From NCBI GenBank assembly GCA_947066105.1, contig CAMSYM010000007.1:1-64000 (forward strand): a stretch of 64,000 nucleotides of DNA. The letters run 5' to 3'. Of the stretch, positions 1 through 64,000 are shown one piece after another. Source of the stretch: an uncultured Clostridia bacterium (GTDB lineage: Bacteria; Bacillota; Clostridia; Christensenellales; Pumilibacteraceae). The first letter of the stretch is position 1. Each line of letters opens with the position of its first letter. A program made the position numbers and the translations under genes. The notes under the pieces are model-generated. The model did not search any database and was not told the origin of the DNA. It saw only the letters and a program-made list of their open reading frames with translations.

Positions 1-155
1 AAATAAACGAGTTCTTGGCGAAGTACGGTTTTACCAAAGTGCAACTCATTGAAGCAGGATTTAAGGCTTTAATTGACGAAGCGGCGGAAACGGACACTTC
101 TCTTGCCAAGACAATGGACGGCTACGACGATTTCTTCGTATCGGAGAAAAAGTAA
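1..155 (+). CDS. C-terminal end of an unrecognised protein (partial)
   Basis: An open frame (codons from base 3) runs in from the window edge and stops with TAA at 153-155, giving about 50 residues that end in SEKK. The visible part is a mixed-charge, probably helical tail. I do not recognise the family. It precedes a TnpW-like ORF and a large serine recombinase in the same direction, so it is most likely cargo of the same mobile element. Confidence 0.5.
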   Translation, partial: INEFLAKYGFTKVQLIEAGFKALIDEAAETDTSLAKTMDGYDDFFVSEKK

Positions 156-242
156 CTCTTCTTCCTTGTGGATGGTAGCGGGTATGATATTGGACTATAT
201 CAATTTTAATTAGGAAAGTGCCCGACTTCCCGAAAGGGATGA

Positions 243-2093
<1,851 letters not shown>

Positions 2094-2171
2094 TAAGGAA
2101 CTTAATAATCCCTATGACACCGCTCTTCAACCGCTCCTTTGCTTGTTAACATTATATGCGCATATGAGAAT

Positions 2172-3749
2172 TTATGCTTTGGGACCGGCATTGACGACAG
2201 CAGCGTCGAGATCGTACTTTTTGATGTTCTCGGCAAAGTCCTTTGCAAGCTTTTTGGCGAGCCTGTCGTACTCCGCTTTGTCGCTCCACACGTTTTTGGG
2301 ATTGAGAATATTGCTGTCCACGTTGGGGCAGGTCTTGGGGATCGCAAGCCCGAAGAACGGCTCGGTCTCGTATTCGACGTCGGCAAGCGTGCCGTCGAGC
2401 GCGGCGGTGACGATCGCGCGCGTCGCGGGCAAGCTCATGCGTTTGCCTACGCCGTACGCTCCGCCCGTCCAGCCCGTGTTGATAAGATACACCGACGAGC
2501 CGTGCTTTTCGATCTTTTCGCCCAAAAGCTTGGCGTATACCGACGACGGCAACGGCATGAACGGCGCGCCGAAGCAGGTGGAGAACGTGCTTACGGGGTC
2601 GGTTATGCCGCGTTCCGTACCCGCCACCTTGCTGGTGTAGCCCGATACGAAGTAGAACATAGCCTGCTCTTTTGTGAGCTTAGCCACGGGCGGCAACACG
2701 CCGAACGCGTCCGCAGTAAGGAATATAACGGTCTTGGGGTGCTTGCCTACCGACGGCACGACCTTATTGGGGATAAAGTCTATCGGATACGACACGCGAG
2801 TATTTTCGGTGAGCGAGCGATCGGCATAATCGGGTCGGCGCGTGGTTTTGTCCACCACGACGTTTTCGACGAGCGCGCCGAACTTGATCGCGCCGTAAAT
2901 TTCGGGTTCGTGTTCTTTGCTGAGATCGATACACTTGGCGTAGCAACCGCCTTCGATATTGAATATACCGTCGTCCGACCAGCCGTGTTCGTCGTCGCCG
3001 ATAAGTCCGCGCTTGGGGTCGGCGGAAAGCGTCGTTTTGCCCGTACCCGAAAGCCCGAAGAACAACGCGGTATCGCCCGATCCGTCGAGCGCCATGTTTG
3101 CCGAGCAGTGCATGCCGAGCACGCCCTTTTGCGGCAACAGGTAGTTCATAAGGCTGAACACCGATTTTTTCATCTCGCCCGCATACTTAGAGCCGACAAC
3201 GAGTATGAGCTTTTTGTTAAGGCACAGCAATATCGCCGCTTCGCTGTTGGTGCCGCATTCTTTGGGATCGAGTTTAAGCCCCGGCACGGCGATAAGCGTG
3301 TAATCTTCCTTGAACGACGCGAGTTCGTCCGCCGTAGGACGGATGAGCATGTTGTTCATGAACAGATTTTCGGACGCGTACTCGTTTATCACGCGTACCG
3401 ATACGCGGTATTTGGGGTCTGCGCCCGCAAAACCGTCGAATAGATATACGTTTTTGCCCGACAGATACTCGCCTACCTTTTTATAGATAAGCTCGAACTT
3501 GTCGAGCGGGAATTTTTTGTTTTCCGAACCCCAGCCGATCTTTTCGGACACGCCTTTTTCGTCTACGATAAAACGGTCCTTGGGCGATCTGCCCGTGTAC
3601 GCGCCCGTTTCGACGAGCAATGCGCCCGTATCCATGAGCGTCGACGGCTCGGTTTTAAGCGCTTCCTCGGTGAGTACCGCAGGCGTGAGATTGCGGTCCA
3701 CTTTCGCGGGGTTTTTTATCCCGTACTTTTCAATTCCGTAAGTTTGCAT
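2172..3749 (-). CDS. pckA: ATP-dependent phosphoenolpyruvate carboxykinase
   Basis: It interconverts oxaloacetate plus ATP with phosphoenolpyruvate, CO2 and ADP in the cytosol. In fermenters it often runs in the CO2-fixing direction. The 525-residue protein has the P-loop GLSGTGKTTLS, the metal-binding motif LIGDDEHGW, the substrate motif TGAYTGRSPKDRF near the N-terminus, and the length of the ATP-type (not GTP-type) enzyme. The start is fixed by AAGGAG seven bases before ATG. It is 82 bases downstream of rsmA. The gap contains two TATAAT-like boxes but no convincing -35, so its promoter is unclear. Confidence 0.97.
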   Translation of the reverse strand: MQTYGIEKYGIKNPAKVDRNLTPAVLTEEALKTEPSTLMDTGALLVETGAYTGRSPKDRFIVDEKGVSEKIGWGSENKKFPLDKFELIYKKVGEYLSGKNVYLFDGFAGADPKYRVSVRVINEYASENLFMNNMLIRPTADELASFKEDYTLIAVPGLKLDPKECGTNSEAAILLCLNKKLILVVGSKYAGEMKKSVFSLMNYLLPQKGVLGMHCSANMALDGSGDTALFFGLSGTGKTTLSADPKRGLIGDDEHGWSDDGIFNIEGGCYAKCIDLSKEHEPEIYGAIKFGALVENVVVDKTTRRPDYADRSLTENTRVSYPIDFIPNKVVPSVGKHPKTVIFLTADAFGVLPPVAKLTKEQAMFYFVSGYTSKVAGTERGITDPVSTFSTCFGAPFMPLPSSVYAKLLGEKIEKHGSSVYLINTGWTGGAYGVGKRMSLPATRAIVTAALDGTLADVEYETEPFFGLAIPKTCPNVDSNILNPKNVWSDKAEYDRLAKKLAKDFAENIKKYDLDAAVVNAGPKA

Positions 3750-3831
3750 ATAAACTCCTTTTAAAGGTTGATAACATCAGTCGTTTGCTACATAAACGTC
3801 GTTATAATAAATTATAATCACCGCGTAGCGG

Positions 3832-4656
3832 TCATTCGGTTCCGAACTCCGGATCCCGTATCAATCTCTCCAATTCGATAAGCTTTTCCGTACCCAACTG
3901 CTCGGCGCGCACCGTAGCGCTCTCGCCGAGTTTAGTCAAAGCGCGCAACAGCCCGTCCTTATTTATGCCTGCCGCGGTAAGATTGTTAACGAGCGTCTTA
4001 CGTTTTTGCGCGAAGCACTGTTTTATAAAATCGTCAAGCTCTTCGGATAGCGTCGCGCCCGCTATGCGGTCGAGCTTGATGAGCGCGCTGTCCACTTCGG
4101 GCATGGGGTCGAATTCCCACGATTTGACCACGCGCACGGTCTGCGGCTCAGCCACCGCCTGAACGCTCGCCGAAAGCGCGCCGTAATCGCTCCCGTCGGT
4201 CGCGCATATCCTGTCGGCTACTTCCTTTTGCACAAGGCAGGTTATCGACCCGCACAGCTCCGACTTTAAAAACAACGAGATGAGCGGCGTCGTGATATAG
4301 TACGGCAGGTTGGCTATAACCACGTACGGCTCGCCGACAAGCATATCGACCGTTTCCACGCCCAACTCCAACACATTATTGCTGAACAGCTGTACATTGT
4401 CGAACTCGTTAAGAGTTTCGTCGAGTACTGGGAACAACGTTTCGTCTATCTCGAACGCGCACAAACGTTTGGCGCGCTTGGCTATCGCGCGCGAAAGCGT
4501 GCCCGCGCCCGCGCCGATCTCTACGACCGTCACGCCGTCCGCGCCGCCCGCAACCGCTATCTCGTCCAAAAGATCGTCGTCGTAAATAAAATTTTGACCG
4601 AGCGATTTCTTGAACTTAAACTTATGTTTGGATAAAATTCCCGCGTAATCCGCCAT
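3832..4656 (-). CDS. rsmA: 16S rRNA dimethyladenosine transferase RsmA (KsgA)
   Basis: It transfers four methyl groups to the two adjacent adenines in the 3'-terminal hairpin of 16S rRNA during small-subunit assembly. Seen are the N-terminal KSLGQNF signature, the SAM-binding VVEIGAGAGTLS loop, the catalytic NLPYYIT motif and the usual length (274 residues). A GTG two codons upstream (4662) is an alternative start. Neither start has a well-spaced ribosome site; AGGTGG sits very close to the ATG. A clear promoter is at 4704-4732. Inactivation of this gene in other bacteria gives kasugamycin resistance; the gene is intact here. Confidence 0.96.
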   Translation of the reverse strand: MADYAGILSKHKFKFKKSLGQNFIYDDDLLDEIAVAGGADGVTVVEIGAGAGTLSRAIAKRAKRLCAFEIDETLFPVLDETLNEFDNVQLFSNNVLELGVETVDMLVGEPYVVIANLPYYITTPLISLFLKSELCGSITCLVQKEVADRICATDGSDYGALSASVQAVAEPQTVRVVKSWEFDPMPEVDSALIKLDRIAGATLSEELDDFIKQCFAQKRKTLVNNLTAAGINKDGLLRALTKLGESATVRAEQLGTEKLIELERLIRDPEFGTE

Positions 4657-4703
4657 AACCACCTATCGGCAAAAACGGCAATGCGCCAATCTTTACCGAA
4701 TAT

Positions 4704-4732
4704 ATTGTAACACAAAAAAACAAAAAAGGCAA
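4704..4732 (-). promoter_or_regulatory. Promoter for rsmA
   Basis: On the minus strand, -35 TTGCCT (4727-4732) and -10 TACAAT (4704-4709) are separated by 17 bp. The spacer is a T-rich stretch. It lies about 45 bases upstream of the rsmA start. Confidence 0.65.
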
Positions 4733-4793
4733 CCGAATTATCGTCACTGCGTATCGCGCAACAAAGCTTTTCGTTCGCCTTTTCCACCGCGAT

Positions 4794-5558
4794 CTACCAC
4801 GCGACGAATTCGTTGAGCAACATTTCCGCCAATTCTTCCGCGAGCTTTCCGCGCGAGACTGTCAGCGTCAGTATGTAGGTTTTGGTTTGACTGTTGCGTA
4901 TAAACTGTTCTTGGTGCATTTTCACGCCCGAAAGCGTGTAATCCAACACGACGTGCATTGCGTTTTTGTTCTCGTACTTCTCCACAAAACAAACTACATC
5001 GGAAACCGTATAGCCCATTTCATTATAGGCGTTTTGTATCGTTTTTTCAAACAGCGACGCTTTGGCGGCGAAATATATCTTGCTTTTCTTTTCACTCACC
5101 AGGTTCAAATTAATACTGCCGTCGGCGTTTTGAAAGACCGTCTGCGCGCCCGCAAACGAACTCTCGTTCCAGCTCGACGGATAAACGAATTTAACGTCGT
5201 CCGCGCGGTACGTATCGTACCCGTCGGGAGCTTTTACTGCGATCGCACAGCTTGCGGATATTTCGCCGTTGTCGGGCGAGCGCACCGTTAACACGCCCGT
5301 TCCCGCCGAATGCGCTTTTACGATAAGCTTGCCGTTTTCGACGGTATAGTCTATCAATCGCTCGGACGGCGTAACGAACTCTATCCTGCCGTTTTCGGGA
5401 AACACGTCAAGGTCGAGCGTAGCTTCTTCTCCGCTTTCCAAAACAAGTTCGGTCGCACTGAGCTCTATGCTCTCGGCGGCGACTCCGCATGCGATTAAAC
5501 CGAAACACAGACACAGCGCAAGCGCTAAACAAATTGCCGAGTGAACGATCTTTTTCAT
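4794..5558 (-). CDS. Lipoprotein with Ig-like N-terminal domain
   Basis: The 254-residue product begins with a lipoprotein signal peptide (MKKIVHSAICLALALCLC, then LIAC with Cys at about 27), so it should be anchored to the outer face of the membrane. Residues about 32-110 look like a bacterial Ig-like (Big_2-type) beta domain (SIELSATELVLESGEEATL). The rest (about 115-254) has alternating hydrophobic strands like PsbP/DUF1795-type domains; that resemblance is weak. The start follows AGGAG. It has its own promoter and lies between rsmA and rpoC without sharing their transcription. Function unknown. Confidence 0.75.
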   Translation of the reverse strand: MKKIVHSAICLALALCLCFGLIACGVAAESIELSATELVLESGEEATLDLDVFPENGRIEFVTPSERLIDYTVENGKLIVKAHSAGTGVLTVRSPDNGEISASCAIAVKAPDGYDTYRADDVKFVYPSSWNESSFAGAQTVFQNADGSINLNLVSEKKSKIYFAAKASLFEKTIQNAYNEMGYTVSDVVCFVEKYENKNAMHVVLDYTLSGVKMHQEQFIRNSQTKTYILTLTVSRGKLAEELAEMLLNEFVAW

Positions 5559-5590
5559 ATTTTCTCCTTATACGCAAATATATATGCCGT

Positions 5591-5619
5591 ATTATACCAC
5601 ATCGACCGCTATTTGTCAA
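5591..5619 (-). promoter_or_regulatory. Promoter for the Ig-like lipoprotein
   Basis: Minus strand TTGACA (5614-5619), 17-bp spacer, TATAAT (5591-5596), about 33 bases upstream of the start codon. Both boxes match the consensus exactly. Confidence 0.85.
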
Positions 5620-5679
5620 TATACGATTTAACGGCATATGCGCATATCCGCATTCGTGTCTTGAATACGCAAAATACGT

Positions 5680-5712
5680 AAAAAAGGCACTTGCTTTTCG
5701 CAAATGCCTTTT
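5680..5712 (-). terminator. Rho-independent terminator of rpoBC
   Basis: On the minus strand, AAAAGGCATTTGC pairs with GCAAGTGCCTTTT around a short loop and is followed by a T-run. It begins about 17 bases after the rpoC stop. Confidence 0.9.
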
Positions 5713-5728
5713 AACGGTGTTTACAATA

Positions 5729-9352
<3,624 letters not shown>

Positions 9353-9364
9353 ACCGCTCTCCTT

Positions 9365-13231
<3,867 letters not shown>

Positions 13232-13460
13232 ACAAACTCCTAAAAAGGTTATTTCCGTTTTTCCGAATATTTAATATTCGTCCGACGCGCCCGCGCCGTA
13301 AAACAAGATCACAAATAAGAAAGCGCGACAAAAGCGGAGCGATAACATACCGACCCGCATTCGACGCTTATTGAATGAAAACAGTGATCAACAACCGAAT
13401 CTGCTCTCTTTATTGTAATTTACGCTACGTACGCCATTAGGGCATACTACGCATTTTGTT

Positions 13461-13489
13461 ATTATATCACTCAAAGTCAACCGTGTCAA
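13461..13489 (-). promoter_or_regulatory. Promoter of rpoBC with long leader
   Basis: Minus strand TTGACA (13484-13489), 17-bp spacer, TATAAT (13461-13466). Transcription from here gives a leader of about 220 bases before rpoB (13232-13454), which contains a palindrome at 13264-13280 (CGAATATT/AATATTCG). I see no ORF in the leader. Confidence 0.8.
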
Positions 13490-13631
13490 ATGATTTTATA
13501 CCGTTAAAACAATATTTTCGATAATATTTTAATAAAAGCGCAAAGCACGGCAATATCGACACGCATGCAAACAACTTTTGTCGGCAAAAGTTCTGTTTTT
13601 GTATTACTAAGCAAAGCAAAGCTTTACACAA

Positions 13632-13835
13632 ACACGCGTAGCGTTCTACCGCTTTTATCCTACGCAACAAGGCGTAGCTTTATTCCGTACAAGCGAAGCG
13701 CATTGACTGTTTTTTGTCATCCTTAACAAGAGTAGTGTACCACCGTTTCTTGTCCTACGCAGCAAGGCGTAGCCTTATTCTGAACAAGCATAGTGTATCA
13801 CTGTTTTGTTTCTGAACGTAGCGCACCACTGTTTT
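13632..13835 (+). repeat. Degenerate D-type repeat block, island 1
   Basis: Several decayed copies of a unit of about 55 bp that contains TCCTACG-AGCAAGGCGTAGC, then TTATTC-GAACAAGCGTAGCG and a spacer such as ACCACCGTTT. The second half equals the left arm of the hairpin repeat that follows (13836-13923). Similar blocks lie at 25741-25925 and 43921-44066. No gene is seen between the rpoBC promoter and 14100. Confidence 0.6.
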
Positions 13836-13923
13836 GTCATTCTGAACAAGCGTAGCGCCGTGAAGAATCTCATCTTTATTTATTATTTATAAGGTTGAGA
13901 TTCTTCGCTTCGCTCAGGATGAA
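13836..13923 (+). repeat. A-type hairpin repeat, copy 1
   Basis: Imperfect inverted repeat: the left arm starts GTCATTCTGAACAAGCG and ends GAAGAATCTCATC; the right arm is GAGATTCTTCGCTTCGCTC-GGATGA. A short AT-rich loop separates them. Same element at 25926-26011 and 44067-44147. Confidence 0.8.
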
Positions 13924-13959
13924 AAAATAATATGTTGAATAGTCAAACCACTCCCCCCC

Positions 13960-14098
13960 ATCATCTCGACCGAAACGAGCGTCAGCGAGTGTAGTGGAGA
14001 GATCTAGGCGTTAGCCGCATAACTATAAGTCGACCGTAATTCCGCATTCCGCTTTCCGAATTCCGAATTCTCTCACCCCGCAGGGGTCATTAATTACC
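13960..14098 (+). repeat. B-type repeat, copy 1, with heptamer-like tail
   Basis: The core (13960-14020) is ATCATCTCGACCGAAACGAG, GAGTGTAGTGGAGAGATC and GGCGTTAGCCGCAT; its ends ATCTC and GAGAT can pair. It is preceded by a C7 run. The tail (about 14030-14080) is a degenerate tandem of AATTCCG-like heptamers. The repeat ends at the stop codon of the AAA+ gene, which has no other visible terminator. Confidence 0.75.
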
Positions 14099-14100
14099 GT

Positions 14101-16236
14101 TTATTCCGCCGCCACACCGAACCCTATACGATTTTTCTTTTTGGTATCGAACTTGAATTCGCCGTCGTTGATCGCGCTCGTAAAATCGTTCTTTGTCATA
14201 ACGACCTTCGACAAGCCGTTCAACTGGCAACGCATGGACGCTTTCGCCCAAGTCCGCTCGAACAGATTGCGCACGAACCGCGCGTTACTGAACTCTTTGG
14301 ACGCAAGCACGTCGTCGGGAATGGCGTTGAAATAGTTCTGCGCATCGGCATACATATCCGCATCGCAATCGAACTTCGACGACATCGACTTGAATATTTC
14401 GAAAAGCTGTTCCTTATCGAAATTGGGGAACTCGACGGTATACGGCATGCGGCTGGCAAGCCCCGCATTGCCTTCCGTCATTTTTTTCATATCGTCGGTG
14501 TAGCCCGCCATTATCACTACAAAATCACTGCGGTGATTTTCCATCTCGGCGATAAGCGTGTCGAGCGCTTCGCGCCCGAAATCACGGTCGTTGCCGTCGC
14601 CGCGATACAGCGAATACGCCTCGTCTATAAACATGACCGAGCCGTACGCATCGCGGCACATTCCCGACGTTTTGGGCGCGGTCTCGCCTATGTACCTGCC
14701 GCAGAAATCTCTACCCGAATGCTCGAAGAAGTTCCCGACCGAAAGTATGCCGCGCTCTTTGAGTATCTTGCCCACAATGCGCGCGACGGTCGTCTTGCCC
14801 GTTCCGGGATTGCCGACGAACTGCATATGGATGCACGGGCGCTCCTTGCCCGACTTGACCGCAAGCTCGATCTGCGCGACTATCTCGTTGACGCGCTGTT
14901 CTATACGCTCGCTACCGACCAAACGCTTTAACGATTGTACGCCGTATTCGGACGTGTCGATGCCCGCGCAGATCGGCTCGGCGGCTTTGCCGTTGATACG
15001 CCGCGCTTCGGCGTCCGTCTGGTTTTTATGCTTAACGTCATATAACTGCTTGGCGTAAACAAGCTCCTTGACGACCTTGACTACGGTATCCAAACCGTAA
15101 AATCTGCCGTCGGCGCGTTCGTCGTCTATTCGCGCGAAAAACGCTTGCCACGCCGCTTTCGTTAACGTGTAACCGTAATGCGCGAACGTGCGCTCGGCAT
15201 ACTGTTCGAGTTCGTCGCGGGTATACGGCGGTACAACGACGCTCCGCACGAACAAAATATCGTTAAGCGATCTATACAGCCTGTCCTGCACGTACTTATC
15301 CACATACGGCACGTTGAAAACGGGTATCATCATCGACTGCTTGGACAGCTGTTTGAGAAAATTCTTGAAATACCGACTGTCCGTCGAATTGAGCCATTCG
15401 CTGATGTCTATGCTCAGTATCTGCCCCGCGGCGCTCATCTCCGCCATTTTGAGCATGCGCACGACGCTCTCGAACGGTTCGTCGTCCTCTTTGGCGGGAC
15501 CGAGCGCACACTCTACCACAGGTCGCGCCGTCGCCATCTTTTTTATGCCGGTCGCATCTATAAGCCGAGCGAGCAACGCGAGATCGTCCGAAAGCCCGCA
15601 CCCGTCGTTTACGACGAACAAATAACAGCGCGAAACAAACGCGTCCGTCGTTTTGTTTTTTATAAGTACGGGCGCGACTTCGGCTATCTCGTGACAAAGC
15701 GCTTTAAACTCGGACGAACCGGCGAGTCTGTCGACTTCGCCGAGTATCTCGTCGACCGACGATCTTTTGCTCTCGCCGTCGGCACGTTCGGCGTCTTGCC
15801 CGTTGCCGAAAAATCGCGAATATGCTCCGCCGTGCGGCACGGGATGCGGCTCCGACTGCGTTTCCGCCCGTTCCGACTCCTGCGCCTGCGACATACCGAA
15901 AGCGACCGTCGCGGCGCTCTCGCCCGTCGACGCTTCGCCGCCGATCACGTCGAACTGCTCGTCGGTCAAAATTCGCGCCGTTACGGCAACGCCCGAATCG
16001 TCGAGCGCCGAGCCGTATTCGTCGACGAGCTTGCCGTTGACAGCCGCCGTCGCGCCGCTCTCGTCAAGCTCGGTATCCGCCGCGATCGTTGCGGACACGA
16101 ACGAAGTATCTACTATTTTAGCCGTCGGAAACAGCCCGCACAATATCGCGACCGTACGATCGATCGGCAAAATGTCGTCGTTGCGGTGCTTTAATATCCA
16201 ATCCCCGCCGAAATTAACGGTAAGTTCGAGTTTCAT
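14101..16236 (-). CDS. SpoVK/CbxX-like AAA+ ATPase with long N-terminal region
   Basis: The 711-residue protein ends in a CbxX/CfxQ/SpoVK-type AAA+ module (about 455-700): Walker A GNPGTGKTT, Walker B VMFIDEAY, arginine-finger region LASRMPYTVEF. CbxX members remodel protein complexes; the target here is unknown. The first 450 residues hold an Ala/Glu-rich acidic stretch and what looks like a degenerate ATPase-like domain (YLFVVNDGCGLSDDLALLARLIDATG) without a P-loop. The frame extends ten codons further upstream, but GGGGAGG lies inside that extension, ten bases before the ATG used here. It has its own promoter and no partner genes. Confidence 0.85.
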   Translation of the reverse strand: MKLELTVNFGGDWILKHRNDDILPIDRTVAILCGLFPTAKIVDTSFVSATIAADTELDESGATAAVNGKLVDEYGSALDDSGVAVTARILTDEQFDVIGGEASTGESAATVAFGMSQAQESERAETQSEPHPVPHGGAYSRFFGNGQDAERADGESKRSSVDEILGEVDRLAGSSEFKALCHEIAEVAPVLIKNKTTDAFVSRCYLFVVNDGCGLSDDLALLARLIDATGIKKMATARPVVECALGPAKEDDEPFESVVRMLKMAEMSAAGQILSIDISEWLNSTDSRYFKNFLKQLSKQSMMIPVFNVPYVDKYVQDRLYRSLNDILFVRSVVVPPYTRDELEQYAERTFAHYGYTLTKAAWQAFFARIDDERADGRFYGLDTVVKVVKELVYAKQLYDVKHKNQTDAEARRINGKAAEPICAGIDTSEYGVQSLKRLVGSERIEQRVNEIVAQIELAVKSGKERPCIHMQFVGNPGTGKTTVARIVGKILKERGILSVGNFFEHSGRDFCGRYIGETAPKTSGMCRDAYGSVMFIDEAYSLYRGDGNDRDFGREALDTLIAEMENHRSDFVVIMAGYTDDMKKMTEGNAGLASRMPYTVEFPNFDKEQLFEIFKSMSSKFDCDADMYADAQNYFNAIPDDVLASKEFSNARFVRNLFERTWAKASMRCQLNGLSKVVMTKNDFTSAINDGEFKFDTKKKNRIGFGVAAE

Positions 16237-16281
16237 ATTTGCAAAACCTCCCCTGCAAAAATTCACAATGTTCCGTCAAAT

Positions 16282-16310
16282 AATATACATCAATTTTCGC
16301 GATTTGTCAA
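16282..16310 (-). promoter_or_regulatory. Promoter of the AAA+ gene
   Basis: Minus strand TTGACA (16305-16310), 17-bp spacer, TATATT (16282-16287), about 45 bases before the start codon. Confidence 0.8.
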
Positions 16311-16384
16311 CGGTTTGCGAAATACGCCGAAAATCAAAAAAAGCAATAAAAAATCCCCGCACGCAACGGAGATTTACCGTATAC

Positions 16385-16414
16385 AAAAAACACCCGCAAC
16401 AATTACGGGTGTTT
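16385..16414 (-). terminator. Rho-independent terminator of the zinc-ribbon gene
   Basis: On the minus strand AAACACCCG pairs with CGGGTGTTT around a nine-base loop and a T-run follows. It begins eight bases after the stop codon. Confidence 0.9.
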
Positions 16415-16421
16415 GAATGCT

Positions 16422-16601
16422 CTATCGACGGTCGTTGTTTTTGTTGCGCATTGCGGCGCGCTGTGCCTTGTACGCCTTGCGGCAGTCGGGGCAACGCGTA
16501 GGCTCGTGTTCGAAACCCTTTTCCGCATAAAACTCTTGCTCGCCGGCGGTAAAAGTGAACTCTTTGCCGCAGTCTCTGCAAGTCAATACCTTGTCAGTCA
16601 T
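16422..16601 (-). CDS. Small zinc-ribbon protein
   Basis: A 59-residue protein beginning MTDKVLTCRDCGKEF with a second pair CPDC about 30 residues later, then a basic tail (RKAYKAQRAAMRNKNN). The CxxC...CxxC pattern with FTAGEQEFYAEKGF between is that of the probable zinc-ribbon (zf-trcl-like) family, common in Clostridia and of unknown role. AAAGGAG precedes the ATG. It is a single-gene unit with its own promoter (16706-16734) and terminator, and has a leader of about 95 bases. Confidence 0.88.
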   Translation of the reverse strand: MTDKVLTCRDCGKEFTFTAGEQEFYAEKGFEHEPTRCPDCRKAYKAQRAAMRNKNNDRR

Positions 16602-16705
16602 AATTACGCACTCCTTTTATTATTCAAATTTTAAAAACGACCGGCTAAGGCATCGGGTATGGGTACAGCCACAAACAACAAGCTGTTTCCAAAACTTGTA
16701 TATCC

Positions 16706-16734
16706 ATAATAGCATAATTATTTGTATTTGTCAA
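16706..16734 (-). promoter_or_regulatory. Promoter of the zinc-ribbon gene
   Basis: Minus strand TTGACA (16729-16734), 17-bp spacer, TATTAT (16706-16711). Confidence 0.75.
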
Positions 16735-16781
16735 TAATTTTCATAATGTTTTCAAAACTTATTAAAACACGTTTAGCACAT

Positions 16782-19073
16782 TTAACGATCTACAACGCCG
16801 TCGGCGCATTCTATATTAAACACACCTGTTAAAAAAGCGCCCCAAAACTCGTCCTTGTCTATCGCGCCCCAATCTTCCTTACTGCCGCCGAATACCAATT
16901 TGTTTAAATTGTCGCAGGCGCAAAACGCATAGCGTTCGATTTTAAGCAAGCTATTCGGCAAGTGCGCTTCGGTTACGAGCTTGCAATTATAAAACGCGTA
17001 TTTAACGATATCCGTCACACTGCACTCGTCGCCGCCGTATTGCACTTTATCCGCAATCACGACTTTTCCTACTGCGGTAGTCCTACATGCAAACACGCAA
17101 GCAGTACCGTTCTTTACACCGTACACAACGTCGCCCACCGTAACAAAAGCGTAACCGTTTTCGTCCTTATCGTTAGTTCCGCAATCCCATACGACGGACT
17201 TACCCGAACTCCAATCGTATTGCCACCCGTCCGGCTTTGATGCGGCTTCGCAATAAATCGTCAGATTGGCGCAATTATCGAAAATATCATGTCCAACGAT
17301 TTGTACGGACATAGGTATCTCTATGCGCGTCAAGCCCCAACAATAGGCAAATGCCGCCATGCCTATGCTTTTTATATTCGCGCCTAAAACCGCTTCTTCA
17401 AGCGCAAAGCACATATAAAATGCGCTCGCACCGATACTCTCCGTTCCGCTACCGACAGAAACGCGTCTAATGCCGTCGCAATTGCCGAAAGCTTTATCGC
17501 CGATGCTTTTCACTCCGTCGCCGACGATAACGTCGGTCAAGCCCGAACATCCGTAAAACGCGCAACGCCCTATATTATTTACGTCGCCGCCTATCTCGAT
17601 CACCGTCAAATTACGGCAATCCGCATAAGCATATTGCCCGATATCCGTAATACCGCGCGGCAGATCCAATTCCGTAATACCGCAACCCTCGAACGCGTTT
17701 TCACCTATCGAGGTTATACTGCCGTCGTCGGGTATAACGCTGTTTTTGCAACCCGCTACCAAAGTCTTGCGCTCGGTGTCTATTATACAATTACCCACAC
17801 CGATGTATTTGGCATGACCTTTTGCTACCGTCAAGCTCGATATATTGTCGCAACCGTAAAACGACGCGCCCCAAACTCTGTTTATACTCAAAGGTATCTC
17901 CACGCTCGTAAGCTCCGCAATGTTGCTAAACGCATACCATTCTATCGACACGGCGCTTCCGTCCGTCGGTATAACGCTGTTTTTACAACCGAGAAGCAAC
18001 CATTTATTGCGTATCTCTATCAGGCAATTATCGACGCTTTTATATAACAAATTTTCTCCGTCGACGGTTATGCTTTCGAGCTTACCGCAACCGCGAAACG
18101 CGTCCTGAAAAATATATGATACGCTTTTGGGAATAAACAAATCTTTAAGCCCGCTGTTCATAAACGCGTACATACCGACGGTTTGTACGCTTTCGGGAAT
18201 ATTTGCGCTCGATAACGATTCGCAACCGTAAAACGTTTTATCGGCTATGGCGGCAAGCCCTTCCGGCAACGATACGGCAGTCAAACTCGCACAACCGTCG
18301 AACGCAGATTGCCCTATACCGACAACTCCGTCGGGTACGACGATCTCGCCGCGCAAGCTTGCACATCCGCTAAACGCCCCTTCGCCTATTTCGACTAACT
18401 CGCTCGGCATATTAATTTCGACAAGAGCGGCACAATCTTTAAAAGTATCGTTTTGTATCGACGCAATACCGTCGGGTAACGTTATACTCTTTACGCGCTC
18501 ACACGACAGAAAAGCTTCGGAGCCGATACTCGTCACACTTTGCGGTATGTCGATGCCGATCAAGCTTTTGCAATATCCGAAAGCGCCGTATCGTATATCC
18601 GTTATCCCGCTCGGCAATATCGCATATACGATATCGGAATAAGCAAGCGCATTCGATCCGACTTTCGTTACGCTTTTGCCGTCGTGCGTTTCGGGAATCT
18701 TTACGTACTTGATACGTTTATCGGCGCAACCGACTACCGAGCAAGTGCCGTCGACGTTATCTTCGTAAATCAAGCAAGTTGTTTCGGACGCGTTTTTGTC
18801 GAACTCGGAACAATATACGCAAAAATAATCAATGTATTTGTGCGCGTTTGAATTTAAAGAACCCGTCTTAATGCGCGTATCCTTTACGTCGCAACCGACG
18901 CATGTCGCCGTTTCCGTTCCGTCGGAAATACACGTAGCGTCGTTGTTGTACGTATATACTCCGAACTCGTGTTCATGCGGAAATTCCGAACCGTCGCTCG
19001 GCGCGACGCCGCATGCGCATATCCCTATCGCGCACGCTAAAACGATTATCCCCAACACCAACCTGCTTTTCAT
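16782..19073 (-). CDS. BspA-type leucine-rich repeat lipoprotein
   Basis: The 763-residue protein starts with a lipoprotein signal peptide (LGIIVLACAIGICACG, lipid-modified Cys near 22). Residues about 35-100 carry two CxxC pairs (CVGC and CVYC), suggesting a small metal- or disulfide-stabilised domain. The rest is roughly twenty BspA/LRR_5 repeats (pattern SIGxxAFxxCxxLTxVxIPxxV), interrupted twice by a NCIID/NCLIE-K-LVAGCKNSVIP segment. BspA-like proteins mediate surface adhesion in other bacteria; here that is only inference. Of two consecutive ATGs the second sits six bases after AGGAG and is used here. Confidence 0.88.
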   Translation of the reverse strand: MKSRLVLGIIVLACAIGICACGVAPSDGSEFPHEHEFGVYTYNNDATCISDGTETATCVGCDVKDTRIKTGSLNSNAHKYIDYFCVYCSEFDKNASETTCLIYEDNVDGTCSVVGCADKRIKYVKIPETHDGKSVTKVGSNALAYSDIVYAILPSGITDIRYGAFGYCKSLIGIDIPQSVTSIGSEAFLSCERVKSITLPDGIASIQNDTFKDCAALVEINMPSELVEIGEGAFSGCASLRGEIVVPDGVVGIGQSAFDGCASLTAVSLPEGLAAIADKTFYGCESLSSANIPESVQTVGMYAFMNSGLKDLFIPKSVSYIFQDAFRGCGKLESITVDGENLLYKSVDNCLIEIRNKWLLLGCKNSVIPTDGSAVSIEWYAFSNIAELTSVEIPLSINRVWGASFYGCDNISSLTVAKGHAKYIGVGNCIIDTERKTLVAGCKNSVIPDDGSITSIGENAFEGCGITELDLPRGITDIGQYAYADCRNLTVIEIGGDVNNIGRCAFYGCSGLTDVIVGDGVKSIGDKAFGNCDGIRRVSVGSGTESIGASAFYMCFALEEAVLGANIKSIGMAAFAYCWGLTRIEIPMSVQIVGHDIFDNCANLTIYCEAASKPDGWQYDWSSGKSVVWDCGTNDKDENGYAFVTVGDVVYGVKNGTACVFACRTTAVGKVVIADKVQYGGDECSVTDIVKYAFYNCKLVTEAHLPNSLLKIERYAFCACDNLNKLVFGGSKEDWGAIDKDEFWGAFLTGVFNIECADGVVDR

Positions 19074-19128
19074 CATTTTCTCCTTGCCGTAGTATCCGAA
19101 AATATAGCGCGTGTACAGCTATACATAA

Positions 19129-19156
19129 ATTATACCATATATCCGATCAAAGTCAA
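19129..19156 (-). promoter_or_regulatory. Promoter of the BspA-type gene
   Basis: Minus strand TTGACT (19151-19156), 16-bp spacer, TATAAT (19129-19134), about 55 bases before the start. Confidence 0.7.
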
Positions 19157-19190
19157 TACTTATTTCGAAAATAATTCCGATCATATCAAA

Positions 19191-19212
19191 ACCGCCGAAA
19201 AAATTCGGCGGT
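19191..19212 (-). terminator. Terminator of the feoB transcript
   Basis: ACCGCCGAA and TTCGGCGGT form a perfect 9-bp stem and are followed on the minus strand by TTTTGAT. It lies about 75 bases after the Cys-rich gene; that stretch has nothing else I recognise. Confidence 0.75.
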
Positions 19213-19286
19213 CGCTTACATTGGTTTGACGGCTTTACTTCGGTTTTAGACTTCGATAAACTTTATCTGCTCGATACAAACGGCGC

Positions 19287-19571
19287 TTATTCGATCAAGT
19301 CAGAAAAATCGCACGTAACGTTAGACTGAACGTTTATCTCGGGCATAACGTCGTCATCGACGGTCGGCTTTCGGTTAGCCGACGGACACGATCCGCTCGC
19401 CGCGCAACCGTTGCAACCGCAACCGCACGCGCCGCCGTTTCCGCCGCTCTTTTTTGCCCGTACTTTTTTGAATATGCGCCAGCCGATCACGCCGCCCACG
19501 AGCGCAATTATCAATATTATCGCGGGGATCTCCACCGCCAACGCATTGAATGCCAACAAGCTTATATCCAT
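19287..19571 (-). CDS. FeoB-associated Cys-rich membrane protein
   Basis: A 94-residue protein with one N-terminal membrane helix (about 14-33), a basic patch (FKKVRAKK) and a Cys-rich segment (ACGCGCNGCAASGSC, five Cys), then an acidic tail ending FSDLIE. This is the architecture of the FeoB-associated family (PF12669-type), thought to work with FeoB in Fe(II) uptake, perhaps as a FeoC substitute. Its ATG overlaps the feoB TAA by one base (TAATG), so it is translationally coupled. Confidence 0.9.
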   Translation of the reverse strand: MDISLLAFNALAVEIPAIILIIALVGGVIGWRIFKKVRAKKSGGNGGACGCGCNGCAASGSCPSANRKPTVDDDVMPEINVQSNVTCDFSDLIE

Positions 19572-21916
19572 TATTCGTCGTTCTCCTTTCTTTCCCCGTC
19601 GACTGCGACTGTTTCCATCGCCGCGCCGACAGTAGTCGCCGCCCGCGCCGCCTTGTTCTTTTTGATAAGCCTATACGTCAAGAATCCGATAAGCGCCGCT
19701 ATGATAACGAGCACGACCACGCTCATGGGCATCATGTACGTATTGAAGTTGCCCAGCCAGAACACTACGAAGCTCACGACGTACGCCGTCAACAGCCAAA
19801 ATCCTATCGCCTGCGCCGACCGCTTGCGCGAGTTGAGTTCGCCTATCGCCGCGCCGACCGCCGCCATACACGGCACGCTGAACAGATTGAACGCCATGTA
19901 TGCGAACATCGCCGCAGGGTGCATCGAGCCGAGCATGGACTCGAACGCCGCTTGATCCGATCCGCTCGCCGAGCCTTCGAGTATCGCGTCGCCGTCAAGT
20001 CCCGCAAGCGTGCCCAGCGTCGCAACGACCATTTCTTTGGCGATAAGTCCGGTGATAGCCGCAACGACGAACCGCCAAGCATATTCGTTTTGCGCCGTCG
20101 CGCTCACAAACCCGTTGGGTGCGGCAAACACGGGATAGAAAATGTACTGCAAGCCTTTTCCTATGTACGCGAGAATACTGTCGTTTATGTCGCAATACCC
20201 GCCCTTGCCGAACGACGACAAGAACCAAATGACGACTATCGACGCGGCGATCACCGTGCCTGCGCGCACTAAAAAGTGTTTGAGCTTATCCCAAAGATGC
20301 AACGCTGTCGACCTTAACTGCGGACGGCGGTATGCGGGCAATTCCATGATGAACGGCGGCGGATCGCCTTTCATGACGGTCGATCTCAGTATGAACGCGG
20401 CAAGTATCGCCACGGCAATGCCCATAAAGTACATAATGAACACCGTCAGATCGCCGAACCCGTTCCAGTACGTATTAGCCATCACGCCCGCGAACGTCGC
20501 CCATATCGGAAGCTTAGCCCCGCACGAAAAGAACGGCGAAAGCATGATCGTGAGCCGACGTTCCTTTTCGTCCTCCAACGCCTTTGTCGCGATTATGCCG
20601 GGTACCGCGCAACCGAAACACATCAGTAGCGGCATAAACGCTCTGCCAGACAGACCGAGCTTGCGGAACGCGCGGTCGAGTATGAACGCGACGCGCGCCA
20701 TATAACCCGTATCTTCGAGTATGGAAAGGAACAAATACAGCAACAACACTTGCGGAATAAAGCTAAGCACCGAGTCAAGCCCCGACAACAGTCCGTCGCA
20801 CAAAAATCCCGCCGCCCAGCCGTCGTAACCGACAGACTCGAACGCACCCGCTACGACGTCTGTAAGACTGCCCGTACACCAACCCAAAAGGCTTTGCAAC
20901 CACACGCCCAAGCTCGGCACGCCCACATCGCCCGCCTCGACCATGAGTATCGATGCAAACGTTTCGTTAGTGACTTTAACGCCGAACAGCGAATTAAGGA
21001 ACAATATATCTTCGCTGAACGTCACGTGGAACACCGCGAACATGATCAGTATAAAAATAGGTATCGCCCACACGCGGTGCGTCAGGACCTTGTCCGCTTT
21101 ATCCGAGCGCGACTGCTTTTTTTCGTGCGTGCCGCGCTTTAAGCACGGCGAATAGTTTTTCGCTATATAGCGGTAACGCGCGTCCGCGACGTACGCCTCG
21201 AAATCGCCGTCGTAACCGTTGTCGGGAAGCTTGGGTTTAAGTTCATCCAGCGAACTCGCTATCCCGGGAAAACGCTTACGCTCCGCCTCGTCGCCTTCAA
21301 ATAGCTTTACCGCATGGAATAGCGGATCGGAAATGCGCTCGACCGTAAGCGTATCGCATATCCTTTGCGCTATCTTATAATATTCGAGATCGGCTAAAAC
21401 GCTGACGCCGCGCCGCGTTGTTTTGCTTGTTGCCACGGCTTTCAGCATAAGCTCCTTTATGCCGCCGCCTTTTAACGCGCTTATCGGCACAACGGGTACG
21501 CCGAGCGCGCGTTCGAGCGCCGATACGTCTATCTCGTCGCCCGCGCGCTTGACCGCGTCCATCATATTTAGCGCAACGATAACGGGAATATCGCTCTCCA
21601 ATACCTGCGTCGTAAGATACAGATTGCGTTCGAGATTGGTTGCGTCGACTATGTTTATAACAAGATCGGGGTTCTCGTCGATCATATAGTTGCGCGACAC
21701 GATCTCTTCGGGCGTATACGGCGAAAGCGAGTATATGCCGGGCAGATCGACGATCTCCATGCGCTCGGCGATTTGCCTTTTCAGTCCGCGATAAACGCCT
21801 TCGCGTTTTTCCACGGTAACGCCCGCCCAATTTCCTACGTGCGCCGTACTGCCCGTCAAACGGTTGAACAACGTCGTTTTCCCGCTGTTGGGATTGCCTA
21901 TCAATGCGATTTTCAT
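19571..21916 (-). CDS. feoB: Ferrous iron transporter FeoB
   Basis: The 781-residue polytopic membrane protein imports Fe(II). The N-terminal G domain (about 1-160) shows G1 GNPNSGKTT (7-15), G3 DLPGIYS and G4 NMMD. A helical GDI-like linker follows, then two Gate-type membrane regions with the Cys-containing segment FGCAVPGIIATK and FSCGAKLPIW. AAAGGAG precedes the ATG. Two feoA genes lie upstream on the same strand but 370 bases away, separated by two B-type repeats, so co-transcription would have to cross a repeat island. Confidence 0.97.
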   Translation of the reverse strand: MKIALIGNPNSGKTTLFNRLTGSTAHVGNWAGVTVEKREGVYRGLKRQIAERMEIVDLPGIYSLSPYTPEEIVSRNYMIDENPDLVINIVDATNLERNLYLTTQVLESDIPVIVALNMMDAVKRAGDEIDVSALERALGVPVVPISALKGGGIKELMLKAVATSKTTRRGVSVLADLEYYKIAQRICDTLTVERISDPLFHAVKLFEGDEAERKRFPGIASSLDELKPKLPDNGYDGDFEAYVADARYRYIAKNYSPCLKRGTHEKKQSRSDKADKVLTHRVWAIPIFILIMFAVFHVTFSEDILFLNSLFGVKVTNETFASILMVEAGDVGVPSLGVWLQSLLGWCTGSLTDVVAGAFESVGYDGWAAGFLCDGLLSGLDSVLSFIPQVLLLYLFLSILEDTGYMARVAFILDRAFRKLGLSGRAFMPLLMCFGCAVPGIIATKALEDEKERRLTIMLSPFFSCGAKLPIWATFAGVMANTYWNGFGDLTVFIMYFMGIAVAILAAFILRSTVMKGDPPPFIMELPAYRRPQLRSTALHLWDKLKHFLVRAGTVIAASIVVIWFLSSFGKGGYCDINDSILAYIGKGLQYIFYPVFAAPNGFVSATAQNEYAWRFVVAAITGLIAKEMVVATLGTLAGLDGDAILEGSASGSDQAAFESMLGSMHPAAMFAYMAFNLFSVPCMAAVGAAIGELNSRKRSAQAIGFWLLTAYVVSFVVFWLGNFNTYMMPMSVVVLVIIAALIGFLTYRLIKKNKAARAATTVGAAMETVAVDGERKENDE

Positions 21917-22040
21917 GGTTGCTCCTTTATAGAATCAAATTTATGAGTTGCGAATATGAAATAACAAGTGCGGAATTATGGGTAATTAAGAATGCAGAAT
22001 GAACAGTTCTAATCTAGCATAGCAAAGCCGTTCCATCCAC

Positions 22041-22103
22041 CCCATCATCTCGACCGAAACGAGCGTATGCGAGTGTAGTGGAGAGATCCAGGCGTAGCCG
22101 CAC
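22041..22103 (+). repeat. B-type repeat, copy 2
   Basis: CCCCATCATCTCGACCGAAA...CGAGTGTAGTGGAGAGATCC...GTAGCCGCA, followed by an AATTCCGG-like tail. It lies between feoB and feoA. The remainder of 21917-22286 is AT-rich tail sequence with no gene. Confidence 0.75.
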
Positions 22104-22150
22104 CAATACTTACGACCTTAATTCCGGGTGCTTTCCTAATTCCGAATTCT

Positions 22151-22286
22151 CCCAATCATCTCGACCGAAGTGTGCTTGCGCACGTAGCAGTGAGATCCGG
22201 GCGTCAGCCGCATAAATAGTAAATTGACCGCAATCACGCATTACGCATTCTTAATTGTCCGTCAATTCCTAATTCCGCATTCATTA
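22151..22286 (+). repeat. B-type repeat, copy 3, with heptamer-like tail
   Basis: A diverged copy (ATCATCTCGACCGAAGTGTG...CACGTAGCAGTGAGATCC...GTCAGCCGCAT) followed by GCATTACGCATTC / AATTCCTAATTCCG units that run to the feoA stop codon. Confidence 0.65.
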
Positions 22287-22514
22287 TCACGCATTCATTA
22301 TAACGCATTCCGCTTCGCTTTTGCGCAACGTCAATTCGTAACCGCGCACCGTTATTTCCATAGGATCGCCGAGCGGCGCGAGCCTGCGCACGACGATCTC
22401 CGCGCTCGGCGTGATCCCCATGTCGAACAACCGCCGACGTATACGCCCGTCGCCCGACACCCTTGCAACGCTCCCCGCTTCTCCCACGGCAAGCTCCGAC
22501 AACCTTTTTTCCAT
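22287..22514 (-). CDS. feoA: FeoA domain protein (second copy)
   Basis: A 75-residue SH3-like protein (MEKRLSELAVGEAGSVARVSG..RRRLFDMGITPSAEIVVRRLAPLGDPMEI.VRGYELTLRKSEA). It matches FeoA, a small cytosolic partner of FeoB. The RRLFDMGI segment is the usual FeoA signature. An upstream in-frame start exists, but GGAGG four bases before this ATG lies inside that extension. An inverted-repeat operator candidate is 47 bases upstream. Confidence 0.93.
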   Translation of the reverse strand: MEKRLSELAVGEAGSVARVSGDGRIRRRLFDMGITPSAEIVVRRLAPLGDPMEITVRGYELTLRKSEAECVIMNA

Positions 22515-22560
22515 ACCGCCTCCGTGCAAACCGCCACGCGGTTCACAATAACTAATTTAT

Positions 22561-22576
22561 GTTAGCAATAGCTAAC
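22561..22576. promoter_or_regulatory. Inverted repeat upstream of feoA: candidate metal-regulator site
   Basis: GTTAGC-AATA-GCTAAC is a perfect 6-4-6 palindrome. The same GTTAGCAATA occurs upstream of the other feoA (22869-22878). The form resembles DtxR/IdeR/MntR-type boxes (TTAG...CTAA), but no regulator gene is present here. Confidence 0.5.
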
Positions 22577-22598
22577 CGATAACTAAAAAAATTTTCGC

Positions 22599-22823
22599 TT
22601 ATGCCGGACGCTTGCGCACAAATATGCTTTGCGCGACGGCGCCGTTAAGCGCAATGCGCGAATCGCGAACGCGCACTATCATATCTCCGCCGGTAAGCGA
22701 CAGCGGCATAAGCTCCGCGCCCGACATTATACCCAAGCTTCCGAGATGTCTGCGCGTCTTTTCGTCACCGACGACGCGTACTACCAACATCGATTCGCCC
22801 ATTTCCGCCTGCGATAACGGCAT
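22599..22823 (-). CDS. feoA: FeoA domain protein (first copy)
   Basis: A 74-residue FeoA/SH3-like protein (MPLSQAEMGESMLVVRVVGDEKTRRHLGSLGIMSGAELMPLSLTGG...DSRIALNGAVAQSIFVRKR). RRHLGSLGIMSGAE is the FeoA core. AAAGGAG six bases before the ATG fixes the start; a longer frame upstream lacks a ribosome site. With the second feoA 84 bases downstream and feoB further on it forms a feoAAB set. Tandem feoA genes are common in Clostridia. Confidence 0.93.
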   Translation of the reverse strand: MPLSQAEMGESMLVVRVVGDEKTRRHLGSLGIMSGAELMPLSLTGGDMIVRVRDSRIALNGAVAQSIFVRKRPA

Positions 22824-22866
22824 TGCATGCTCCTTTGACGAACTTTTAGTTCGCCGTTCACAACTT

Positions 22867-22886
22867 TGGTTAGCAATAAGCAACCA
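22867..22886. promoter_or_regulatory. Inverted repeat upstream of first feoA
   Basis: TGGTTAGCAATAAGCAACCA: arms TGGTT(A)GC and GCAACCA. It shares GTTAGCAATA with 22561-22570. It lies about 45 bases before the start codon, a plausible operator position. Confidence 0.5.
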
Positions 22887-22954
22887 ATATCCACAGTATA
22901 TATCCGCGCGGAAGATTTGTCAAGCGTTTTTTAAGATTTTTCCAAATAAAAATA

Positions 22955-22984
22955 CGCTCGGAAAAGGCAAGCCCGTTCGGAGCG
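22955..22984 (-). terminator. Terminator of the truA-rsmF-SIMPL operon
   Basis: On the minus strand CGCTCCGAA pairs with TTCCGAGCG (one mismatch) and TATTTTTATTT follows. It is 24 bases after the SIMPL stop codon. Confidence 0.75.
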
Positions 22985-23007
22985 CATTTTGAATTCGCCG
23001 TATTATG

Positions 23008-23601
23008 CTATGCGATATCCCAAGAACAAACGACCGTTTCCGATAGCGAAATTTGTTCGGGTGCGGCGGCATTCTCGCCGAACGACGCCGCGCGGAGCAT
23101 GACCGGTCTATCAAACGACGGCGCGTACTCGACTTTAACGAGCGTTCCGAGCTTGACGCCCGCAGCATCGGCTATCGTTTTTGCATCCGCTTTCGCCTCG
23201 GTCACGGCTGACCGCAACAACCGCGTGCGCTCGCTGCCGTCGTCTTCGAAAGAGAACGCGACGCGCCACTCGACGGGAAGCTCGCCGAGCGCGTCCAAAA
23301 CCTTGACGACCGTTTCCTTATCGTAGGCGAAGGACGCGGCAAAAGTACGCGTCGCTCGGTATCCCGCTACCTTGCGATCGGAATACGTCGCCCCGACGTT
23401 AATCCCGCCCGCACCTAGCGTCACGCCGTCGCCGAACCGCTCGAACGCCTTTACGAGCTCGCTCGCCTTTTCGTCGGCAAGTTCGATAGCCGCCGCGGAC
23501 TTTTTGGCTTCGCCCGTGACGGTCACGGTAATGCTCACCTTGTTGGCGCTCGCCTGCGCGCTCGCCGTTTTGGTGACGGTAATGCTTTTTTGATGTTCCA
23601 T
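23008..23601 (-). CDS. SIMPL (DUF541) domain protein
   Basis: A 197-residue protein with the SIMPL pattern: N-terminal ITVTKTASAQASANKVSITVTVTGEAKKS, a central YRATRTFAASF strand, and a C-terminal ADAAGVKLGTLVKVEYAPSF. It has no signal peptide, unlike many SIMPL proteins of Gram-negatives, so it should be cytosolic. SIMPL proteins have been linked to signalling and stress, but the biochemical role is unknown. AAGGAG precedes the ATG. It starts 23 bases after rsmF and is the last gene of that operon. Confidence 0.85.
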   Translation of the reverse strand: MEHQKSITVTKTASAQASANKVSITVTVTGEAKKSAAAIELADEKASELVKAFERFGDGVTLGAGGINVGATYSDRKVAGYRATRTFAASFAYDKETVVKVLDALGELPVEWRVAFSFEDDGSERTRLLRSAVTEAKADAKTIADAAGVKLGTLVKVEYAPSFDRPVMLRAASFGENAAAPEQISLSETVVCSWDIA

Positions 23602-23624
23602 GTTAAACTCCTTTATTTAACGCG

Positions 23625-24908
23625 CTAAACGCGCAGATTTTTAGGATACTTGTTTTTGAGCGCGTTCACGCCGTTTCCCGTCGGCGCGGACTTGACGACA
23701 CCGAGCGCGAACCCGCAGACCGTCGCCGCCGCAAACCCGCTCGACGCGTCATGCTCCAACTGCACGCCGCGAATATACTCGCCCGCGCGATCGGAAATAT
23801 CGACCGTGCCGAACTGCGCAAGCTTCTCGGCGGACAGCGCGTGAACGAGCGCGTGCGACGGATCTTTGCCGTCCGCGAAAACGGGTACGCCGATACGCGA
23901 GACGTTCAAGCCGTCGAGTTCGGGCGGCTCGATAGGGAGCAGTACGCGCTTGAATATCACCACGGTATCGAGCGCGAGCTTGTTGACGACGACTTTACCG
24001 CGCTTTTTACGCATAGGCGGTTTGCCGCATTCCGCGCCGCGCGCCGTCTTTACAAGCACGCAATAAAAATGTCCCTCGCCGTCGAAATTCATGGGATACA
24101 CGCGTCGCGCGTCCTTTTCTCCTATCCCGCGCTCGGTAGACGGCAACAACGGGATATCTACGGTTTCCATGCCGAGCGACCGCAAAAAACCGACGTTATC
24201 CTCGTTCTCTTCCTTTGCAAACGTGCAGGTGCTGTAAAGCATATGCCCGCCGTGCGCCAAAAGTCGCACGGCGTCGCGCAATATCTCGCGTTGGCGCGCC
24301 GCACAGCCCGCAACGATGTCCGCCGAATACGGCACGTTCTCGTACCGCATCATGCCGCCGCCGCTACACGGCGCGTCGACGATCAACGTATCGAAATATC
24401 CGTCGAACCCCGCGCGGCGATAGTCGGACGCGGTATTGCACGTCACGACGGCATTTACTATACCCAACCGCTCGATATTTTCGACGAGCGCCTTGACGCG
24501 CTTGTGTTCGGGATCGTTGCAAAACAATATCCCGTCGCCGTTCATCGCTTGCGCGGCTTGCGTGGCTTTTCCGCCGGGCGCGGCGCAAAGATCGAGTACT
24601 CGCTCGCCTATAAACGGCGCAAACGCCGCGACCGCCGCCGACGCGGACGGTTCTTGCATGTAGTACAGCCCCGCATGATACAGCGGATCGAGCGACGGCT
24701 TTACGTCGCGGTAAAACGACGTGTCGCACAACGGATTGCGTTCAAGCGGCTCGCCGACAAGCTCTGTAAACCGCTCGACCGACGCTTTGAGCGTATTGAC
24801 GCGCAACGCTTTATGTCGCGGTTTATGCTCGTAAGCGTCGACAAACGCGTCGAACCGTTCGCCCAACAGCGCGCGCATGTATTCGAAAAAATACCCGGCG
24901 CTATTCAT
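23625..24908 (-). CDS. RsmB/RsmF-type rRNA m5C methyltransferase
   Basis: The 427-residue enzyme should form 5-methylcytosine in rRNA or tRNA using SAM. Seen are the SAM-binding LDLCAAPGGKATQ, the DAPCSGGGMMR motif IV with its Cys, and the motif VI YSTCTF with the nucleophilic Cys, followed by a C-terminal PUA-like/RsmF region (about 300-427). The frame is open further upstream, but the chosen ATG overlaps the last codons of truA (GAAATGAATAG) and gives the normal N-terminus FFEYMRALLGERF. The exact target base cannot be read from sequence; RsmF (16S C1407) is the closest model. Confidence 0.92.
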   Translation of the reverse strand: MNSAGYFFEYMRALLGERFDAFVDAYEHKPRHKALRVNTLKASVERFTELVGEPLERNPLCDTSFYRDVKPSLDPLYHAGLYYMQEPSASAAVAAFAPFIGERVLDLCAAPGGKATQAAQAMNGDGILFCNDPEHKRVKALVENIERLGIVNAVVTCNTASDYRRAGFDGYFDTLIVDAPCSGGGMMRYENVPYSADIVAGCAARQREILRDAVRLLAHGGHMLYSTCTFAKEENEDNVGFLRSLGMETVDIPLLPSTERGIGEKDARRVYPMNFDGEGHFYCVLVKTARGAECGKPPMRKKRGKVVVNKLALDTVVIFKRVLLPIEPPELDGLNVSRIGVPVFADGKDPSHALVHALSAEKLAQFGTVDISDRAGEYIRGVQLEHDASSGFAAATVCGFALGVVKSAPTGNGVNALKNKYPKNLRV

Positions 24909-25635
24909 TTCCGCCACCGTACACCACGTCGTGCAAATACAATCCGCACGCAGGCGCAAGCTCTTTGGCAAAGCTCCTGTCGCGCTTTTCCAAAAGCTCG
25001 GCGATATCCGCTTCGCCGCGCTCCGATTTTAACAACTGCGCGACGATGATACGCACCATATTATACAAAAACCCGTTCGCCGTAATGTAAAACCGCATAA
25101 ACCGCCCGCTCTGCTCGAAATGCGCGTCGTACACCGTGCGCACCGACGTTTTCGCACCGCCGCCCGCCGCCATGAACGTGGCGAAATCGTGCGTGCCTAT
25201 AAGCTTTTTCGCCTGCGCGTCGAGCTTTTGCATATTCGGCATTTCGGGCAAGAACAAGACCCTGTCGTTTAGTACGGGCAACGCCGCGCCCGCATACATC
25301 AAATACAAATACGTCTTTTGCTTGGCGCTCTTGCGCGCGTCGAACCGCGCGTCCGCAAGCTCCGCATCGACAATCCTGACCGCGCGCGGCAAATACGCAT
25401 TAAGCCCGCCCGTTACGTTTTTAAGCGGTAACCGTTTTTCGCAATCGAAGTGCGCGACCTGTCCGAGCGCATGCACTCCCGCATCCGTCCGACCCGACCC
25501 GACGACACGCGAACGCTCGCCGAACAGCTTATACACCGCCTGCTCGACCGAGTCCTGCACGCTCTCGCCGTTAGGCTGGCTTTGCCAACCGCAAAAGCCC
25601 GTGCCGTCGTATGATAATGTTATCTTATATCTCAT
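24901..25635 (-). CDS. truA: tRNA pseudouridine(38-40) synthase TruA
   Basis: It converts uridines 38-40 of tRNA anticodon stems to pseudouridine. The 244-residue protein begins MRYKITLSYDGTGFCGWQSQ and has the catalytic Asp in GSGRTDAGVHA and the conserved FLYNMVRII. A longer frame upstream lacks the family pattern, so the ATG at 25635 is used. A promoter lies at 25668-25695. It overlaps the downstream methyltransferase by eight bases and is the first gene of truA-rsmF-SIMPL. Confidence 0.96.
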   Translation of the reverse strand: MRYKITLSYDGTGFCGWQSQPNGESVQDSVEQAVYKLFGERSRVVGSGRTDAGVHALGQVAHFDCEKRLPLKNVTGGLNAYLPRAVRIVDAELADARFDARKSAKQKTYLYLMYAGAALPVLNDRVLFLPEMPNMQKLDAQAKKLIGTHDFATFMAAGGGAKTSVRTVYDAHFEQSGRFMRFYITANGFLYNMVRIIVAQLLKSERGEADIAELLEKRDRSFAKELAPACGLYLHDVVYGGGNE

Positions 25636-25667
25636 AGCTCGATGCGACCGTATTTCCGTATAAGATA

Positions 25668-25695
25668 TTGTAGCATTATGCCCGTGCAAAATCAA
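25668..25695 (-). promoter_or_regulatory. Promoter of the truA operon
   Basis: Minus strand TTGATT (25690-25695), 16-bp spacer, TACAAT (25668-25673). Confidence 0.65.
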
Positions 25696-25740
25696 GCGTT
25701 AGCTTTGGACTGCGTTAAAGATTTCTCGACAGCGGAAAGT

Positions 25741-25925
25741 CTTATTCCGCACAGGTGCAGTGTATATCACTTTTACCTTTCCAAACAGGCGTAATGTTCA
25801 TCTGTTTTTACTTTGTCCTACGTAATATCCGCTGACTATTCCGAACAAGCGTAGCGTACCACCGTTTTTTGTCCTACGTAGCAAGGCGTAGCCTTATTCC
25901 GAACAAGGCGCGGCGTCGTTTCTTT
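25741..25925 (+). repeat. Degenerate D-type repeat block, island 3
   Basis: Decayed units with GTCCTACGTAGCAAGGCGTAGCC-type and CCGAACAAGCGTAGCG-type halves, in the same order and orientation as at 13632-13835 and 43921-44066, ending directly at an A-type hairpin. Confidence 0.55.
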
Positions 25926-26011
25926 GTCATCCCGAACAAGCGAAGCGCAGTGAAAGATCTCTACATTATTTTATTTATAAGGATGCGATTCTTCGCTTCG
26001 CTCAGAATGAC
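25926..26011 (+). repeat. A-type hairpin repeat, copy 2
   Basis: Left arm GTCATCCCGAACAAGCGAAGCG...GAAAGATCTC; right arm GCGATTCTTCGCTTCGCTCAGAATGAC. More diverged than the copy at 44067. Confidence 0.75.
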
Positions 26012-26040
26012 AAAAATCGCATAGTGTATCACATATCACT

Positions 26041-26108
26041 CACCCCATCATCTCGACCGTAATGAGCGTCAGCGAGTGTAGTGGAGAGATACAGGCGTTA
26101 GCCGCATT
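26041..26108 (+). repeat. B-type repeat, copy 4
   Basis: CCCCATCATCTCGACCGTAA...GCGAGTGTAGTGGAGAGATA...CGTTAGCCGCATT, followed by an AATTCCGAATT-like tail. Confidence 0.7.
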
Positions 26109-26155
26109 AATATTTGATCAACCATAATTTCGAATTCCGAATTACTCGTTCACTA

Positions 26156-26310
26156 TGCGGCGGTTCGCCTTGATTTCTCGGTAGCCGAAGGCTACGCGTA
26201 GTTTTTTGTTACGATAAACTATATCTTGCAATTGTAAATTTCGTTTGTATTCGTTGCGCTTCTTCACTTGCTCCGCTCGAAATGATGGGGGTGTTTGTTG
26301 TGGATTGCCT
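26156..26310 (+). repeat. C-type repeat, long copy 1
   Basis: About 155 bp: TGCGGCGGTTCGCCTTGATT, a GTAGCC-GAA-GGCTAC mini-hairpin, TTTTTTGTTACGATAAACTA, and an end CCGCTCGAAATGATGGGGG. The end is nearly the reverse complement of the B-type start (CCCCATCATCTCGA). A close second copy is at 61569-61722. Confidence 0.75.
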
Positions 26311-26384
26311 TTCCTATATAAAGAACGACAACTCTTTTTCTTATCCTATTGATCTATTATAAGAAAGAGTAGCCAAATCATATT

Positions 26385-26535
26385 CCCCATCATCTCGACC
26401 GAAGTGCGCTTTGCGCACGTAGCGGAGAGATCCAGGCGTCAGCCGCACTATACTCAATCGACCATAATTGCGAATTCCCAATTCCGAATTCTCTCTTACC
26501 CCGCAGTGGTCATTAATTATGCATTACGCATCCTT
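26385..26535 (+). repeat. B-type repeat, copy 5, with tail
   Basis: CCCCATCATCTCGACCGAAG...CGCACGTAGCGGAGAGATCC...GTCAGCCGCA, then an AATTCCCAATTCCG tail reaching almost to the glpK stop codon. 25696-26539 holds no gene. Confidence 0.7.
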
Positions 26536-26539
26536 CTTC

Positions 26540-28024
26540 CTAATTTCTCGCTCTTTTTACCGCTTGTTCCCAGCCGTCGATCAACCGCTTTCTCGTACCG
26601 TCGTCCGACTGCGGCGCAAAAACCACGTCGCCGATGCGCGATTTTTCAAACATTTCCGTATCGTAAACGCCGACGGTAAGCCCCGCAAGATACGCCGCGC
26701 CGAGCGCGGTGGTTTCCACGACGGACGGGCGCACGACGTTACGCGCGCAAACGTCCGCGGTAAATCTCATCAAAAAATCGTTAGCCGCCGCGCCGCCGTC
26801 GACTGCGAGCCGCTTAACAGGTTCGCCCAAGTCCTTTTCCATAGCGGACAGCAGATCGCGCACTTGATACGCAATGCTTTCGAGCGCGGCGCGAACGATA
26901 TGCTCGCGCGTCGTGCCGCGCGTTATGCCCGTTATAATACCGCGCGCGTACGGATCCCAATACGGCGCGCCCAACCCCACAAACGCAGGCACGACGTACA
27001 CGCCGAGCGTATCGGAAACTTTGTCCGCATATTCTTCGGACTCCGCCGCCGTACGAATGACGCGCAGTTCGTCGCGCAACCACTGAACTACCGCACCGCC
27101 GACGAACACACTGCCTTCGAGCGCATACTGCGGCTTCATGTCGAGCCCCGCCGCGAGCGTAGTTATGAGCCCGTGCCTGCTTTCTATCGCAGTGTCGCCC
27201 GTGTTGGTCAGTAAAAAACAGCCCGTGCCGAACGTGCATTTACTCGTTCCGCGCGCGAAACAGCGTTGACCGAACAACGCCGACTGTTGGTCGCCCGCCA
27301 CGCCCGCTATCGGAACGCGCGCGCCGAAAACATCCGCATCGGTATAGCCGAACAAACTCCCCGACGGCTTTACTTGCGGCAACATGCCGCGCGGTATGCC
27401 GAAAAGCTTTAAAAGCTCGTCGTCCCAATCGAGCGTATGTATGTCGAACAACATGGTGCGCGATGCGTTGGTGTAGTCGGTCGCGAATATCTTGCCCGCG
27501 GATAGTTTCCACATGAGATACGTGTCGACAGTGCCGAAAAGCAGTTCGCCGCGTTCCGCGCGTTTGCGCGCGCCGTCGACGTTGTCGAGTATCCAAGCCA
27601 GCTTGGTCGCCGAAAAATATGCGTCGACGGGCAATCCCGTTTTGGCGGCTATCATCGGTGCGCGACCCGCTTTTTTGAGTCTGTCGCACGCATCGGCGGT
27701 GCGCCGACACTGCCAAACAATGGCGTTATATACGGGCGCGCCCGTAGTCTTATCCCAAACGACCGTGGTTTCGCGCTGATTGGTGATCCCTATCGCCGCG
27801 AGGTCGCCGCGATTGAGCCCGCCGCGGGCGAGCGCTTCGGACGCGACAGCCGCCACCGACGAATATATCTCCGACGGATCGTGCTCCACCCACCCGTCGC
27901 GCGGATATATCTGCGCGTATTCCGACTGCGCAGTCGACACCGCGTTTGCTTTATCGTCGAAAACTATCGCGCGCGAACTCGTTGTACCCTGATCGAGCGC
28001 GAGTATGTATTTCTTTTCCGTCAC
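26540..28024 (-). CDS. glpK: Glycerol kinase
   Basis: It phosphorylates glycerol to glycerol-3-phosphate with ATP. The 494-residue FGGY-family protein shows the N-terminal [16 protein letters not shown], the substrate motif [27 protein letters not shown] and [14 protein letters not shown] near the C-terminus. The His that PTS enzymes phosphorylate in enterococcal-type GlpK (in ...YHFFG) is not visible; the segment here reads GYTDADVFG. The start is GTG with only a weak GGCGGAAA ribosome site. It has its own promoter, and no glpF or glpD lies nearby. Confidence 0.97.
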
Positions 28025-28110
28025 CGTATTTCCGCCTTTTCGGTCGACGCGCGACCGCTTTTTTGTTTATTCGATGTCCGCGGACGACCGCACGCGAACC
28101 GTATATACGT

Positions 28111-28139
28111 ATTCTAACATAATCGCACGGCAAACACAA
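28111..28139 (-). promoter_or_regulatory. Promoter of glpK
   Basis: Minus strand TTGTGT (28134-28139), 17-bp spacer, TAGAAT (28111-28116). It starts just after the terminator of the preceding operon. Confidence 0.6.
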
Positions 28140-28155
28140 GAGTTTTCATAAAAAA

Positions 28156-28191
28156 GTGCGGCGCAACGGTAACAATACCGCAACGCCGCAC
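28156..28191 (-). terminator. Terminator of the GH3-1 operon
   Basis: On the minus strand an imperfect long stem starts with GTGCGGCG pairing CGCCGCAC, has inner pairing GGTA/TACC, and is followed by TTTTTT. It lies 21 bases after the small membrane protein gene. Confidence 0.85.
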
Positions 28192-28212
28192 GACCTCGTC
28201 GGTGACCGACGA

Positions 28213-28641
28213 TCATTTTTGTTTTACTCTCGACATAAACGTCGAAACGATCATGGCGATAACGCCTACCGCAAACACCGCCGAAAACGCGACCGCGAGC
28301 TTTGCGTTGCCGCCGACGAAGTTGACCTCGTTTATGATGTCCGAATAGGATTCCAAAGCGGGGCAAAGTTGCAGACCGAATCCCACCGAGCACAGCGCGA
28401 CCGACACGATCGGCACGAACTGCCAATCGAACAGTACGTCGAGCGTCATGAACAGCGCGCCGACGAGTATGAGCGCGAAGGCAGTCGCCGAAAAAGTCAC
28501 GTCGTCGCCTACATCCAAAGCGATGTACAGCACGTCGGCTACGAGCAACACCGCCGCCGCGGCAAGCCCCAGCCAAAATCCCGCCGTCCTGTCCTTGAAC
28601 AATTGCAAGCGACATTTATTCTTTATCCATTGCGCCGTCAT
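28213..28641 (-). CDS. Small four-helix membrane protein
   Basis: A 142-residue protein with a short basic N-terminus and about four hydrophobic segments (about 22-42, 48-70, 72-92 and 112-135), ending in SRVKQK. I do not recognise a family. Its ATG lies inside the last 26 bases of the GH3 gene upstream, in another frame, six bases after a full AAAGGAGG located in the GH3 coding sequence. This strong site and the shared terminator make it the last gene of the lipoprotein-GH3 operon. A role in anchoring or exporting the GH3 protein is conceivable but unproven. Confidence 0.8.
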   Translation of the reverse strand: MTAQWIKNKCRLQLFKDRTAGFWLGLAAAAVLLVADVLYIALDVGDDVTFSATAFALILVGALFMTLDVLFDWQFVPIVSVALCSVGFGLQLCPALESYSDIINEVNFVGGNAKLAVAFSAVFAVGVIAMIVSTFMSRVKQK

Positions 28642-31615
28642 TATCGCCCTCCTTTTTACGTTTTTCGTCGAGAACGATACTCGCTATCATCATGCCGAGC
28701 GCCGCCGCCGCGACTACGCCGAGCACGACCGTGACCGCCGTAATTGCGGGCTTCCACCACGGCGTGAACTCCGTGTCCTCCATCTCCGCCGTCATTCCGT
28801 TGATAAGGTTGGAGCGCGACATTGCGTAGAAGAACCGCTTGTTAGCCGTACGTATCGCCTGCAAAATGTTACCGTCTTTTTGCTTGACCGCATACGCCTT
28901 GATCTCCGAACCGCTTGCGCTACGCGCGTTGAACGTGTCCGTTCCCGCCGCCAAGCACGCGATCGTCGGATTGTTATTGGCTTGCCAGCCCGCAACGGAG
29001 TCGGTAATGTTTACGCCCTTAAAGCCCCACTCGTCGCGCAACACGTCGGTCAACAATTCTTTCGTAGCGTACAGGTTTTTGCAACCGACACGCGTGAACG
29101 ACATCATCGTGGCGAGCGCGCCGCCCTTTACGAACGCACCCTCAAAGCCCTTTAACGGACCTTGACGCAACGCTTGTTCCGTCCAGAATTGACATACGTC
29201 GCCGCGGTTGGTTTCCTGATCGTTGCCCATAAAATGCTTGGGCGCGGCATTGCAACCCTTTTTCTGCATCGCTTCGCATTGCACGGCGGAGCAAATATAA
29301 GTCATCACCGCGTCCTCGCTGTAATACTCGAAATTACGTCCCGAGAACGGCGTTCTGTGAAGATTGCATCCCGGCGACCATATCTGCGTAGTGCCGCCGA
29401 ACAGGCAATCCTCGGCGATAAAGTCGCCGCGCGACGCTATGAGCTCCTTATTGAAAGTCGACGCCGCAACGACTTCGTTGACGCGTACGGTCGGAATTCC
29501 TCGCACCGTTTTTCCGACATAACCGTTTTGCGGACCTGCGGGGCCGTCGCAGTTATTGTTGGCGTTTTTGCCGACGGCGGCGACAGCGGGCTGACCGAAG
29601 TTTTCGCCGAGCATGGCGCACATATCGCTGACCGAAAGCTGATCTATAAACGTTTCCCAACGCGGGTCGTCAAACGGCACGTCGCGCATTTCCACGAGTT
29701 TAAGCGTAACGTCCGCACCCTGAGTAAAGCTGCCGTATGACGGCGCGTCGCTCGGTTTGACATATGTTTCGCTGTTTGCCATGGACGCTTGCATCGCCGC
29801 TGTGAACGGAAGCGAATCGTATGTCACGGGGAACGTGTTCCAGTCCGCGCGCGTCATATACGTAACGGTGTCCGCGCCCAAAAGCTTATTTACGTCTATT
29901 ATGTCGCCGAACCGATTGCACACGACCACCGTTTCGCCCGACTCGTCGCTCGTAGCATACGTCGTATTGTCGTACGCGTCGAGCTTAACGATCTTCGCTT
30001 TTTCCGCATCGCCCGCAACGGCGTTGCCGCTACGGTCGGTCATGCCGACAGCGCCCTGCGCGGCAAGCACGTTATTGAGCGCGTCGTGACAGTCGTCGCC
30101 TATCGCGAACGCATAATCGCCCGCATCGAAAACATAGCAACCTTTTTTTGTCGCGTCCGCGCCGTTAGTCGCGTTCTCGTCGTACGTCGCGAAAATGTAG
30201 TCCGAAAATTCGAGCTCGACGGTATCGCTCTCGCCTGCGCCGAGCAGCTCGGTTTTTCCGAAGTCGACGAGCTGTATCGCCGATTTTTCGGCTTGACCAT
30301 GTTCCCACGGCAACGACGCGTAAAGCTGAACGACCGATTTCGACTTGCCGCTATACGCCGTGCCGCCGGGATACCCGTTGTGAGTGACGGTAACGCTCGC
30401 TTTTACGGTGTGCGTAGCTTTATCCCATACAAGGCTGTCCAGAGTTTGAGTAAAACGCGCGTAAGACAGACCGTAGCCGAACGGATACGCTATTTCCGCC
30501 GCATAATCCCACTCGTCGCCCGCATATGCGCCCTTTTCGGAAGTCGCGTTGTGCAAGCCTTTTACTTGATCGTAATAGCGCGTTTCGTAATACTTATAGC
30601 CTACGTATATCCCTTCCGCCTGCACAAGCACGCCCATGGACGATTTATCCGCAAATGTTATATCGCCCGAGTTTTGCGCCGCCGCGCTCGACAGCGAATC
30701 CGTCGCGTAAGTATCTACGAAATGCCCCGACGGATCCGCGTCGCCGGCAAGTATCGCGCCTACTCCGTCGAACCCTACGACGCCCGGTCCGCCTATCCAA
30801 AGACATGCGTCAACGCCGTATTCTTCGTCGTCGACGAATCCGAGCTCCATGGGATACGCGCTGTTGATGATCACGATCGTTCGTTCAAACTTGCCCGACG
30901 CTTTTATCATCTTCAACAGATCGGCTTCTTCCTTATGCAACGCCAACTGCGAAACGCCGTCCGCATCGTTCATGAACAGATCGCGTCCTTCGCCGGCGTC
31001 GCGCGCAAACAATACTATCGCGGCGTCGTTGTAATCGCTCGCATAACTCGACGCATACGCGTCGTAAAAGCTTACCGGCACCTCGCCGATCGACGATTTT
31101 ACGCCGTCGTCGTTTTCGACCGCGACCTTTACGCGCCGCACGGGGCTTGCCGCAAGCGCGTCGTACACCGTCGAGTTGACGGTAAACCCGTGATTTTCGA
31201 GCGCCTTCTTAAAGTTTATTTGCCTGTCGGCTTGGGCTTCCATGTTCGGTCCGCCCGAATTGCCGCGGTAAACGGGGTCTGCCGCCGCCCGTCCGAACAG
31301 CGTCACGCGCCGAGCGGACGACGCGACGGGCAAGGCGTTATCGGCGTTTTTCACAAGCACCGCGCCTTCCTTCATCGTTTCCTTTTCGTTCGATTCGGAC
31401 GCTTCGCGCATTTTAACGTAACCGTCGTCGTCGCGCGTATAGTCGCTCGCGTAATAATTGGTGTCGTCGGTAACCTCTTGCGTCGGCGCCTTGATGCCGA
31501 GCGCGACGTTTACCTGACCTTCCCACTTTACGAGCAACGTGAACAGCGACGCTACGACCGCCGTCAAAAACGCAAACGTTGCGCATAAGCCGCGCCACAG
31601 TTTGGTTTTAAACAT
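28616..31615 (-). CDS. Membrane-anchored GH3 glycosidase, swapped domain order (GH3-1)
   Basis: A 999-residue GH3 protein (beta-glucosidase/xylosidase superfamily). The domains are circularly swapped: an N-terminal helix (about 8-30), then the normally C-terminal alpha/beta sandwich (about 60-370) and Fn3-like domain (PFGYGLSYARFTQ, about 370-510), and only then the TIM barrel (about 650-920). The barrel has RNFEYYSEDA, KHFMGNDQETNR and the candidate nucleophile Asp in GVNITDS, where DW/DY is usual. A C-terminal helix (about 945-975) and basic tail follow. The protein is thus tethered at both ends, with the catalytic part outside. AGGGAG precedes the ATG. Substrate unknown. Confidence 0.88.
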   Translation of the reverse strand: MFKTKLWRGLCATFAFLTAVVASLFTLLVKWEGQVNVALGIKAPTQEVTDDTNYYASDYTRDDDGYVKMREASESNEKETMKEGAVLVKNADNALPVASSARRVTLFGRAAADPVYRGNSGGPNMEAQADRQINFKKALENHGFTVNSTVYDALAASPVRRVKVAVENDDGVKSSIGEVPVSFYDAYASSYASDYNDAAIVLFARDAGEGRDLFMNDADGVSQLALHKEEADLLKMIKASGKFERTIVIINSAYPMELGFVDDEEYGVDACLWIGGPGVVGFDGVGAILAGDADPSGHFVDTYATDSLSSAAAQNSGDITFADKSSMGVLVQAEGIYVGYKYYETRYYDQVKGLHNATSEKGAYAGDEWDYAAEIAYPFGYGLSYARFTQTLDSLVWDKATHTVKASVTVTHNGYPGGTAYSGKSKSVVQLYASLPWEHGQAEKSAIQLVDFGKTELLGAGESDTVELEFSDYIFATYDENATNGADATKKGCYVFDAGDYAFAIGDDCHDALNNVLAAQGAVGMTDRSGNAVAGDAEKAKIVKLDAYDNTTYATSDESGETVVVCNRFGDIIDVNKLLGADTVTYMTRADWNTFPVTYDSLPFTAAMQASMANSETYVKPSDAPSYGSFTQGADVTLKLVEMRDVPFDDPRWETFIDQLSVSDMCAMLGENFGQPAVAAVGKNANNNCDGPAGPQNGYVGKTVRGIPTVRVNEVVAASTFNKELIASRGDFIAEDCLFGGTTQIWSPGCNLHRTPFSGRNFEYYSEDAVMTYICSAVQCEAMQKKGCNAAPKHFMGNDQETNRGDVCQFWTEQALRQGPLKGFEGAFVKGGALATMMSFTRVGCKNLYATKELLTDVLRDEWGFKGVNITDSVAGWQANNNPTIACLAAGTDTFNARSASGSEIKAYAVKQKDGNILQAIRTANKRFFYAMSRSNLINGMTAEMEDTEFTPWWKPAITAVTVVLGVVAAAALGMMIASIVLDEKRKKEGDNDGAMDKE

Positions 31616-31629
31616 GACCGCTCTCCCTG

Positions 31630-32235
31630 CTACGCCTTAACGGAAACGTCGATATAATCGAAGCCGAACGTCGAGCCGTCGACCACGCATTCAACGTCGT
31701 TGAACGCCATGGACGCGAGATACTGCTCGGCGGTCTTGGCGTCGTCGCCCGTACCCGCCATAGCGTCCGTCCAATTTGCGGTATCGTAATACACAGCCGC
31801 GCTCGCAGTAGCGGATGCGGTGGCGGTATACACGACGCGAGTCGGTTTTTTGAGTTTGAGCGTGATCATGCCGTCCTCTTCGGTCTTTTCGTACAAGCCG
31901 TAATAATGAGTGATCGTGCAACCGCGGTCGTTAGCCGACGCGACCTGATCGCCCGTGTTGGACGGATCGAATTTGAGATCGCCCGAAAGCGATTTGGTCG
32001 TTACCATGAGCATGTAAGTGTTGTCGTCGTAAACGTTGATGTTTTGCACGTTGGATGTGAGCTGTTTGAACGTATAATTGGGGAAAGCCGTCATAAACGT
32101 ATAGCTCGACGAATTGTATGACGCTACGAGATCGGCGGCTTTTTCCGTTTCGCCGCACGCTGCGAGCGAAAAACAGAGTGCGGCGGACAACGCCGCAACG
32201 GCAACGGTAGTAACAGCTTTGTGGAACTTTTTCAT
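31630..32235 (-). CDS. Lipoprotein of unknown function in GH3 operon
   Basis: A 201-residue lipoprotein: signal MKKFHKAVTTVAVAALSAALCFSL, lipobox LAAC near 27, then a mostly beta, Thr/Ala-rich domain ending IDVSVKA. No family recognised. AGGAG before the ATG fixes the start; the frame continues 48 codons further without a ribosome site. It has its own promoter and ends 14 bases before GH3-1, so it is co-transcribed with GH3-1 and could be a glycan-binding or accessory surface protein. Confidence 0.75.
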   Translation of the reverse strand: MKKFHKAVTTVAVAALSAALCFSLAACGETEKAADLVASYNSSSYTFMTAFPNYTFKQLTSNVQNINVYDDNTYMLMVTTKSLSGDLKFDPSNTGDQVASANDRGCTITHYYGLYEKTEEDGMITLKLKKPTRVVYTATASATASAAVYYDTANWTDAMAGTGDDAKTAEQYLASMAFNDVECVVDGSTFGFDYIDVSVKA

Positions 32236-32251
32236 GATTTTCTCCTTATAT

Positions 32252-32288
32252 GCAATATTGCTTCGGCTATGTATATTTTTTCCGAAGC
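32252..32288 (-). promoter_or_regulatory. Structured 5' leader of the lipoprotein-GH3-1 operon
   Basis: The leader contains a perfect 7-bp stem GCTTCGG/CCGAAGC (32260-32288, 15-base loop), immediately followed by the palindrome GCAATATTGC (32252-32261), just upstream of the ribosome site. It may be a regulatory or stabilising structure. Confidence 0.4.
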
Positions 32289-32298
32289 TTGCAAGACG

Positions 32299-32327
32299 AT
32301 TATAACGGAGCAAAAACCATAAATCAA
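32299..32327 (-). promoter_or_regulatory. Promoter of the lipoprotein-GH3-1-membrane protein operon
   Basis: Minus strand TTGATT (32322-32327), 17-bp spacer, TATAAT (32299-32304), between the kinase stop and the lipoprotein start. Confidence 0.75.
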
Positions 32328-32432
32328 TATGTTCTCGCGAATGGCGTGTTTTTCCACTCGAATAGCAAACGCGACGCAAAAAAACGCCGACGGATATTCC
32401 CGCCGACGCAGTTTTTACAAGATCGCGCGCCG

Positions 32433-33722
32433 TTATCCGACGTTCATCACGATGTCTATATTGAAAATATCGTCGTCGATATTCGTATCCGTAACGCCGC
32501 CGTACTTTTCGGCGACGCGGCGAATGCTCAACAAGCCGTAGCCGTGTTCGACTGCGTTTTGTTTGCTCGTTTTTATAAGCCCGCCGTCCGTGCGCTCCCG
32601 GCTTTGTCCGTCGAAATAGTTGTCCGAATGCACTTTGACGAGCTTGCCGTTTTTGCGCACCGAAAGCGAGATGTGCCGTTTTTCTTCGGGCAGCGCCGCC
32701 ACCGCTTCGATCGCGTTGTCCATTATATTGCCGAACAGCGAATATATATCGAGCTTGCTAAGCCCGTCGAGCGCCGCGCCGTCCGCCGTGACGGCAAGCT
32801 TGATATTCTTGCTGTCGCAGTACAGGCTTTTTTCGGTAAGCACAAGGTCGAGCGTGTCGTTGCCGGTCGCCACGATGCCGTCGTAAATGTTCAACGATCT
32901 TTCTATCGCTTTCATGTCCGACTTCATGTCCGCGTCGGCAAGCGCCGATCTCACAAGCTTTTTCAGATCGTGACACTTGGTGTTTATAACGTCTATCGTT
33001 TCGCGCGAAATTTCGTACTGCTCGCGCCGCTGTTTTTCCAATCGAGTCATGACTTCTATCTCGTTGCGGTAGCGATCGGTCTCGAACACGTTGTAAAGCA
33101 AAGTCAAATTGGCGATACAGCACATTATGTCCAAAGTCTTTACTATGTAGAACTCCGAACTCATCACGTCCGTATACACCGACACCGCGCTGAAAGTAAC
33201 GTTCAAAAGCACGGCGGGGATCAACAGTTTTTTCTTTTCCAAGTCGACGAGCGCGCCCTTTACGCAAAAACGCATGAACAACGCGACAGCCGTAATACAC
33301 ACAACGTCCATGGTAAACGATATGGCGAAATACGCCGCGCTGTGCGGCGCGAAAAATATGCCCATTATATCTATGTTTGCGGCTTGCGCAATAACACGCC
33401 CGACAGAGCTTCCCAAGTGCTGCACAGTCCAGCCGAACACCGTATAAAACACCGCCTCGAAAACCGTACAGCGGTATAAACCGAAAACGAACGCGCTCAG
33501 CACGATAAACAGCAAAATGTCGACAAGACATATGACGTACTTTTCCTGCGTCTTAGCCCACGTCCATAAAAAGTATCCGCCTACCGATATGGCGATAACA
33601 CCTATTATCAATGCGGGGACGAAAAACTTGCGTTTTTCGAGCCACATCGTGCCGACAAGCGTATACGCCAACAGCATGGGGACAAAACCGACGGCGAAGT
33701 AAAACTCGATCAAGGCTTGCAA
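32433..33722 (-). CDS. AgrC-like GHKL sensor histidine kinase
   Basis: A 429-residue sensor with six or seven N-terminal membrane helices (about 1-215), a coiled linker, a phospho-acceptor region KCHDLKK (near 250) and a GHKL ATPase with N-box NIMDNAIEAV and G-box HGYGLLSIRRVAEKYGG. This is the AgrC/VirS-type, normally paired with LytTR regulators. The first possible codon is TTG at 33722, preceded in frame by TAA. Its only ribosome-site-like sequence is the 11-G tract five bases upstream. The partner regulator lies directly upstream. The stimulus may be a peptide or a GH3 product; that is inference. Confidence 0.88.
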   Translation of the reverse strand: MQALIEFYFAVGFVPMLLAYTLVGTMWLEKRKFFVPALIIGVIAISVGGYFLWTWAKTQEKYVICLVDILLFIVLSAFVFGLYRCTVFEAVFYTVFGWTVQHLGSSVGRVIAQAANIDIMGIFFAPHSAAYFAISFTMDVVCITAVALFMRFCVKGALVDLEKKKLLIPAVLLNVTFSAVSVYTDVMSSEFYIVKTLDIMCCIANLTLLYNVFETDRYRNEIEVMTRLEKQRREQYEISRETIDVINTKCHDLKKLVRSALADADMKSDMKAIERSLNIYDGIVATGNDTLDLVLTEKSLYCDSKNIKLAVTADGAALDGLSKLDIYSLFGNIMDNAIEAVAALPEEKRHISLSVRKNGKLVKVHSDNYFDGQSRERTDGGLIKTSKQNAVEHGYGLLSIRRVAEKYGGVTDTNIDDDIFNIDIVMNVG

Positions 33723-34443
33723 TTATACCCCCCCCCCCGCCGCGTTTGCCCCAAAACGCGACCACGGCTTCCATCAATGCTTTGCGCTTATACCTGCTTA
33801 TGATAAGCTCCTCGCCGTGTACCGTCACCATATTGTCGGTCACGCCCTCGATATAGCGCAGGTTGACAAGATAACAACGGTTGCACGCGACAAAATCGTC
33901 GCCGAGCTGTTCCGCCGCGGTTTTGAGCGTGCCGAACACTTTAAACTCGCCGCGCTCTGTGTGATATATGATGTTATGCTCGAAGATCTCCACATAGTGG
34001 ATATCGCGCTCGCTCACGCTCACGGCATCCGCACCGTTTTTGATGACGATGTATTTTTGTCGGTTAGCCAAGCTGTATTTGACGGCTTTTTTCATTTTCA
34101 ATGCAAACCCGTAATAATCGACGGGCTTTACCATAAAATCGAGCGCATCCACGTCGTAGCCTTTGAGCGCGTAGCGCGCGAGCCGAGTGACGAATACGAG
34201 CGCCGTGCCGTCGTCCGTTTTACGTATCGTGCGCGCCGCTTTCATACCGTTGACGCGCGGCATTTCTATATCCAAAAATATGATATCGTATTTGGGTTCG
34301 TAGTCCTTTATTATCTCGTCGCCGTCGCTAAACACCGCGACGTTATACGCTTCCGATAACGGGTGTTCGCAGAAATACCGATCGATATATCCTTTGAGTA
34401 TATCCGACTGCTCGCGCTCGTCGTCCACTATCGCTATATTCAT
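33553..34443 (-). CDS. LytTR response regulator, reading frame altered at a G-tract
   Basis: The receiver domain (about 1-120, DDE, phospho-acceptor Asp in IIFLDIEMP) is followed by a LytTR DNA-binding domain (about 130-235: YIVIKNGADAVSV...DFVACNRCYLVNL...GEELIISRYKRKAL). The normal end is near KRGGGG. As written, the 11-G tract (33728-33738) carries the frame through into the kinase gene, adding about 57 residues of out-of-frame sequence to 33553. With 10 G the frame would stop at TAA immediately before the kinase TTG; with 12 G it stops six codons after the tract. GGGAGA precedes the ATG at 34443. LytTR regulators bind direct repeats upstream of targets. Confidence 0.88.
   Translation of the reverse strand: MNIAIVDDEREQSDILKGYIDRYFCEHPLSEAYNVAVFSDGDEIIKDYEPKYDIIFLDIEMPRVNGMKAARTIRKTDDGTALVFVTRLARYALKGYDVDALDFMVKPVDYYGFALKMKKAVKYSLANRQKYIVIKNGADAVSVSERDIHYVEIFEHNIIYHTERGEFKVFGTLKTAAEQLGDDFVACNRCYLVNLRYIEGVTDNMVTVHGEELIISRYKRKALMEAVVAFWGKRGGGGGIIASLDRVLLRRRFCPHAVGVYACRHDVARKTQVFRPRIDNRCYRHIGRRILFMDVG
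33728..33738 (-). repeat. Homopolymer tract of 11 G at the regulator-kinase junction
   Basis: Eleven C on the plus strand, G on the coding strand. It sits at the last codons of the LytTR regulator and five bases before the kinase TTG start. Its length decides where the regulator frame ends, and it may also serve as the kinase ribosome-binding site. Candidate slipped-strand switch or an assembly length error. Confidence 0.75.
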
Positions 34444-34501
34444 CACGCACTCTCCCGTTAGGTATTAGTAACGGCTTGCCGACGCGCCGTATGCAAGTGA
34501 A

Positions 34502-34530
34502 ATTATACCATATTCGTCAGCGATTGTCAA
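34502..34530 (-). promoter_or_regulatory. Promoter of the regulator-kinase operon
   Basis: Minus strand TTGACA (34525-34530), 17-bp spacer, TATAAT (34502-34507), about 60 bases before the regulator start. Confidence 0.85.
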
Positions 34531-34552
34531 CACCCGGTTTTTACGGCAAAGC

Positions 34553-34584
34553 AAAACGGCAAAGCCGACCGACCTTGCCGTTTT
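34553..34584 (-). terminator. Terminator of the GH3-3/InlB/GH3-2 operon
   Basis: AAAACGGCAA pairs perfectly with TTGCCGTTTT, followed on the minus strand by GCTTTG and thus only a short T-run. It lies 38 bases after the GH3-2 stop. Confidence 0.65.
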
Positions 34585-34622
34585 TAAAGCCTGCGCAAAT
34601 TTACCGATAAAAGCTTCGACCG

Positions 34623-37600
34623 TTATTCGTTATCGGTCTTGCTCTCGTCGGAAGCGGCGGACGCGTTTTCGGTCGCGGACGCTTTTTTGAGCGCGCCGCG
34701 GATCGCAAAGAATCCCCAAACGCCTATGCCTACCGCTACCAAGCAATCGACCGCTATCGTAAGTATGCGCCACCATTCCATTCTGTACCCGACGATGTCG
34801 ACGTTTACCGAGTTGCTGTTTGCGACGGTGTACAAAATATTCTTCGCCGCGGTGCGCAGTACTGTAACGTCCTGCGCGCTCGACGCGCTCGCATCCGTCC
34901 ACATAAGGTTGGTCAGCGACGCGAGAATAAGGTCGTTGCCCGCATACAGCATTTGCCGCGAATCCATGAACGAGTTATCCGTTTTGTAATCGCATATGGC
35001 AAGCCCGCGGAAGCCCCACTCGTCGCGCAGTATTTGCGTCATCAACCGATAGTCGCCGCCCGTCCAGCGCGTGCCGATACGGTTGAACGAACTCATGATG
35101 CCGGTAGTGCCGCGGAACTGTTTTATGCCGTCCGCCTTAGCGGTCGCCACCGCATCGGGATCGTCCAAGCCCTTGACGGCTATCTCGAACGGTTTTAAAT
35201 ACAGCTCGCGAAGCGCCTGCTCGGTGCAGTACGTGGCTATGCCGCTGCGGTTGGTCTCCTGATCGTTAAGCGCGAAATGTTTGAGATCGGTATAAACGCC
35301 CTTAGTCATCGCGCCGTTTACCACGTTTACGGCGAGCTTGCCCGACAGCACGGGATCTTCGCTGTAATATTCGAAGTTACGCCCCGAAAACGGACTGCGG
35401 TGCAGATTAACCGCGGGCGCGTACCAGCCGCTGTACGGAAGGTGGTTGCCGTTCACGTCGCCCCACAAACCGTTTTCGCCGACTATCTTGCCCATACGGT
35501 ATGCAAGGTCCTTGTTCCAGGTCGAGCCGATGACTATCTCGCAAGCGAACGTCGTATTGCCGACGTACGACGAGCTTTTGCCGGGCATGAAGTTTACAAA
35601 CCCGATAGGACCGTCGCTGTCGTTGGTAAGGTTCTTTTTGATGCTCATTATCGCGCTCGTTTGGAACGCGCCGTTGTTGACGAGATCGAGCATTTCGTCA
35701 AACGTAAGCCTGTCGAGCAAAATTTCCCAGCGCGGATCGTCGAAGTCGGCTATGCCGTTTTCGTCGACGAGATCGCGGAGTATTATCGGACGCTTGGTAA
35801 CGTTGCCGTTTTCGTCCTTGACTTCCACGGTGTTCTCGGTCTTGCCCGTCGTCGGCGGCGTCGTTACGTCGCCTATCCACGGATTGTTGTGTCCGCGGTC
35901 GCGAAGCGCCGCGCGCTCGGACGAGCCGTCGTCGAGCATTATAAGCTCGCGCTCTTCCTTGGTCGGCGCTTTGGGGAACGTGCCTGCAAAGTCCGTGCGC
36001 GACATGCCCTTGCGCGCGCCCTTGTACGCGCTCGACGTCACATCCGAAAGTCGGTACTGAACGTCGTTGAAATCGTCGGTAGTAAAGCGGTTTTCCACCT
36101 TGACTTCGGGGTCGACCGTGGAATACTCGAAATACAGGTCGCTCGCAAGACTTACCGTTTCGGAATCGTACGCATACTTTTCGGTATGCGAGTTTGCGGA
36201 AATGATAAACTTGTAGTCGCCGTGTTCGAGTTCGTAACCGCTTATGCCGTTGCCGTTTGCGTCGTTGTAGTCGTACGACGCAAGGCTGTACGCATCCACC
36301 TTGAACGTCACTTCGCACGTCGAGTTTTCGCCTTCTGTCGCGAGCAACGGCGTTTTGGCAAAATCGACAAGCTCTACATGCGATTTTTCGATGCCGCCGT
36401 TATAGTACGGCTTAGTAACGTAAAGCTGAACTACGTCCTTACCCGCGCGACTGCCCGTGTTTTTGACGCGCACCTTGATCGTAAGCTCGCTGTCCTTATC
36501 GGCAAGCTCGCCCGACACTTCGACTATCTCCTGAGTGAACGAAGTATAAGTCAAGCCGTGACCGAACGGGAATATGACGTTTTCCTCGTACCAATCGGCA
36601 TTGTTGCTTTTTTCGACGAACGCGCGGGTCTCGTAGTATCGGTAACCCATGTACACGCCTTCTTCGTACGCGACCATGTAGTTGCCCGCAAGCGGCGAGC
36701 CGTTTTCGAGAAACGCCGAGCCGTTGGCGCCGTCGTTTACCTGCGAGTTGTCGCCGAAGTTTTGCCACGTCGGATCTTTGGTGAAATCGCGCGAGTATAT
36801 ATCCACCGTTTTGCCCGACGGATTTACCTTGCCGCTGAGCACGTCGCCGAACGCCTTTGCGCCCGTCGTTCCCGGACCGCCTATCCACAGCACCGCGTCT
36901 ATGCGTTTATCGGTCTCGGTGTTGTTGTACTCGTCAATAAAATCGCACTGGAACGCCGTGAGCGTGTTGAGTACGACTATCACTTTGTCGAACCGCGCCG
37001 TCACCATGTCGAGCATTTCGTACTCGTTTTTGTCGAGCTGTAAATAATGATTGCCGTCTATGCCGCCGTTCTTGACGTTTTGCGAACGCGGAAGATCCCA
37101 GCTTTCGCCGCCCATGCGCGAGATTACGACTATCGCCGCGTCGTGATAATCTCGGAACGATCCGCGCACCGCCGCCGTATACTTGGATACGGGCGTTTCG
37201 CCGATGTCGAGCGTGGGCGCTTCGGACGAGCCTTCGGTAAGTTCGGGACTCGCCGACCTGCCGTTGCCCGACGCGCCGTTGTCGTCGTAAAACTTTTTGA
37301 GCGTGGGGTTATACTCGAACCCGCCTTTTTCCAGTCCGTCGTATATAGTGGCGGCGTTCTCGCCGCCTATACCGCCCGAACCCGATCCGCCGAGTACGAG
37401 ATCGACCGAGTTTTTGCCGAACACCGACACCTTGGGCTTGACCGAAACGTTTTTGTCCGATTCGGGCGTGGCGATGGGCAACGCGCCGTTCTCGTTCAAC
37501 AGCAAGGTAAAGCCTTCCTCGGCGATACGGACGTTAAGCTCGTCCCCCGCCGCCTTGCTGTCCGCCTTGCTGTCATAGTCCGATTTGTATATCTCCACCG

Positions 37601-37769
37601 CGTCGTCGCTCATTATCGGCATGGGACCGCCGAGAACCGTCGACAGAATGGGATACAGCAATGTGTTTTCGAGTACTGTGAGCGTTATGAACAACGCCAG
37701 CAAAAACGCCGAGATCGCCGCCCATATGATCGTGCCTTTTCTTTTGAATACCGCTTTGAATTTATTCAT
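34623..37769 (-). CDS. Membrane-anchored GH3 glycosidase, swapped domain order (GH3-2)
   Basis: A 1048-residue protein with the same swapped order: N-terminal helix (about 13-45), alpha/beta sandwich and Fn3-like domain (PFGHGLTYTSFTQ near 400), then the TIM barrel (about 680-970) with RNFEYYSEDP, KHFALNDQETNR and the nucleophile motif GLAICDYKT. A C-terminal helix (about 1000-1022, WWRILTIAVDCLVAVGIGVW) and an acidic tail follow. Gly-rich GGSGSGGIGGE lies in the first domain. It starts 11 bases after the InlB-repeat gene (GGCGGTG as a modest ribosome site), so it is in that operon, and ends at the hairpin 34553-34584. Substrate unknown. Confidence 0.88.
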   Translation of the reverse strand: MNKFKAVFKRKGTIIWAAISAFLLALFITLTVLENTLLYPILSTVLGGPMPIMSDDAVEIYKSDYDSKADSKAAGDELNVRIAEEGFTLLLNENGALPIATPESDKNVSVKPKVSVFGKNSVDLVLGGSGSGGIGGENAATIYDGLEKGGFEYNPTLKKFYDDNGASGNGRSASPELTEGSSEAPTLDIGETPVSKYTAAVRGSFRDYHDAAIVVISRMGGESWDLPRSQNVKNGGIDGNHYLQLDKNEYEMLDMVTARFDKVIVVLNTLTAFQCDFIDEYNNTETDKRIDAVLWIGGPGTTGAKAFGDVLSGKVNPSGKTVDIYSRDFTKDPTWQNFGDNSQVNDGANGSAFLENGSPLAGNYMVAYEEGVYMGYRYYETRAFVEKSNNADWYEENVIFPFGHGLTYTSFTQEIVEVSGELADKDSELTIKVRVKNTGSRAGKDVVQLYVTKPYYNGGIEKSHVELVDFAKTPLLATEGENSTCEVTFKVDAYSLASYDYNDANGNGISGYELEHGDYKFIISANSHTEKYAYDSETVSLASDLYFEYSTVDPEVKVENRFTTDDFNDVQYRLSDVTSSAYKGARKGMSRTDFAGTFPKAPTKEERELIMLDDGSSERAALRDRGHNNPWIGDVTTPPTTGKTENTVEVKDENGNVTKRPIILRDLVDENGIADFDDPRWEILLDRLTFDEMLDLVNNGAFQTSAIMSIKKNLTNDSDGPIGFVNFMPGKSSSYVGNTTFACEIVIGSTWNKDLAYRMGKIVGENGLWGDVNGNHLPYSGWYAPAVNLHRSPFSGRNFEYYSEDPVLSGKLAVNVVNGAMTKGVYTDLKHFALNDQETNRSGIATYCTEQALRELYLKPFEIAVKGLDDPDAVATAKADGIKQFRGTTGIMSSFNRIGTRWTGGDYRLMTQILRDEWGFRGLAICDYKTDNSFMDSRQMLYAGNDLILASLTNLMWTDASASSAQDVTVLRTAAKNILYTVANSNSVNVDIVGYRMEWWRILTIAVDCLVAVGIGVWGFFAIRGALKKASATENASAASDESKTDNE

Positions 37770-37780
37770 GCTTCACCGCC

Positions 37781-39397
37781 TTATTCCTGATAAACGTTGT
37801 CGTATACGGGCGACCACGTAAGCTTTGCGTCCGTGTCCCAACGTATGTAATCCACCATCGGACCTGCCGACGTCAGTATGCCGCCGAAGCACGGATTGTT
37901 GTTGTTTACCGCAAGCACTATCACGTTTTCGCCTTTTTTGAGCGGCACTCCCGCCGCTATCCTGTATTCCTTGAACGTACTCTTGAACTGTCCCGCGCCG
38001 CCGTTCACGTCCGGTCCGCTTATCGTCACGGGCGAATAGTCGAGCGCTTTTCCGTTTACTATAAAGCCGAATCCGAAATCTCCGCCCGGCGCGATCGTGA
38101 GCGATCCGCCGTCGTATATCTCGTACGCAAGGCTCGCGTACAGTGTCGCATTGGCGACGTCCCTGTCGGAGTTGATGACGAACGTAAGCTTCGCGTCGGG
38201 TTTATAAAGGAACGAAACGTAATGGTTGAGATGCGTGCCGAACTTGCTGTTGAGCGGATATTCTTCGGAATGCGCGGATGCGGTATCGTCCTTGACTATT
38301 ATGCCTATACCCGTCGCACTGCCCGAATAACCGGGGAAAACTTCCGTCGGATTGATATACGTGAACTCCGCGTCGAAGATATTGCGATTGGGCGTGATCG
38401 GCGTTTTGGTCCAATGCGCGTAGTACGTCGTGTTGCGCGCCGCCTTTACGGGGAATTCTATCCTGTCTCCGCCCCTGTCGCTCGCAAACCAGCCGTCGAA
38501 TGTATAGCCGGCGCGCGTCGGAGTGCCGTCGGGCGCGTTAACGTCGCCGCCGCCCGGATATTGACCGCGGTGATAAACGTTTTCCTCCGCATCGATATAG
38601 TTGACGTCGAACGTTATGTTGTAGACCTGTACTTTCCAGTTGGCGTAGAACGTCACGTCGGACGTCGGCACGTACGGCGTGTCGAACGAAATGTAATTCG
38701 TGCCTCCGCGTTCCGTCGTCCAGCCCAAAAATTTGTATCCTACACGCGTCGGTTCGGACACGTACGCAGGATCGAGCGCCGAGCCTTCCTCTACTTCTAT
38801 CGGTTCGACGACGGGCGCATCGTCGTATCCGTAATCGACGGTCACGTTGAACACGCTCAAAGCCGCGTCCAGCCACCGCGCGTAAAACGTTACGTCGCCC
38901 GCAACGGTGTACGGAAATTTTATCCTGTTGCCGCCGTCCGGTCGGCTCTGCCAATAACGGAAGTTATATCCGTCGCGCGTCGGCGCGTCCGGCGCGTCGA
39001 TCTCGGAATTGAATGCGGCGGAAACAACCGTCGTTCCCGGCTCGTCGGGATCGTTGAAATCGAACGTTACGTCATACGATACCGCGCCCCAGTGCGCGTA
39101 CAGCGTTACGTCGCCGCTCGGTGTGTACGGGAATTGCACTACCGTGCCGCCGTCCTTTTCGGTATACCAGTTTTCAAAGGTGTAGCCTTTGCGCACGGGC
39201 GTGGCGGGCTTATCGACGCTCGAACCTTCCTCGGCGACAATGCCGAGCGGACGCGATCGCCCGTCGTTGTAATTGAACGTTACGGTATTCCCCGTTTCTT
39301 CGTATGCGGGCGACGAACACGCCGACAGCGCAAACGATAACGGTATGATAGCCGCAAGCGCAAGCGACGCCGCCGCGCGCTTTTTGTTTGTATGCAT
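37781..39397 (-). CDS. Lipoprotein with four InlB-type repeats and C-terminal beta domain
   Basis: The 538-residue lipoprotein (signal to LSAC near 27) has four Listeria-Bacteroides (InlB B / Flg_new) repeats over about 35-330. Each has the pattern VTFDxN...PTRxGYxFxxWxxxxxGGxxxxFPYxxxxDVTxYAxW. Residues about 345-538 form a separate beta-rich domain (VINSDRDVANATLYASLAYEIYDGG, KKGENVIVLAVNN) reminiscent of carbohydrate-binding modules of the CBM35/CBM6 sort. GGAGG before ATG at 39397 fixes the start. Lying between two GH3 genes in one operon, it is a good candidate for surface glycan capture. Confidence 0.85.
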   Translation of the reverse strand: MHTNKKRAAASLALAAIIPLSFALSACSSPAYEETGNTVTFNYNDGRSRPLGIVAEEGSSVDKPATPVRKGYTFENWYTEKDGGTVVQFPYTPSGDVTLYAHWGAVSYDVTFDFNDPDEPGTTVVSAAFNSEIDAPDAPTRDGYNFRYWQSRPDGGNRIKFPYTVAGDVTFYARWLDAALSVFNVTVDYGYDDAPVVEPIEVEEGSALDPAYVSEPTRVGYKFLGWTTERGGTNYISFDTPYVPTSDVTFYANWKVQVYNITFDVNYIDAEENVYHRGQYPGGGDVNAPDGTPTRAGYTFDGWFASDRGGDRIEFPVKAARNTTYYAHWTKTPITPNRNIFDAEFTYINPTEVFPGYSGSATGIGIIVKDDTASAHSEEYPLNSKFGTHLNHYVSFLYKPDAKLTFVINSDRDVANATLYASLAYEIYDGGSLTIAPGGDFGFGFIVNGKALDYSPVTISGPDVNGGAGQFKSTFKEYRIAAGVPLKKGENVIVLAVNNNNPCFGGILTSAGPMVDYIRWDTDAKLTWSPVYDNVYQE

Positions 39398-39444
39398 AAA
39401 TCCTCCTTGTTTGATGTCGATCATGTATCCCCAAATATGCCGAC

Positions 39445-39480
39445 AGCGACCCCGCACGGGTATTGCTGTGCGAAGTCGCT
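39445..39480 (-). other. Intercistronic nested hairpin
   Basis: AGCGAC pairs with GTCGCT and, inside, GCAC pairs with GTGC. It lies in the 132-base gap between GH3-3 and the InlB-repeat gene. No T-run follows, so it is more likely a processing or stability element than a terminator. Confidence 0.4.
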
Positions 39481-39529
39481 TCGGCTCGTTCTGTCCGCGC
39501 GGATCGCTCGCGGATCGTGTTAGGGGTGG

Positions 39530-42500
39530 TTAAGCCTTCTTTTTCTTGACGAAGTACAATACCGCGCCCGCAATGCACATGGCAAGCGCTATGCCGCCGA
39601 GTACCGCGCCCGCAACGCCTGCCGCAGACGAACCGCCCGCGCCGGCGGAGCCGTCGGAACCGTTCGCTCCGTCGCTGCCGTTAGCGCCGTTGGTGATGAT
39701 AAACTCATACGTCATGCCGTCGGTGTACGTGATACGGTAGGTATCGACAAGCCCTTCGGTCTTGATCTTTTCGATCTTTTCTACGCCGACGCCGGAAGCT
39801 CCGGGCGCGCCGGGCGTGCCGTCCGCGCCGGGTTTACCGTCTTCGCCCTTGATCGAGCCTAAAACGATCTCCGCGCCGTCTTCGTAAATAAGCACCAACT
39901 GATCGCGGTTGTTAACGTATCCGCCTACAAGCGCGTTGTCTTCGACGTTCATTTCGACTATCTCGATAAATTTGACGTTTGTCGTTTGCAAGCCGCGCCA
40001 GCCCTGAGTTACCTTTTTGAGCGTCATCGTGTACGTCACGGTGAATTTGCCGCTTTGCGAAGGCGTGCCCGAAAGCTCGCCCGTCGCGCCGTCTACCGTC
40101 AAACCCTTCGGCAAGCCGCTCGCCGAATAGGTTATCGCGCCGATATACTTATTAAGATTGGCTTCTATCAATTCGCCGTCGGGCAAATAGTTGGCGTCAT
40201 TGCCTTCGGTGGTTATTCCGAGTCCGGCAAGGTCGGTAGATTTGACCGTTACGGGCTTGATCGCGTGCGCCGCTTTATTGCCGTCGAACGTGCCGTTAAA
40301 CGTAAAGATAGGACCTACCGCTATGGTGAGATTGGCGGAAGTGCGCACCCATTTTTCGTTCGCTTTCGTGGACGAAACGCTTATCGATACGGTGTACGAG
40401 CCTTTTTGCGCGCCCGCCGCGACCGTACCCGAAATAACGCCGGTAGTCGCGTCTATGGTAAGGCCTTGGGGAAGTCCCGCCGCTTCGATCTCGTAGTTGC
40501 CCGTGCCGAGCACCTTTTCCGCAAGCGCCGTGTCGACGGCATTGTAAGCCGTAAACGCTTCGCCTACTTTCGCGCCCAACGTCGCGGTCTTTATGGTCTT
40601 GGCGTCGAACGTAACGCCGTTCTTCATGCCGTTGCCGTTGCCGACTATGAACAGAGCGCGTTTGGCAAGCTCGCGCGTCCAGTACCATTGCGTGGCGCTT
40701 TCCGCCGTATGCTCGTCGGGCTTGTTGACGACGGCGTTCATTTTAACGTTGCCCTTGCCGCCGCGGAGCGTGGGATCCCAAGTGCCTTGGATCTTGTTCG
40801 CGCCGGTGTTGTTGCCCAAAGGCATTTGCAGACCGCGCACCATTTGCCAGCCGTACCAGCCTTGCGCGGGCGCGCTCCACATATCGGTGACCGACAAGCC
40901 GTCGTATCCCCATTCCTTGGTGTACATTTGATAGTTGGTCGCCCAGCTCGCCGACGACGACATACCTATAAGGTTGAACGCCGTCATTATGCCGTTGGCA
41001 TTGCCCTTTCTTATGGCAAGCTCGAACTGCTTGGCATAGATCTCGCGGATAGCCTGTTCGGTAGCGAACGATACGCCGCCGCTGCGACCTGTTTCCTGAT
41101 CGTTAAGGAACGAATGCTTGATGTAAACGTGTCCGCCCTTTTCGACGTAACCGCCGACGACAGCCGCCGCGATCAAGCCGCCTTGGATACCGTCTTGGCT
41201 GTAATACTCGAAGTTACGTCCCGCGAGCGGGTTGCGGTGAGTGTTCATGGCGGGTCCGTACCAACCGTTGGTCTGACCGCGGCTGTCCGAGAACCACATG
41301 GATTCTTCGCCTATCACTTTACCTTGCTTGTTGCAAAGCTCTTGGTTCCACGTGGACGCGACGTTTACCTCGCATACCCACGCCCAGCCTTGACCTTTGG
41401 AGTGCTGTCCGGGACCGTCCGGATCGGAAACCTGCGGCTTGCCGACAGTCGGGATAGCCGCGCTGCTGAACGAGCCGCGGCTCGCGAGCGTTACGAGTTC
41501 GTCCCAGGTGAGCTGGTTCATGAACTCGTCCCACTTCGGATCGTCGTAAGCGAAGCCGAGCATATCGGCGAGCGTTATGGCGTACATGCCCGTTTCGGGA
41601 TCGACAACGCCCGCGCCCTGCGTCAAGCCTGCCATATCGTCGTTGGTCTTTGCCCAAAGATTTTTGTAATCTTTTTCCACTTCGCTTGTCAACGCATTAT
41701 CGAAGTCGTCGGCGGCAGAGCCGATGTCGCGACGGGACGCGAGATAGTTGACCGCCTTTTCGTTGAACTCGTTGTTCGCGCCGTCGTCGTTGATAAGCCA
41801 CGAAAGCTTGGAGAGATCTGCGGGCTTGCCGTTTTCGATCAAGCCGTCGCGCGTCATGTAATGGTCGGTACCGCTCGTCGTCCAGTGGTGAGCGAGCGTG
41901 TTGTACTGCTCCCACTTGCCGCTCGTCTGCGAATAGATGTTGTTGGGGGTCGTAGGATCGCCGTCCTCGTCCCACATGAGCGCTTTGGCGTTGTTTGCCG
42001 TAAGCTTTTCGCTGTCGTAAACGTCGTGCGAGTTTTTGCGAACGGAAAGCACGTACTCGCCGTTTTCAAGCTCGTAACCGCTGTTACTGTTCTTGTTCGC
42101 GTCGTTGTAGTCGAACGAAGCGAGATCTTTGACTGCGATCTTGACGTTGACCGTTTCGCTCGCGCCGCCCGCGATCAAGCCCGTTTTCGCAAAGCCGACG
42201 AGATTGACCGACGCTTTGTCGATACCGCCCTTGGTATACGGCGGAGTGCTGTAAAGCTGAACGACTTCCTTGCCCGCGACAGTACCCGTATTGGTTACCG
42301 TAACGGGAACGGTTATTTCGCCGTCGGGATCGGTAAGGTCGCCGACTATCGTGCCTATCTCTTGCGTGAACGTGGTGTAGCTCAAACCGTAGCCGAACGG
42401 ATATACTGTCATGTCGCCGTACCATTTTTCGGCGGCTTCGGCGTCTATCGCTTTAAGATCGTCGTAAACCGTTTCGTAGTAGCGGTAGCCCATGTAAATG

Positions 42501-43591
42501 CCTTCGGCATAGTCGATCACGCGTTCGTTCGCGATGTCGCCCGTTTCACTGCGCATTTGAATTATCGCGTTGTTGGCTACGCCCAAGTCCTTATTTGCGA
42601 ACTCGCCGTTGAGCAAGTACAACGCCTGCGAATAGTCGCGGAAGTTGCGCCAGGTCGGGTCCTTTTTAACGTCGTCCATCCAGAAGTCGACGGTGTGACC
42701 GGACGGGTTGACCTTGCCGGTGAGAATATCGCCTATCGCTTCCGCGCCGTTCCAGCCCGGCTGACCTATCCACATTATCGCGTCGATATCGGCGTCGTTT
42801 TCGATACTGCCGAGTTCCATGACCGACGGGCTGTTGATGAGAACGATTATCTTGCCGAAATTGAGCTTGGCATACGCAAACAGCTCTTTTTCCGCGTCGT
42901 TGAACATCAAATAGTGGTCGGACTTATCGGTGTGTCCCGCAACGTCGTGCGTGGGGTTGTCGTTGAACTCCGAACCCGTGCGCGAAATAACTATGACCGC
43001 CGTATCTTTATATCCGTCCAAATCGGAGGCGGCAAGCGTGCCGTCCGTAGCCGTTTTGAACTTTATACCGTCAAACGTCACGTCCTCGCCCGATTCCACT
43101 ATGTTCATATAGTGACCGTTTTCGGGCATAGCGCCTTTATACTTATCGAATACCTTAGTATTATAATCGATCCCCGCTTTCGTCAAACCGTCGTAAACGG
43201 TGGACGATGTCGCTTTCGCAACGCTGCTGCCCAAGCTTTGACCGGGACGGCTTTGCGCGCCCGAACCCGCGCCGCCCGTAGAGAGCGCTTTGGACGCGGT
43301 GCCGAGTACCGTTACCTTTCTTTCGGTCGTGGCGAGCGGAAGCGCCTTATCTTTATTCTTCATAAGAACAAAGCTTTCTTCGGCAAGCTCGATATTGGTA
43401 TCCCTACCGGCTTCGAGAACTTCGTCGACGGACTCGTACTCGCTTTCGTACTTCTTGTTTTTGTCAAGAAGACTTGCAATGCTTGCGGACGCGGCGAGTA
43501 TCGGCGCCAACAGCATGGTAAACACCAACGCTATCAGCATGACGATACCGATAAGTACCGCGCGCATGCGTTTTTGAGCCTTAACTTTCAT
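39530..43591 (-). CDS. Giant membrane-anchored GH3 protein with Ig-like and collagen-like stalk (GH3-3)
   Basis: A 1353-residue protein: N-terminal helix (about 11-35), alpha/beta sandwich and Fn3-like domain (PFGYGLSYTTFTQ near 400), TIM barrel (about 640-1010; RNFEYYSQDG, KHSFLNDQETGR, nucleophile motif GLSVTDMW). Two putative-Ig (He_PIG-like) repeats follow (GLPQGLTIDATTGVISGT and GLPKGLTVDGATGELSGT, about 1040-1220), then a short collagen-like GEDGKPGADGTPGAPG, a Ser/Gly-rich spacer and a C-terminal helix plus KKKKA. The stalk would hold the enzyme away from the membrane. Both KHF and DW positions deviate from the usual motif. GGAG is 13 bases from the ATG. It is first in the GH3-3/InlB/GH3-2 operon. 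Confidence 0.88.
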   Translation of the reverse strand: MKVKAQKRMRAVLIGIVMLIALVFTMLLAPILAASASIASLLDKNKKYESEYESVDEVLEAGRDTNIELAEESFVLMKNKDKALPLATTERKVTVLGTASKALSTGGAGSGAQSRPGQSLGSSVAKATSSTVYDGLTKAGIDYNTKVFDKYKGAMPENGHYMNIVESGEDVTFDGIKFKTATDGTLAASDLDGYKDTAVIVISRTGSEFNDNPTHDVAGHTDKSDHYLMFNDAEKELFAYAKLNFGKIIVLINSPSVMELGSIENDADIDAIMWIGQPGWNGAEAIGDILTGKVNPSGHTVDFWMDDVKKDPTWRNFRDYSQALYLLNGEFANKDLGVANNAIIQMRSETGDIANERVIDYAEGIYMGYRYYETVYDDLKAIDAEAAEKWYGDMTVYPFGYGLSYTTFTQEIGTIVGDLTDPDGEITVPVTVTNTGTVAGKEVVQLYSTPPYTKGGIDKASVNLVGFAKTGLIAGGASETVNVKIAVKDLASFDYNDANKNSNSGYELENGEYVLSVRKNSHDVYDSEKLTANNAKALMWDEDGDPTTPNNIYSQTSGKWEQYNTLAHHWTTSGTDHYMTRDGLIENGKPADLSKLSWLINDDGANNEFNEKAVNYLASRRDIGSAADDFDNALTSEVEKDYKNLWAKTNDDMAGLTQGAGVVDPETGMYAITLADMLGFAYDDPKWDEFMNQLTWDELVTLASRGSFSSAAIPTVGKPQVSDPDGPGQHSKGQGWAWVCEVNVASTWNQELCNKQGKVIGEESMWFSDSRGQTNGWYGPAMNTHRNPLAGRNFEYYSQDGIQGGLIAAAVVGGYVEKGGHVYIKHSFLNDQETGRSGGVSFATEQAIREIYAKQFELAIRKGNANGIMTAFNLIGMSSSASWATNYQMYTKEWGYDGLSVTDMWSAPAQGWYGWQMVRGLQMPLGNNTGANKIQGTWDPTLRGGKGNVKMNAVVNKPDEHTAESATQWYWTRELAKRALFIVGNGNGMKNGVTFDAKTIKTATLGAKVGEAFTAYNAVDTALAEKVLGTGNYEIEAAGLPQGLTIDATTGVISGTVAAGAQKGSYTVSISVSSTKANEKWVRTSANLTIAVGPIFTFNGTFDGNKAAHAIKPVTVKSTDLAGLGITTEGNDANYLPDGELIEANLNKYIGAITYSASGLPKGLTVDGATGELSGTPSQSGKFTVTYTMTLKKVTQGWRGLQTTNVKFIEIVEMNVEDNALVGGYVNNRDQLVLIYEDGAEIVLGSIKGEDGKPGADGTPGAPGASGVGVEKIEKIKTEGLVDTYRITYTDGMTYEFIITNGANGSDGANGSDGSAGAGGSSAAGVAGAVLGGIALAMCIAGAVLYFVKKKKA

Positions 43592-43920
43592 TTTGAGTCA
43601 TCTTCTCCTTTTTTTGTTTGCCTATAAACCCGATACGCGTTGTTCGATACGTACAAATGCCGTCAAGCGATACGACTGCGCGATAAAGCTGTTAACCGGT
43701 GTAGCTCTACACGTTATTGTCGCGCGATCCGACTATCGAGCGCATGAAAACGCATACCGACGTTTATTTCGGCTTGCGCTCAGTGTAATTTATAATCGTA
43801 AAATATACAATACATAAGGTACATTTGGCATATTATACGGTAAAACTTGCCGATCGGAGCGAAAATACCGGGATCTTGCGCAACGCAAAAACGACGGTAG
43901 CGCGATACCGTTTTAATTTT

Positions 43921-44066
43921 GTCATTCTAAATAAGCGTAGCGTTCTATTGCTTTTGTCCTACGTGCGTAGTCTTATTCCGAATAAACGTAGCGCATGGGT
44001 CACTTTTTTGTCCTACGTAGCAAGGCGTAGCCTTATTCTGAACAAGCGTAGCGACAACTGCCTATT
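43921..44066 (+). repeat. Degenerate D-type repeat block, island 4
   Basis: Units with GTCCTACGTAGCAAGGCGTA and TTATTCTGAACAAGCGTAGC halves, leading into an A-type hairpin. 43592-43920 upstream of GH3-3 has TATAAT-like boxes (for example 43832-43837, and TATAAA at 43789-43794 with a weak TTATGT) but no convincing promoter, and no gene. Confidence 0.6.
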
Positions 44067-44147
44067 GTCATTCTGAACAAGCGTAGCGCCGTGAAGAATC
44101 TCATCCTTATTTATAATGATGAGATTCTTCGCTTCGCTCAGAATGAC
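44067..44147 (+). repeat. A-type hairpin repeat, copy 3 (best preserved)
   Basis: Left arm GTCATTCTGA...GAAGAATCTCATC, right arm GATGAGATTCTTC...TCAGAATGAC; the 10-bp outer and 13-bp inner segments pair perfectly around an internal loop. An A-run follows on the plus strand, so the minus-strand transcript meets it 5' of the hairpin. Confidence 0.85.
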
Positions 44148-44173
44148 AAAAAAATAAAACATCGTTCCACTCA

Positions 44174-44280
44174 CCCCCCCCGTCATCTCGACCGAAACGA
44201 GCAAAGCGAGTGTAGCGGAGAGATCTAGGCGTTAGCCGCATAACTATAAATCGTCCGTAATTCCGAATTCCGCATTCTCT
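44174..44280 (+). repeat. B-type repeat, copy 6, with tail
   Basis: An eight-C run then GTCATCTCGACCGAAACGAG...GTGTAGCGGAGAGATC...GTTAGCCGCA, followed by AATTCCGAATTCCGC up to the tadA stop codon. Confidence 0.75.
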
Positions 44281-44281
44281 T

Positions 44282-44776
44282 TCACTTCTGTCTTTTCGCT
44301 TTAAAAAAAGCCTGTATGGGCGCAAGACATCTATTTTCCAAAACGCCGCCGACCACTTCGGCGCGGTGATTGAGCTTTTCGTTGCGCACGATATCGAGCG
44401 CGGTGCCGCACGCGCCGAAACGCTTGTCCCACGCGCCGAACACGACGCGCTTGATACGCGAATACACGATAGCGCCCGCGCACATGACGCACGGTTCGAG
44501 CGTGACGAAAAGCTCGCAGTCGGACAAATTCCACCGCCCAAGCTTTTTCGCCGCCGCGCGGATAGCCACCACTTCGGCGTGCGCCGTAGGGTCGCTGTCC
44601 ACTTCCCTGCCGTTTACGCCCGTTCCGACTATTTCGTCGCCGCAAACGACCACCGCCGCTATCGGAACTTCGCATTCGGGGCAGTCGCTTAGCGCGTCGA
44701 GCGCCGCCGTCATAAATTTAACGTCGCGTTCCGAAAACGCATCCGCGGTATTATCGTTCGTTTGTATGTCGTCCAT
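44282..44776 (-). CDS. tadA: tRNA-specific adenosine deaminase TadA
   Basis: It deaminates A34 of tRNA-Arg(ACG) to inosine. The 164-residue protein has the zinc/catalytic motif HAE (66-68) and PCVMCAGA (95-102), and GRWNLSDCELFVTLEP as in the family. A short acidic N-terminal extension precedes the core. AAGGA lies about 12 bases before the ATG, inside the end of the M14 gene. It is the last gene of the walJ operon. Its 3' end abuts a repeat rather than a terminator. Confidence 0.95.
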   Translation of the reverse strand: MDDIQTNDNTADAFSERDVKFMTAALDALSDCPECEVPIAAVVVCGDEIVGTGVNGREVDSDPTAHAEVVAIRAAAKKLGRWNLSDCELFVTLEPCVMCAGAIVYSRIKRVVFGAWDKRFGACGTALDIVRNEKLNHRAEVVGGVLENRCLAPIQAFFKAKRQK

Positions 44777-44781
44777 GTTCG

Positions 44782-45597
44782 TTATTTTCCTTGTTCCGAT
44801 TCTTTAAGCACGCTCAGCGCATACCGCGGCAGTCCCGCATTGAGCGGTATTTCGAGCGCGAGATCCGCCGCCTCGAACGGGTGCGAGCCTTGTTTTATCA
44901 GCTCGATGGTTACCGCGGGAATGTGCAAATACTGCACGCACCAGTCCTTATATCCGCCCGCCGAACCGAGATCGCCGTCCACGCGCCGCACGTCGATGTA
45001 ATCGGCAAGCGCGGTAGCGAACGCTTTGTCGCGGCGCTTGCGCTCGCCCGTTTGGAAAAACTCCCAGTACAGCTCGCCGCCCATCATGTGATAGCTTATC
45101 GTCGCGTTCGGTCGCACGTTGAGCGTGAAGTCGACCAGCGCGCGCACTTCCTTCGCGCTTGCGGGATATTCGCCTATATACCCGTGCGAGTACGGCGACC
45201 TGCGGTTTTGAGCGCCCGTTCCCCAGTTGGCGTCGAAATTATTGTTAAGATCGACGCCGAGCGCGTTCGCCTTCCATGCTCGGTGTTCGTCGACATGCCG
45301 AGCCAAAAACTCGCTGCACTGCGCATCTCCCTTTTCAAAAAACAACGCGCCGTCGGGATTGACGAGCGGGATAAAATACGCGCCGTCCGCGCCGCCCGTG
45401 CCGAACGCCGCTATTTGTTCGAGCACGACGAGCGCCGTATAGCATTCCCGCGCATGTATGCCGCCGATAATTATCAACTGTTTACCGCCGTATCCGCCGC
45501 GGTGCACGCAAAGAATATCGTTGCCGCACTCGCTCTTGCCGATGGAAAACTTATTATAGCCGCGCATTCCGTTACTTACAGTTTCGATTATATCCAT
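44782..45597 (-). CDS. M14-family zinc carboxypeptidase, cytosolic
   Basis: A 271-residue metallopeptidase with HxxE (H48-E51 in GGIHARECYT), the third zinc ligand probably in ISYHMMGG, and the catalytic Glu in TIELIKQGSHPF. LVNPDGALFF and DLNNNFDANWG are typical of gamma-D-glutamyl-diaminopimelate-type M14 enzymes that trim peptidoglycan peptides. No signal peptide is present, so recycling of muropeptides in the cytosol is likelier than wall hydrolysis. It sits between rlmH (33 bases) and tadA (5 bases) in an operon headed by walJ. Confidence 0.88.
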   Translation of the reverse strand: MDIIETVSNGMRGYNKFSIGKSECGNDILCVHRGGYGGKQLIIIGGIHARECYTALVVLEQIAAFGTGGADGAYFIPLVNPDGALFFEKGDAQCSEFLARHVDEHRAWKANALGVDLNNNFDANWGTGAQNRRSPYSHGYIGEYPASAKEVRALVDFTLNVRPNATISYHMMGGELYWEFFQTGERKRRDKAFATALADYIDVRRVDGDLGSAGGYKDWCVQYLHIPAVTIELIKQGSHPFEAADLALEIPLNAGLPRYALSVLKESEQGK

Positions 45598-45630
45598 GAT
45601 ACCAGTATATGCAATGCGCGCGTTCGCCGA

Positions 45631-46068
45631 CTATTTATGATACGGAACGCCTTTTATAATGGTCGCCGCGCGGTAAAGCTGTTCGCAAAGCAACAACCGC
45701 GCTATTTGATGCGGATACGTGACCGCGCCGAACGACACTCTGCGCTTAGCCGACGCGCGCACCCGCTCGTCCACGCCCGCCGCGCCGCCTATGACGAAAG
45801 TCAGCTCGTCCGAGCGTTCGTGTTCGGTTTTAACAAGCTCGGCGAGCTTTTCCGAACTCAACTGCTCCCCGCCGATATCCATAAGCACGAACGCCCCGCC
45901 GATACGACGCAACAGCTCGTCGCATTCCTTGCGCACAGTCGGCTGTTCGGACAGTTCGACGACCGTCACGTCGTAAAAGCCTTTGAGCCGCTTCAAATAC
46001 TCGTTACAGCCGTCGCGGCAAAACGGCTTGCTCGCCTTGCCGACGCAAAGTATTCTCAGTCGTTTCAA
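45631..46068 (-). CDS. rlmH: 23S rRNA pseudouridine1915 N3-methyltransferase RlmH
   Basis: It methylates pseudouridine 1915 of 23S rRNA in 70S ribosomes. The protein has the SPOUT-fold knot (FVIGGAAGVDERV) and the C-terminal ARLLLCEQLYRAATIIKGVPYHK. The chosen start is TTG (46068), which overlaps the stop of the preceding CPBP gene and follows a GGGGG site. It gives the normal N-terminus (M)KRLRILCVGK. An ATG five codons earlier lacks a ribosome site. Linkage to walJ is common in Bacillota. Confidence 0.94.
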   Translation of the reverse strand: MKRLRILCVGKASKPFCRDGCNEYLKRLKGFYDVTVVELSEQPTVRKECDELLRRIGGAFVLMDIGGEQLSSEKLAELVKTEHERSDELTFVIGGAAGVDERVRASAKRRVSFGAVTYPHQIARLLLCEQLYRAATIIKGVPYHK

Positions 46069-47120
46069 TAGAAGAACCCCCATACGTACGTGAACACCGT
46101 CGTACAGACCGCGACCGTGCCGAGCGCGACGGCGAGCGCGACGTCTGCTACCGCGGGCTTTATCAACGTTATCGCTCGCGCCTTTTCGGCGTCCGACCCT
46201 ACCATTTCTTTAAGCACGGCGCGCCGCGCCGCGCCGTCGGCGGTTTCGATCGCTTTAAGCTTGATCTTGACGTTGCGCCTGTCGCGCAAATACAGCATGA
46301 GCAATACGAGCGCAGTTCCGACCAAAGCGACGAGCAAAAACACCGCCGCGAGCGCCCACACGGGCAACGAGCTTAACAAGCCGAAAAATCCGCCGCCCGC
46401 CGTCCAGCCGTAAGTCGTCGCATAATCGGTAAACACGCTCAAAAAATTATTGGTGAAGTGCATGAGCATTGCGGGATAAATGCTTTCCGTCTCGATCGTG
46501 AGATATGCGGCGAGCGCGCCGAACAACGCGGTATAAAACACCTGACGAACGTTTTGATGAAATAACCCGAACATTATCGCGCAAATAAGAATGCAGGTGC
46601 TTTTTTTGAACGACCGCCGCAACACGGTCAACAGTCCGCCGCGCATGGCGAACTCCTCGCACACCGCGGGCAACACCGCCGTCATAAGTATTTCGGCGAC
46701 GAAATACCCCGCATCGAACCGCGACGGCATATCGGGCGACGACGAAACGTAGTTATACCCCGTCGCGCGCAACAGCCCCGACCATGCCGACGAAACGCCG
46801 ATCGTAGCGCAATAGATCGCCGCGCCCAAAGGTATAGCCAAAAGATAATAGGGCGCGAATTTTCCGAACGATCCGTATTCCAACGTTTTCCGAACGGTAC
46901 GCTTCCCGTAAAACTTATAAACGCAAAACGGCACGCCGAAAAAAAACAACAACTGCGTCGGCAAAGAAAATACCGCCGACGAAATAAGCTCGTCGCCGTA
47001 CGTTTCCGACGGCAACGGCAAAAAATACATAACGACGCGCATTGCGACCACGCCGAGTATGCACGACGTAAGCGCGAACGACGCCGCTCTGTGATCGCGT
47101 TTGATCTCCGCCGACGTCAC
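46065..47120 (-). CDS. CPBP-family intramembrane metalloprotease (first of two)
   Basis: A 351-residue polytopic protein with the CPBP/Abi motifs: CEEFAMRGG (glutamate pair and Arg), FGLFHQN and MHFTNN, within about eight membrane helices. These are Rce1-like glutamate proteases; bacterial members process peptides or act in bacteriocin immunity, with few known substrates. A cytoplasmic segment (about 265-320) precedes the last helix. The GTG start overlaps the TGA of the other CPBP gene (GTGA). Sequence similarity to its neighbour is limited to the motifs, so it is not a recent duplicate. Confidence 0.87.
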   Translation of the reverse strand: MTSAEIKRDHRAASFALTSCILGVVAMRVVMYFLPLPSETYGDELISSAVFSLPTQLLFFFGVPFCVYKFYGKRTVRKTLEYGSFGKFAPYYLLAIPLGAAIYCATIGVSSAWSGLLRATGYNYVSSSPDMPSRFDAGYFVAEILMTAVLPAVCEEFAMRGGLLTVLRRSFKKSTCILICAIMFGLFHQNVRQVFYTALFGALAAYLTIETESIYPAMLMHFTNNFLSVFTDYATTYGWTAGGGFFGLLSSLPVWALAAVFLLVALVGTALVLLMLYLRDRRNVKIKLKAIETADGAARRAVLKEMVGSDAEKARAITLIKPAVADVALAVALGTVAVCTTVFTYVWGFFY

Positions 47121-48136
47121 AGCACGCTCACCACGGTGTTGACTATAAGCAACGTCGCGCAAATCCCCGCGCCGATGATATACTTGAACGTGCCGTCCTT
47201 TTTGCGCATAGCGGCGAGCATTTCGTCGCGCCCGTCGGCCGTGCCGTCCGCAGGCGTTTCCGTAGCGCCGTCGTCGACAGCCGGCTTTTTGCCGAACCCG
47301 AATTTAACGATAACAAACAGCAACGCGCCCGCGCCTACGAACAGACCGAGCGTTATGAACACAGCCGCCGCCACGTTGTTAGTCAACCATACGACGCACG
47401 ATCCGAGCGTTGCGCCGAGCGGCGTCAGTTCTATGACGAGCGCGAACGCATTGGCGGCAGCGTGCATGATGATACACGGCAAAAGCCGTTTGCATGCATT
47501 CATGATACATGCCGCGACCACGCCGAGCGACAACTGAAAAACGACCTGCGCGGGACTCATGTGCATGAGCATGAACGCGAGCGCGGACAGTAATACCGCT
47601 TTTAACGACGACATCTCGCTTTTAAGCCCGTTAAACAGCACGCCGCGATATATTATCTCTTCGCAGATCGGCGCCATAAACACCGACGCTATCACTATCA
47701 TTACGACGGACGCGGGCGTGTCGAGTACTATCGATCCGAACTCCGGCGGAACGCGCAAAACGTACTGCGTAAAAAATCCGTACCATGTAGTCGGTAAAAA
47801 CATGCCGCACAACAATACGAGCGCGGCGACGGCAGGCAACACGAATTGCAACGGCGACACTCGCGCGTCGCGGGTATGCTCGTTGACAAACTGAAAATTG
47901 AACCTGCGTTTTTTAAACCTTGTATACAAAACGATAAACGCCGCCGAGCATAGTTGCACGGCTATCATGAACGCGGTATTGAACACTCCGTCCTTGGCGA
48001 ATTCGGGATCGCCGACCGCCGCGGACACGAACCCCGCGACCGCCTGGCACAAAAGCAGTACCACGACCGCCACCATATAAAACGTACACGAACTCGAATA
48101 GTCGTACGCGCGTTTTTCGTCGTTTACATTCAACAT
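47117..48136 (-). CDS. CPBP-family intramembrane metalloprotease (second)
   Basis: A 339-residue membrane protein with ICEEIIYRGVLFN, LMLMHMSP and IIMHAAANAFA, the three CPBP motifs, plus an acidic cytosolic loop (AVDDGATETPADGTADGRDE) before a last helix. The true start is the ATG at 48136, inside the end of walJ (7-base overlap). The long open frame upstream of it is only the antiparallel shadow of walJ. It belongs to the operon from the promoter at 48953. Confidence 0.87.
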   Translation of the reverse strand: MLNVNDEKRAYDYSSSCTFYMVAVVVLLLCQAVAGFVSAAVGDPEFAKDGVFNTAFMIAVQLCSAAFIVLYTRFKKRRFNFQFVNEHTRDARVSPLQFVLPAVAALVLLCGMFLPTTWYGFFTQYVLRVPPEFGSIVLDTPASVVMIVIASVFMAPICEEIIYRGVLFNGLKSEMSSLKAVLLSALAFMLMHMSPAQVVFQLSLGVVAACIMNACKRLLPCIIMHAAANAFALVIELTPLGATLGSCVVWLTNNVAAAVFITLGLFVGAGALLFVIVKFGFGKKPAVDDGATETPADGTADGRDEMLAAMRKKDGTFKYIIGAGICATLLIVNTVVSVL

Positions 48137-48903
48137 ACTTCGTAAAGTCCCGACATCCTGTCTTGGAGCGCGGCGACTATGCGCACGTCGTCGTGTCCCG
48201 CCGCGCATAACGAGCTTTGCACCGCCGTAACGGCGAGTTCGGGGTCGTTGTTGTCCTCCGACAAATGCGCGAGTATAAAGCTTCGCACGCCGTTGGACGC
48301 GAGAAACGCGCAAGCGGCGGCGCAATCGGCATTTGACAAATGCCCGTGCTTGGAGCTTATCCGCGCCTTTAACATGCGCGAATAATTGGGATTGGCTTCG
48401 AGCCTGTTTATATCGTGATTGGCTTCGAGCATAACTATCCCGCACGACGACAGCGCCGTGAGCTGAGCGGGATTTAGCGCGCCCACGTCGGTCACGACCG
48501 CGACCTTGTTTTTCCCGTCCGATATAACGTACCCGAAGCACGGCACGTCGTGCGATACGGGTATCGCCGTCACAGCCAGCGTGCCCACCGCGAACCGTCG
48601 TTCGGGCATAGCCTGCGGATATATCCCGCCCTTGGCGCGCACGTCGACTTCGCATTCCCTTTGGCATAAAACGCTTACGCCCGCATGCTTTTTGCAAAAT
48701 ATTTTAAGCCCGCCCACGTGATCGGAGTGCGAATGCGTCACAAGCACGGTCACGCGTTCGGGGTCGACGCCGAGCACGTCAAGGCACTTTTCGGCGCGCC
48801 CCGCCGAAATGCCGAGATCGACGAGTATATCGGTTGTTCCGTCGGACACGTAGCAACAATTGCCTTTCGAACCCGACGCAAGACTGCAAATTTTCAAACT
48901 CAT
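48130..48903 (-). CDS. WalJ/YycJ-like metallo-beta-lactamase-fold hydrolase
   Basis: A 257-residue MBL-fold protein with THSHSDHVGG (H57, H59, D61, H62), a later PVSHD and a C-terminal ILAHLSEDNND, matching the YycJ/WalJ family linked to cell-wall control and cell division in Bacillota. No walRK genes are nearby. It starts with ATG without a clear ribosome site about 43 bases after the predicted transcript start. First gene of a six-gene operon whose junctions mostly overlap. Confidence 0.88.
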   Translation of the reverse strand: MSLKICSLASGSKGNCCYVSDGTTDILVDLGISAGRAEKCLDVLGVDPERVTVLVTHSHSDHVGGLKIFCKKHAGVSVLCQRECEVDVRAKGGIYPQAMPERRFAVGTLAVTAIPVSHDVPCFGYVISDGKNKVAVVTDVGALNPAQLTALSSCGIVMLEANHDINRLEANPNYSRMLKARISSKHGHLSNADCAAACAFLASNGVRSFILAHLSEDNNDPELAVTAVQSSLCAAGHDDVRIVAALQDRMSGLYEVC

Positions 48904-48952
48904 GATGTTACGCGGCGCGCAAAACAGATGTTTGCGGCTTATCCTTGGATAA

Positions 48953-48981
48953 AGTATAACAGGTTACATCGATAAAATCAA
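48953..48981 (-). promoter_or_regulatory. Promoter of the walJ operon
   Basis: Minus strand TTGATT (48976-48981), 17-bp spacer, TATACT (48953-48958). It diverges from the fumarase promoter 17 bp away. Confidence 0.8.
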
Positions 48982-48997
48982 GTAAATTTTGTTGTGT

Positions 48998-49025
48998 TTG
49001 CCTTTCGCCTGTGGTACAATATAAT
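48998..49025 (+). promoter_or_regulatory. Promoter of the fumarase operon, very close to the ATG
   Basis: TTGCCT (48998-49003), 16-bp spacer, TATAAT (49020-49025). The ATG is at 49035, so transcription should begin within about three bases of the start codon. No ribosome-binding site fits in between. Confidence 0.7.
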
Positions 49026-49034
49026 GTATAACGT

Positions 49035-49856
49035 ATGAAGATAGTAGACTCGAACAAAATCAGATCGGACGTCGCCAAGCTGATTACCGAATGCCTGATA
49101 ACACCCGACCGTGCGGTCACGAACGCGCTACGCCGTATCGATACGGACAGCGAACTCGAAGCCGCCGCCGCCGCGCTTATCGTAGAAAACAACGACATAG
49201 CCGAGCGCGAACGCGCTTACTGCTGTCAGGACACCGGGCAAGCGGTGTTTTTCGTCAAGCTGGGCGACGGCGTGCAATGCGTCGGACTGCGCGACGCGCT
49301 CGACGACGCGGTGCGCCAAGCGTATGCCGCCGCGCGCAAATCGGTTGCCGATCCGCTGACGCGGCTTAACACTCGCGACAACACGCCCGCCGTGATAGAA
49401 ACGGAACTCGTATCGGGCGACACGCTCGAAATCACCTATCTCGCAAAAGGCGCGGGCAGCGAAAACATGTCCAAGCTGTACATGCTCACCCCCGCGGACG
49501 GCGTCGACGGCATAGTGCGCTCCGTGGTCGACGCAGTAGAGCGCGGCGGACGCAACGCCTGTCCGCCGCTCGTAGTCGGGGTCGGCATCGGCGGCGTGAC
49601 CGAAACGGCATGCACGCTCAGCAAGCGCGCGCTGTTGCGCCCCGTCGGCGTTTTAAACGAGCGCGCGGACGTTGCGCAACTGGAAAAGCTTTTGCTCGCA
49701 AAGATCAACGCGCTCGGTATAGGCGTTGCCGCGCTCGGCGGACGCGTGACCGCGCTCGCAGTCAATATCGAAGTAGCGCCGACGCATATAGGCATGTTGC
49801 CCGTCGCGGTCAATCTACAATGCCACAGCCTGCGGCACGGGACGGTGAAATACTGA
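49035..49856 (+). CDS. Class I fumarate hydratase (or tartrate dehydratase), alpha subunit
   Basis: The 273-residue alpha subunit of an oxygen-sensitive [4Fe-4S] hydratase, interconverting fumarate and malate. Candidate cluster Cys are in YCCQDTGQ (63-64), GRNACPP and TETACTLSK; KGAGSENMS is the conserved alpha-subunit motif. Two-subunit fumarases and L(+)-tartrate dehydratases cannot be told apart by eye; fumarase fits a fermenter. The beta subunit starts one base after the stop. No ribosome-binding site precedes the ATG, and the promoter sits immediately upstream. Confidence 0.92.
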   Translation: MKIVDSNKIRSDVAKLITECLITPDRAVTNALRRIDTDSELEAAAAALIVENNDIAERERAYCCQDTGQAVFFVKLGDGVQCVGLRDALDDAVRQAYAAARKSVADPLTRLNTRDNTPAVIETELVSGDTLEITYLAKGAGSENMSKLYMLTPADGVDGIVRSVVDAVERGGRNACPPLVVGVGIGGVTETACTLSKRALLRPVGVLNERADVAQLEKLLLAKINALGIGVAALGGRVTALAVNIEVAPTHIGMLPVAVNLQCHSLRHGTVKY

Positions 49857-49857
49857 T

Positions 49858-50364
49858 ATGGATAATAGCGTTAAACTATATCTTCCGACCGACGCGGCGC
49901 ATATACAAACCTTAAAGCCGAACACCGTCGTGCAAATTTACGGCACGCTGTACACGGCGCGCGACCAAGCGCACAAGCGCATAGCGCAAGCCCTGAAAAA
50001 CGGCGAAAGCCTGCCGTTCGATCTTCATACCGCCGCAATATACTATTGCGGTCCCACCCCCGCCCCGCGCGGCAAGGCAATAGGCAGTTGCGGTCCGACC
50101 ACGAGCGGGCGCATGGACGCATACACGCCGTTGCTCATAGAACACGGCTTGCGCGTAATGATAGGTAAAGGCGTGCGCAACGCGCAGACCGTCGAAAGCA
50201 TACGTTCGCACGGCGCGGTATACCTGACCGCGATAGGCGGCGCGGCGGCGTTGTACCAAAGCCGCGTTACCGCTTGCGAGCTTATAGCCTATCCCGATCT
50301 CGGTTGCGAAGCGGTCTGCAAGCTGACCGTCGAAAACTTCCCCGCCGTCGTTTCCGTCGTGTGA
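49858..50364 (+). CDS. Class I fumarate hydratase (or tartrate dehydratase), beta subunit
   Basis: A 168-residue beta subunit: YYCGPTPAPRGKAIGSCGPTTSGRMD is characteristic, with VMIGKGVRN and YLTAIGGAAALYQ. It completes the swivelling substrate-binding domain of the hydratase. It lies one base after the alpha gene and 34 bases before the M29 peptidase. The ribosome site is poor (GACGGTGAAA), so coupling with the alpha subunit is likely. Confidence 0.93.
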   Translation: MDNSVKLYLPTDAAHIQTLKPNTVVQIYGTLYTARDQAHKRIAQALKNGESLPFDLHTAAIYYCGPTPAPRGKAIGSCGPTTSGRMDAYTPLLIEHGLRVMIGKGVRNAQTVESIRSHGAVYLTAIGGAAALYQSRVTACELIAYPDLGCEAVCKLTVENFPAVVSVV

Positions 50365-50398
50365 CGGACTCACCCAAGCAGTAAAAAGGAGCAATGAT

Positions 50399-51637
50399 AT
50401 GTCGATGAAAAAACTCAACAAGAATCTCGCAAAAGCGGTCGTTTGCACCGGCGTTAACGTCCAACCGGGCGAAGAAGTGTACGTGGTAAGCTCGGTACAC
50501 GCGATAGAACTCACTCACGAAGTGGTCAAGCAATGTTACGAACGCGGCGCGAAACGCGTGGTGGTAAGATACCGCGACGACGAGCTGACCAAGCTCGACT
50601 TTAAACACCAGTCCATCGAAACGCTTACGAACAAACCGACGTTCATGTACGAAGAACGCAATTATTTCGCGGACGTAGACGGGTGCGTGATAAATATCAT
50701 CTGCGAAGACCCCAATGCGCTCGAATGCGCCGACGCCGATAAAATAACCGCGTCGCGCCGCGCGGACACGATCGGGCTGTCGCGCTACTACGACAAATCG
50801 ATGTCGCACAAGATCAAGTGGTCGATCGTCGCCTATCCGCACCGCGAATGGGCAAAACTCATGTTCCCCGATCTCGACGAAAAGGAAGCTTACAAAAAGC
50901 TCGGCAAGTACATCGCCAAAACGACGCGCGTCGACAACGACGACCCCGTCGAAGCGTGGAAACAGCATTCCGCCGAACTGAGATCGCGCCGCGAAAAACT
51001 GACCGCCGCGAACATAAAACGCTTCCACTACAAAAACTCGCTCGGCACCGATCTTTACGTCGGCATGCCCGACGGCTATGTTTTCGGCGGCGGCGTGGAC
51101 ACCTGCAACGGCGTCACCTTCAACGCGAACATGCCGACGGAAGAAGTTTTTTCCGCGCCCGATTGCAACGACATAGACGGCGTAGTCAAAGCTTCCATGC
51201 CGCTCTGCTATAACGGCAAAATAATAGAAGGACTTACGCTTAAATTCGCAAACGGTAAAATAATCGATTATTCCGCCAAAACCAACGCCGACGTTTTAAA
51301 GGGCATAATCGAAACCGACGAAGGCAGTCGCAGTCTGGGCGAGATAGCGCTAGTCCCGTACGACTCGCCCATAAGCAAGCTCCGCACGCTGTTCTACGAA
51401 ACGCTGTTCGACGAGAACGCGAGCTGTCACTTCGCCATAGGCAGAGCATACCCCACATGCGTCAAGGGCGGTCCCGACATGTCCAAGGACGAACTCAAAG
51501 CCAAGGGCATCAACGATTCGGGAGTACACGTCGACTTCATGGTCGGAACGAAAGATCTGGAAATCACAGCCGAGACCAAAGACGGCAAAACGCTCGAAAT
51601 ATTCAAGCACGGCAATTTCACGAAGGATTTCGAATAG
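50399..51637 (+). CDS. M29-family aminopeptidase
   Basis: A 412-residue metallo-aminopeptidase of the AmpS/PepS type that releases N-terminal amino acids from peptides in the cytosol. Seen are IGLSRYYDKSMSHKIKWS, the metal region FNANMPTEEVFSAPD, GRSLGEIALV-like ...GSRSLGEIALVPYDSPIS, the FYETLFDENASCHFAIG motif and the end HVDFMVGTKDLEI. AAGGAG precedes the ATG. It is the third gene of the fumarase transcript and ends at a strong terminator. Confidence 0.94.
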   Translation: MSMKKLNKNLAKAVVCTGVNVQPGEEVYVVSSVHAIELTHEVVKQCYERGAKRVVVRYRDDELTKLDFKHQSIETLTNKPTFMYEERNYFADVDGCVINIICEDPNALECADADKITASRRADTIGLSRYYDKSMSHKIKWSIVAYPHREWAKLMFPDLDEKEAYKKLGKYIAKTTRVDNDDPVEAWKQHSAELRSRREKLTAANIKRFHYKNSLGTDLYVGMPDGYVFGGGVDTCNGVTFNANMPTEEVFSAPDCNDIDGVVKASMPLCYNGKIIEGLTLKFANGKIIDYSAKTNADVLKGIIETDEGSRSLGEIALVPYDSPISKLRTLFYETLFDENASCHFAIGRAYPTCVKGGPDMSKDELKAKGINDSGVHVDFMVGTKDLEITAETKDGKTLEIFKHGNFTKDFE

Positions 51638-51658
51638 TATATCACCCAAATAAATACC

Positions 51659-51694
51659 GCCCCGTTCGCAAAGCGTTTACGAACGGGGCTTTTT
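51659..51694 (+). terminator. Terminator of the fumarase-M29 operon
   Basis: GCCCCGTTCG pairs perfectly with CGAACGGGGC (11-base loop) and is followed by TTTTT. It lies 22 bases after the M29 stop. Confidence 0.93.
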
Positions 51695-51718
51695 ATCATA
51701 TGCGCATATCGTCATGCT

Positions 51719-52555
51719 TTAAAAATCGGGCGTGTATTCCGATCTTGCCGACGAAAAACGTTGAAAGTATCCGTTTTTAAACCCGAGCTTCAACGCATGC
51801 TCGGCAACTATCTTATACTCTATTTTTTCGAGCTTTCGGTCGGGCGTTCCGTCGCCGTTGGGCGTGAACTGGCTCATGAGCGACAGCACGACGTCCGTCC
51901 CTACCGCGCTCGCTACCGTATCGAGTACGGCAAGCGAATTTTTAACGTTATCGGGCAACACCAAATGCCTTACTATCAAACCGCGCTTCAACAGTTTTTT
52001 TCCGTCGACCGTTTGCCACTCGTCGACCACGGCTTCGCGCATTTTAACGAGCGCGGCAACGGCGATCTTCGGATAATCGGACGCATGCGAAAACCTGTCC
52101 GCGATCGACGCGTCGGCATACTTGAAGTCTGTCAAAAACACGTCGGTAAACGCGCTCGCGCGCATTACGGCATCGGGCATTTCATAGCCCGACGTGTTGT
52201 ATATCACGGACGGTCTTGTTCGGCAAAGCGCAACGCTTTTTTCGATCGCCGTCAAAAAATGCGACGGCGTTACGAGATCGAGCGGGTGCGCCGCGCCGTC
52301 GAACGCCTGCGCGAGCGCACGTTCGTCGTACTCGTCGCCCACGCACGCCCGACTGATCTTTTTATTTTGGCAATACGAACAACCGAGCGAACACCCTCCG
52401 AAAAACAGCGCGGTGACTCTGCCCAAACACGGCTCTTCGTAATCGAAATCGTTTATTATTTTGGCTATGCGCGCAAATCTGCCGCCGCCGCAATATCCGG
52501 TTTCCCCGTCGTCGCGATCGACGCCGCATCCGCGCGGACAATCGTAGCACTTCAT
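51719..52555 (-). CDS. Radical SAM protein, PflA-related
   Basis: A 278-residue protein: an N-terminal Cys-rich segment (MKCYDCPRGCGVDR...GYCG), then CSLGCSYCQN with the CxxxCxxC cluster motif after FFGG, and later conserved VIYNTSGYE and FLTDFKYAD. It resembles the PflA-like family (COG1313) often called uncharacterised Fe-S protein. Target unknown. The ATG overlaps the TGA of the DUF2726 gene (ATGA); the longer frame upstream lacks the family N-terminus. Confidence 0.88.
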   Translation of the reverse strand: MKCYDCPRGCGVDRDDGETGYCGGGRFARIAKIINDFDYEEPCLGRVTALFFGGCSLGCSYCQNKKISRACVGDEYDERALAQAFDGAAHPLDLVTPSHFLTAIEKSVALCRTRPSVIYNTSGYEMPDAVMRASAFTDVFLTDFKYADASIADRFSHASDYPKIAVAALVKMREAVVDEWQTVDGKKLLKRGLIVRHLVLPDNVKNSLAVLDTVASAVGTDVVLSLMSQFTPNGDGTPDRKLEKIEYKIVAEHALKLGFKNGYFQRFSSARSEYTPDF

Positions 52556-53127
52556 CTCAGTATGGCTCTTTGCACCGCGCGCTTGACCGTCGAAAAGCTT
52601 AGATCGCCGTCCAGCCAAAACGTGACGAGCGGAAGCTTTGCGTCCGCGCATATCGCCGCGACCTTGGCGTCGCGCTCCTGCCTGTCGGCGCGCAGGTGCG
52701 AACGGTCGTTAAGCTCGACCAAAAGCAACGGCTCGAATGTCTCGCGGTCGACAAAGCAATAATCGCAAACGCGGAACAACTCGTTGCGGTACGATGTATT
52801 TGTTTTTTTATCGATAACGTTAGCGAGCGCGACCTGCGGAACAACTTCGTATTTGTCGGGCGATATCCCGCGCAACAATAACAAAAAATTATATTCGGGC
52901 TTTGTGAGCATGGTCGATTTGCGCTCGTATTTGGAATTGAGTCGGATTTTCTCTTTGGGCTTATACAACAGCGCAAAAAGACAAAACGCCATCAGTGCGA
53001 CGCTCACTATCGACATTATCCAAAACGTGTCGTTATGAAATTCCCGAAAAAACGGCATAAGGCTGAACGCAAACAGCGTCAGCCCGACAAATAAAAATAC
53101 TATGTATATGCCTTTGCGAAATTTCAT
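52552..53127 (-). CDS. DUF2726 protein with two membrane helices
   Basis: A 191-residue protein: two N-terminal helices (about 8-28 and 35-55), a basic linker, then a DUF2726 domain (LTKPEYNFLLLLRG...VCDYCFVDRETFEPLLLVELNDRSHLRADRQERD..KVAAICADAKLPLVTF). That domain has the PD-(D/E)xK nuclease-like look (Asp, then ExxDxSH) found in topoisomerase-associated proteins. AGAGG six bases before ATG 53127 favours this start over the ATG eight codons upstream. Coupled to the radical SAM gene by a 4-base overlap. Function unknown. Confidence 0.8.
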   Translation of the reverse strand: MKFRKGIYIVFLFVGLTLFAFSLMPFFREFHNDTFWIMSIVSVALMAFCLFALLYKPKEKIRLNSKYERKSTMLTKPEYNFLLLLRGISPDKYEVVPQVALANVIDKKTNTSYRNELFRVCDYCFVDRETFEPLLLVELNDRSHLRADRQERDAKVAAICADAKLPLVTFWLDGDLSFSTVKRAVQRAILR

Positions 53128-53212
53128 ACCATGCCTCTCGACGGTCTGCATATTTTATATCTTATGTAAATCGTCGGTACGCTCGCCCTATTCGTCAATC
53201 CGACGATTGCCG

Positions 53213-54115
53213 TTATAGCTTGGGCAGAATGACCACAAATCTGTGCGGCTCTTTACCTTCCGACGCGGTGGTGACGCGCTCGTCGTCGTTCAACGCGTTG
53301 TGAACGGTGCGGCGGTCGATGCGTTCCATCGGTTCGAGCCGTATCTTGCGGCGTTTTGCGACGCACTCGTCGGCGCGGCGTTTAGCCATTGCCGTGAGCG
53401 ACGCGGAACGTCTGTCGCGATAACCGTTGCAATCGACGGCGATGCTCAAACGGCACTTTTCGGCGCGCGCGCTGACTTCCGCGAGATACGCCAATGCGGA
53501 CAAGGTTTCGCCGTGCCGCCCGATAAGTATGGAATCGTCGCCGCTCGGCGCGCTTATGCTTATCATTTCGACGCGCTCGTCGGCGGTTATTTCCGCGCCG
53601 TCGAACCCCATTTTGGCAACGACCTGTTTGACGAACTCGACGGCATGCGCCGCGGCGGCTTTATCTTCATCGCTGAGCTTGCGCGGCTTGCTTTCCGATT
53701 TACGCGCCGTCGCGCCGCTGTTTTCGCCTGCGCGCGCGGGATCGAGCTGTTTGACGGAACGCTTTTCCGCTCGCTCGCCGTTTTGTTTTTGCTTGGGCTG
53801 TTGCGCGACCTTTTGCTTGCTTTGGTCTTGCGCGGCGACTTTTTCGGGCGCGGGGCTTTCCGCACGCTCCGCCGCCTTCTGCGGTCGCTCGTCGCGTTTT
53901 TCGCAAGCCTGCGGCTTTTCGGTCTCGCTCGGCTTGGGCGCATCCGCCGCTTTTTCGGGTTCTGCGCGTTCGACGGTCAACCTTACCTTCGCCTTGCGGA
54001 ACAACCCGCCCGACTCGATGACCTCGACCTCCGCTTCGTCGAGCGTCGCGCCGAGCTGAGCAAGTCCTTGCTCGATAGCTTCCTGTACTTTTTTAGCCGT
54101 AACTTCGATAGTCAC
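53213..54115 (-). CDS. khpB: Jag/KhpB RNA-binding protein
   Basis: A 300-residue protein with an N-terminal Jag_N domain (about 1-52), a long Lys/Glu/Ala/Gln-rich disordered linker (about 53-150), a KH domain (about 155-235, ILIGRHGETLSALAYLAE) and an R3H domain (about 240-300, MERIDRRTVHNAL). KhpB works with KhpA in RNA binding and cell-wall control. The start is GTG after GGTGG. It follows yidC by 42 bases in the conserved rpmH-rnpA-yidD-yidC-jag order. The usual next genes (mnmE, mnmG) are missing. Confidence 0.94.
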   Translation of the reverse strand: MTIEVTAKKVQEAIEQGLAQLGATLDEAEVEVIESGGLFRKAKVRLTVERAEPEKAADAPKPSETEKPQACEKRDERPQKAAERAESPAPEKVAAQDQSKQKVAQQPKQKQNGERAEKRSVKQLDPARAGENSGATARKSESKPRKLSDEDKAAAAHAVEFVKQVVAKMGFDGAEITADERVEMISISAPSGDDSILIGRHGETLSALAYLAEVSARAEKCRLSIAVDCNGYRDRRSASLTAMAKRRADECVAKRRKIRLEPMERIDRRTVHNALNDDERVTTASEGKEPHRFVVILPKL

Positions 54116-54157
54116 TCTCCACCTGCCTATTACCGTTCCGATATTTCGGTAACGAAT

Positions 54158-55588
54158 TTATTTCTTTTTGTTTTTGTCGGACGACATGTCCAAATTCATC
54201 AAATCGTTGGGATCGGGTCTGCCGCCGCGCTGAACGGTCCGCGCAGACTTGCCGTCCGCTCTCTTGGATCTTTTCCCGTCGGGCGTCGCCGTTTCCGCAA
54301 CGCGCTGTCCGGCATTGGGATTAGCGCCCTTGACGTAATGGATGATCGCCGAATTGCCGCCGACCGCGGTCGCGCGAGCGCTTCCGTACGCAATGCCGTA
54401 CTTGCGCTTGCTTTTTATCCTGTCGATCAGTCTGATAATGCCCGTAAACAAAACGTTGAAGAACAACGTCGTCGCGCTGTTGGTCGCCATGTACAGCGAG
54501 AATATGGACGCGCTTTGTATGGCGAACACCGCCATCATGACGGGCATTATGAACATCATTACCTTCATGCTCGTCGCCATGCCGCCCTTGGCGTTTACCT
54601 GCCCCGCGCGCTTTTGTTGGAACATGGACAGCAGTTGCGCGCCGAGCGACAGCACTACTACGAGTATGGGCAAAACCAAATACCCGTTGGTACGGCTCGC
54701 CGACGCGTCGTTCAACAGCTTGCCCATAACGTCGTCATACATGCTCATGAGCTTGTCTTGGTCGCTCGTTTCCAGCCCGCTCGTGGACGGCTTGGCGTAA
54801 TCGCCTATACCCGCTTTAAACGCTTCCTCGGAAAGTATCGCCTGGTTGCCCCACGGCACGTCGGGCGCCCAAATATTTTTTATCCACAGGAACGACGACT
54901 GGACCTTGCCTACCGCCGCGCCGTCGCGCAAAAGCTTGAAATCCTGCGGTATGACGTCCTTGTATTCCGCATTGCCGCGCAATTCGTCTGCAAAGCTTTC
55001 GTCCAAGCCGTCGTAATACATCTTGTAAACGACGTCCTGTCCTATCTTGACGGAAAGCTCCTTGCGTCGCGCCTGTTCGGGCGTGAGCGTTTCGTTTTCG
55101 CCTACCGGCGTAAATATCTGTTCGGTCACGTACGTGTACTCGTCGTACATCGTCGTGTATTCCTTGAACATCATGTACCGCGCGATGGTCTGCATAGATA
55201 TCCACAAAGTGATGAACACGACCATCGTTATTATCATGGGCAAGCACGCCGAAAAGTAACTGTAACCCTCCTTGCGGTTGAGTTCCATTTGCTTTTGCTG
55301 GAACGCCTGTTTATCGTTACCGTACTGACGCTGGATCTTTTCCATCGTCGGCTTCAACCGCTCGGTTATCTTTTGGTTCTTGTTCATTTTGTACCGCTGA
55401 TAAAAATCGAGCGGCGAAATGACAAGCTTCAACAACACGGTAAACACGACGATACGCCAACCGTAATCGACTACGAACGCAAACGATTTGAGTATGAGCA
55501 AGTGCCACATGCTCCCCGGCGCGACTACGCTCGGCGTCACCGCTTGCGATATGCCGATAAAGGCAAATACAGAATTCAAAACAGCCAT
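54158..55588 (-). CDS. yidC: Membrane protein insertase YidC, enlarged
   Basis: A 476-residue YidC/Oxa1 insertase. The conserved groove Arg is in WRIVVFTVLLKL, followed by the cytosolic coiled region (KMNKNQKITERLKPTMEKIQ). After the second helix an insert of about 130 residues (QIFTPVGENETLTPEQARRK...WIKNIWAPDVPWGNQ) separates it from the last helices (about 290-410). A long basic tail ends NKKK. Typical Bacillota YidC proteins are about 260-290 residues, so this is clearly larger. GGAG before ATG 55588 fixes the start, overlapping the end of yidD. Confidence 0.94.
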   Translation of the reverse strand: MAVLNSVFAFIGISQAVTPSVVAPGSMWHLLILKSFAFVVDYGWRIVVFTVLLKLVISPLDFYQRYKMNKNQKITERLKPTMEKIQRQYGNDKQAFQQKQMELNRKEGYSYFSACLPMIITMVVFITLWISMQTIARYMMFKEYTTMYDEYTYVTEQIFTPVGENETLTPEQARRKELSVKIGQDVVYKMYYDGLDESFADELRGNAEYKDVIPQDFKLLRDGAAVGKVQSSFLWIKNIWAPDVPWGNQAILSEEAFKAGIGDYAKPSTSGLETSDQDKLMSMYDDVMGKLLNDASASRTNGYLVLPILVVVLSLGAQLLSMFQQKRAGQVNAKGGMATSMKVMMFIMPVMMAVFAIQSASIFSLYMATNSATTLFFNVLFTGIIRLIDRIKSKRKYGIAYGSARATAVGGNSAIIHYVKGANPNAGQRVAETATPDGKRSKRADGKSARTVQRGGRPDPNDLMNLDMSSDKNKKK

Positions 55589-55860
55589 TTCATATCTCCA
55601 TGAGGGTTGTCCGGCACAGGGTCGAACCCGCCCGCTTTCCACGGCACGCAACGCAGTATGCGCTTTGTTCCGAGAAATATTCCCCGCACTACGCCGAACT
55701 TACCGATGGCTTCGACCATATATGTCGAACAGCTCGGCGTATATATACAAACGTCGGGCGTAAGCGGCGAAATGCACTTTTTGTAAAAGTACACAAGCCC
55801 CAAAAACAGCCACCGAAACGTTATAATGCTTTTTACGACGCGCTTGACTTTACGAGTCAT
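55576..55860 (-). CDS. yidD: Membrane protein insertion efficiency factor YidD
   Basis: A 94-residue protein with KCISPLTPDVCIYTPSCSTYMVEAI and GGFDPVPDNPHGD, the YidD signature including the conserved Cys. It is thought to help YidC-dependent insertion at the membrane. It overlaps rnpA by four bases at its start and yidC by 13 bases at its end. Confidence 0.95.
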   Translation of the reverse strand: MTRKVKRVVKSIITFRWLFLGLVYFYKKCISPLTPDVCIYTPSCSTYMVEAIGKFGVVRGIFLGTKRILRCVPWKAGGFDPVPDNPHGDMKWLF

Positions 55861-56186
55861 ACGGTAAGCCCCGCGCGCTCGAACAGTCTTGACAACTGCC
55901 CGTCCAGCTCCGCGTAATCCTTGCCCGCCGCCGACGGATTAGCCAACACTATCGCTTGACAGCCCGACAAACCGCGCAGTCGCGCCCCCACGGACGCGCG
56001 CAGTCTGCGCTTGACTTTGTTGCGCACAACGGCTTTCCCAACTTTGTTGGATACCGAAAAACCCACTCGTACGGAACGTGCGGGCGTGAATATCAAAACC
56101 AGATCCGATTCGGACAAACGCTTGCCTTTTTTATAGACGTACGCGAACGAACCGTGCTTATTGAGTCTGTGCGCTTTATCAAGCAA
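55857..56186 (-). CDS. rnpA: Ribonuclease P protein component
   Basis: The 109-residue basic protein subunit of RNase P, which trims tRNA 5' ends together with its RNA. RNKVKRRLR is the RNR signature and VGFSVSNKVGKAVVRN precedes it. The start is TTG directly after the rpmH TAA with no ribosome site of its own, so it depends on read-through reinitiation from rpmH. Confidence 0.95.
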   Translation of the reverse strand: MLDKAHRLNKHGSFAYVYKKGKRLSESDLVLIFTPARSVRVGFSVSNKVGKAVVRNKVKRRLRASVGARLRGLSGCQAIVLANPSAAGKDYAELDGQLSRLFERAGLTV

Positions 56187-56336
56187 TTACTTGCCGAGCG
56201 GCGTAGGGGTAAGACGCGCTCTGCCCTTGTTGCGGCGGCGTTTCAAAACGCGTCTGCCGCCCTGCGTTTTCATTCTTTGACGAAAGCCGTGGACCTTGCG
56301 CTGTTGACGTTTTTTGGGTTGATAAGTTCTTTTCAT
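56187..56336 (-). CDS. rpmH: 50S ribosomal protein L34
   Basis: A 49-residue, highly basic protein starting [18 protein letters not shown] with [19 protein letters not shown], the L34 pattern. The C-terminus is [11 protein letters not shown] rather than the usual short KGRKxLSA, a small extension. GGAG seven bases before ATG. It heads the rpmH-rnpA-yidD-yidC-jag operon from a near-perfect promoter. Confidence 0.97.
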
Positions 56337-56385
56337 ATCTGTCTCCGATAATAAGCGGCATACCCCGCCATCATAATACTGATTA

Positions 56386-56414
56386 ATTATACAGGAAATC
56401 GCCTTTCAAGTCAA
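56386..56414 (-). promoter_or_regulatory. Promoter of the rpmH operon
   Basis: Minus strand TTGACT (56409-56414), 17-bp spacer, TATAAT (56386-56391), about 50 bases before rpmH. The 200-base gap to the divergent TtcA-like gene has no DnaA boxes that I can see. Confidence 0.88.
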
Positions 56415-56502
56415 GGGTTTTGGCTAAACAATTACAAAGATATCGCCACGCGCAATTTCGCATATCCCGCGCTGTTACATGCTACGCGCCGTATAAAAAT
56501 CT

Positions 56503-56531
56503 TTGATTTTCTATGAATTTTATGGTATGAT
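56503..56531 (+). promoter_or_regulatory. Promoter of the TtcA-like gene, abutting the ATG
   Basis: TTGATT (56503-56508), 17-bp spacer, TATGAT (56526-56531). The ATG is at 56538, six bases after the -10, so the first transcribed base should be at or next to the A of ATG. Confidence 0.72.
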
Positions 56532-56537
56532 ATATCC

Positions 56538-57275
56538 ATGAAACTGCAAAAGTTGTTATCTCTGGTGCGGCGGTGCGACGCCGATTTTCGACTGATAACG
56601 GACGGCGACAAGATAGCCGTCGGGCTTTCGGGCGGCAAGGACTCGCTCGCGCTGTTATACGCGCTCGCCGCTTACAGGCGATTTTGCACCGCGCGGTTCG
56701 AGCTGTGCGCAGTAGTCATCGACGCGGGCGCGGGCGCGGACTTCGCCCCGCTCATACCGCTTTGCGAAAAGCTCGACGTGCCGTTGCACATAGTACGGAC
56801 GGAGATAGCGCCCATCGTGTTCGAAGCGCGAAAGGAAAAGAACCCATGTTCGCTGTGCGCCAAAATGCGACGCGGCGCGCTCGACGGCAAGCTCAACGAA
56901 CTCGGCTTCGACGTGCTTGCGCTCGGACATAACGCAGACGATATGGTGGAAACGTTTTTGCTGAGCGCAATGTACGAAGGCAGGCTCAACACGCTTCAAC
57001 CGTCGTCATATCTCGACCGCTCCGAAATAAAGCTCATACGCCCGCTGTTGTATGTGCGCGAAAAGGAAACCGCGGCGTTCGTGCGCGAATACGACCTGCC
57101 GATAATCCACAACCCCTGTCCGGCGAACGGTAATACCAAACGCGAGACTATGAAAGGCGTTATAGATACGCTGTGCGCCGTCACGCCCGACGCGTTCGAG
57201 CGTTTGCATTCGGCGCTTACTCACCCCGAACGCAACAATTTGATCAAGCCTATCGACACGACAAAAAACCCGTGA
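56538..57275 (+). CDS. TtcA-like PP-loop ATPase (tRNA thiolation family)
   Basis: A 245-residue N-type ATP pyrophosphatase with the PP-loop SGGKDS (31-36), a central CSLCAKMRRG (CxxC), LGHNADDMVETF and the late NPCPANGNTKRE. This matches the TtcA group, which makes 2-thiocytidine in tRNA with an Fe-S cluster; Bacillota homologues are mostly untested. No ribosome site precedes the ATG. A leaderless mRNA is predicted from the promoter position. Confidence 0.9.
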   Translation: MKLQKLLSLVRRCDADFRLITDGDKIAVGLSGGKDSLALLYALAAYRRFCTARFELCAVVIDAGAGADFAPLIPLCEKLDVPLHIVRTEIAPIVFEARKEKNPCSLCAKMRRGALDGKLNELGFDVLALGHNADDMVETFLLSAMYEGRLNTLQPSSYLDRSEIKLIRPLLYVREKETAAFVREYDLPIIHNPCPANGNTKRETMKGVIDTLCAVTPDAFERLHSALTHPERNNLIKPIDTTKNP

Positions 57276-57365
57276 CCGCGCTTTGCGCGACAGCGCCCGC
57301 AACGCCGTTTTTCGCGCAATTGCAAACGCCCGCTCCCGCCCATGCTTTTCGGCATAACGGTGACG

Positions 57366-57381
57366 CCCCCCCCCAAAAAAA
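57366..57381 (+). repeat. C9A7 homopolymer pair upstream of the HAD gene
   Basis: Nine C (57366-57374) followed by seven A (57375-57381), ending 18 bases before the ATG at 57400. Such tracts can vary in length and shift promoter or ribosome-site spacing. No other promoter element is obvious in the 124-base gap. Confidence 0.5.
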
Positions 57382-57399
57382 CGACCGAACTTAAACATC

Positions 57400-58056
57400 A
57401 TGGAACGATTCGAAAACATACTGTTCGACCTTGACGGAACGATATCCGATTCGTACGAAGGCATAACCAAATCGGTAGTCTACGCCCTGCAAAAAATGGG
57501 CATAGCCCCGCCGCGCGACAGAAACGATCTACGCGTGTTTATAGGTCCGCCGTTGCGCGAATCGTTTGCGCGGTACTATGCGCTCGATCGGACACAGACC
57601 GAGCGCGCGGTCATGCTGTACCGCGAAAACTACAATGCGGGCGGCATGCTCGACTGCAAGCCATATGACGGGATCATCGATTCGATAAAGCTTTTACACA
57701 AAAGCGGCAAGCGCATCATTCTCGCCACGTCCAAACCCGAAAATGCGGCTGTAAAAATAATCGAACACTTCGGATTGACCGATCACTTTTACTTTATAGC
57801 GGGCGCAACGAGCGATTCGTCGCGCGTCGAAAAAGCGGACGTTATCGAATACGCACTGGCAAGCACAAACATCGACCGTGCGCGCTCCGTCATGGTCGGA
57901 GACCGTTTGCACGATATAAACGGCGCAAAAGCGACGGGTCTGAAATCGATAGGCGTACTGTACGGATACGGCAACGAGCGCGAACTCGTCGACGCGGGCG
58001 CGGACTATCTCGCCAAAACGCCGACTGATATAGTAAGGATATCTATCGGGCGGTAG
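57400..58056 (+). CDS. HAD-family phosphatase (phosphoglycolate phosphatase-like)
   Basis: A 218-residue haloacid dehalogenase hydrolase: motif I FDLDGTISDS, motif II ILATSKPE, motif III KADVIEYAL and motif IV MVGDRLHDINGAK. A helical cap lies between motif I and II. This type (Gph/YjbM-like) removes phosphate from small metabolites; the substrate cannot be read from sequence. No good ribosome site precedes the ATG. Transcription probably comes from the TtcA-like gene or from an unseen promoter near the C9A7 tract. Confidence 0.88.
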   Translation: MERFENILFDLDGTISDSYEGITKSVVYALQKMGIAPPRDRNDLRVFIGPPLRESFARYYALDRTQTERAVMLYRENYNAGGMLDCKPYDGIIDSIKLLHKSGKRIILATSKPENAAVKIIEHFGLTDHFYFIAGATSDSSRVEKADVIEYALASTNIDRARSVMVGDRLHDINGAKATGLKSIGVLYGYGNERELVDAGADYLAKTPTDIVRISIGR

Positions 58057-58171
58057 CTCGGAAATTCCAACGCAACGCAGTATCATTCCTACCCGTATTG
58101 CAAATGATTTTATGCTTTTGCCGCTTTCTTATAATTTATAGTGCGCCGACATTAGCGGCGTTTTAAAGCAT

Positions 58172-58202
58172 AAAAAATCGGACGAGCCCGCACGTCCGAT
58201 TT
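58172..58202 (-). terminator. Terminator of the GntR-ABC operon
   Basis: AAATCGGACG pairs perfectly with CGTCCGATTT; the minus strand continues with a T-run, while the plus side has only AATG. It lies 24 bases after the stop of the secreted protein gene. Confidence 0.88.
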
Positions 58203-58226
58203 AATGTTTATGTAGTCTGTTTGGCT

Positions 58227-58802
58227 TTAAAAATACACAGGTCCTATCGTACAGGATTTAATAGGTCCATCACTACCTAATCTCGCAAAACCTCTTAAAT
58301 ATATATGGTCGCACGCCCACCTTTGACCTGCATCACCCATCAGCTGTGAGTCATTACAATTCATCTTTTCTACGGTTTTATATTTATTTTCATCATTTAT
58401 ATCCAAAAAGTTCATAGGCGTTCCCGTACCTAGATCCAATAACCGCGGATATCGCCAATAAGTAGTCTTGTCTTTGGCATTTGTCCAAACAAATTCAACT
58501 TCAAATGAGATATATGTTTCGTAATAACTCGATTCGACCGTAATAACCGCTTCGTCGGTAGCCGGCCATATCCAATTGCCCGCCGATGCCCTAAATTTTA
58601 CCCATCGACCATTCCCCATATCCAGTGTTTCACTTTGTGTGCCACCACCCAACGTCTCCACGCCGCCGATAGCCGCAGTTTGTATAGCCGTTTCCGCTTC
58701 GTCTGCGCTTGCCGCGCTCGTCCATCCCGCCAGCGGCATGACGACGACCGACATTGCGAGCATTACGCCCAACATAGCGAATAATTTTTTGATAGATTTC
58801 AT
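58227..58802 (-). CDS. Secreted protein of unknown function in GntR-ABC operon
   Basis: A 191-residue protein with a signal peptide (MKSIKKLFAMLGVMLAMSVVVMPLAGWTSAASA, cleavage near 33) and no lipobox. The mature part is rich in aromatic residues (WVKFRASAGNWIWPA, SSYYETYISFEVEFVW, TYWRYPRLLDLG), suggesting a beta fold, with two Cys (NCND and WACDH) near the end. No family recognised. AGGAG precedes the ATG. It is the last gene before the terminator, 47 bases after the membrane-anchored protein gene. Confidence 0.78.
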   Translation of the reverse strand: MKSIKKLFAMLGVMLAMSVVVMPLAGWTSAASADEAETAIQTAAIGGVETLGGGTQSETLDMGNGRWVKFRASAGNWIWPATDEAVITVESSYYETYISFEVEFVWTNAKDKTTYWRYPRLLDLGTGTPMNFLDINDENKYKTVEKMNCNDSQLMGDAGQRWACDHIYLRGFARLGSDGPIKSCTIGPVYF

Positions 58803-58849
58803 AATTTTCTCCTTGTAAATTTATTTATTGCGGGCTGGGTCAAAACATA

Positions 58850-59446
58850 TTAAAAAACATGATTATTCTTTTTTTCATTGTTAGAAAAATCGATACGATC
58901 ATACCCGGGTTTAACGGTTATTCTCATAAATGTATCATACCATACGAAATTGTCGCCCCCTTTCTTTTTTATATCGCCGTAAGAGTCATTATCCCTATCA
59001 GCTATATTCGGCGCTTCCGTTGCGGTAAACGACAGCGTAGAGCCGTCCAAAACCGTCATTCCCCATGTACGCTTAACAAGCGCTTTATCGGCAATTTCGC
59101 TAAACACAAAACATTCTACAAGGTAGTTGTTTTCAGCCGACGGATCTTCCACAACTCCGTATGTCATTTCTCCTGTATGCCATTCATTTACATAACTCAT
59201 ATTTAAATCACTTTTGTCGGTCCTATATTCATATACCTTTGTGACATATGGATAAACTTCGAGATCGCCAGACATTGATGACAATTGATTTCGACTTAAC
59301 CATGTATCGTCACGCGTCAAAAGTTCGGTAACGCTATCGGGTTCTGCTTTAACATATACGATCAAAGCGATGACAAAGAACACCGCCATACCTGCGGCTA
59401 CTATTATCCAAGCAAACTTCTTCATAAAATCTTTAAACGCTTTCAT
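58850..59446 (-). CDS. Membrane-anchored extracytoplasmic protein in GntR-ABC operon
   Basis: A 198-residue protein with one N-terminal helix (about 13-33, WIIVAAGMAVFFVIALIVYV) and no clear cleavage site, then a polar extracytoplasmic domain (YPYVTKVYEYRTDKSDLNMSYVNEWHTGEMTYGVV...). No family recognised; it has no clear similarity to the secreted protein downstream. It overlaps the permease stop (ATGA), so it is made together with the transporter and is probably part of it. Confidence 0.78.
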   Translation of the reverse strand: MKAFKDFMKKFAWIIVAAGMAVFFVIALIVYVKAEPDSVTELLTRDDTWLSRNQLSSMSGDLEVYPYVTKVYEYRTDKSDLNMSYVNEWHTGEMTYGVVEDPSAENNYLVECFVFSEIADKALVKRTWGMTVLDGSTLSFTATEAPNIADRDNDSYGDIKKKGGDNFVWYDTFMRITVKPGYDRIDFSNNEKKNNHVF

Positions 59447-60102
59447 CTATACTGCCTCCCGCGAGTTCTATAAAAGTCGCATGCCGTCAAAACAACAAAT
59501 AACGGCACGAATATCAAAAACATACCTATCCAATAGTCGAACCACTTATTATTCGCTATATATTCGAGTGTCTTATATAATATAGTGAACGCCGCAACAC
59601 CGACGGCAAGGGTCATCCAAAACTTCCACGATCGAAATTTGCGGAACAGTAACGCCAATTCATACCCTACCATACCGATCAAAAAAAGAGATAACCAGCT
59701 CAAACCTATGTCCGTACTCGATATACGGTAAAAGTCGTCTGGCGCTATCACGTTGGGCGCGGTCAAGATAGAACGACGCACAAGCAACGCCGTGCCCAAA
59801 GCAAAGAATGCAAATAATAGAGAATATATAGCCGCTACGCCCAACGACGAAAAAAATGCGTGTCGGCGCGAATGTCCGTAAATATATTCTTCGTCGTATG
59901 TATAATGCTTAGTATATATAAGATAATATCCAAAACTCACACAAAAGCATACGATAAACGGATCGCAATGGCGGATATGTAATGCACCGTATCCGCGATG
60001 AATATCGGAATAAGCCAACAGGCAATAAATCCCCACAAACACCGCCATAGCTATCAAAAACCAAACGGCGTTACTGCGCAATCTCCACAAAAAGCTTTTC
60101 AT
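59443..60102 (-). CDS. Membrane component of ABC system (permease-like)
   Basis: A 219-residue protein with about six hydrophobic helices (about 12-32, 48-65, 85-108, 130-152, 160-178, 190-208), a His/Tyr-rich loop (KHYTYDEEYIYGHSRRHAF) and a basic C-terminus. It starts one base after the stop of the ATPase gene. No recognised permease family motif; its place and topology argue that it is the transmembrane half of the ABC transporter, with a weak likeness to ABC-2-type permeases. Confidence 0.75.
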   Translation of the reverse strand: MKSFLWRLRSNAVWFLIAMAVFVGIYCLLAYSDIHRGYGALHIRHCDPFIVCFCVSFGYYLIYTKHYTYDEEYIYGHSRRHAFFSSLGVAAIYSLLFAFFALGTALLVRRSILTAPNVIAPDDFYRISSTDIGLSWLSLFLIGMVGYELALLFRKFRSWKFWMTLAVGVAAFTILYKTLEYIANNKWFDYWIGMFLIFVPLFVVLTACDFYRTRGRQYR

Positions 60103-60103
60103 T

Positions 60104-60979
60104 TTACAGTCCTCCCAAAATAAAGCAAGCGTCGTTTACCGACACGTGCCGAATATCCACGTTGTGCTCGGCGGCAAACTTTTTCTTTTCGCGGCTCAAC
60201 AGGTTGGGAACGGTCACGCTTTTCATTTCCGCAAACCGTTTTTCCTCATAAGTTTCCAAGCCGTCTATCACTTTGTCGACGTTTTCCGCCAAGCCGGTCA
60301 AGCGCACGAACAGCGTTTCAAACGTTTCACGCTCGTCGTACGCCGCTATCTTGCCTTTGGATATTACCATGAACGTATCGGCGTACTGCTCGAACTCGCC
60401 CAGCAAGTGCGTCGTTATAAGGAACATGCGCGGCGCTTCGCACTGCGCCTTTACGAGCAACGAGTAAAACAGTCGGCGCGATCCTTCGTCCAGTCCCGAA
60501 ACAGGTTCGTCCATTATCGTTATAGGACGGTTGAACGCCAAACCGACGGTTATGCCGAACTGACTTTTCATGCCCTTGCTCAACTGCGACTGTCGTTTTT
60601 TAAGGTTGAGCCCGAACTTTTCCGCCACGTCGCGCGCATAGTCGAGATCGAACCGCTTGTCCATAAACGCGCACTTTTCCAAGATGCCGCCGAGCGACAG
60701 CGTAAAATCGAACTCTATCTTTTCGTCGATAAATATCACGTCGCGCAAGACCTTGCCGTTGTCGTACGGCGTTTTACCGTTTATTGTAAGACTGCCCGAA
60801 GTCGGTTTTTCCCACCCGTCGACGATACGCATGAGCGTGGATTTGCCCGCGCCGTTTTTGCCGACTATGGCGAGAATCGTCGGACCTTCTACGACAAAGC
60901 TCGTCTTATCGAGCGCGGTATACTTGCCGTACTTGCGCCCCAGGTCCTTGGCTTCTATTACGTACTTCGCTTCGCTCAT
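60104..60979 (-). CDS. ABC transporter ATP-binding protein (YtrB-like)
   Basis: A 291-residue ATPase: Walker A GKNGAGKST (40-48), signature LSKGMKSQF, Walker B ITIMDEPVSGLDE, H-loop ITTHLL. The signature reads LSKGM instead of LSGGQ, as in the YtrB/BcrA-like exporter ATPases regulated by GntR proteins. A C-terminal extension of about 70 residues follows. It overlaps the GntR gene by four bases. Likely energises export or resistance to a membrane- or wall-active compound; that is inference from the family. Confidence 0.92.
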   Translation of the reverse strand: MSEAKYVIEAKDLGRKYGKYTALDKTSFVVEGPTILAIVGKNGAGKSTLMRIVDGWEKPTSGSLTINGKTPYDNGKVLRDVIFIDEKIEFDFTLSLGGILEKCAFMDKRFDLDYARDVAEKFGLNLKKRQSQLSKGMKSQFGITVGLAFNRPITIMDEPVSGLDEGSRRLFYSLLVKAQCEAPRMFLITTHLLGEFEQYADTFMVISKGKIAAYDERETFETLFVRLTGLAENVDKVIDGLETYEEKRFAEMKSVTVPNLLSREKKKFAAEHNVDIRHVSVNDACFILGGL

Positions 60980-61350
60980 AAGCTTTTCCCCCCGCGCTTT
61001 TTAAGCAGTTCGCACAGATCGTCGACCGACAAACCCAAAACCGACGCATCGATCAACAGCGCGTCCACCGCATCGGTGAGCGCGGCGTTTTTCCGATACT
61101 CGTAAATGCGCTCCTTGGCGTCGGGCATGACGTAAATACCGCAACCGCGCCGACGCTTTTCTATAACGCCGCGCGTTTCCAATACTGCAACGCCCTTGCC
61201 CGCCGTCATCGGGTTGATATCGAATATCTCCGCGATGTCCGCCTGCGACGGCACGCGCCCGCCCGCGACTATGTTCCCGCGCAAGATCTCGTTTTCCAGC
61301 CACTCCGCTATCTGCAAGTATACCGGTCTTTCCCTGCTCAATTCAAACAT
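60976..61350 (-). CDS. GntR-family regulator (YtrA subfamily)
   Basis: A 124-residue repressor: winged helix (about 1-70, PVYLQIAEWLENEILRGNI...RVPSQADIAEIFDINPMTAGKGVAVLETRGVIEKRRRGCGIYV) and the short helical effector domain typical of YtrA, too small for a FadR/HutC ligand pocket. B. subtilis YtrA represses an ABC operon induced by cell-wall antibiotics. It is the first gene of the operon; GGAG precedes its ATG, and a perfect inverted repeat lies between the -10 box and the gene. Confidence 0.92.
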   Translation of the reverse strand: MFELSRERPVYLQIAEWLENEILRGNIVAGGRVPSQADIAEIFDINPMTAGKGVAVLETRGVIEKRRRGCGIYVMPDAKERIYEYRKNAALTDAVDALLIDASVLGLSVDDLCELLKKRGGKSL

Positions 61351-61374
61351 TTGTATCTCCGTAAAACCGTATTA

Positions 61375-61396
61375 GTACATTACTGATATAATGTAC
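61375..61396. promoter_or_regulatory. Operator candidate for the GntR repressor
   Basis: GTACATTA-N6-TAATGTAC, a perfect 8-6-8 inverted repeat lying just downstream of the -10 box and over the predicted transcript start, the classical site for autorepression. Confidence 0.82.
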
Positions 61397-61402
61397 TTTT
61401 AC

Positions 61403-61431
61403 AGTATAACATACAAATGTCGCGCTGTCAA
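61403..61431 (-). promoter_or_regulatory. Promoter of the GntR-ABC operon
   Basis: Minus strand TTGACA (61426-61431), 17-bp spacer, TATACT (61403-61408). Confidence 0.88.
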
Positions 61432-61568
61432 TACATAATAAAAATTTAATTAGGAAAGCGGAATGTAATTACACCACATAGCTTTTTCGACTACGCTCAT
61501 AGCAAAGAATGCTACACGTTATCCGCACTAATATTAAATCGACCGCAATTCCGAATTATTTATTCCCA

Positions 61569-61722
61569 TTGCGGCGGTTCGCCTTGATTTCTCGGTAGCC
61601 GAAGGCTACGCGTAGTTTTTTGTTACAATAAACTATATTTTTCAATTCTAAATATCGTTTGTATTAATTGTGCTTTATCGCTTACTCCGCTCGAAATGAT
61701 GGGGTGTTTGTTGTGGATCATC
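61569..61722 (+). repeat. C-type repeat, long copy 2
   Basis: Close copy of 26156-26310 (GCGGCGGTTCGCCTTGATTT, GTAGCC-GAA-GGCTAC, TTTTTTGTTACAATAAACTA, end CTCGAAATGATGGGG). An AATTCCGAATT tail precedes it. Confidence 0.75.
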
Positions 61723-61756
61723 TTTCTAATCAGGTATAGTAAAGCTGTTCCACTCA

Positions 61757-61844
61757 CCCCATCATCTCGACCAGGCAAGCGAGAACAGCTAAACCACTCC
61801 CCCCGTCATCTCGACCAGGCAAGCGAGAACAGCTAAACCACTCA
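61757..61844 (+). repeat. Two tandem 44-bp truncated B repeats
   Basis: CCC(A/G)TCATCTCGACCAGGCA-GCGAGAACAGCTAAACCACTC at 61757 and 61801, exactly 44 bp apart, followed at 61845 by a full B repeat in the same phase. Another 44-bp unit is at 62057, before the full copy at 62101. Confidence 0.8.
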
Positions 61845-62284
61845 CCCCATCATCTCGACCGAAACGAGCAAAGCGAGTGGAGTGGAGAGATCTAGGCGTA
61901 GCCGCACATTACTCTATAAACCTTAATTCCGAATTCCTAATTCACATTGCGGCGGTTCGCCTTGATTTCTCGACTACGCTCCGCTCCGCTCGAAATGATG
62001 GGCGTGTTGGTTGTGGGTTGCTTTTCTAAATAAGTATAGCAAAGCCATACCACCCACCCCATCATCTCGACTAGGCAAGCGAGAATAGCTAAACCACTCA
62101 CCCCATCATCTCGACCGAAACGAGCAAAGCGAGTGGAGTGGAGAGATCTAGGCGTAGCCGCACATTACTCTATAAACCTTAATTCCGAATTCCTAATTCA
62201 CATTGCGGCGGATCGCCTTGATTTCTCGACTGCGCTTTCGCTCCGCTCGAAATGATGGGCGTGTTGGTTGTGGGTTGCTTTTCT
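61801..62284 (+). repeat. 256-bp tandem duplication of repeat modules
   Basis: Two direct copies offset by 256 bp. Each holds a 44-bp short B unit, a full B repeat (61845-61911; 62101-62167), an AATTCCGAATTCCTAATTC tail and a shortened C repeat (61945-62027; 62201-62284). The copies differ at only a few positions plus a small indel near the end, so the duplication is recent. No gene is present in 61432-62540. Confidence 0.85.
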
Positions 62285-62398
62285 TAATCGATAAAAGAAA
62301 AACTTTTCACTTCCATGTTATCGTAAAAATTAAATGAGCGTAACTTTTTTAATCCCACTGTCAGCCATATTGCAAGAACAGTATAGCTACCCCCCCCA

Positions 62399-62530
62399 CC
62401 CCATCATCTCGACCGAAACGAGCGAAAGCGAGTGTAGTGGAGAGATCCAGGCGAAGCCGCACAATATTAAATCGATCGCAATTCCGGTCGCTTTCCGAAT
62501 TCTCCCCGTCATCTCGACCGAAGTGCGCTT
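62399..62530 (+). repeat. B-type repeats, one full and one partial copy
   Basis: The full copy 62399-62462 is preceded by an eight-C run (ATCATCTCGACCGAAACGAG...GTGTAGTGGAGAGATCC...AAGCCGCA). A partial copy near 62505-62530 (GTCATCTCGACCGAAGTGCG) joins directly to the upp terminator. Confidence 0.7.
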
Positions 62531-62540
62531 TTCTTTCAAC

Positions 62541-62566
62541 AAAAAAACCGCGTTACCGCGGTTTTT
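62541..62566 (-). terminator. Terminator of uraA-upp
   Basis: AAACCGCG pairs perfectly with CGCGGTTT around a tetraloop. The minus strand continues with a T-run, and the plus side also has T, so it can act both ways. It is eight bases after the upp stop. Confidence 0.9.
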
Positions 62567-62574
62567 GCTTTGAT

Positions 62575-63213
62575 TTATTTCGTTCCGAACAGCCTGTCGC
62601 CCGCATCGCCGAGTCCGGGCAAGATATACCCGTTTTCGTTGAGGCATCTGTCGCATACGGCGACGAATATCTTAACGTCGGGGTGCGCCGTTGCGAGCCG
62701 TTCTATACCTTCTGGCGCGGCGATTATCGACATTTGTCTTATCTCCTTACACCCGCGCTTTTTAAGCATGTCTATCGCCGCCGCCGCGCTCCCGCCCGTC
62801 GCGAGCATGGGATCGAGTACGATGGCGCGCATTTTCTCTATTCCTTCGGGAAGCTTGCAGTAGTATTCCTGCGGTTCGAGCGTTTCCTCGTCGCGGTACA
62901 TACCGATGTGTCCGACCTTAGCCGTCGGGAACAGCGTATGCACGCCCGCGACCATGCCGAGTCCGGCTCTAAGCACGGGAACTATCGCTATCGAATTTTC
63001 GACGACCATTTTCTGCTTGCACTTTTCGAGCGGCGTCGTCACTTCCACTTCGCGCGTCGGCGCGTCCTTAAACGCCTCGTACGTCAACAGCGTGGTTATC
63101 TCTTCGACAAGCTCGCGGAAATCTTTGGTGCGCGTATCGACCGAACGCAGTATGGCTATTTTATGGCTGATGAGCGGATGGTCGAGTATCGTCACGTTAT
63201 CGAATTTTTTCAT
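62575..63213 (-). CDS. upp: Uracil phosphoribosyltransferase
   Basis: It makes UMP from uracil and PRPP (pyrimidine salvage). The 212-residue protein has [25 protein letters not shown], the PRPP-binding [14 protein letters not shown] and the C-terminal [18 protein letters not shown]. Its start overlaps the uraA stop by four bases (ATGA), so uptake and salvage are co-expressed. Confidence 0.98.
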
Positions 63214-64000
63214 TTCTTTTTACCTCTCGTGCTTTTAGCTTGGGCGGTCGGCTGTACGGCTTCGAGCCGTTCGTCCGCCTGTTCGGGTTTTTCGGTTTGC
63301 ACGCCGTCGGGCGCATCGTCGAGCGCTACTTCCCCCGTCGGCGTTTCTCCGACAGCCGTTTCGGGTTGCGCAGCTTCCGTCGTATCGACTGTTTCGCCGT
63401 CGCCGACAGGCGCTTCGGCTTTTTCGTTTTTATTGCCGATATTGACAAACACATTGGTCAGTATGCCGAGAATGAGCGCGCACGCGACCGACGTTACGGT
63501 CACCTGTCCGAACTGAACGACCATACCGCCCACGCCCGCGATAAGGATCACGGACACTACAAACAGATTGCGGTTATCGTTGAGATCGACTTTTTGTATC
63601 ATTTTAAGACCGGACACGGCGATAAAACCGTAGAGCGCTATACACACGCCGCCCATGACGCACTTGGGTATGCTCGCAAGGAACAGCGTGAACGGCGCGA
63701 GAAACGCGCTCGCGATAGCCATCAACGCGGTGACGAATATCGTGCGCACCGACGCATTGCCGGATATTGCGACGCAACCGACCGACTCGCCGTACGTTGT
63801 GTTGGGGCAACCGCCGAACAGCGCGCCGACCATAGAACCCACGCCGTCGCCCAAAAGCGTGCGGTGCAGTCCGGGGTCTTTGAGCAAATCCGTTTCGATT
63901 ATGGACGAAATGTTTTTGTGATCGGCGATATGCTCGGCGAACACGACGAACGCGACGGGAATGTACGCGACCGCTATCGTGCCGATATACGCACCGATAT
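63210..64000 (-). CDS. uraA: Uracil permease UraA (partial, N-terminus outside window)
   Basis: The C-terminal part of a nucleobase:cation symporter-2 family permease; the frame continues to the window edge ([28 protein letters not shown]...). Seen are [17 protein letters not shown], the conserved [13 protein letters not shown] (the NxxTT-type substrate motif) and four or five further helices. A hydrophilic, acidic tail of about 70 residues ([20 protein letters not shown]...) is unusual for UraA. A GTG at 63944 is internal, not a start. Confidence 0.95.

Follow-up and report, generated by a model that had tools for sequence, protein, structure and literature searches.

Regulator-kinase pair and its G tract

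The window, i.e. the whole stretch of 64,000 nt that was analyzed, carries a response regulator gene followed by a sensor kinase gene, with GH3-family genes (identified by Pfam) on either side. The features of this locus are all on the minus strand:

33728..33738, minus: G11 tract, which supplies the final in-frame codons of the regulator and also a ribosome-site-like sequence for the kinase
33553..34446, minus: regulator with Response_reg and LytTR domains in the 11-G reading; ATG at 34443; 297 aa, the last 57 of which overlap the kinase start in a different frame
32433..33722, minus: sensor kinase, GHKL-type (HATPase_c_5); TTG start, 429 aa
33723..33725, minus: TAA that ends the regulator with 10 (or 13) G, directly 5' of the kinase TTG
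33710..33712, minus: TGA that ends the regulator with 12 (or 9) G, 10 nt inside the kinase gene
34502..34530, minus: consensus promoter TTGACA-17-TATAAT upstream of the regulator, with no poly-G in its spacer
34623..37769, minus: GH3-family gene upstream of the pair
28616..31615, minus: GH3-family gene downstream of the pair

The tract reads as C11 on the plus strand, i.e. G11 on the minus strand, and its length is that of one draft assembly. A Pfam scan of seven ORFs in the window assigned Response_reg and LytTR to the regulator and HATPase_c_5 (GHKL) to the kinase. The remaining ORFs were three GH3 genes, one with Listeria-Bacteroides repeats and one FGGY carbohydrate kinase.

A preliminary description of this DNA had placed a G run at the end of the LytTR regulator, 5 nt before the kinase TTG, and had predicted where the regulator would end with 10, 11 and 12 G. 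The coordinates of the tract (33728-33738) and of the TTG (33722-33720) bore out the placement, and reading of the frames bore out all three ends. With 10 G, the TAA of the regulator directly abuts the kinase TTG. With 11 G, 57 residues are added past the tract, matching the predicted 57 or so codons out of frame into the kinase gene, and the stop lies 167 nt beyond the kinase start. With 12 G, a TGA follows as the sixth codon past the tract. Truncation of the bvgS type was not found: the LytTR match ends about 28 nt short of the tract, and the kinase start lies beyond it, whatever the length.

The window contained four nine-G matches, three of them in the G11 tract, compared with a mean of 0.13 in shuffled windows; four were reached in one of 100 shuffles. 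A chance run was ruled out by these shuffles and by the genome-wide concentration of tracts around LytTR genes (see below). The window also has a C9 tract on the plus strand (57366-57374), which is followed after 25 nt by an ATG on the same strand (57400). The reading from this ATG begins MERFENILFDLDGT, which we take to be a HAD-phosphatase-like motif.

The pair had further been called a LytTR/AgrC pair. Its domains are those of an AgrC/AgrA-type pair, i.e. a regulator with receiver and LytTR domains adjoining a GHKL kinase. A search for AgrB in the window's genome gave no match, with a weak control (one of 14 genomes positive, below the cut-off). Because no AgrB was found, 'AgrC' is kept as a likeness in domains only. 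NCBIfam gave no match to the kinase and, among the 25 matches listed for the regulator, none above the cut-off.

The tract was also supposed to serve at once as regulator tail and as ribosome-site-like sequence of the kinase. Both the frames and the pairing energy agreed with this. The best anti-Shine-Dalgarno duplex at 20 regulator-kinase junctions had a median of -13.1 kcal/mol (-13.5 to -10.2), compared with -7.25 kcal/mol (-14.3 to 0.1) at 54 pairs without a junction tract, where the starts were chosen by rule and some may be wrong. In several of the 54 tract-free pairs a shorter G run occupies this position, and such runs could plausibly have given rise to the tracts. Given a ribosome site of this strength, kinase output may be equal in all length states.

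Poly-G tracts in the genome and in the family

The window's genome (G000; 2.05 Mb in 28 contigs) contained 51 distinct tracts of at least 9 G, 24 of them of at least 10 G. LytTR was matched 20 times, two of the matches being overlapping halves of one locus, which left 19 genes. The surroundings of these matches, taken from 1000 nt upstream to 1600 nt downstream, make up 2.65% of the genome. They held 12 of the 51 tracts (1.35 expected; binomial P 7e-9) and 9 of the 24 longer ones (0.64 expected; P 6e-9). In all 12 LytTR-associated tracts, the G's were on the coding strand.

When all 19 pairs were read, 12 had a tract and seven had none. Seven tracts were at the junction (the window, L039, L045, L049, L050, L052 and L048, the last with the gene order reversed), two were inside the regulator (L053 and L056), and three were in a promoter-like spacer upstream (L043, L046 and L051). 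The single regulator-kinase case of the preliminary description was thus a real arrangement, and at the same time one member of a genome-wide class of junction, coding and promoter-spacer tracts.

Ten ORFs beside regulator-kinase pairs comprised three GH3, one esterase, three Ig-like and three without a match. Among 18 ORFs in or after the other tracts of this genome, 13 had a Pfam match: GH3 (three), GH16, BspA-type LRR (two), a repeat protein, an AraC regulator, a HisKA kinase, ABC transporter (two), an epimerase and a terminase. Coding tracts were seen in GH16, GH3, BspA-type LRR, repeat, AraC-type and HisKA genes (L082, L084, L098, L079, L096, L058, L005 and L094). At L093 (G000:C12:54980-54989), a G10 tract lies 2 nt before an ATG, right after a terminase-like gene; this junction-type tract, which is not part of the two-component family, is perhaps in a prophage.

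At 12 places (L001, L003, L057 twice, L081, L083, L087, L088, L089, L091 twice, and L051:1872), G9-G10 is directly preceded by an interspersed repeat whose last letters are gagatgat, gagatgac or gaaatgat. Because this poly-G repeat family exists, not all tracts are switches, and the idea that every poly-G tract of the genome is one was rejected. Loss of MutS as a cause of the tracts was argued against by the presence of MutS in the genome.

The pattern TTGAC-3..12-G9-TAT occurred at 60 sites, spread over 28 of the 74 family genomes searched; the reversed pattern was present in none of the 74. Six of the sites were in the window's genome (C1:313890, C2:198692, C8:56980, C9:678, C11:57644 and C16:25520). 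The distance to TAT was 11-19 nt, a range bounded by the search pattern. Poly-G between -35-like and -10-like sequences is possibly a family-wide contingency system of the promoter type. A stricter form of the pattern was present in at least 118 stretches of named genomes; many of the matches listed were in Clostridia and Bacilli MAGs, and other phyla were represented too.

LytTR genes are numerous in some of these bacteria: 19 genes in the 2 Mb of G000, and 15-23 matches in six of 100 relatives (G006, G026, G033, G041, G045 and G055). No LytTR match was found in 59 of 101 genomes. The idea that relatives richer in LytTR genes are also richer in tracts was rejected. G041 and G045 had 22 and 15 LytTR matches but three and two ten-G matches, and G015 and G016 had 41 and 66 ten-G matches (overlapping ones counted) with no LytTR match.

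Stops at the junctions and length differences between genomes

To the loci of the window's genome were added 20 stretches from G006, a genome of the same genus, and loci from a kinase search over 101 genomes (L010-L038; L012 was omitted as a duplicate, being the same locus as L069). A further 20 stretches came from G026, G041, G045 and G055. The latter were picked mostly for a tract near the pair, which makes the sample biased; the junction frame test is independent of this bias. The kinase search in the isolate Anaerocaecibacter muris gave no match, an absence that carries no weight.

In total, 24 junction tracts were collected from five genomes in three genera (seven in G000, six in G006, four each in G026 and G041, and three in G045). 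The gene order was regulator-kinase at 21 of them and kinase-regulator at three. At all 24, a change of one unit in length altered the frame in silico. The two kinases nearest to that of the window (L010 and L011, about 40% identical) have no tract and a TAA-ATG junction equivalent to the 10-G form.

The stop of the upstream gene was located with one G fewer, with the tract as assembled and with one G extra, and was called near if it lay before the start of the downstream gene or at most 15 nt beyond it. At 23 of the 24 junctions, two lengths gave a near stop and one overran the downstream start; the exception, L272, had a single near stop. The overrun extended for 43 to 374 nt, save at four junctions where it continued in frame to the end of the downstream gene (about 1341-1350 nt at L052, L076 and L273, and 750 nt at L048). 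As assembled, 17 junctions were in the coupled state and seven overran, which is near 2:1. The overrunning ones (the window, L049, L059, L017, L260, L261 and L266) came from four of the five genomes.

Shuffling of the spacers between tract and start gave stops in two frames at 9.5 of 24 junctions, and the same if at least one near stop was required. When each orthologue group was represented by its first member alone, the count was 17 of 17, and by its last member alone, 16 of 17; about seven were expected. Near stops in all three frames were found at no junction, and seldom in the shuffles either. At tract-free junctions of the same family, two or three near stops were present in 19 of 45 (an odd pair, L036, having been dropped beforehand). 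The difference between 16/17 and 19/45 gave a Fisher P of 1.7e-4, in a comparison where the insertion points differ slightly and the paralogues are not fully independent.

Selection would act on a second-frame stop only if that frame is used. We therefore take this layout of stops, a pattern read from sequence, as evidence of natural frame variation at the tract. It would fit slippage of DNA or of RNA, and a switch or a buffer.

On a tree of 79 kinases, made by a quick method and with several long branches unsure, the junction label required 15 changes, at least nine of them forced by starred branches. Shuffled labels required 17.9 changes on average, and as few as the observed number in 19 of 500 shuffles.

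Comparison of tract lengths with related genomes had been proposed as a check. Between G000 and G006, 5 of 11 tracts of at least 9, comparable over both flanks, differed in run length. Four of the differing runs were uninterrupted (L039, L049, L056 and L058), with differences in adjacent bases too; the fifth (L051) was interrupted by a substitution. Inside the LytTR region of L056, the 10-G tract splits the domain over two frames, and the orthologue L067, with 9 G, has it whole. Short G/C runs of length 4-6 changed in 0 of 66 cases in one comparison, where one of five long tracts changed, and runs of 5-6 changed in 2 of 11 in the other. Because of this disparity, the degree to which long tracts surpass short runs in length change is method-dependent.

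For the window's own tract, the orthologue in G006 (85% DNA identity in the regulator) is broken at a contig end: the contig starts with an Illumina adapter fused to what is left of the tract. Tracts also lie within about 100 nt of the ends of other G006 contigs. Contig ends at or near poly-G, one of them adapter-joined, were seen at L078:1-50, at the ends of L064 and L073, and at the starts of L114 and L118. Tract lengths in draft genomes therefore need care.

Interpretation and comparison with known systems

We interpret the tract as a hypermutable homopolymer at the regulator-kinase joint that tunes their coupling, within a genome-wide poly-G set of the contingency type, and put the probability of this reading at about 0.6. 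Replication slippage would shift the length by single G's, and cells would thereby move between the coupled and the overrun states. In the latter, which is the assembled state in the window, the ribosome would run over the kinase start in another frame. The loss of coupling would alter kinase synthesis relative to the regulator, and the 57-residue tail added to the regulator may alter signaling, which would presumably act on the neighboring glycoside hydrolase genes. The locus belongs to a set of junction, coding and promoter-spacer tracts that is enriched in the two-component family. Counting against this reading are the two nearest kinases without a tract, the presence of MutS, the lack of any relation between tract and LytTR numbers among relatives, the method-dependent result on short runs, the poor assembly of G runs in draft genomes, a kinase output that may be equal in all states, and the 17:7 split, which neutral drift in length would also give.

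A phase switch had been proposed for this locus. Recurrence at 24 junctions, length differences between some orthologues and the layout of the stops lend this partial support, but it would probably not be a clean ON/OFF switch, because the LytTR domain and the kinase frame stay intact at any length. With two of three lengths coupled, the element is a 2:1 device, and its effect would more likely be quantitative than ON/OFF.

These tracts might also be hypermutable without having been selected as a switch. The G-rich ribosome sites of glycine-tailed regulators would then expand by slippage, and the second-frame stop would act as a buffer against overrun. Such an origin would be in line with the G4-G6 runs often present at the same place in tract-free homologues, with the frequent gain and loss of the tract on the kinase tree, and with an overrun share (7/24) near the one in three of neutral length drift. 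It fits poorly with the concentration of tracts in the LytTR two-component family, with the promoter-spacer and coding tracts in that same family, and with the spread over three genera, and we consider it rather unlikely. Errors of length in assembly or sequencing would mean that the true tract is a stable, coupled 10 G and the overrun an artefact. The breakage of G006 contigs at tracts (one with an adapter there), the single assembly analyzed for the window's genome, and the resemblance of the TAA-ATG junction of the nearest homologues to the 10-G form would all agree with such errors. Under one fixed frame, however, the second-frame stops at 23 of 24 junctions would be pointless, and the overrun was assembled repeatedly, in four of five genomes, which makes this explanation improbable.

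Slippage by RNA polymerase or the ribosome at the RNA level, through which one DNA length would yield coupled and overrun products in constant proportion, would likewise favor stops in two frames. The tracts in promoter spacers cannot work in this manner, and orthologous tracts differ in length; we hold it to be very improbable.

The tuning of coupling by replication slippage can be extended to a broader proposal, which is tentative and in our estimate falls somewhat short of even odds. In an uncultured Clostridia lineage, the ribosome site that separates regulator from kinase would have become a slippage device, heritable and biased 2:1, across a paralogous two-component family. Single-G slips would reset the stoichiometry and, at L052, L076, L273 and L048, one of the lengths would fuse the two proteins in a single frame. 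A clone would diversify into many combinations of sensing states governing secreted carbohydrate-active and surface proteins.

The best-known cases of homopolymer phase variation come from a few Gram-negative mucosal pathogens. The signature described here was found across an uncultured Clostridia family and appears to be aimed at sensory systems; several of the affected pairs adjoin glycoside hydrolase or Ig-like genes. Placement at the coupling site of partner genes would tune stoichiometry, not simply turn a gene off. The prediction is that apparently clonal strains are mixtures of sensing states. A literature search over titles and abstract openings, with most subscription papers and all bioRxiv preprints outside its scope, found no description of poly-G tracts at LytTR-kinase junctions.

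In Bordetella bvgS, a poly-C tract (C6/C7) within the coding sequence of the kinase leads to its truncation (PMC1891110). A shift in homopolymer length there alters the whole of the regulation by the two-component system (PMC1891110), and the window tract would be alike in this respect. It differs in its place between the two genes of the pair, where it leaves both conserved domains complete. In Campylobacter jejuni FlgSR, both partners are phase-variable by homopolymer slippage (cited in PMC7677240). The tracts there are A/T tracts in coding regions, with frameshift to OFF (PMC7677240), whereas here they are poly-G at junctions, in many paralogous pairs of one genome.

Promoter homopolymers are described for Bordetella fim2/fim3 (PMC1891110) and for Helicobacter sabA, where the tract is poly-T (PMC2715451). 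As in these, tract length at the TTGAC-G9-TAT sites would change promoter spacing; unlike them, the window tract is outside the promoter, whose spacer is an ordinary 17 nt. GeneTack recorded conserved translational coupling as frame transitions (PMC3711429), and the junctions resemble its clusters in that an upstream stop at a downstream start is a conserved device (PMC3711429). Clusters are sorted there into coupling or phase variation (PMC3711429); here, both would be combined in one element.
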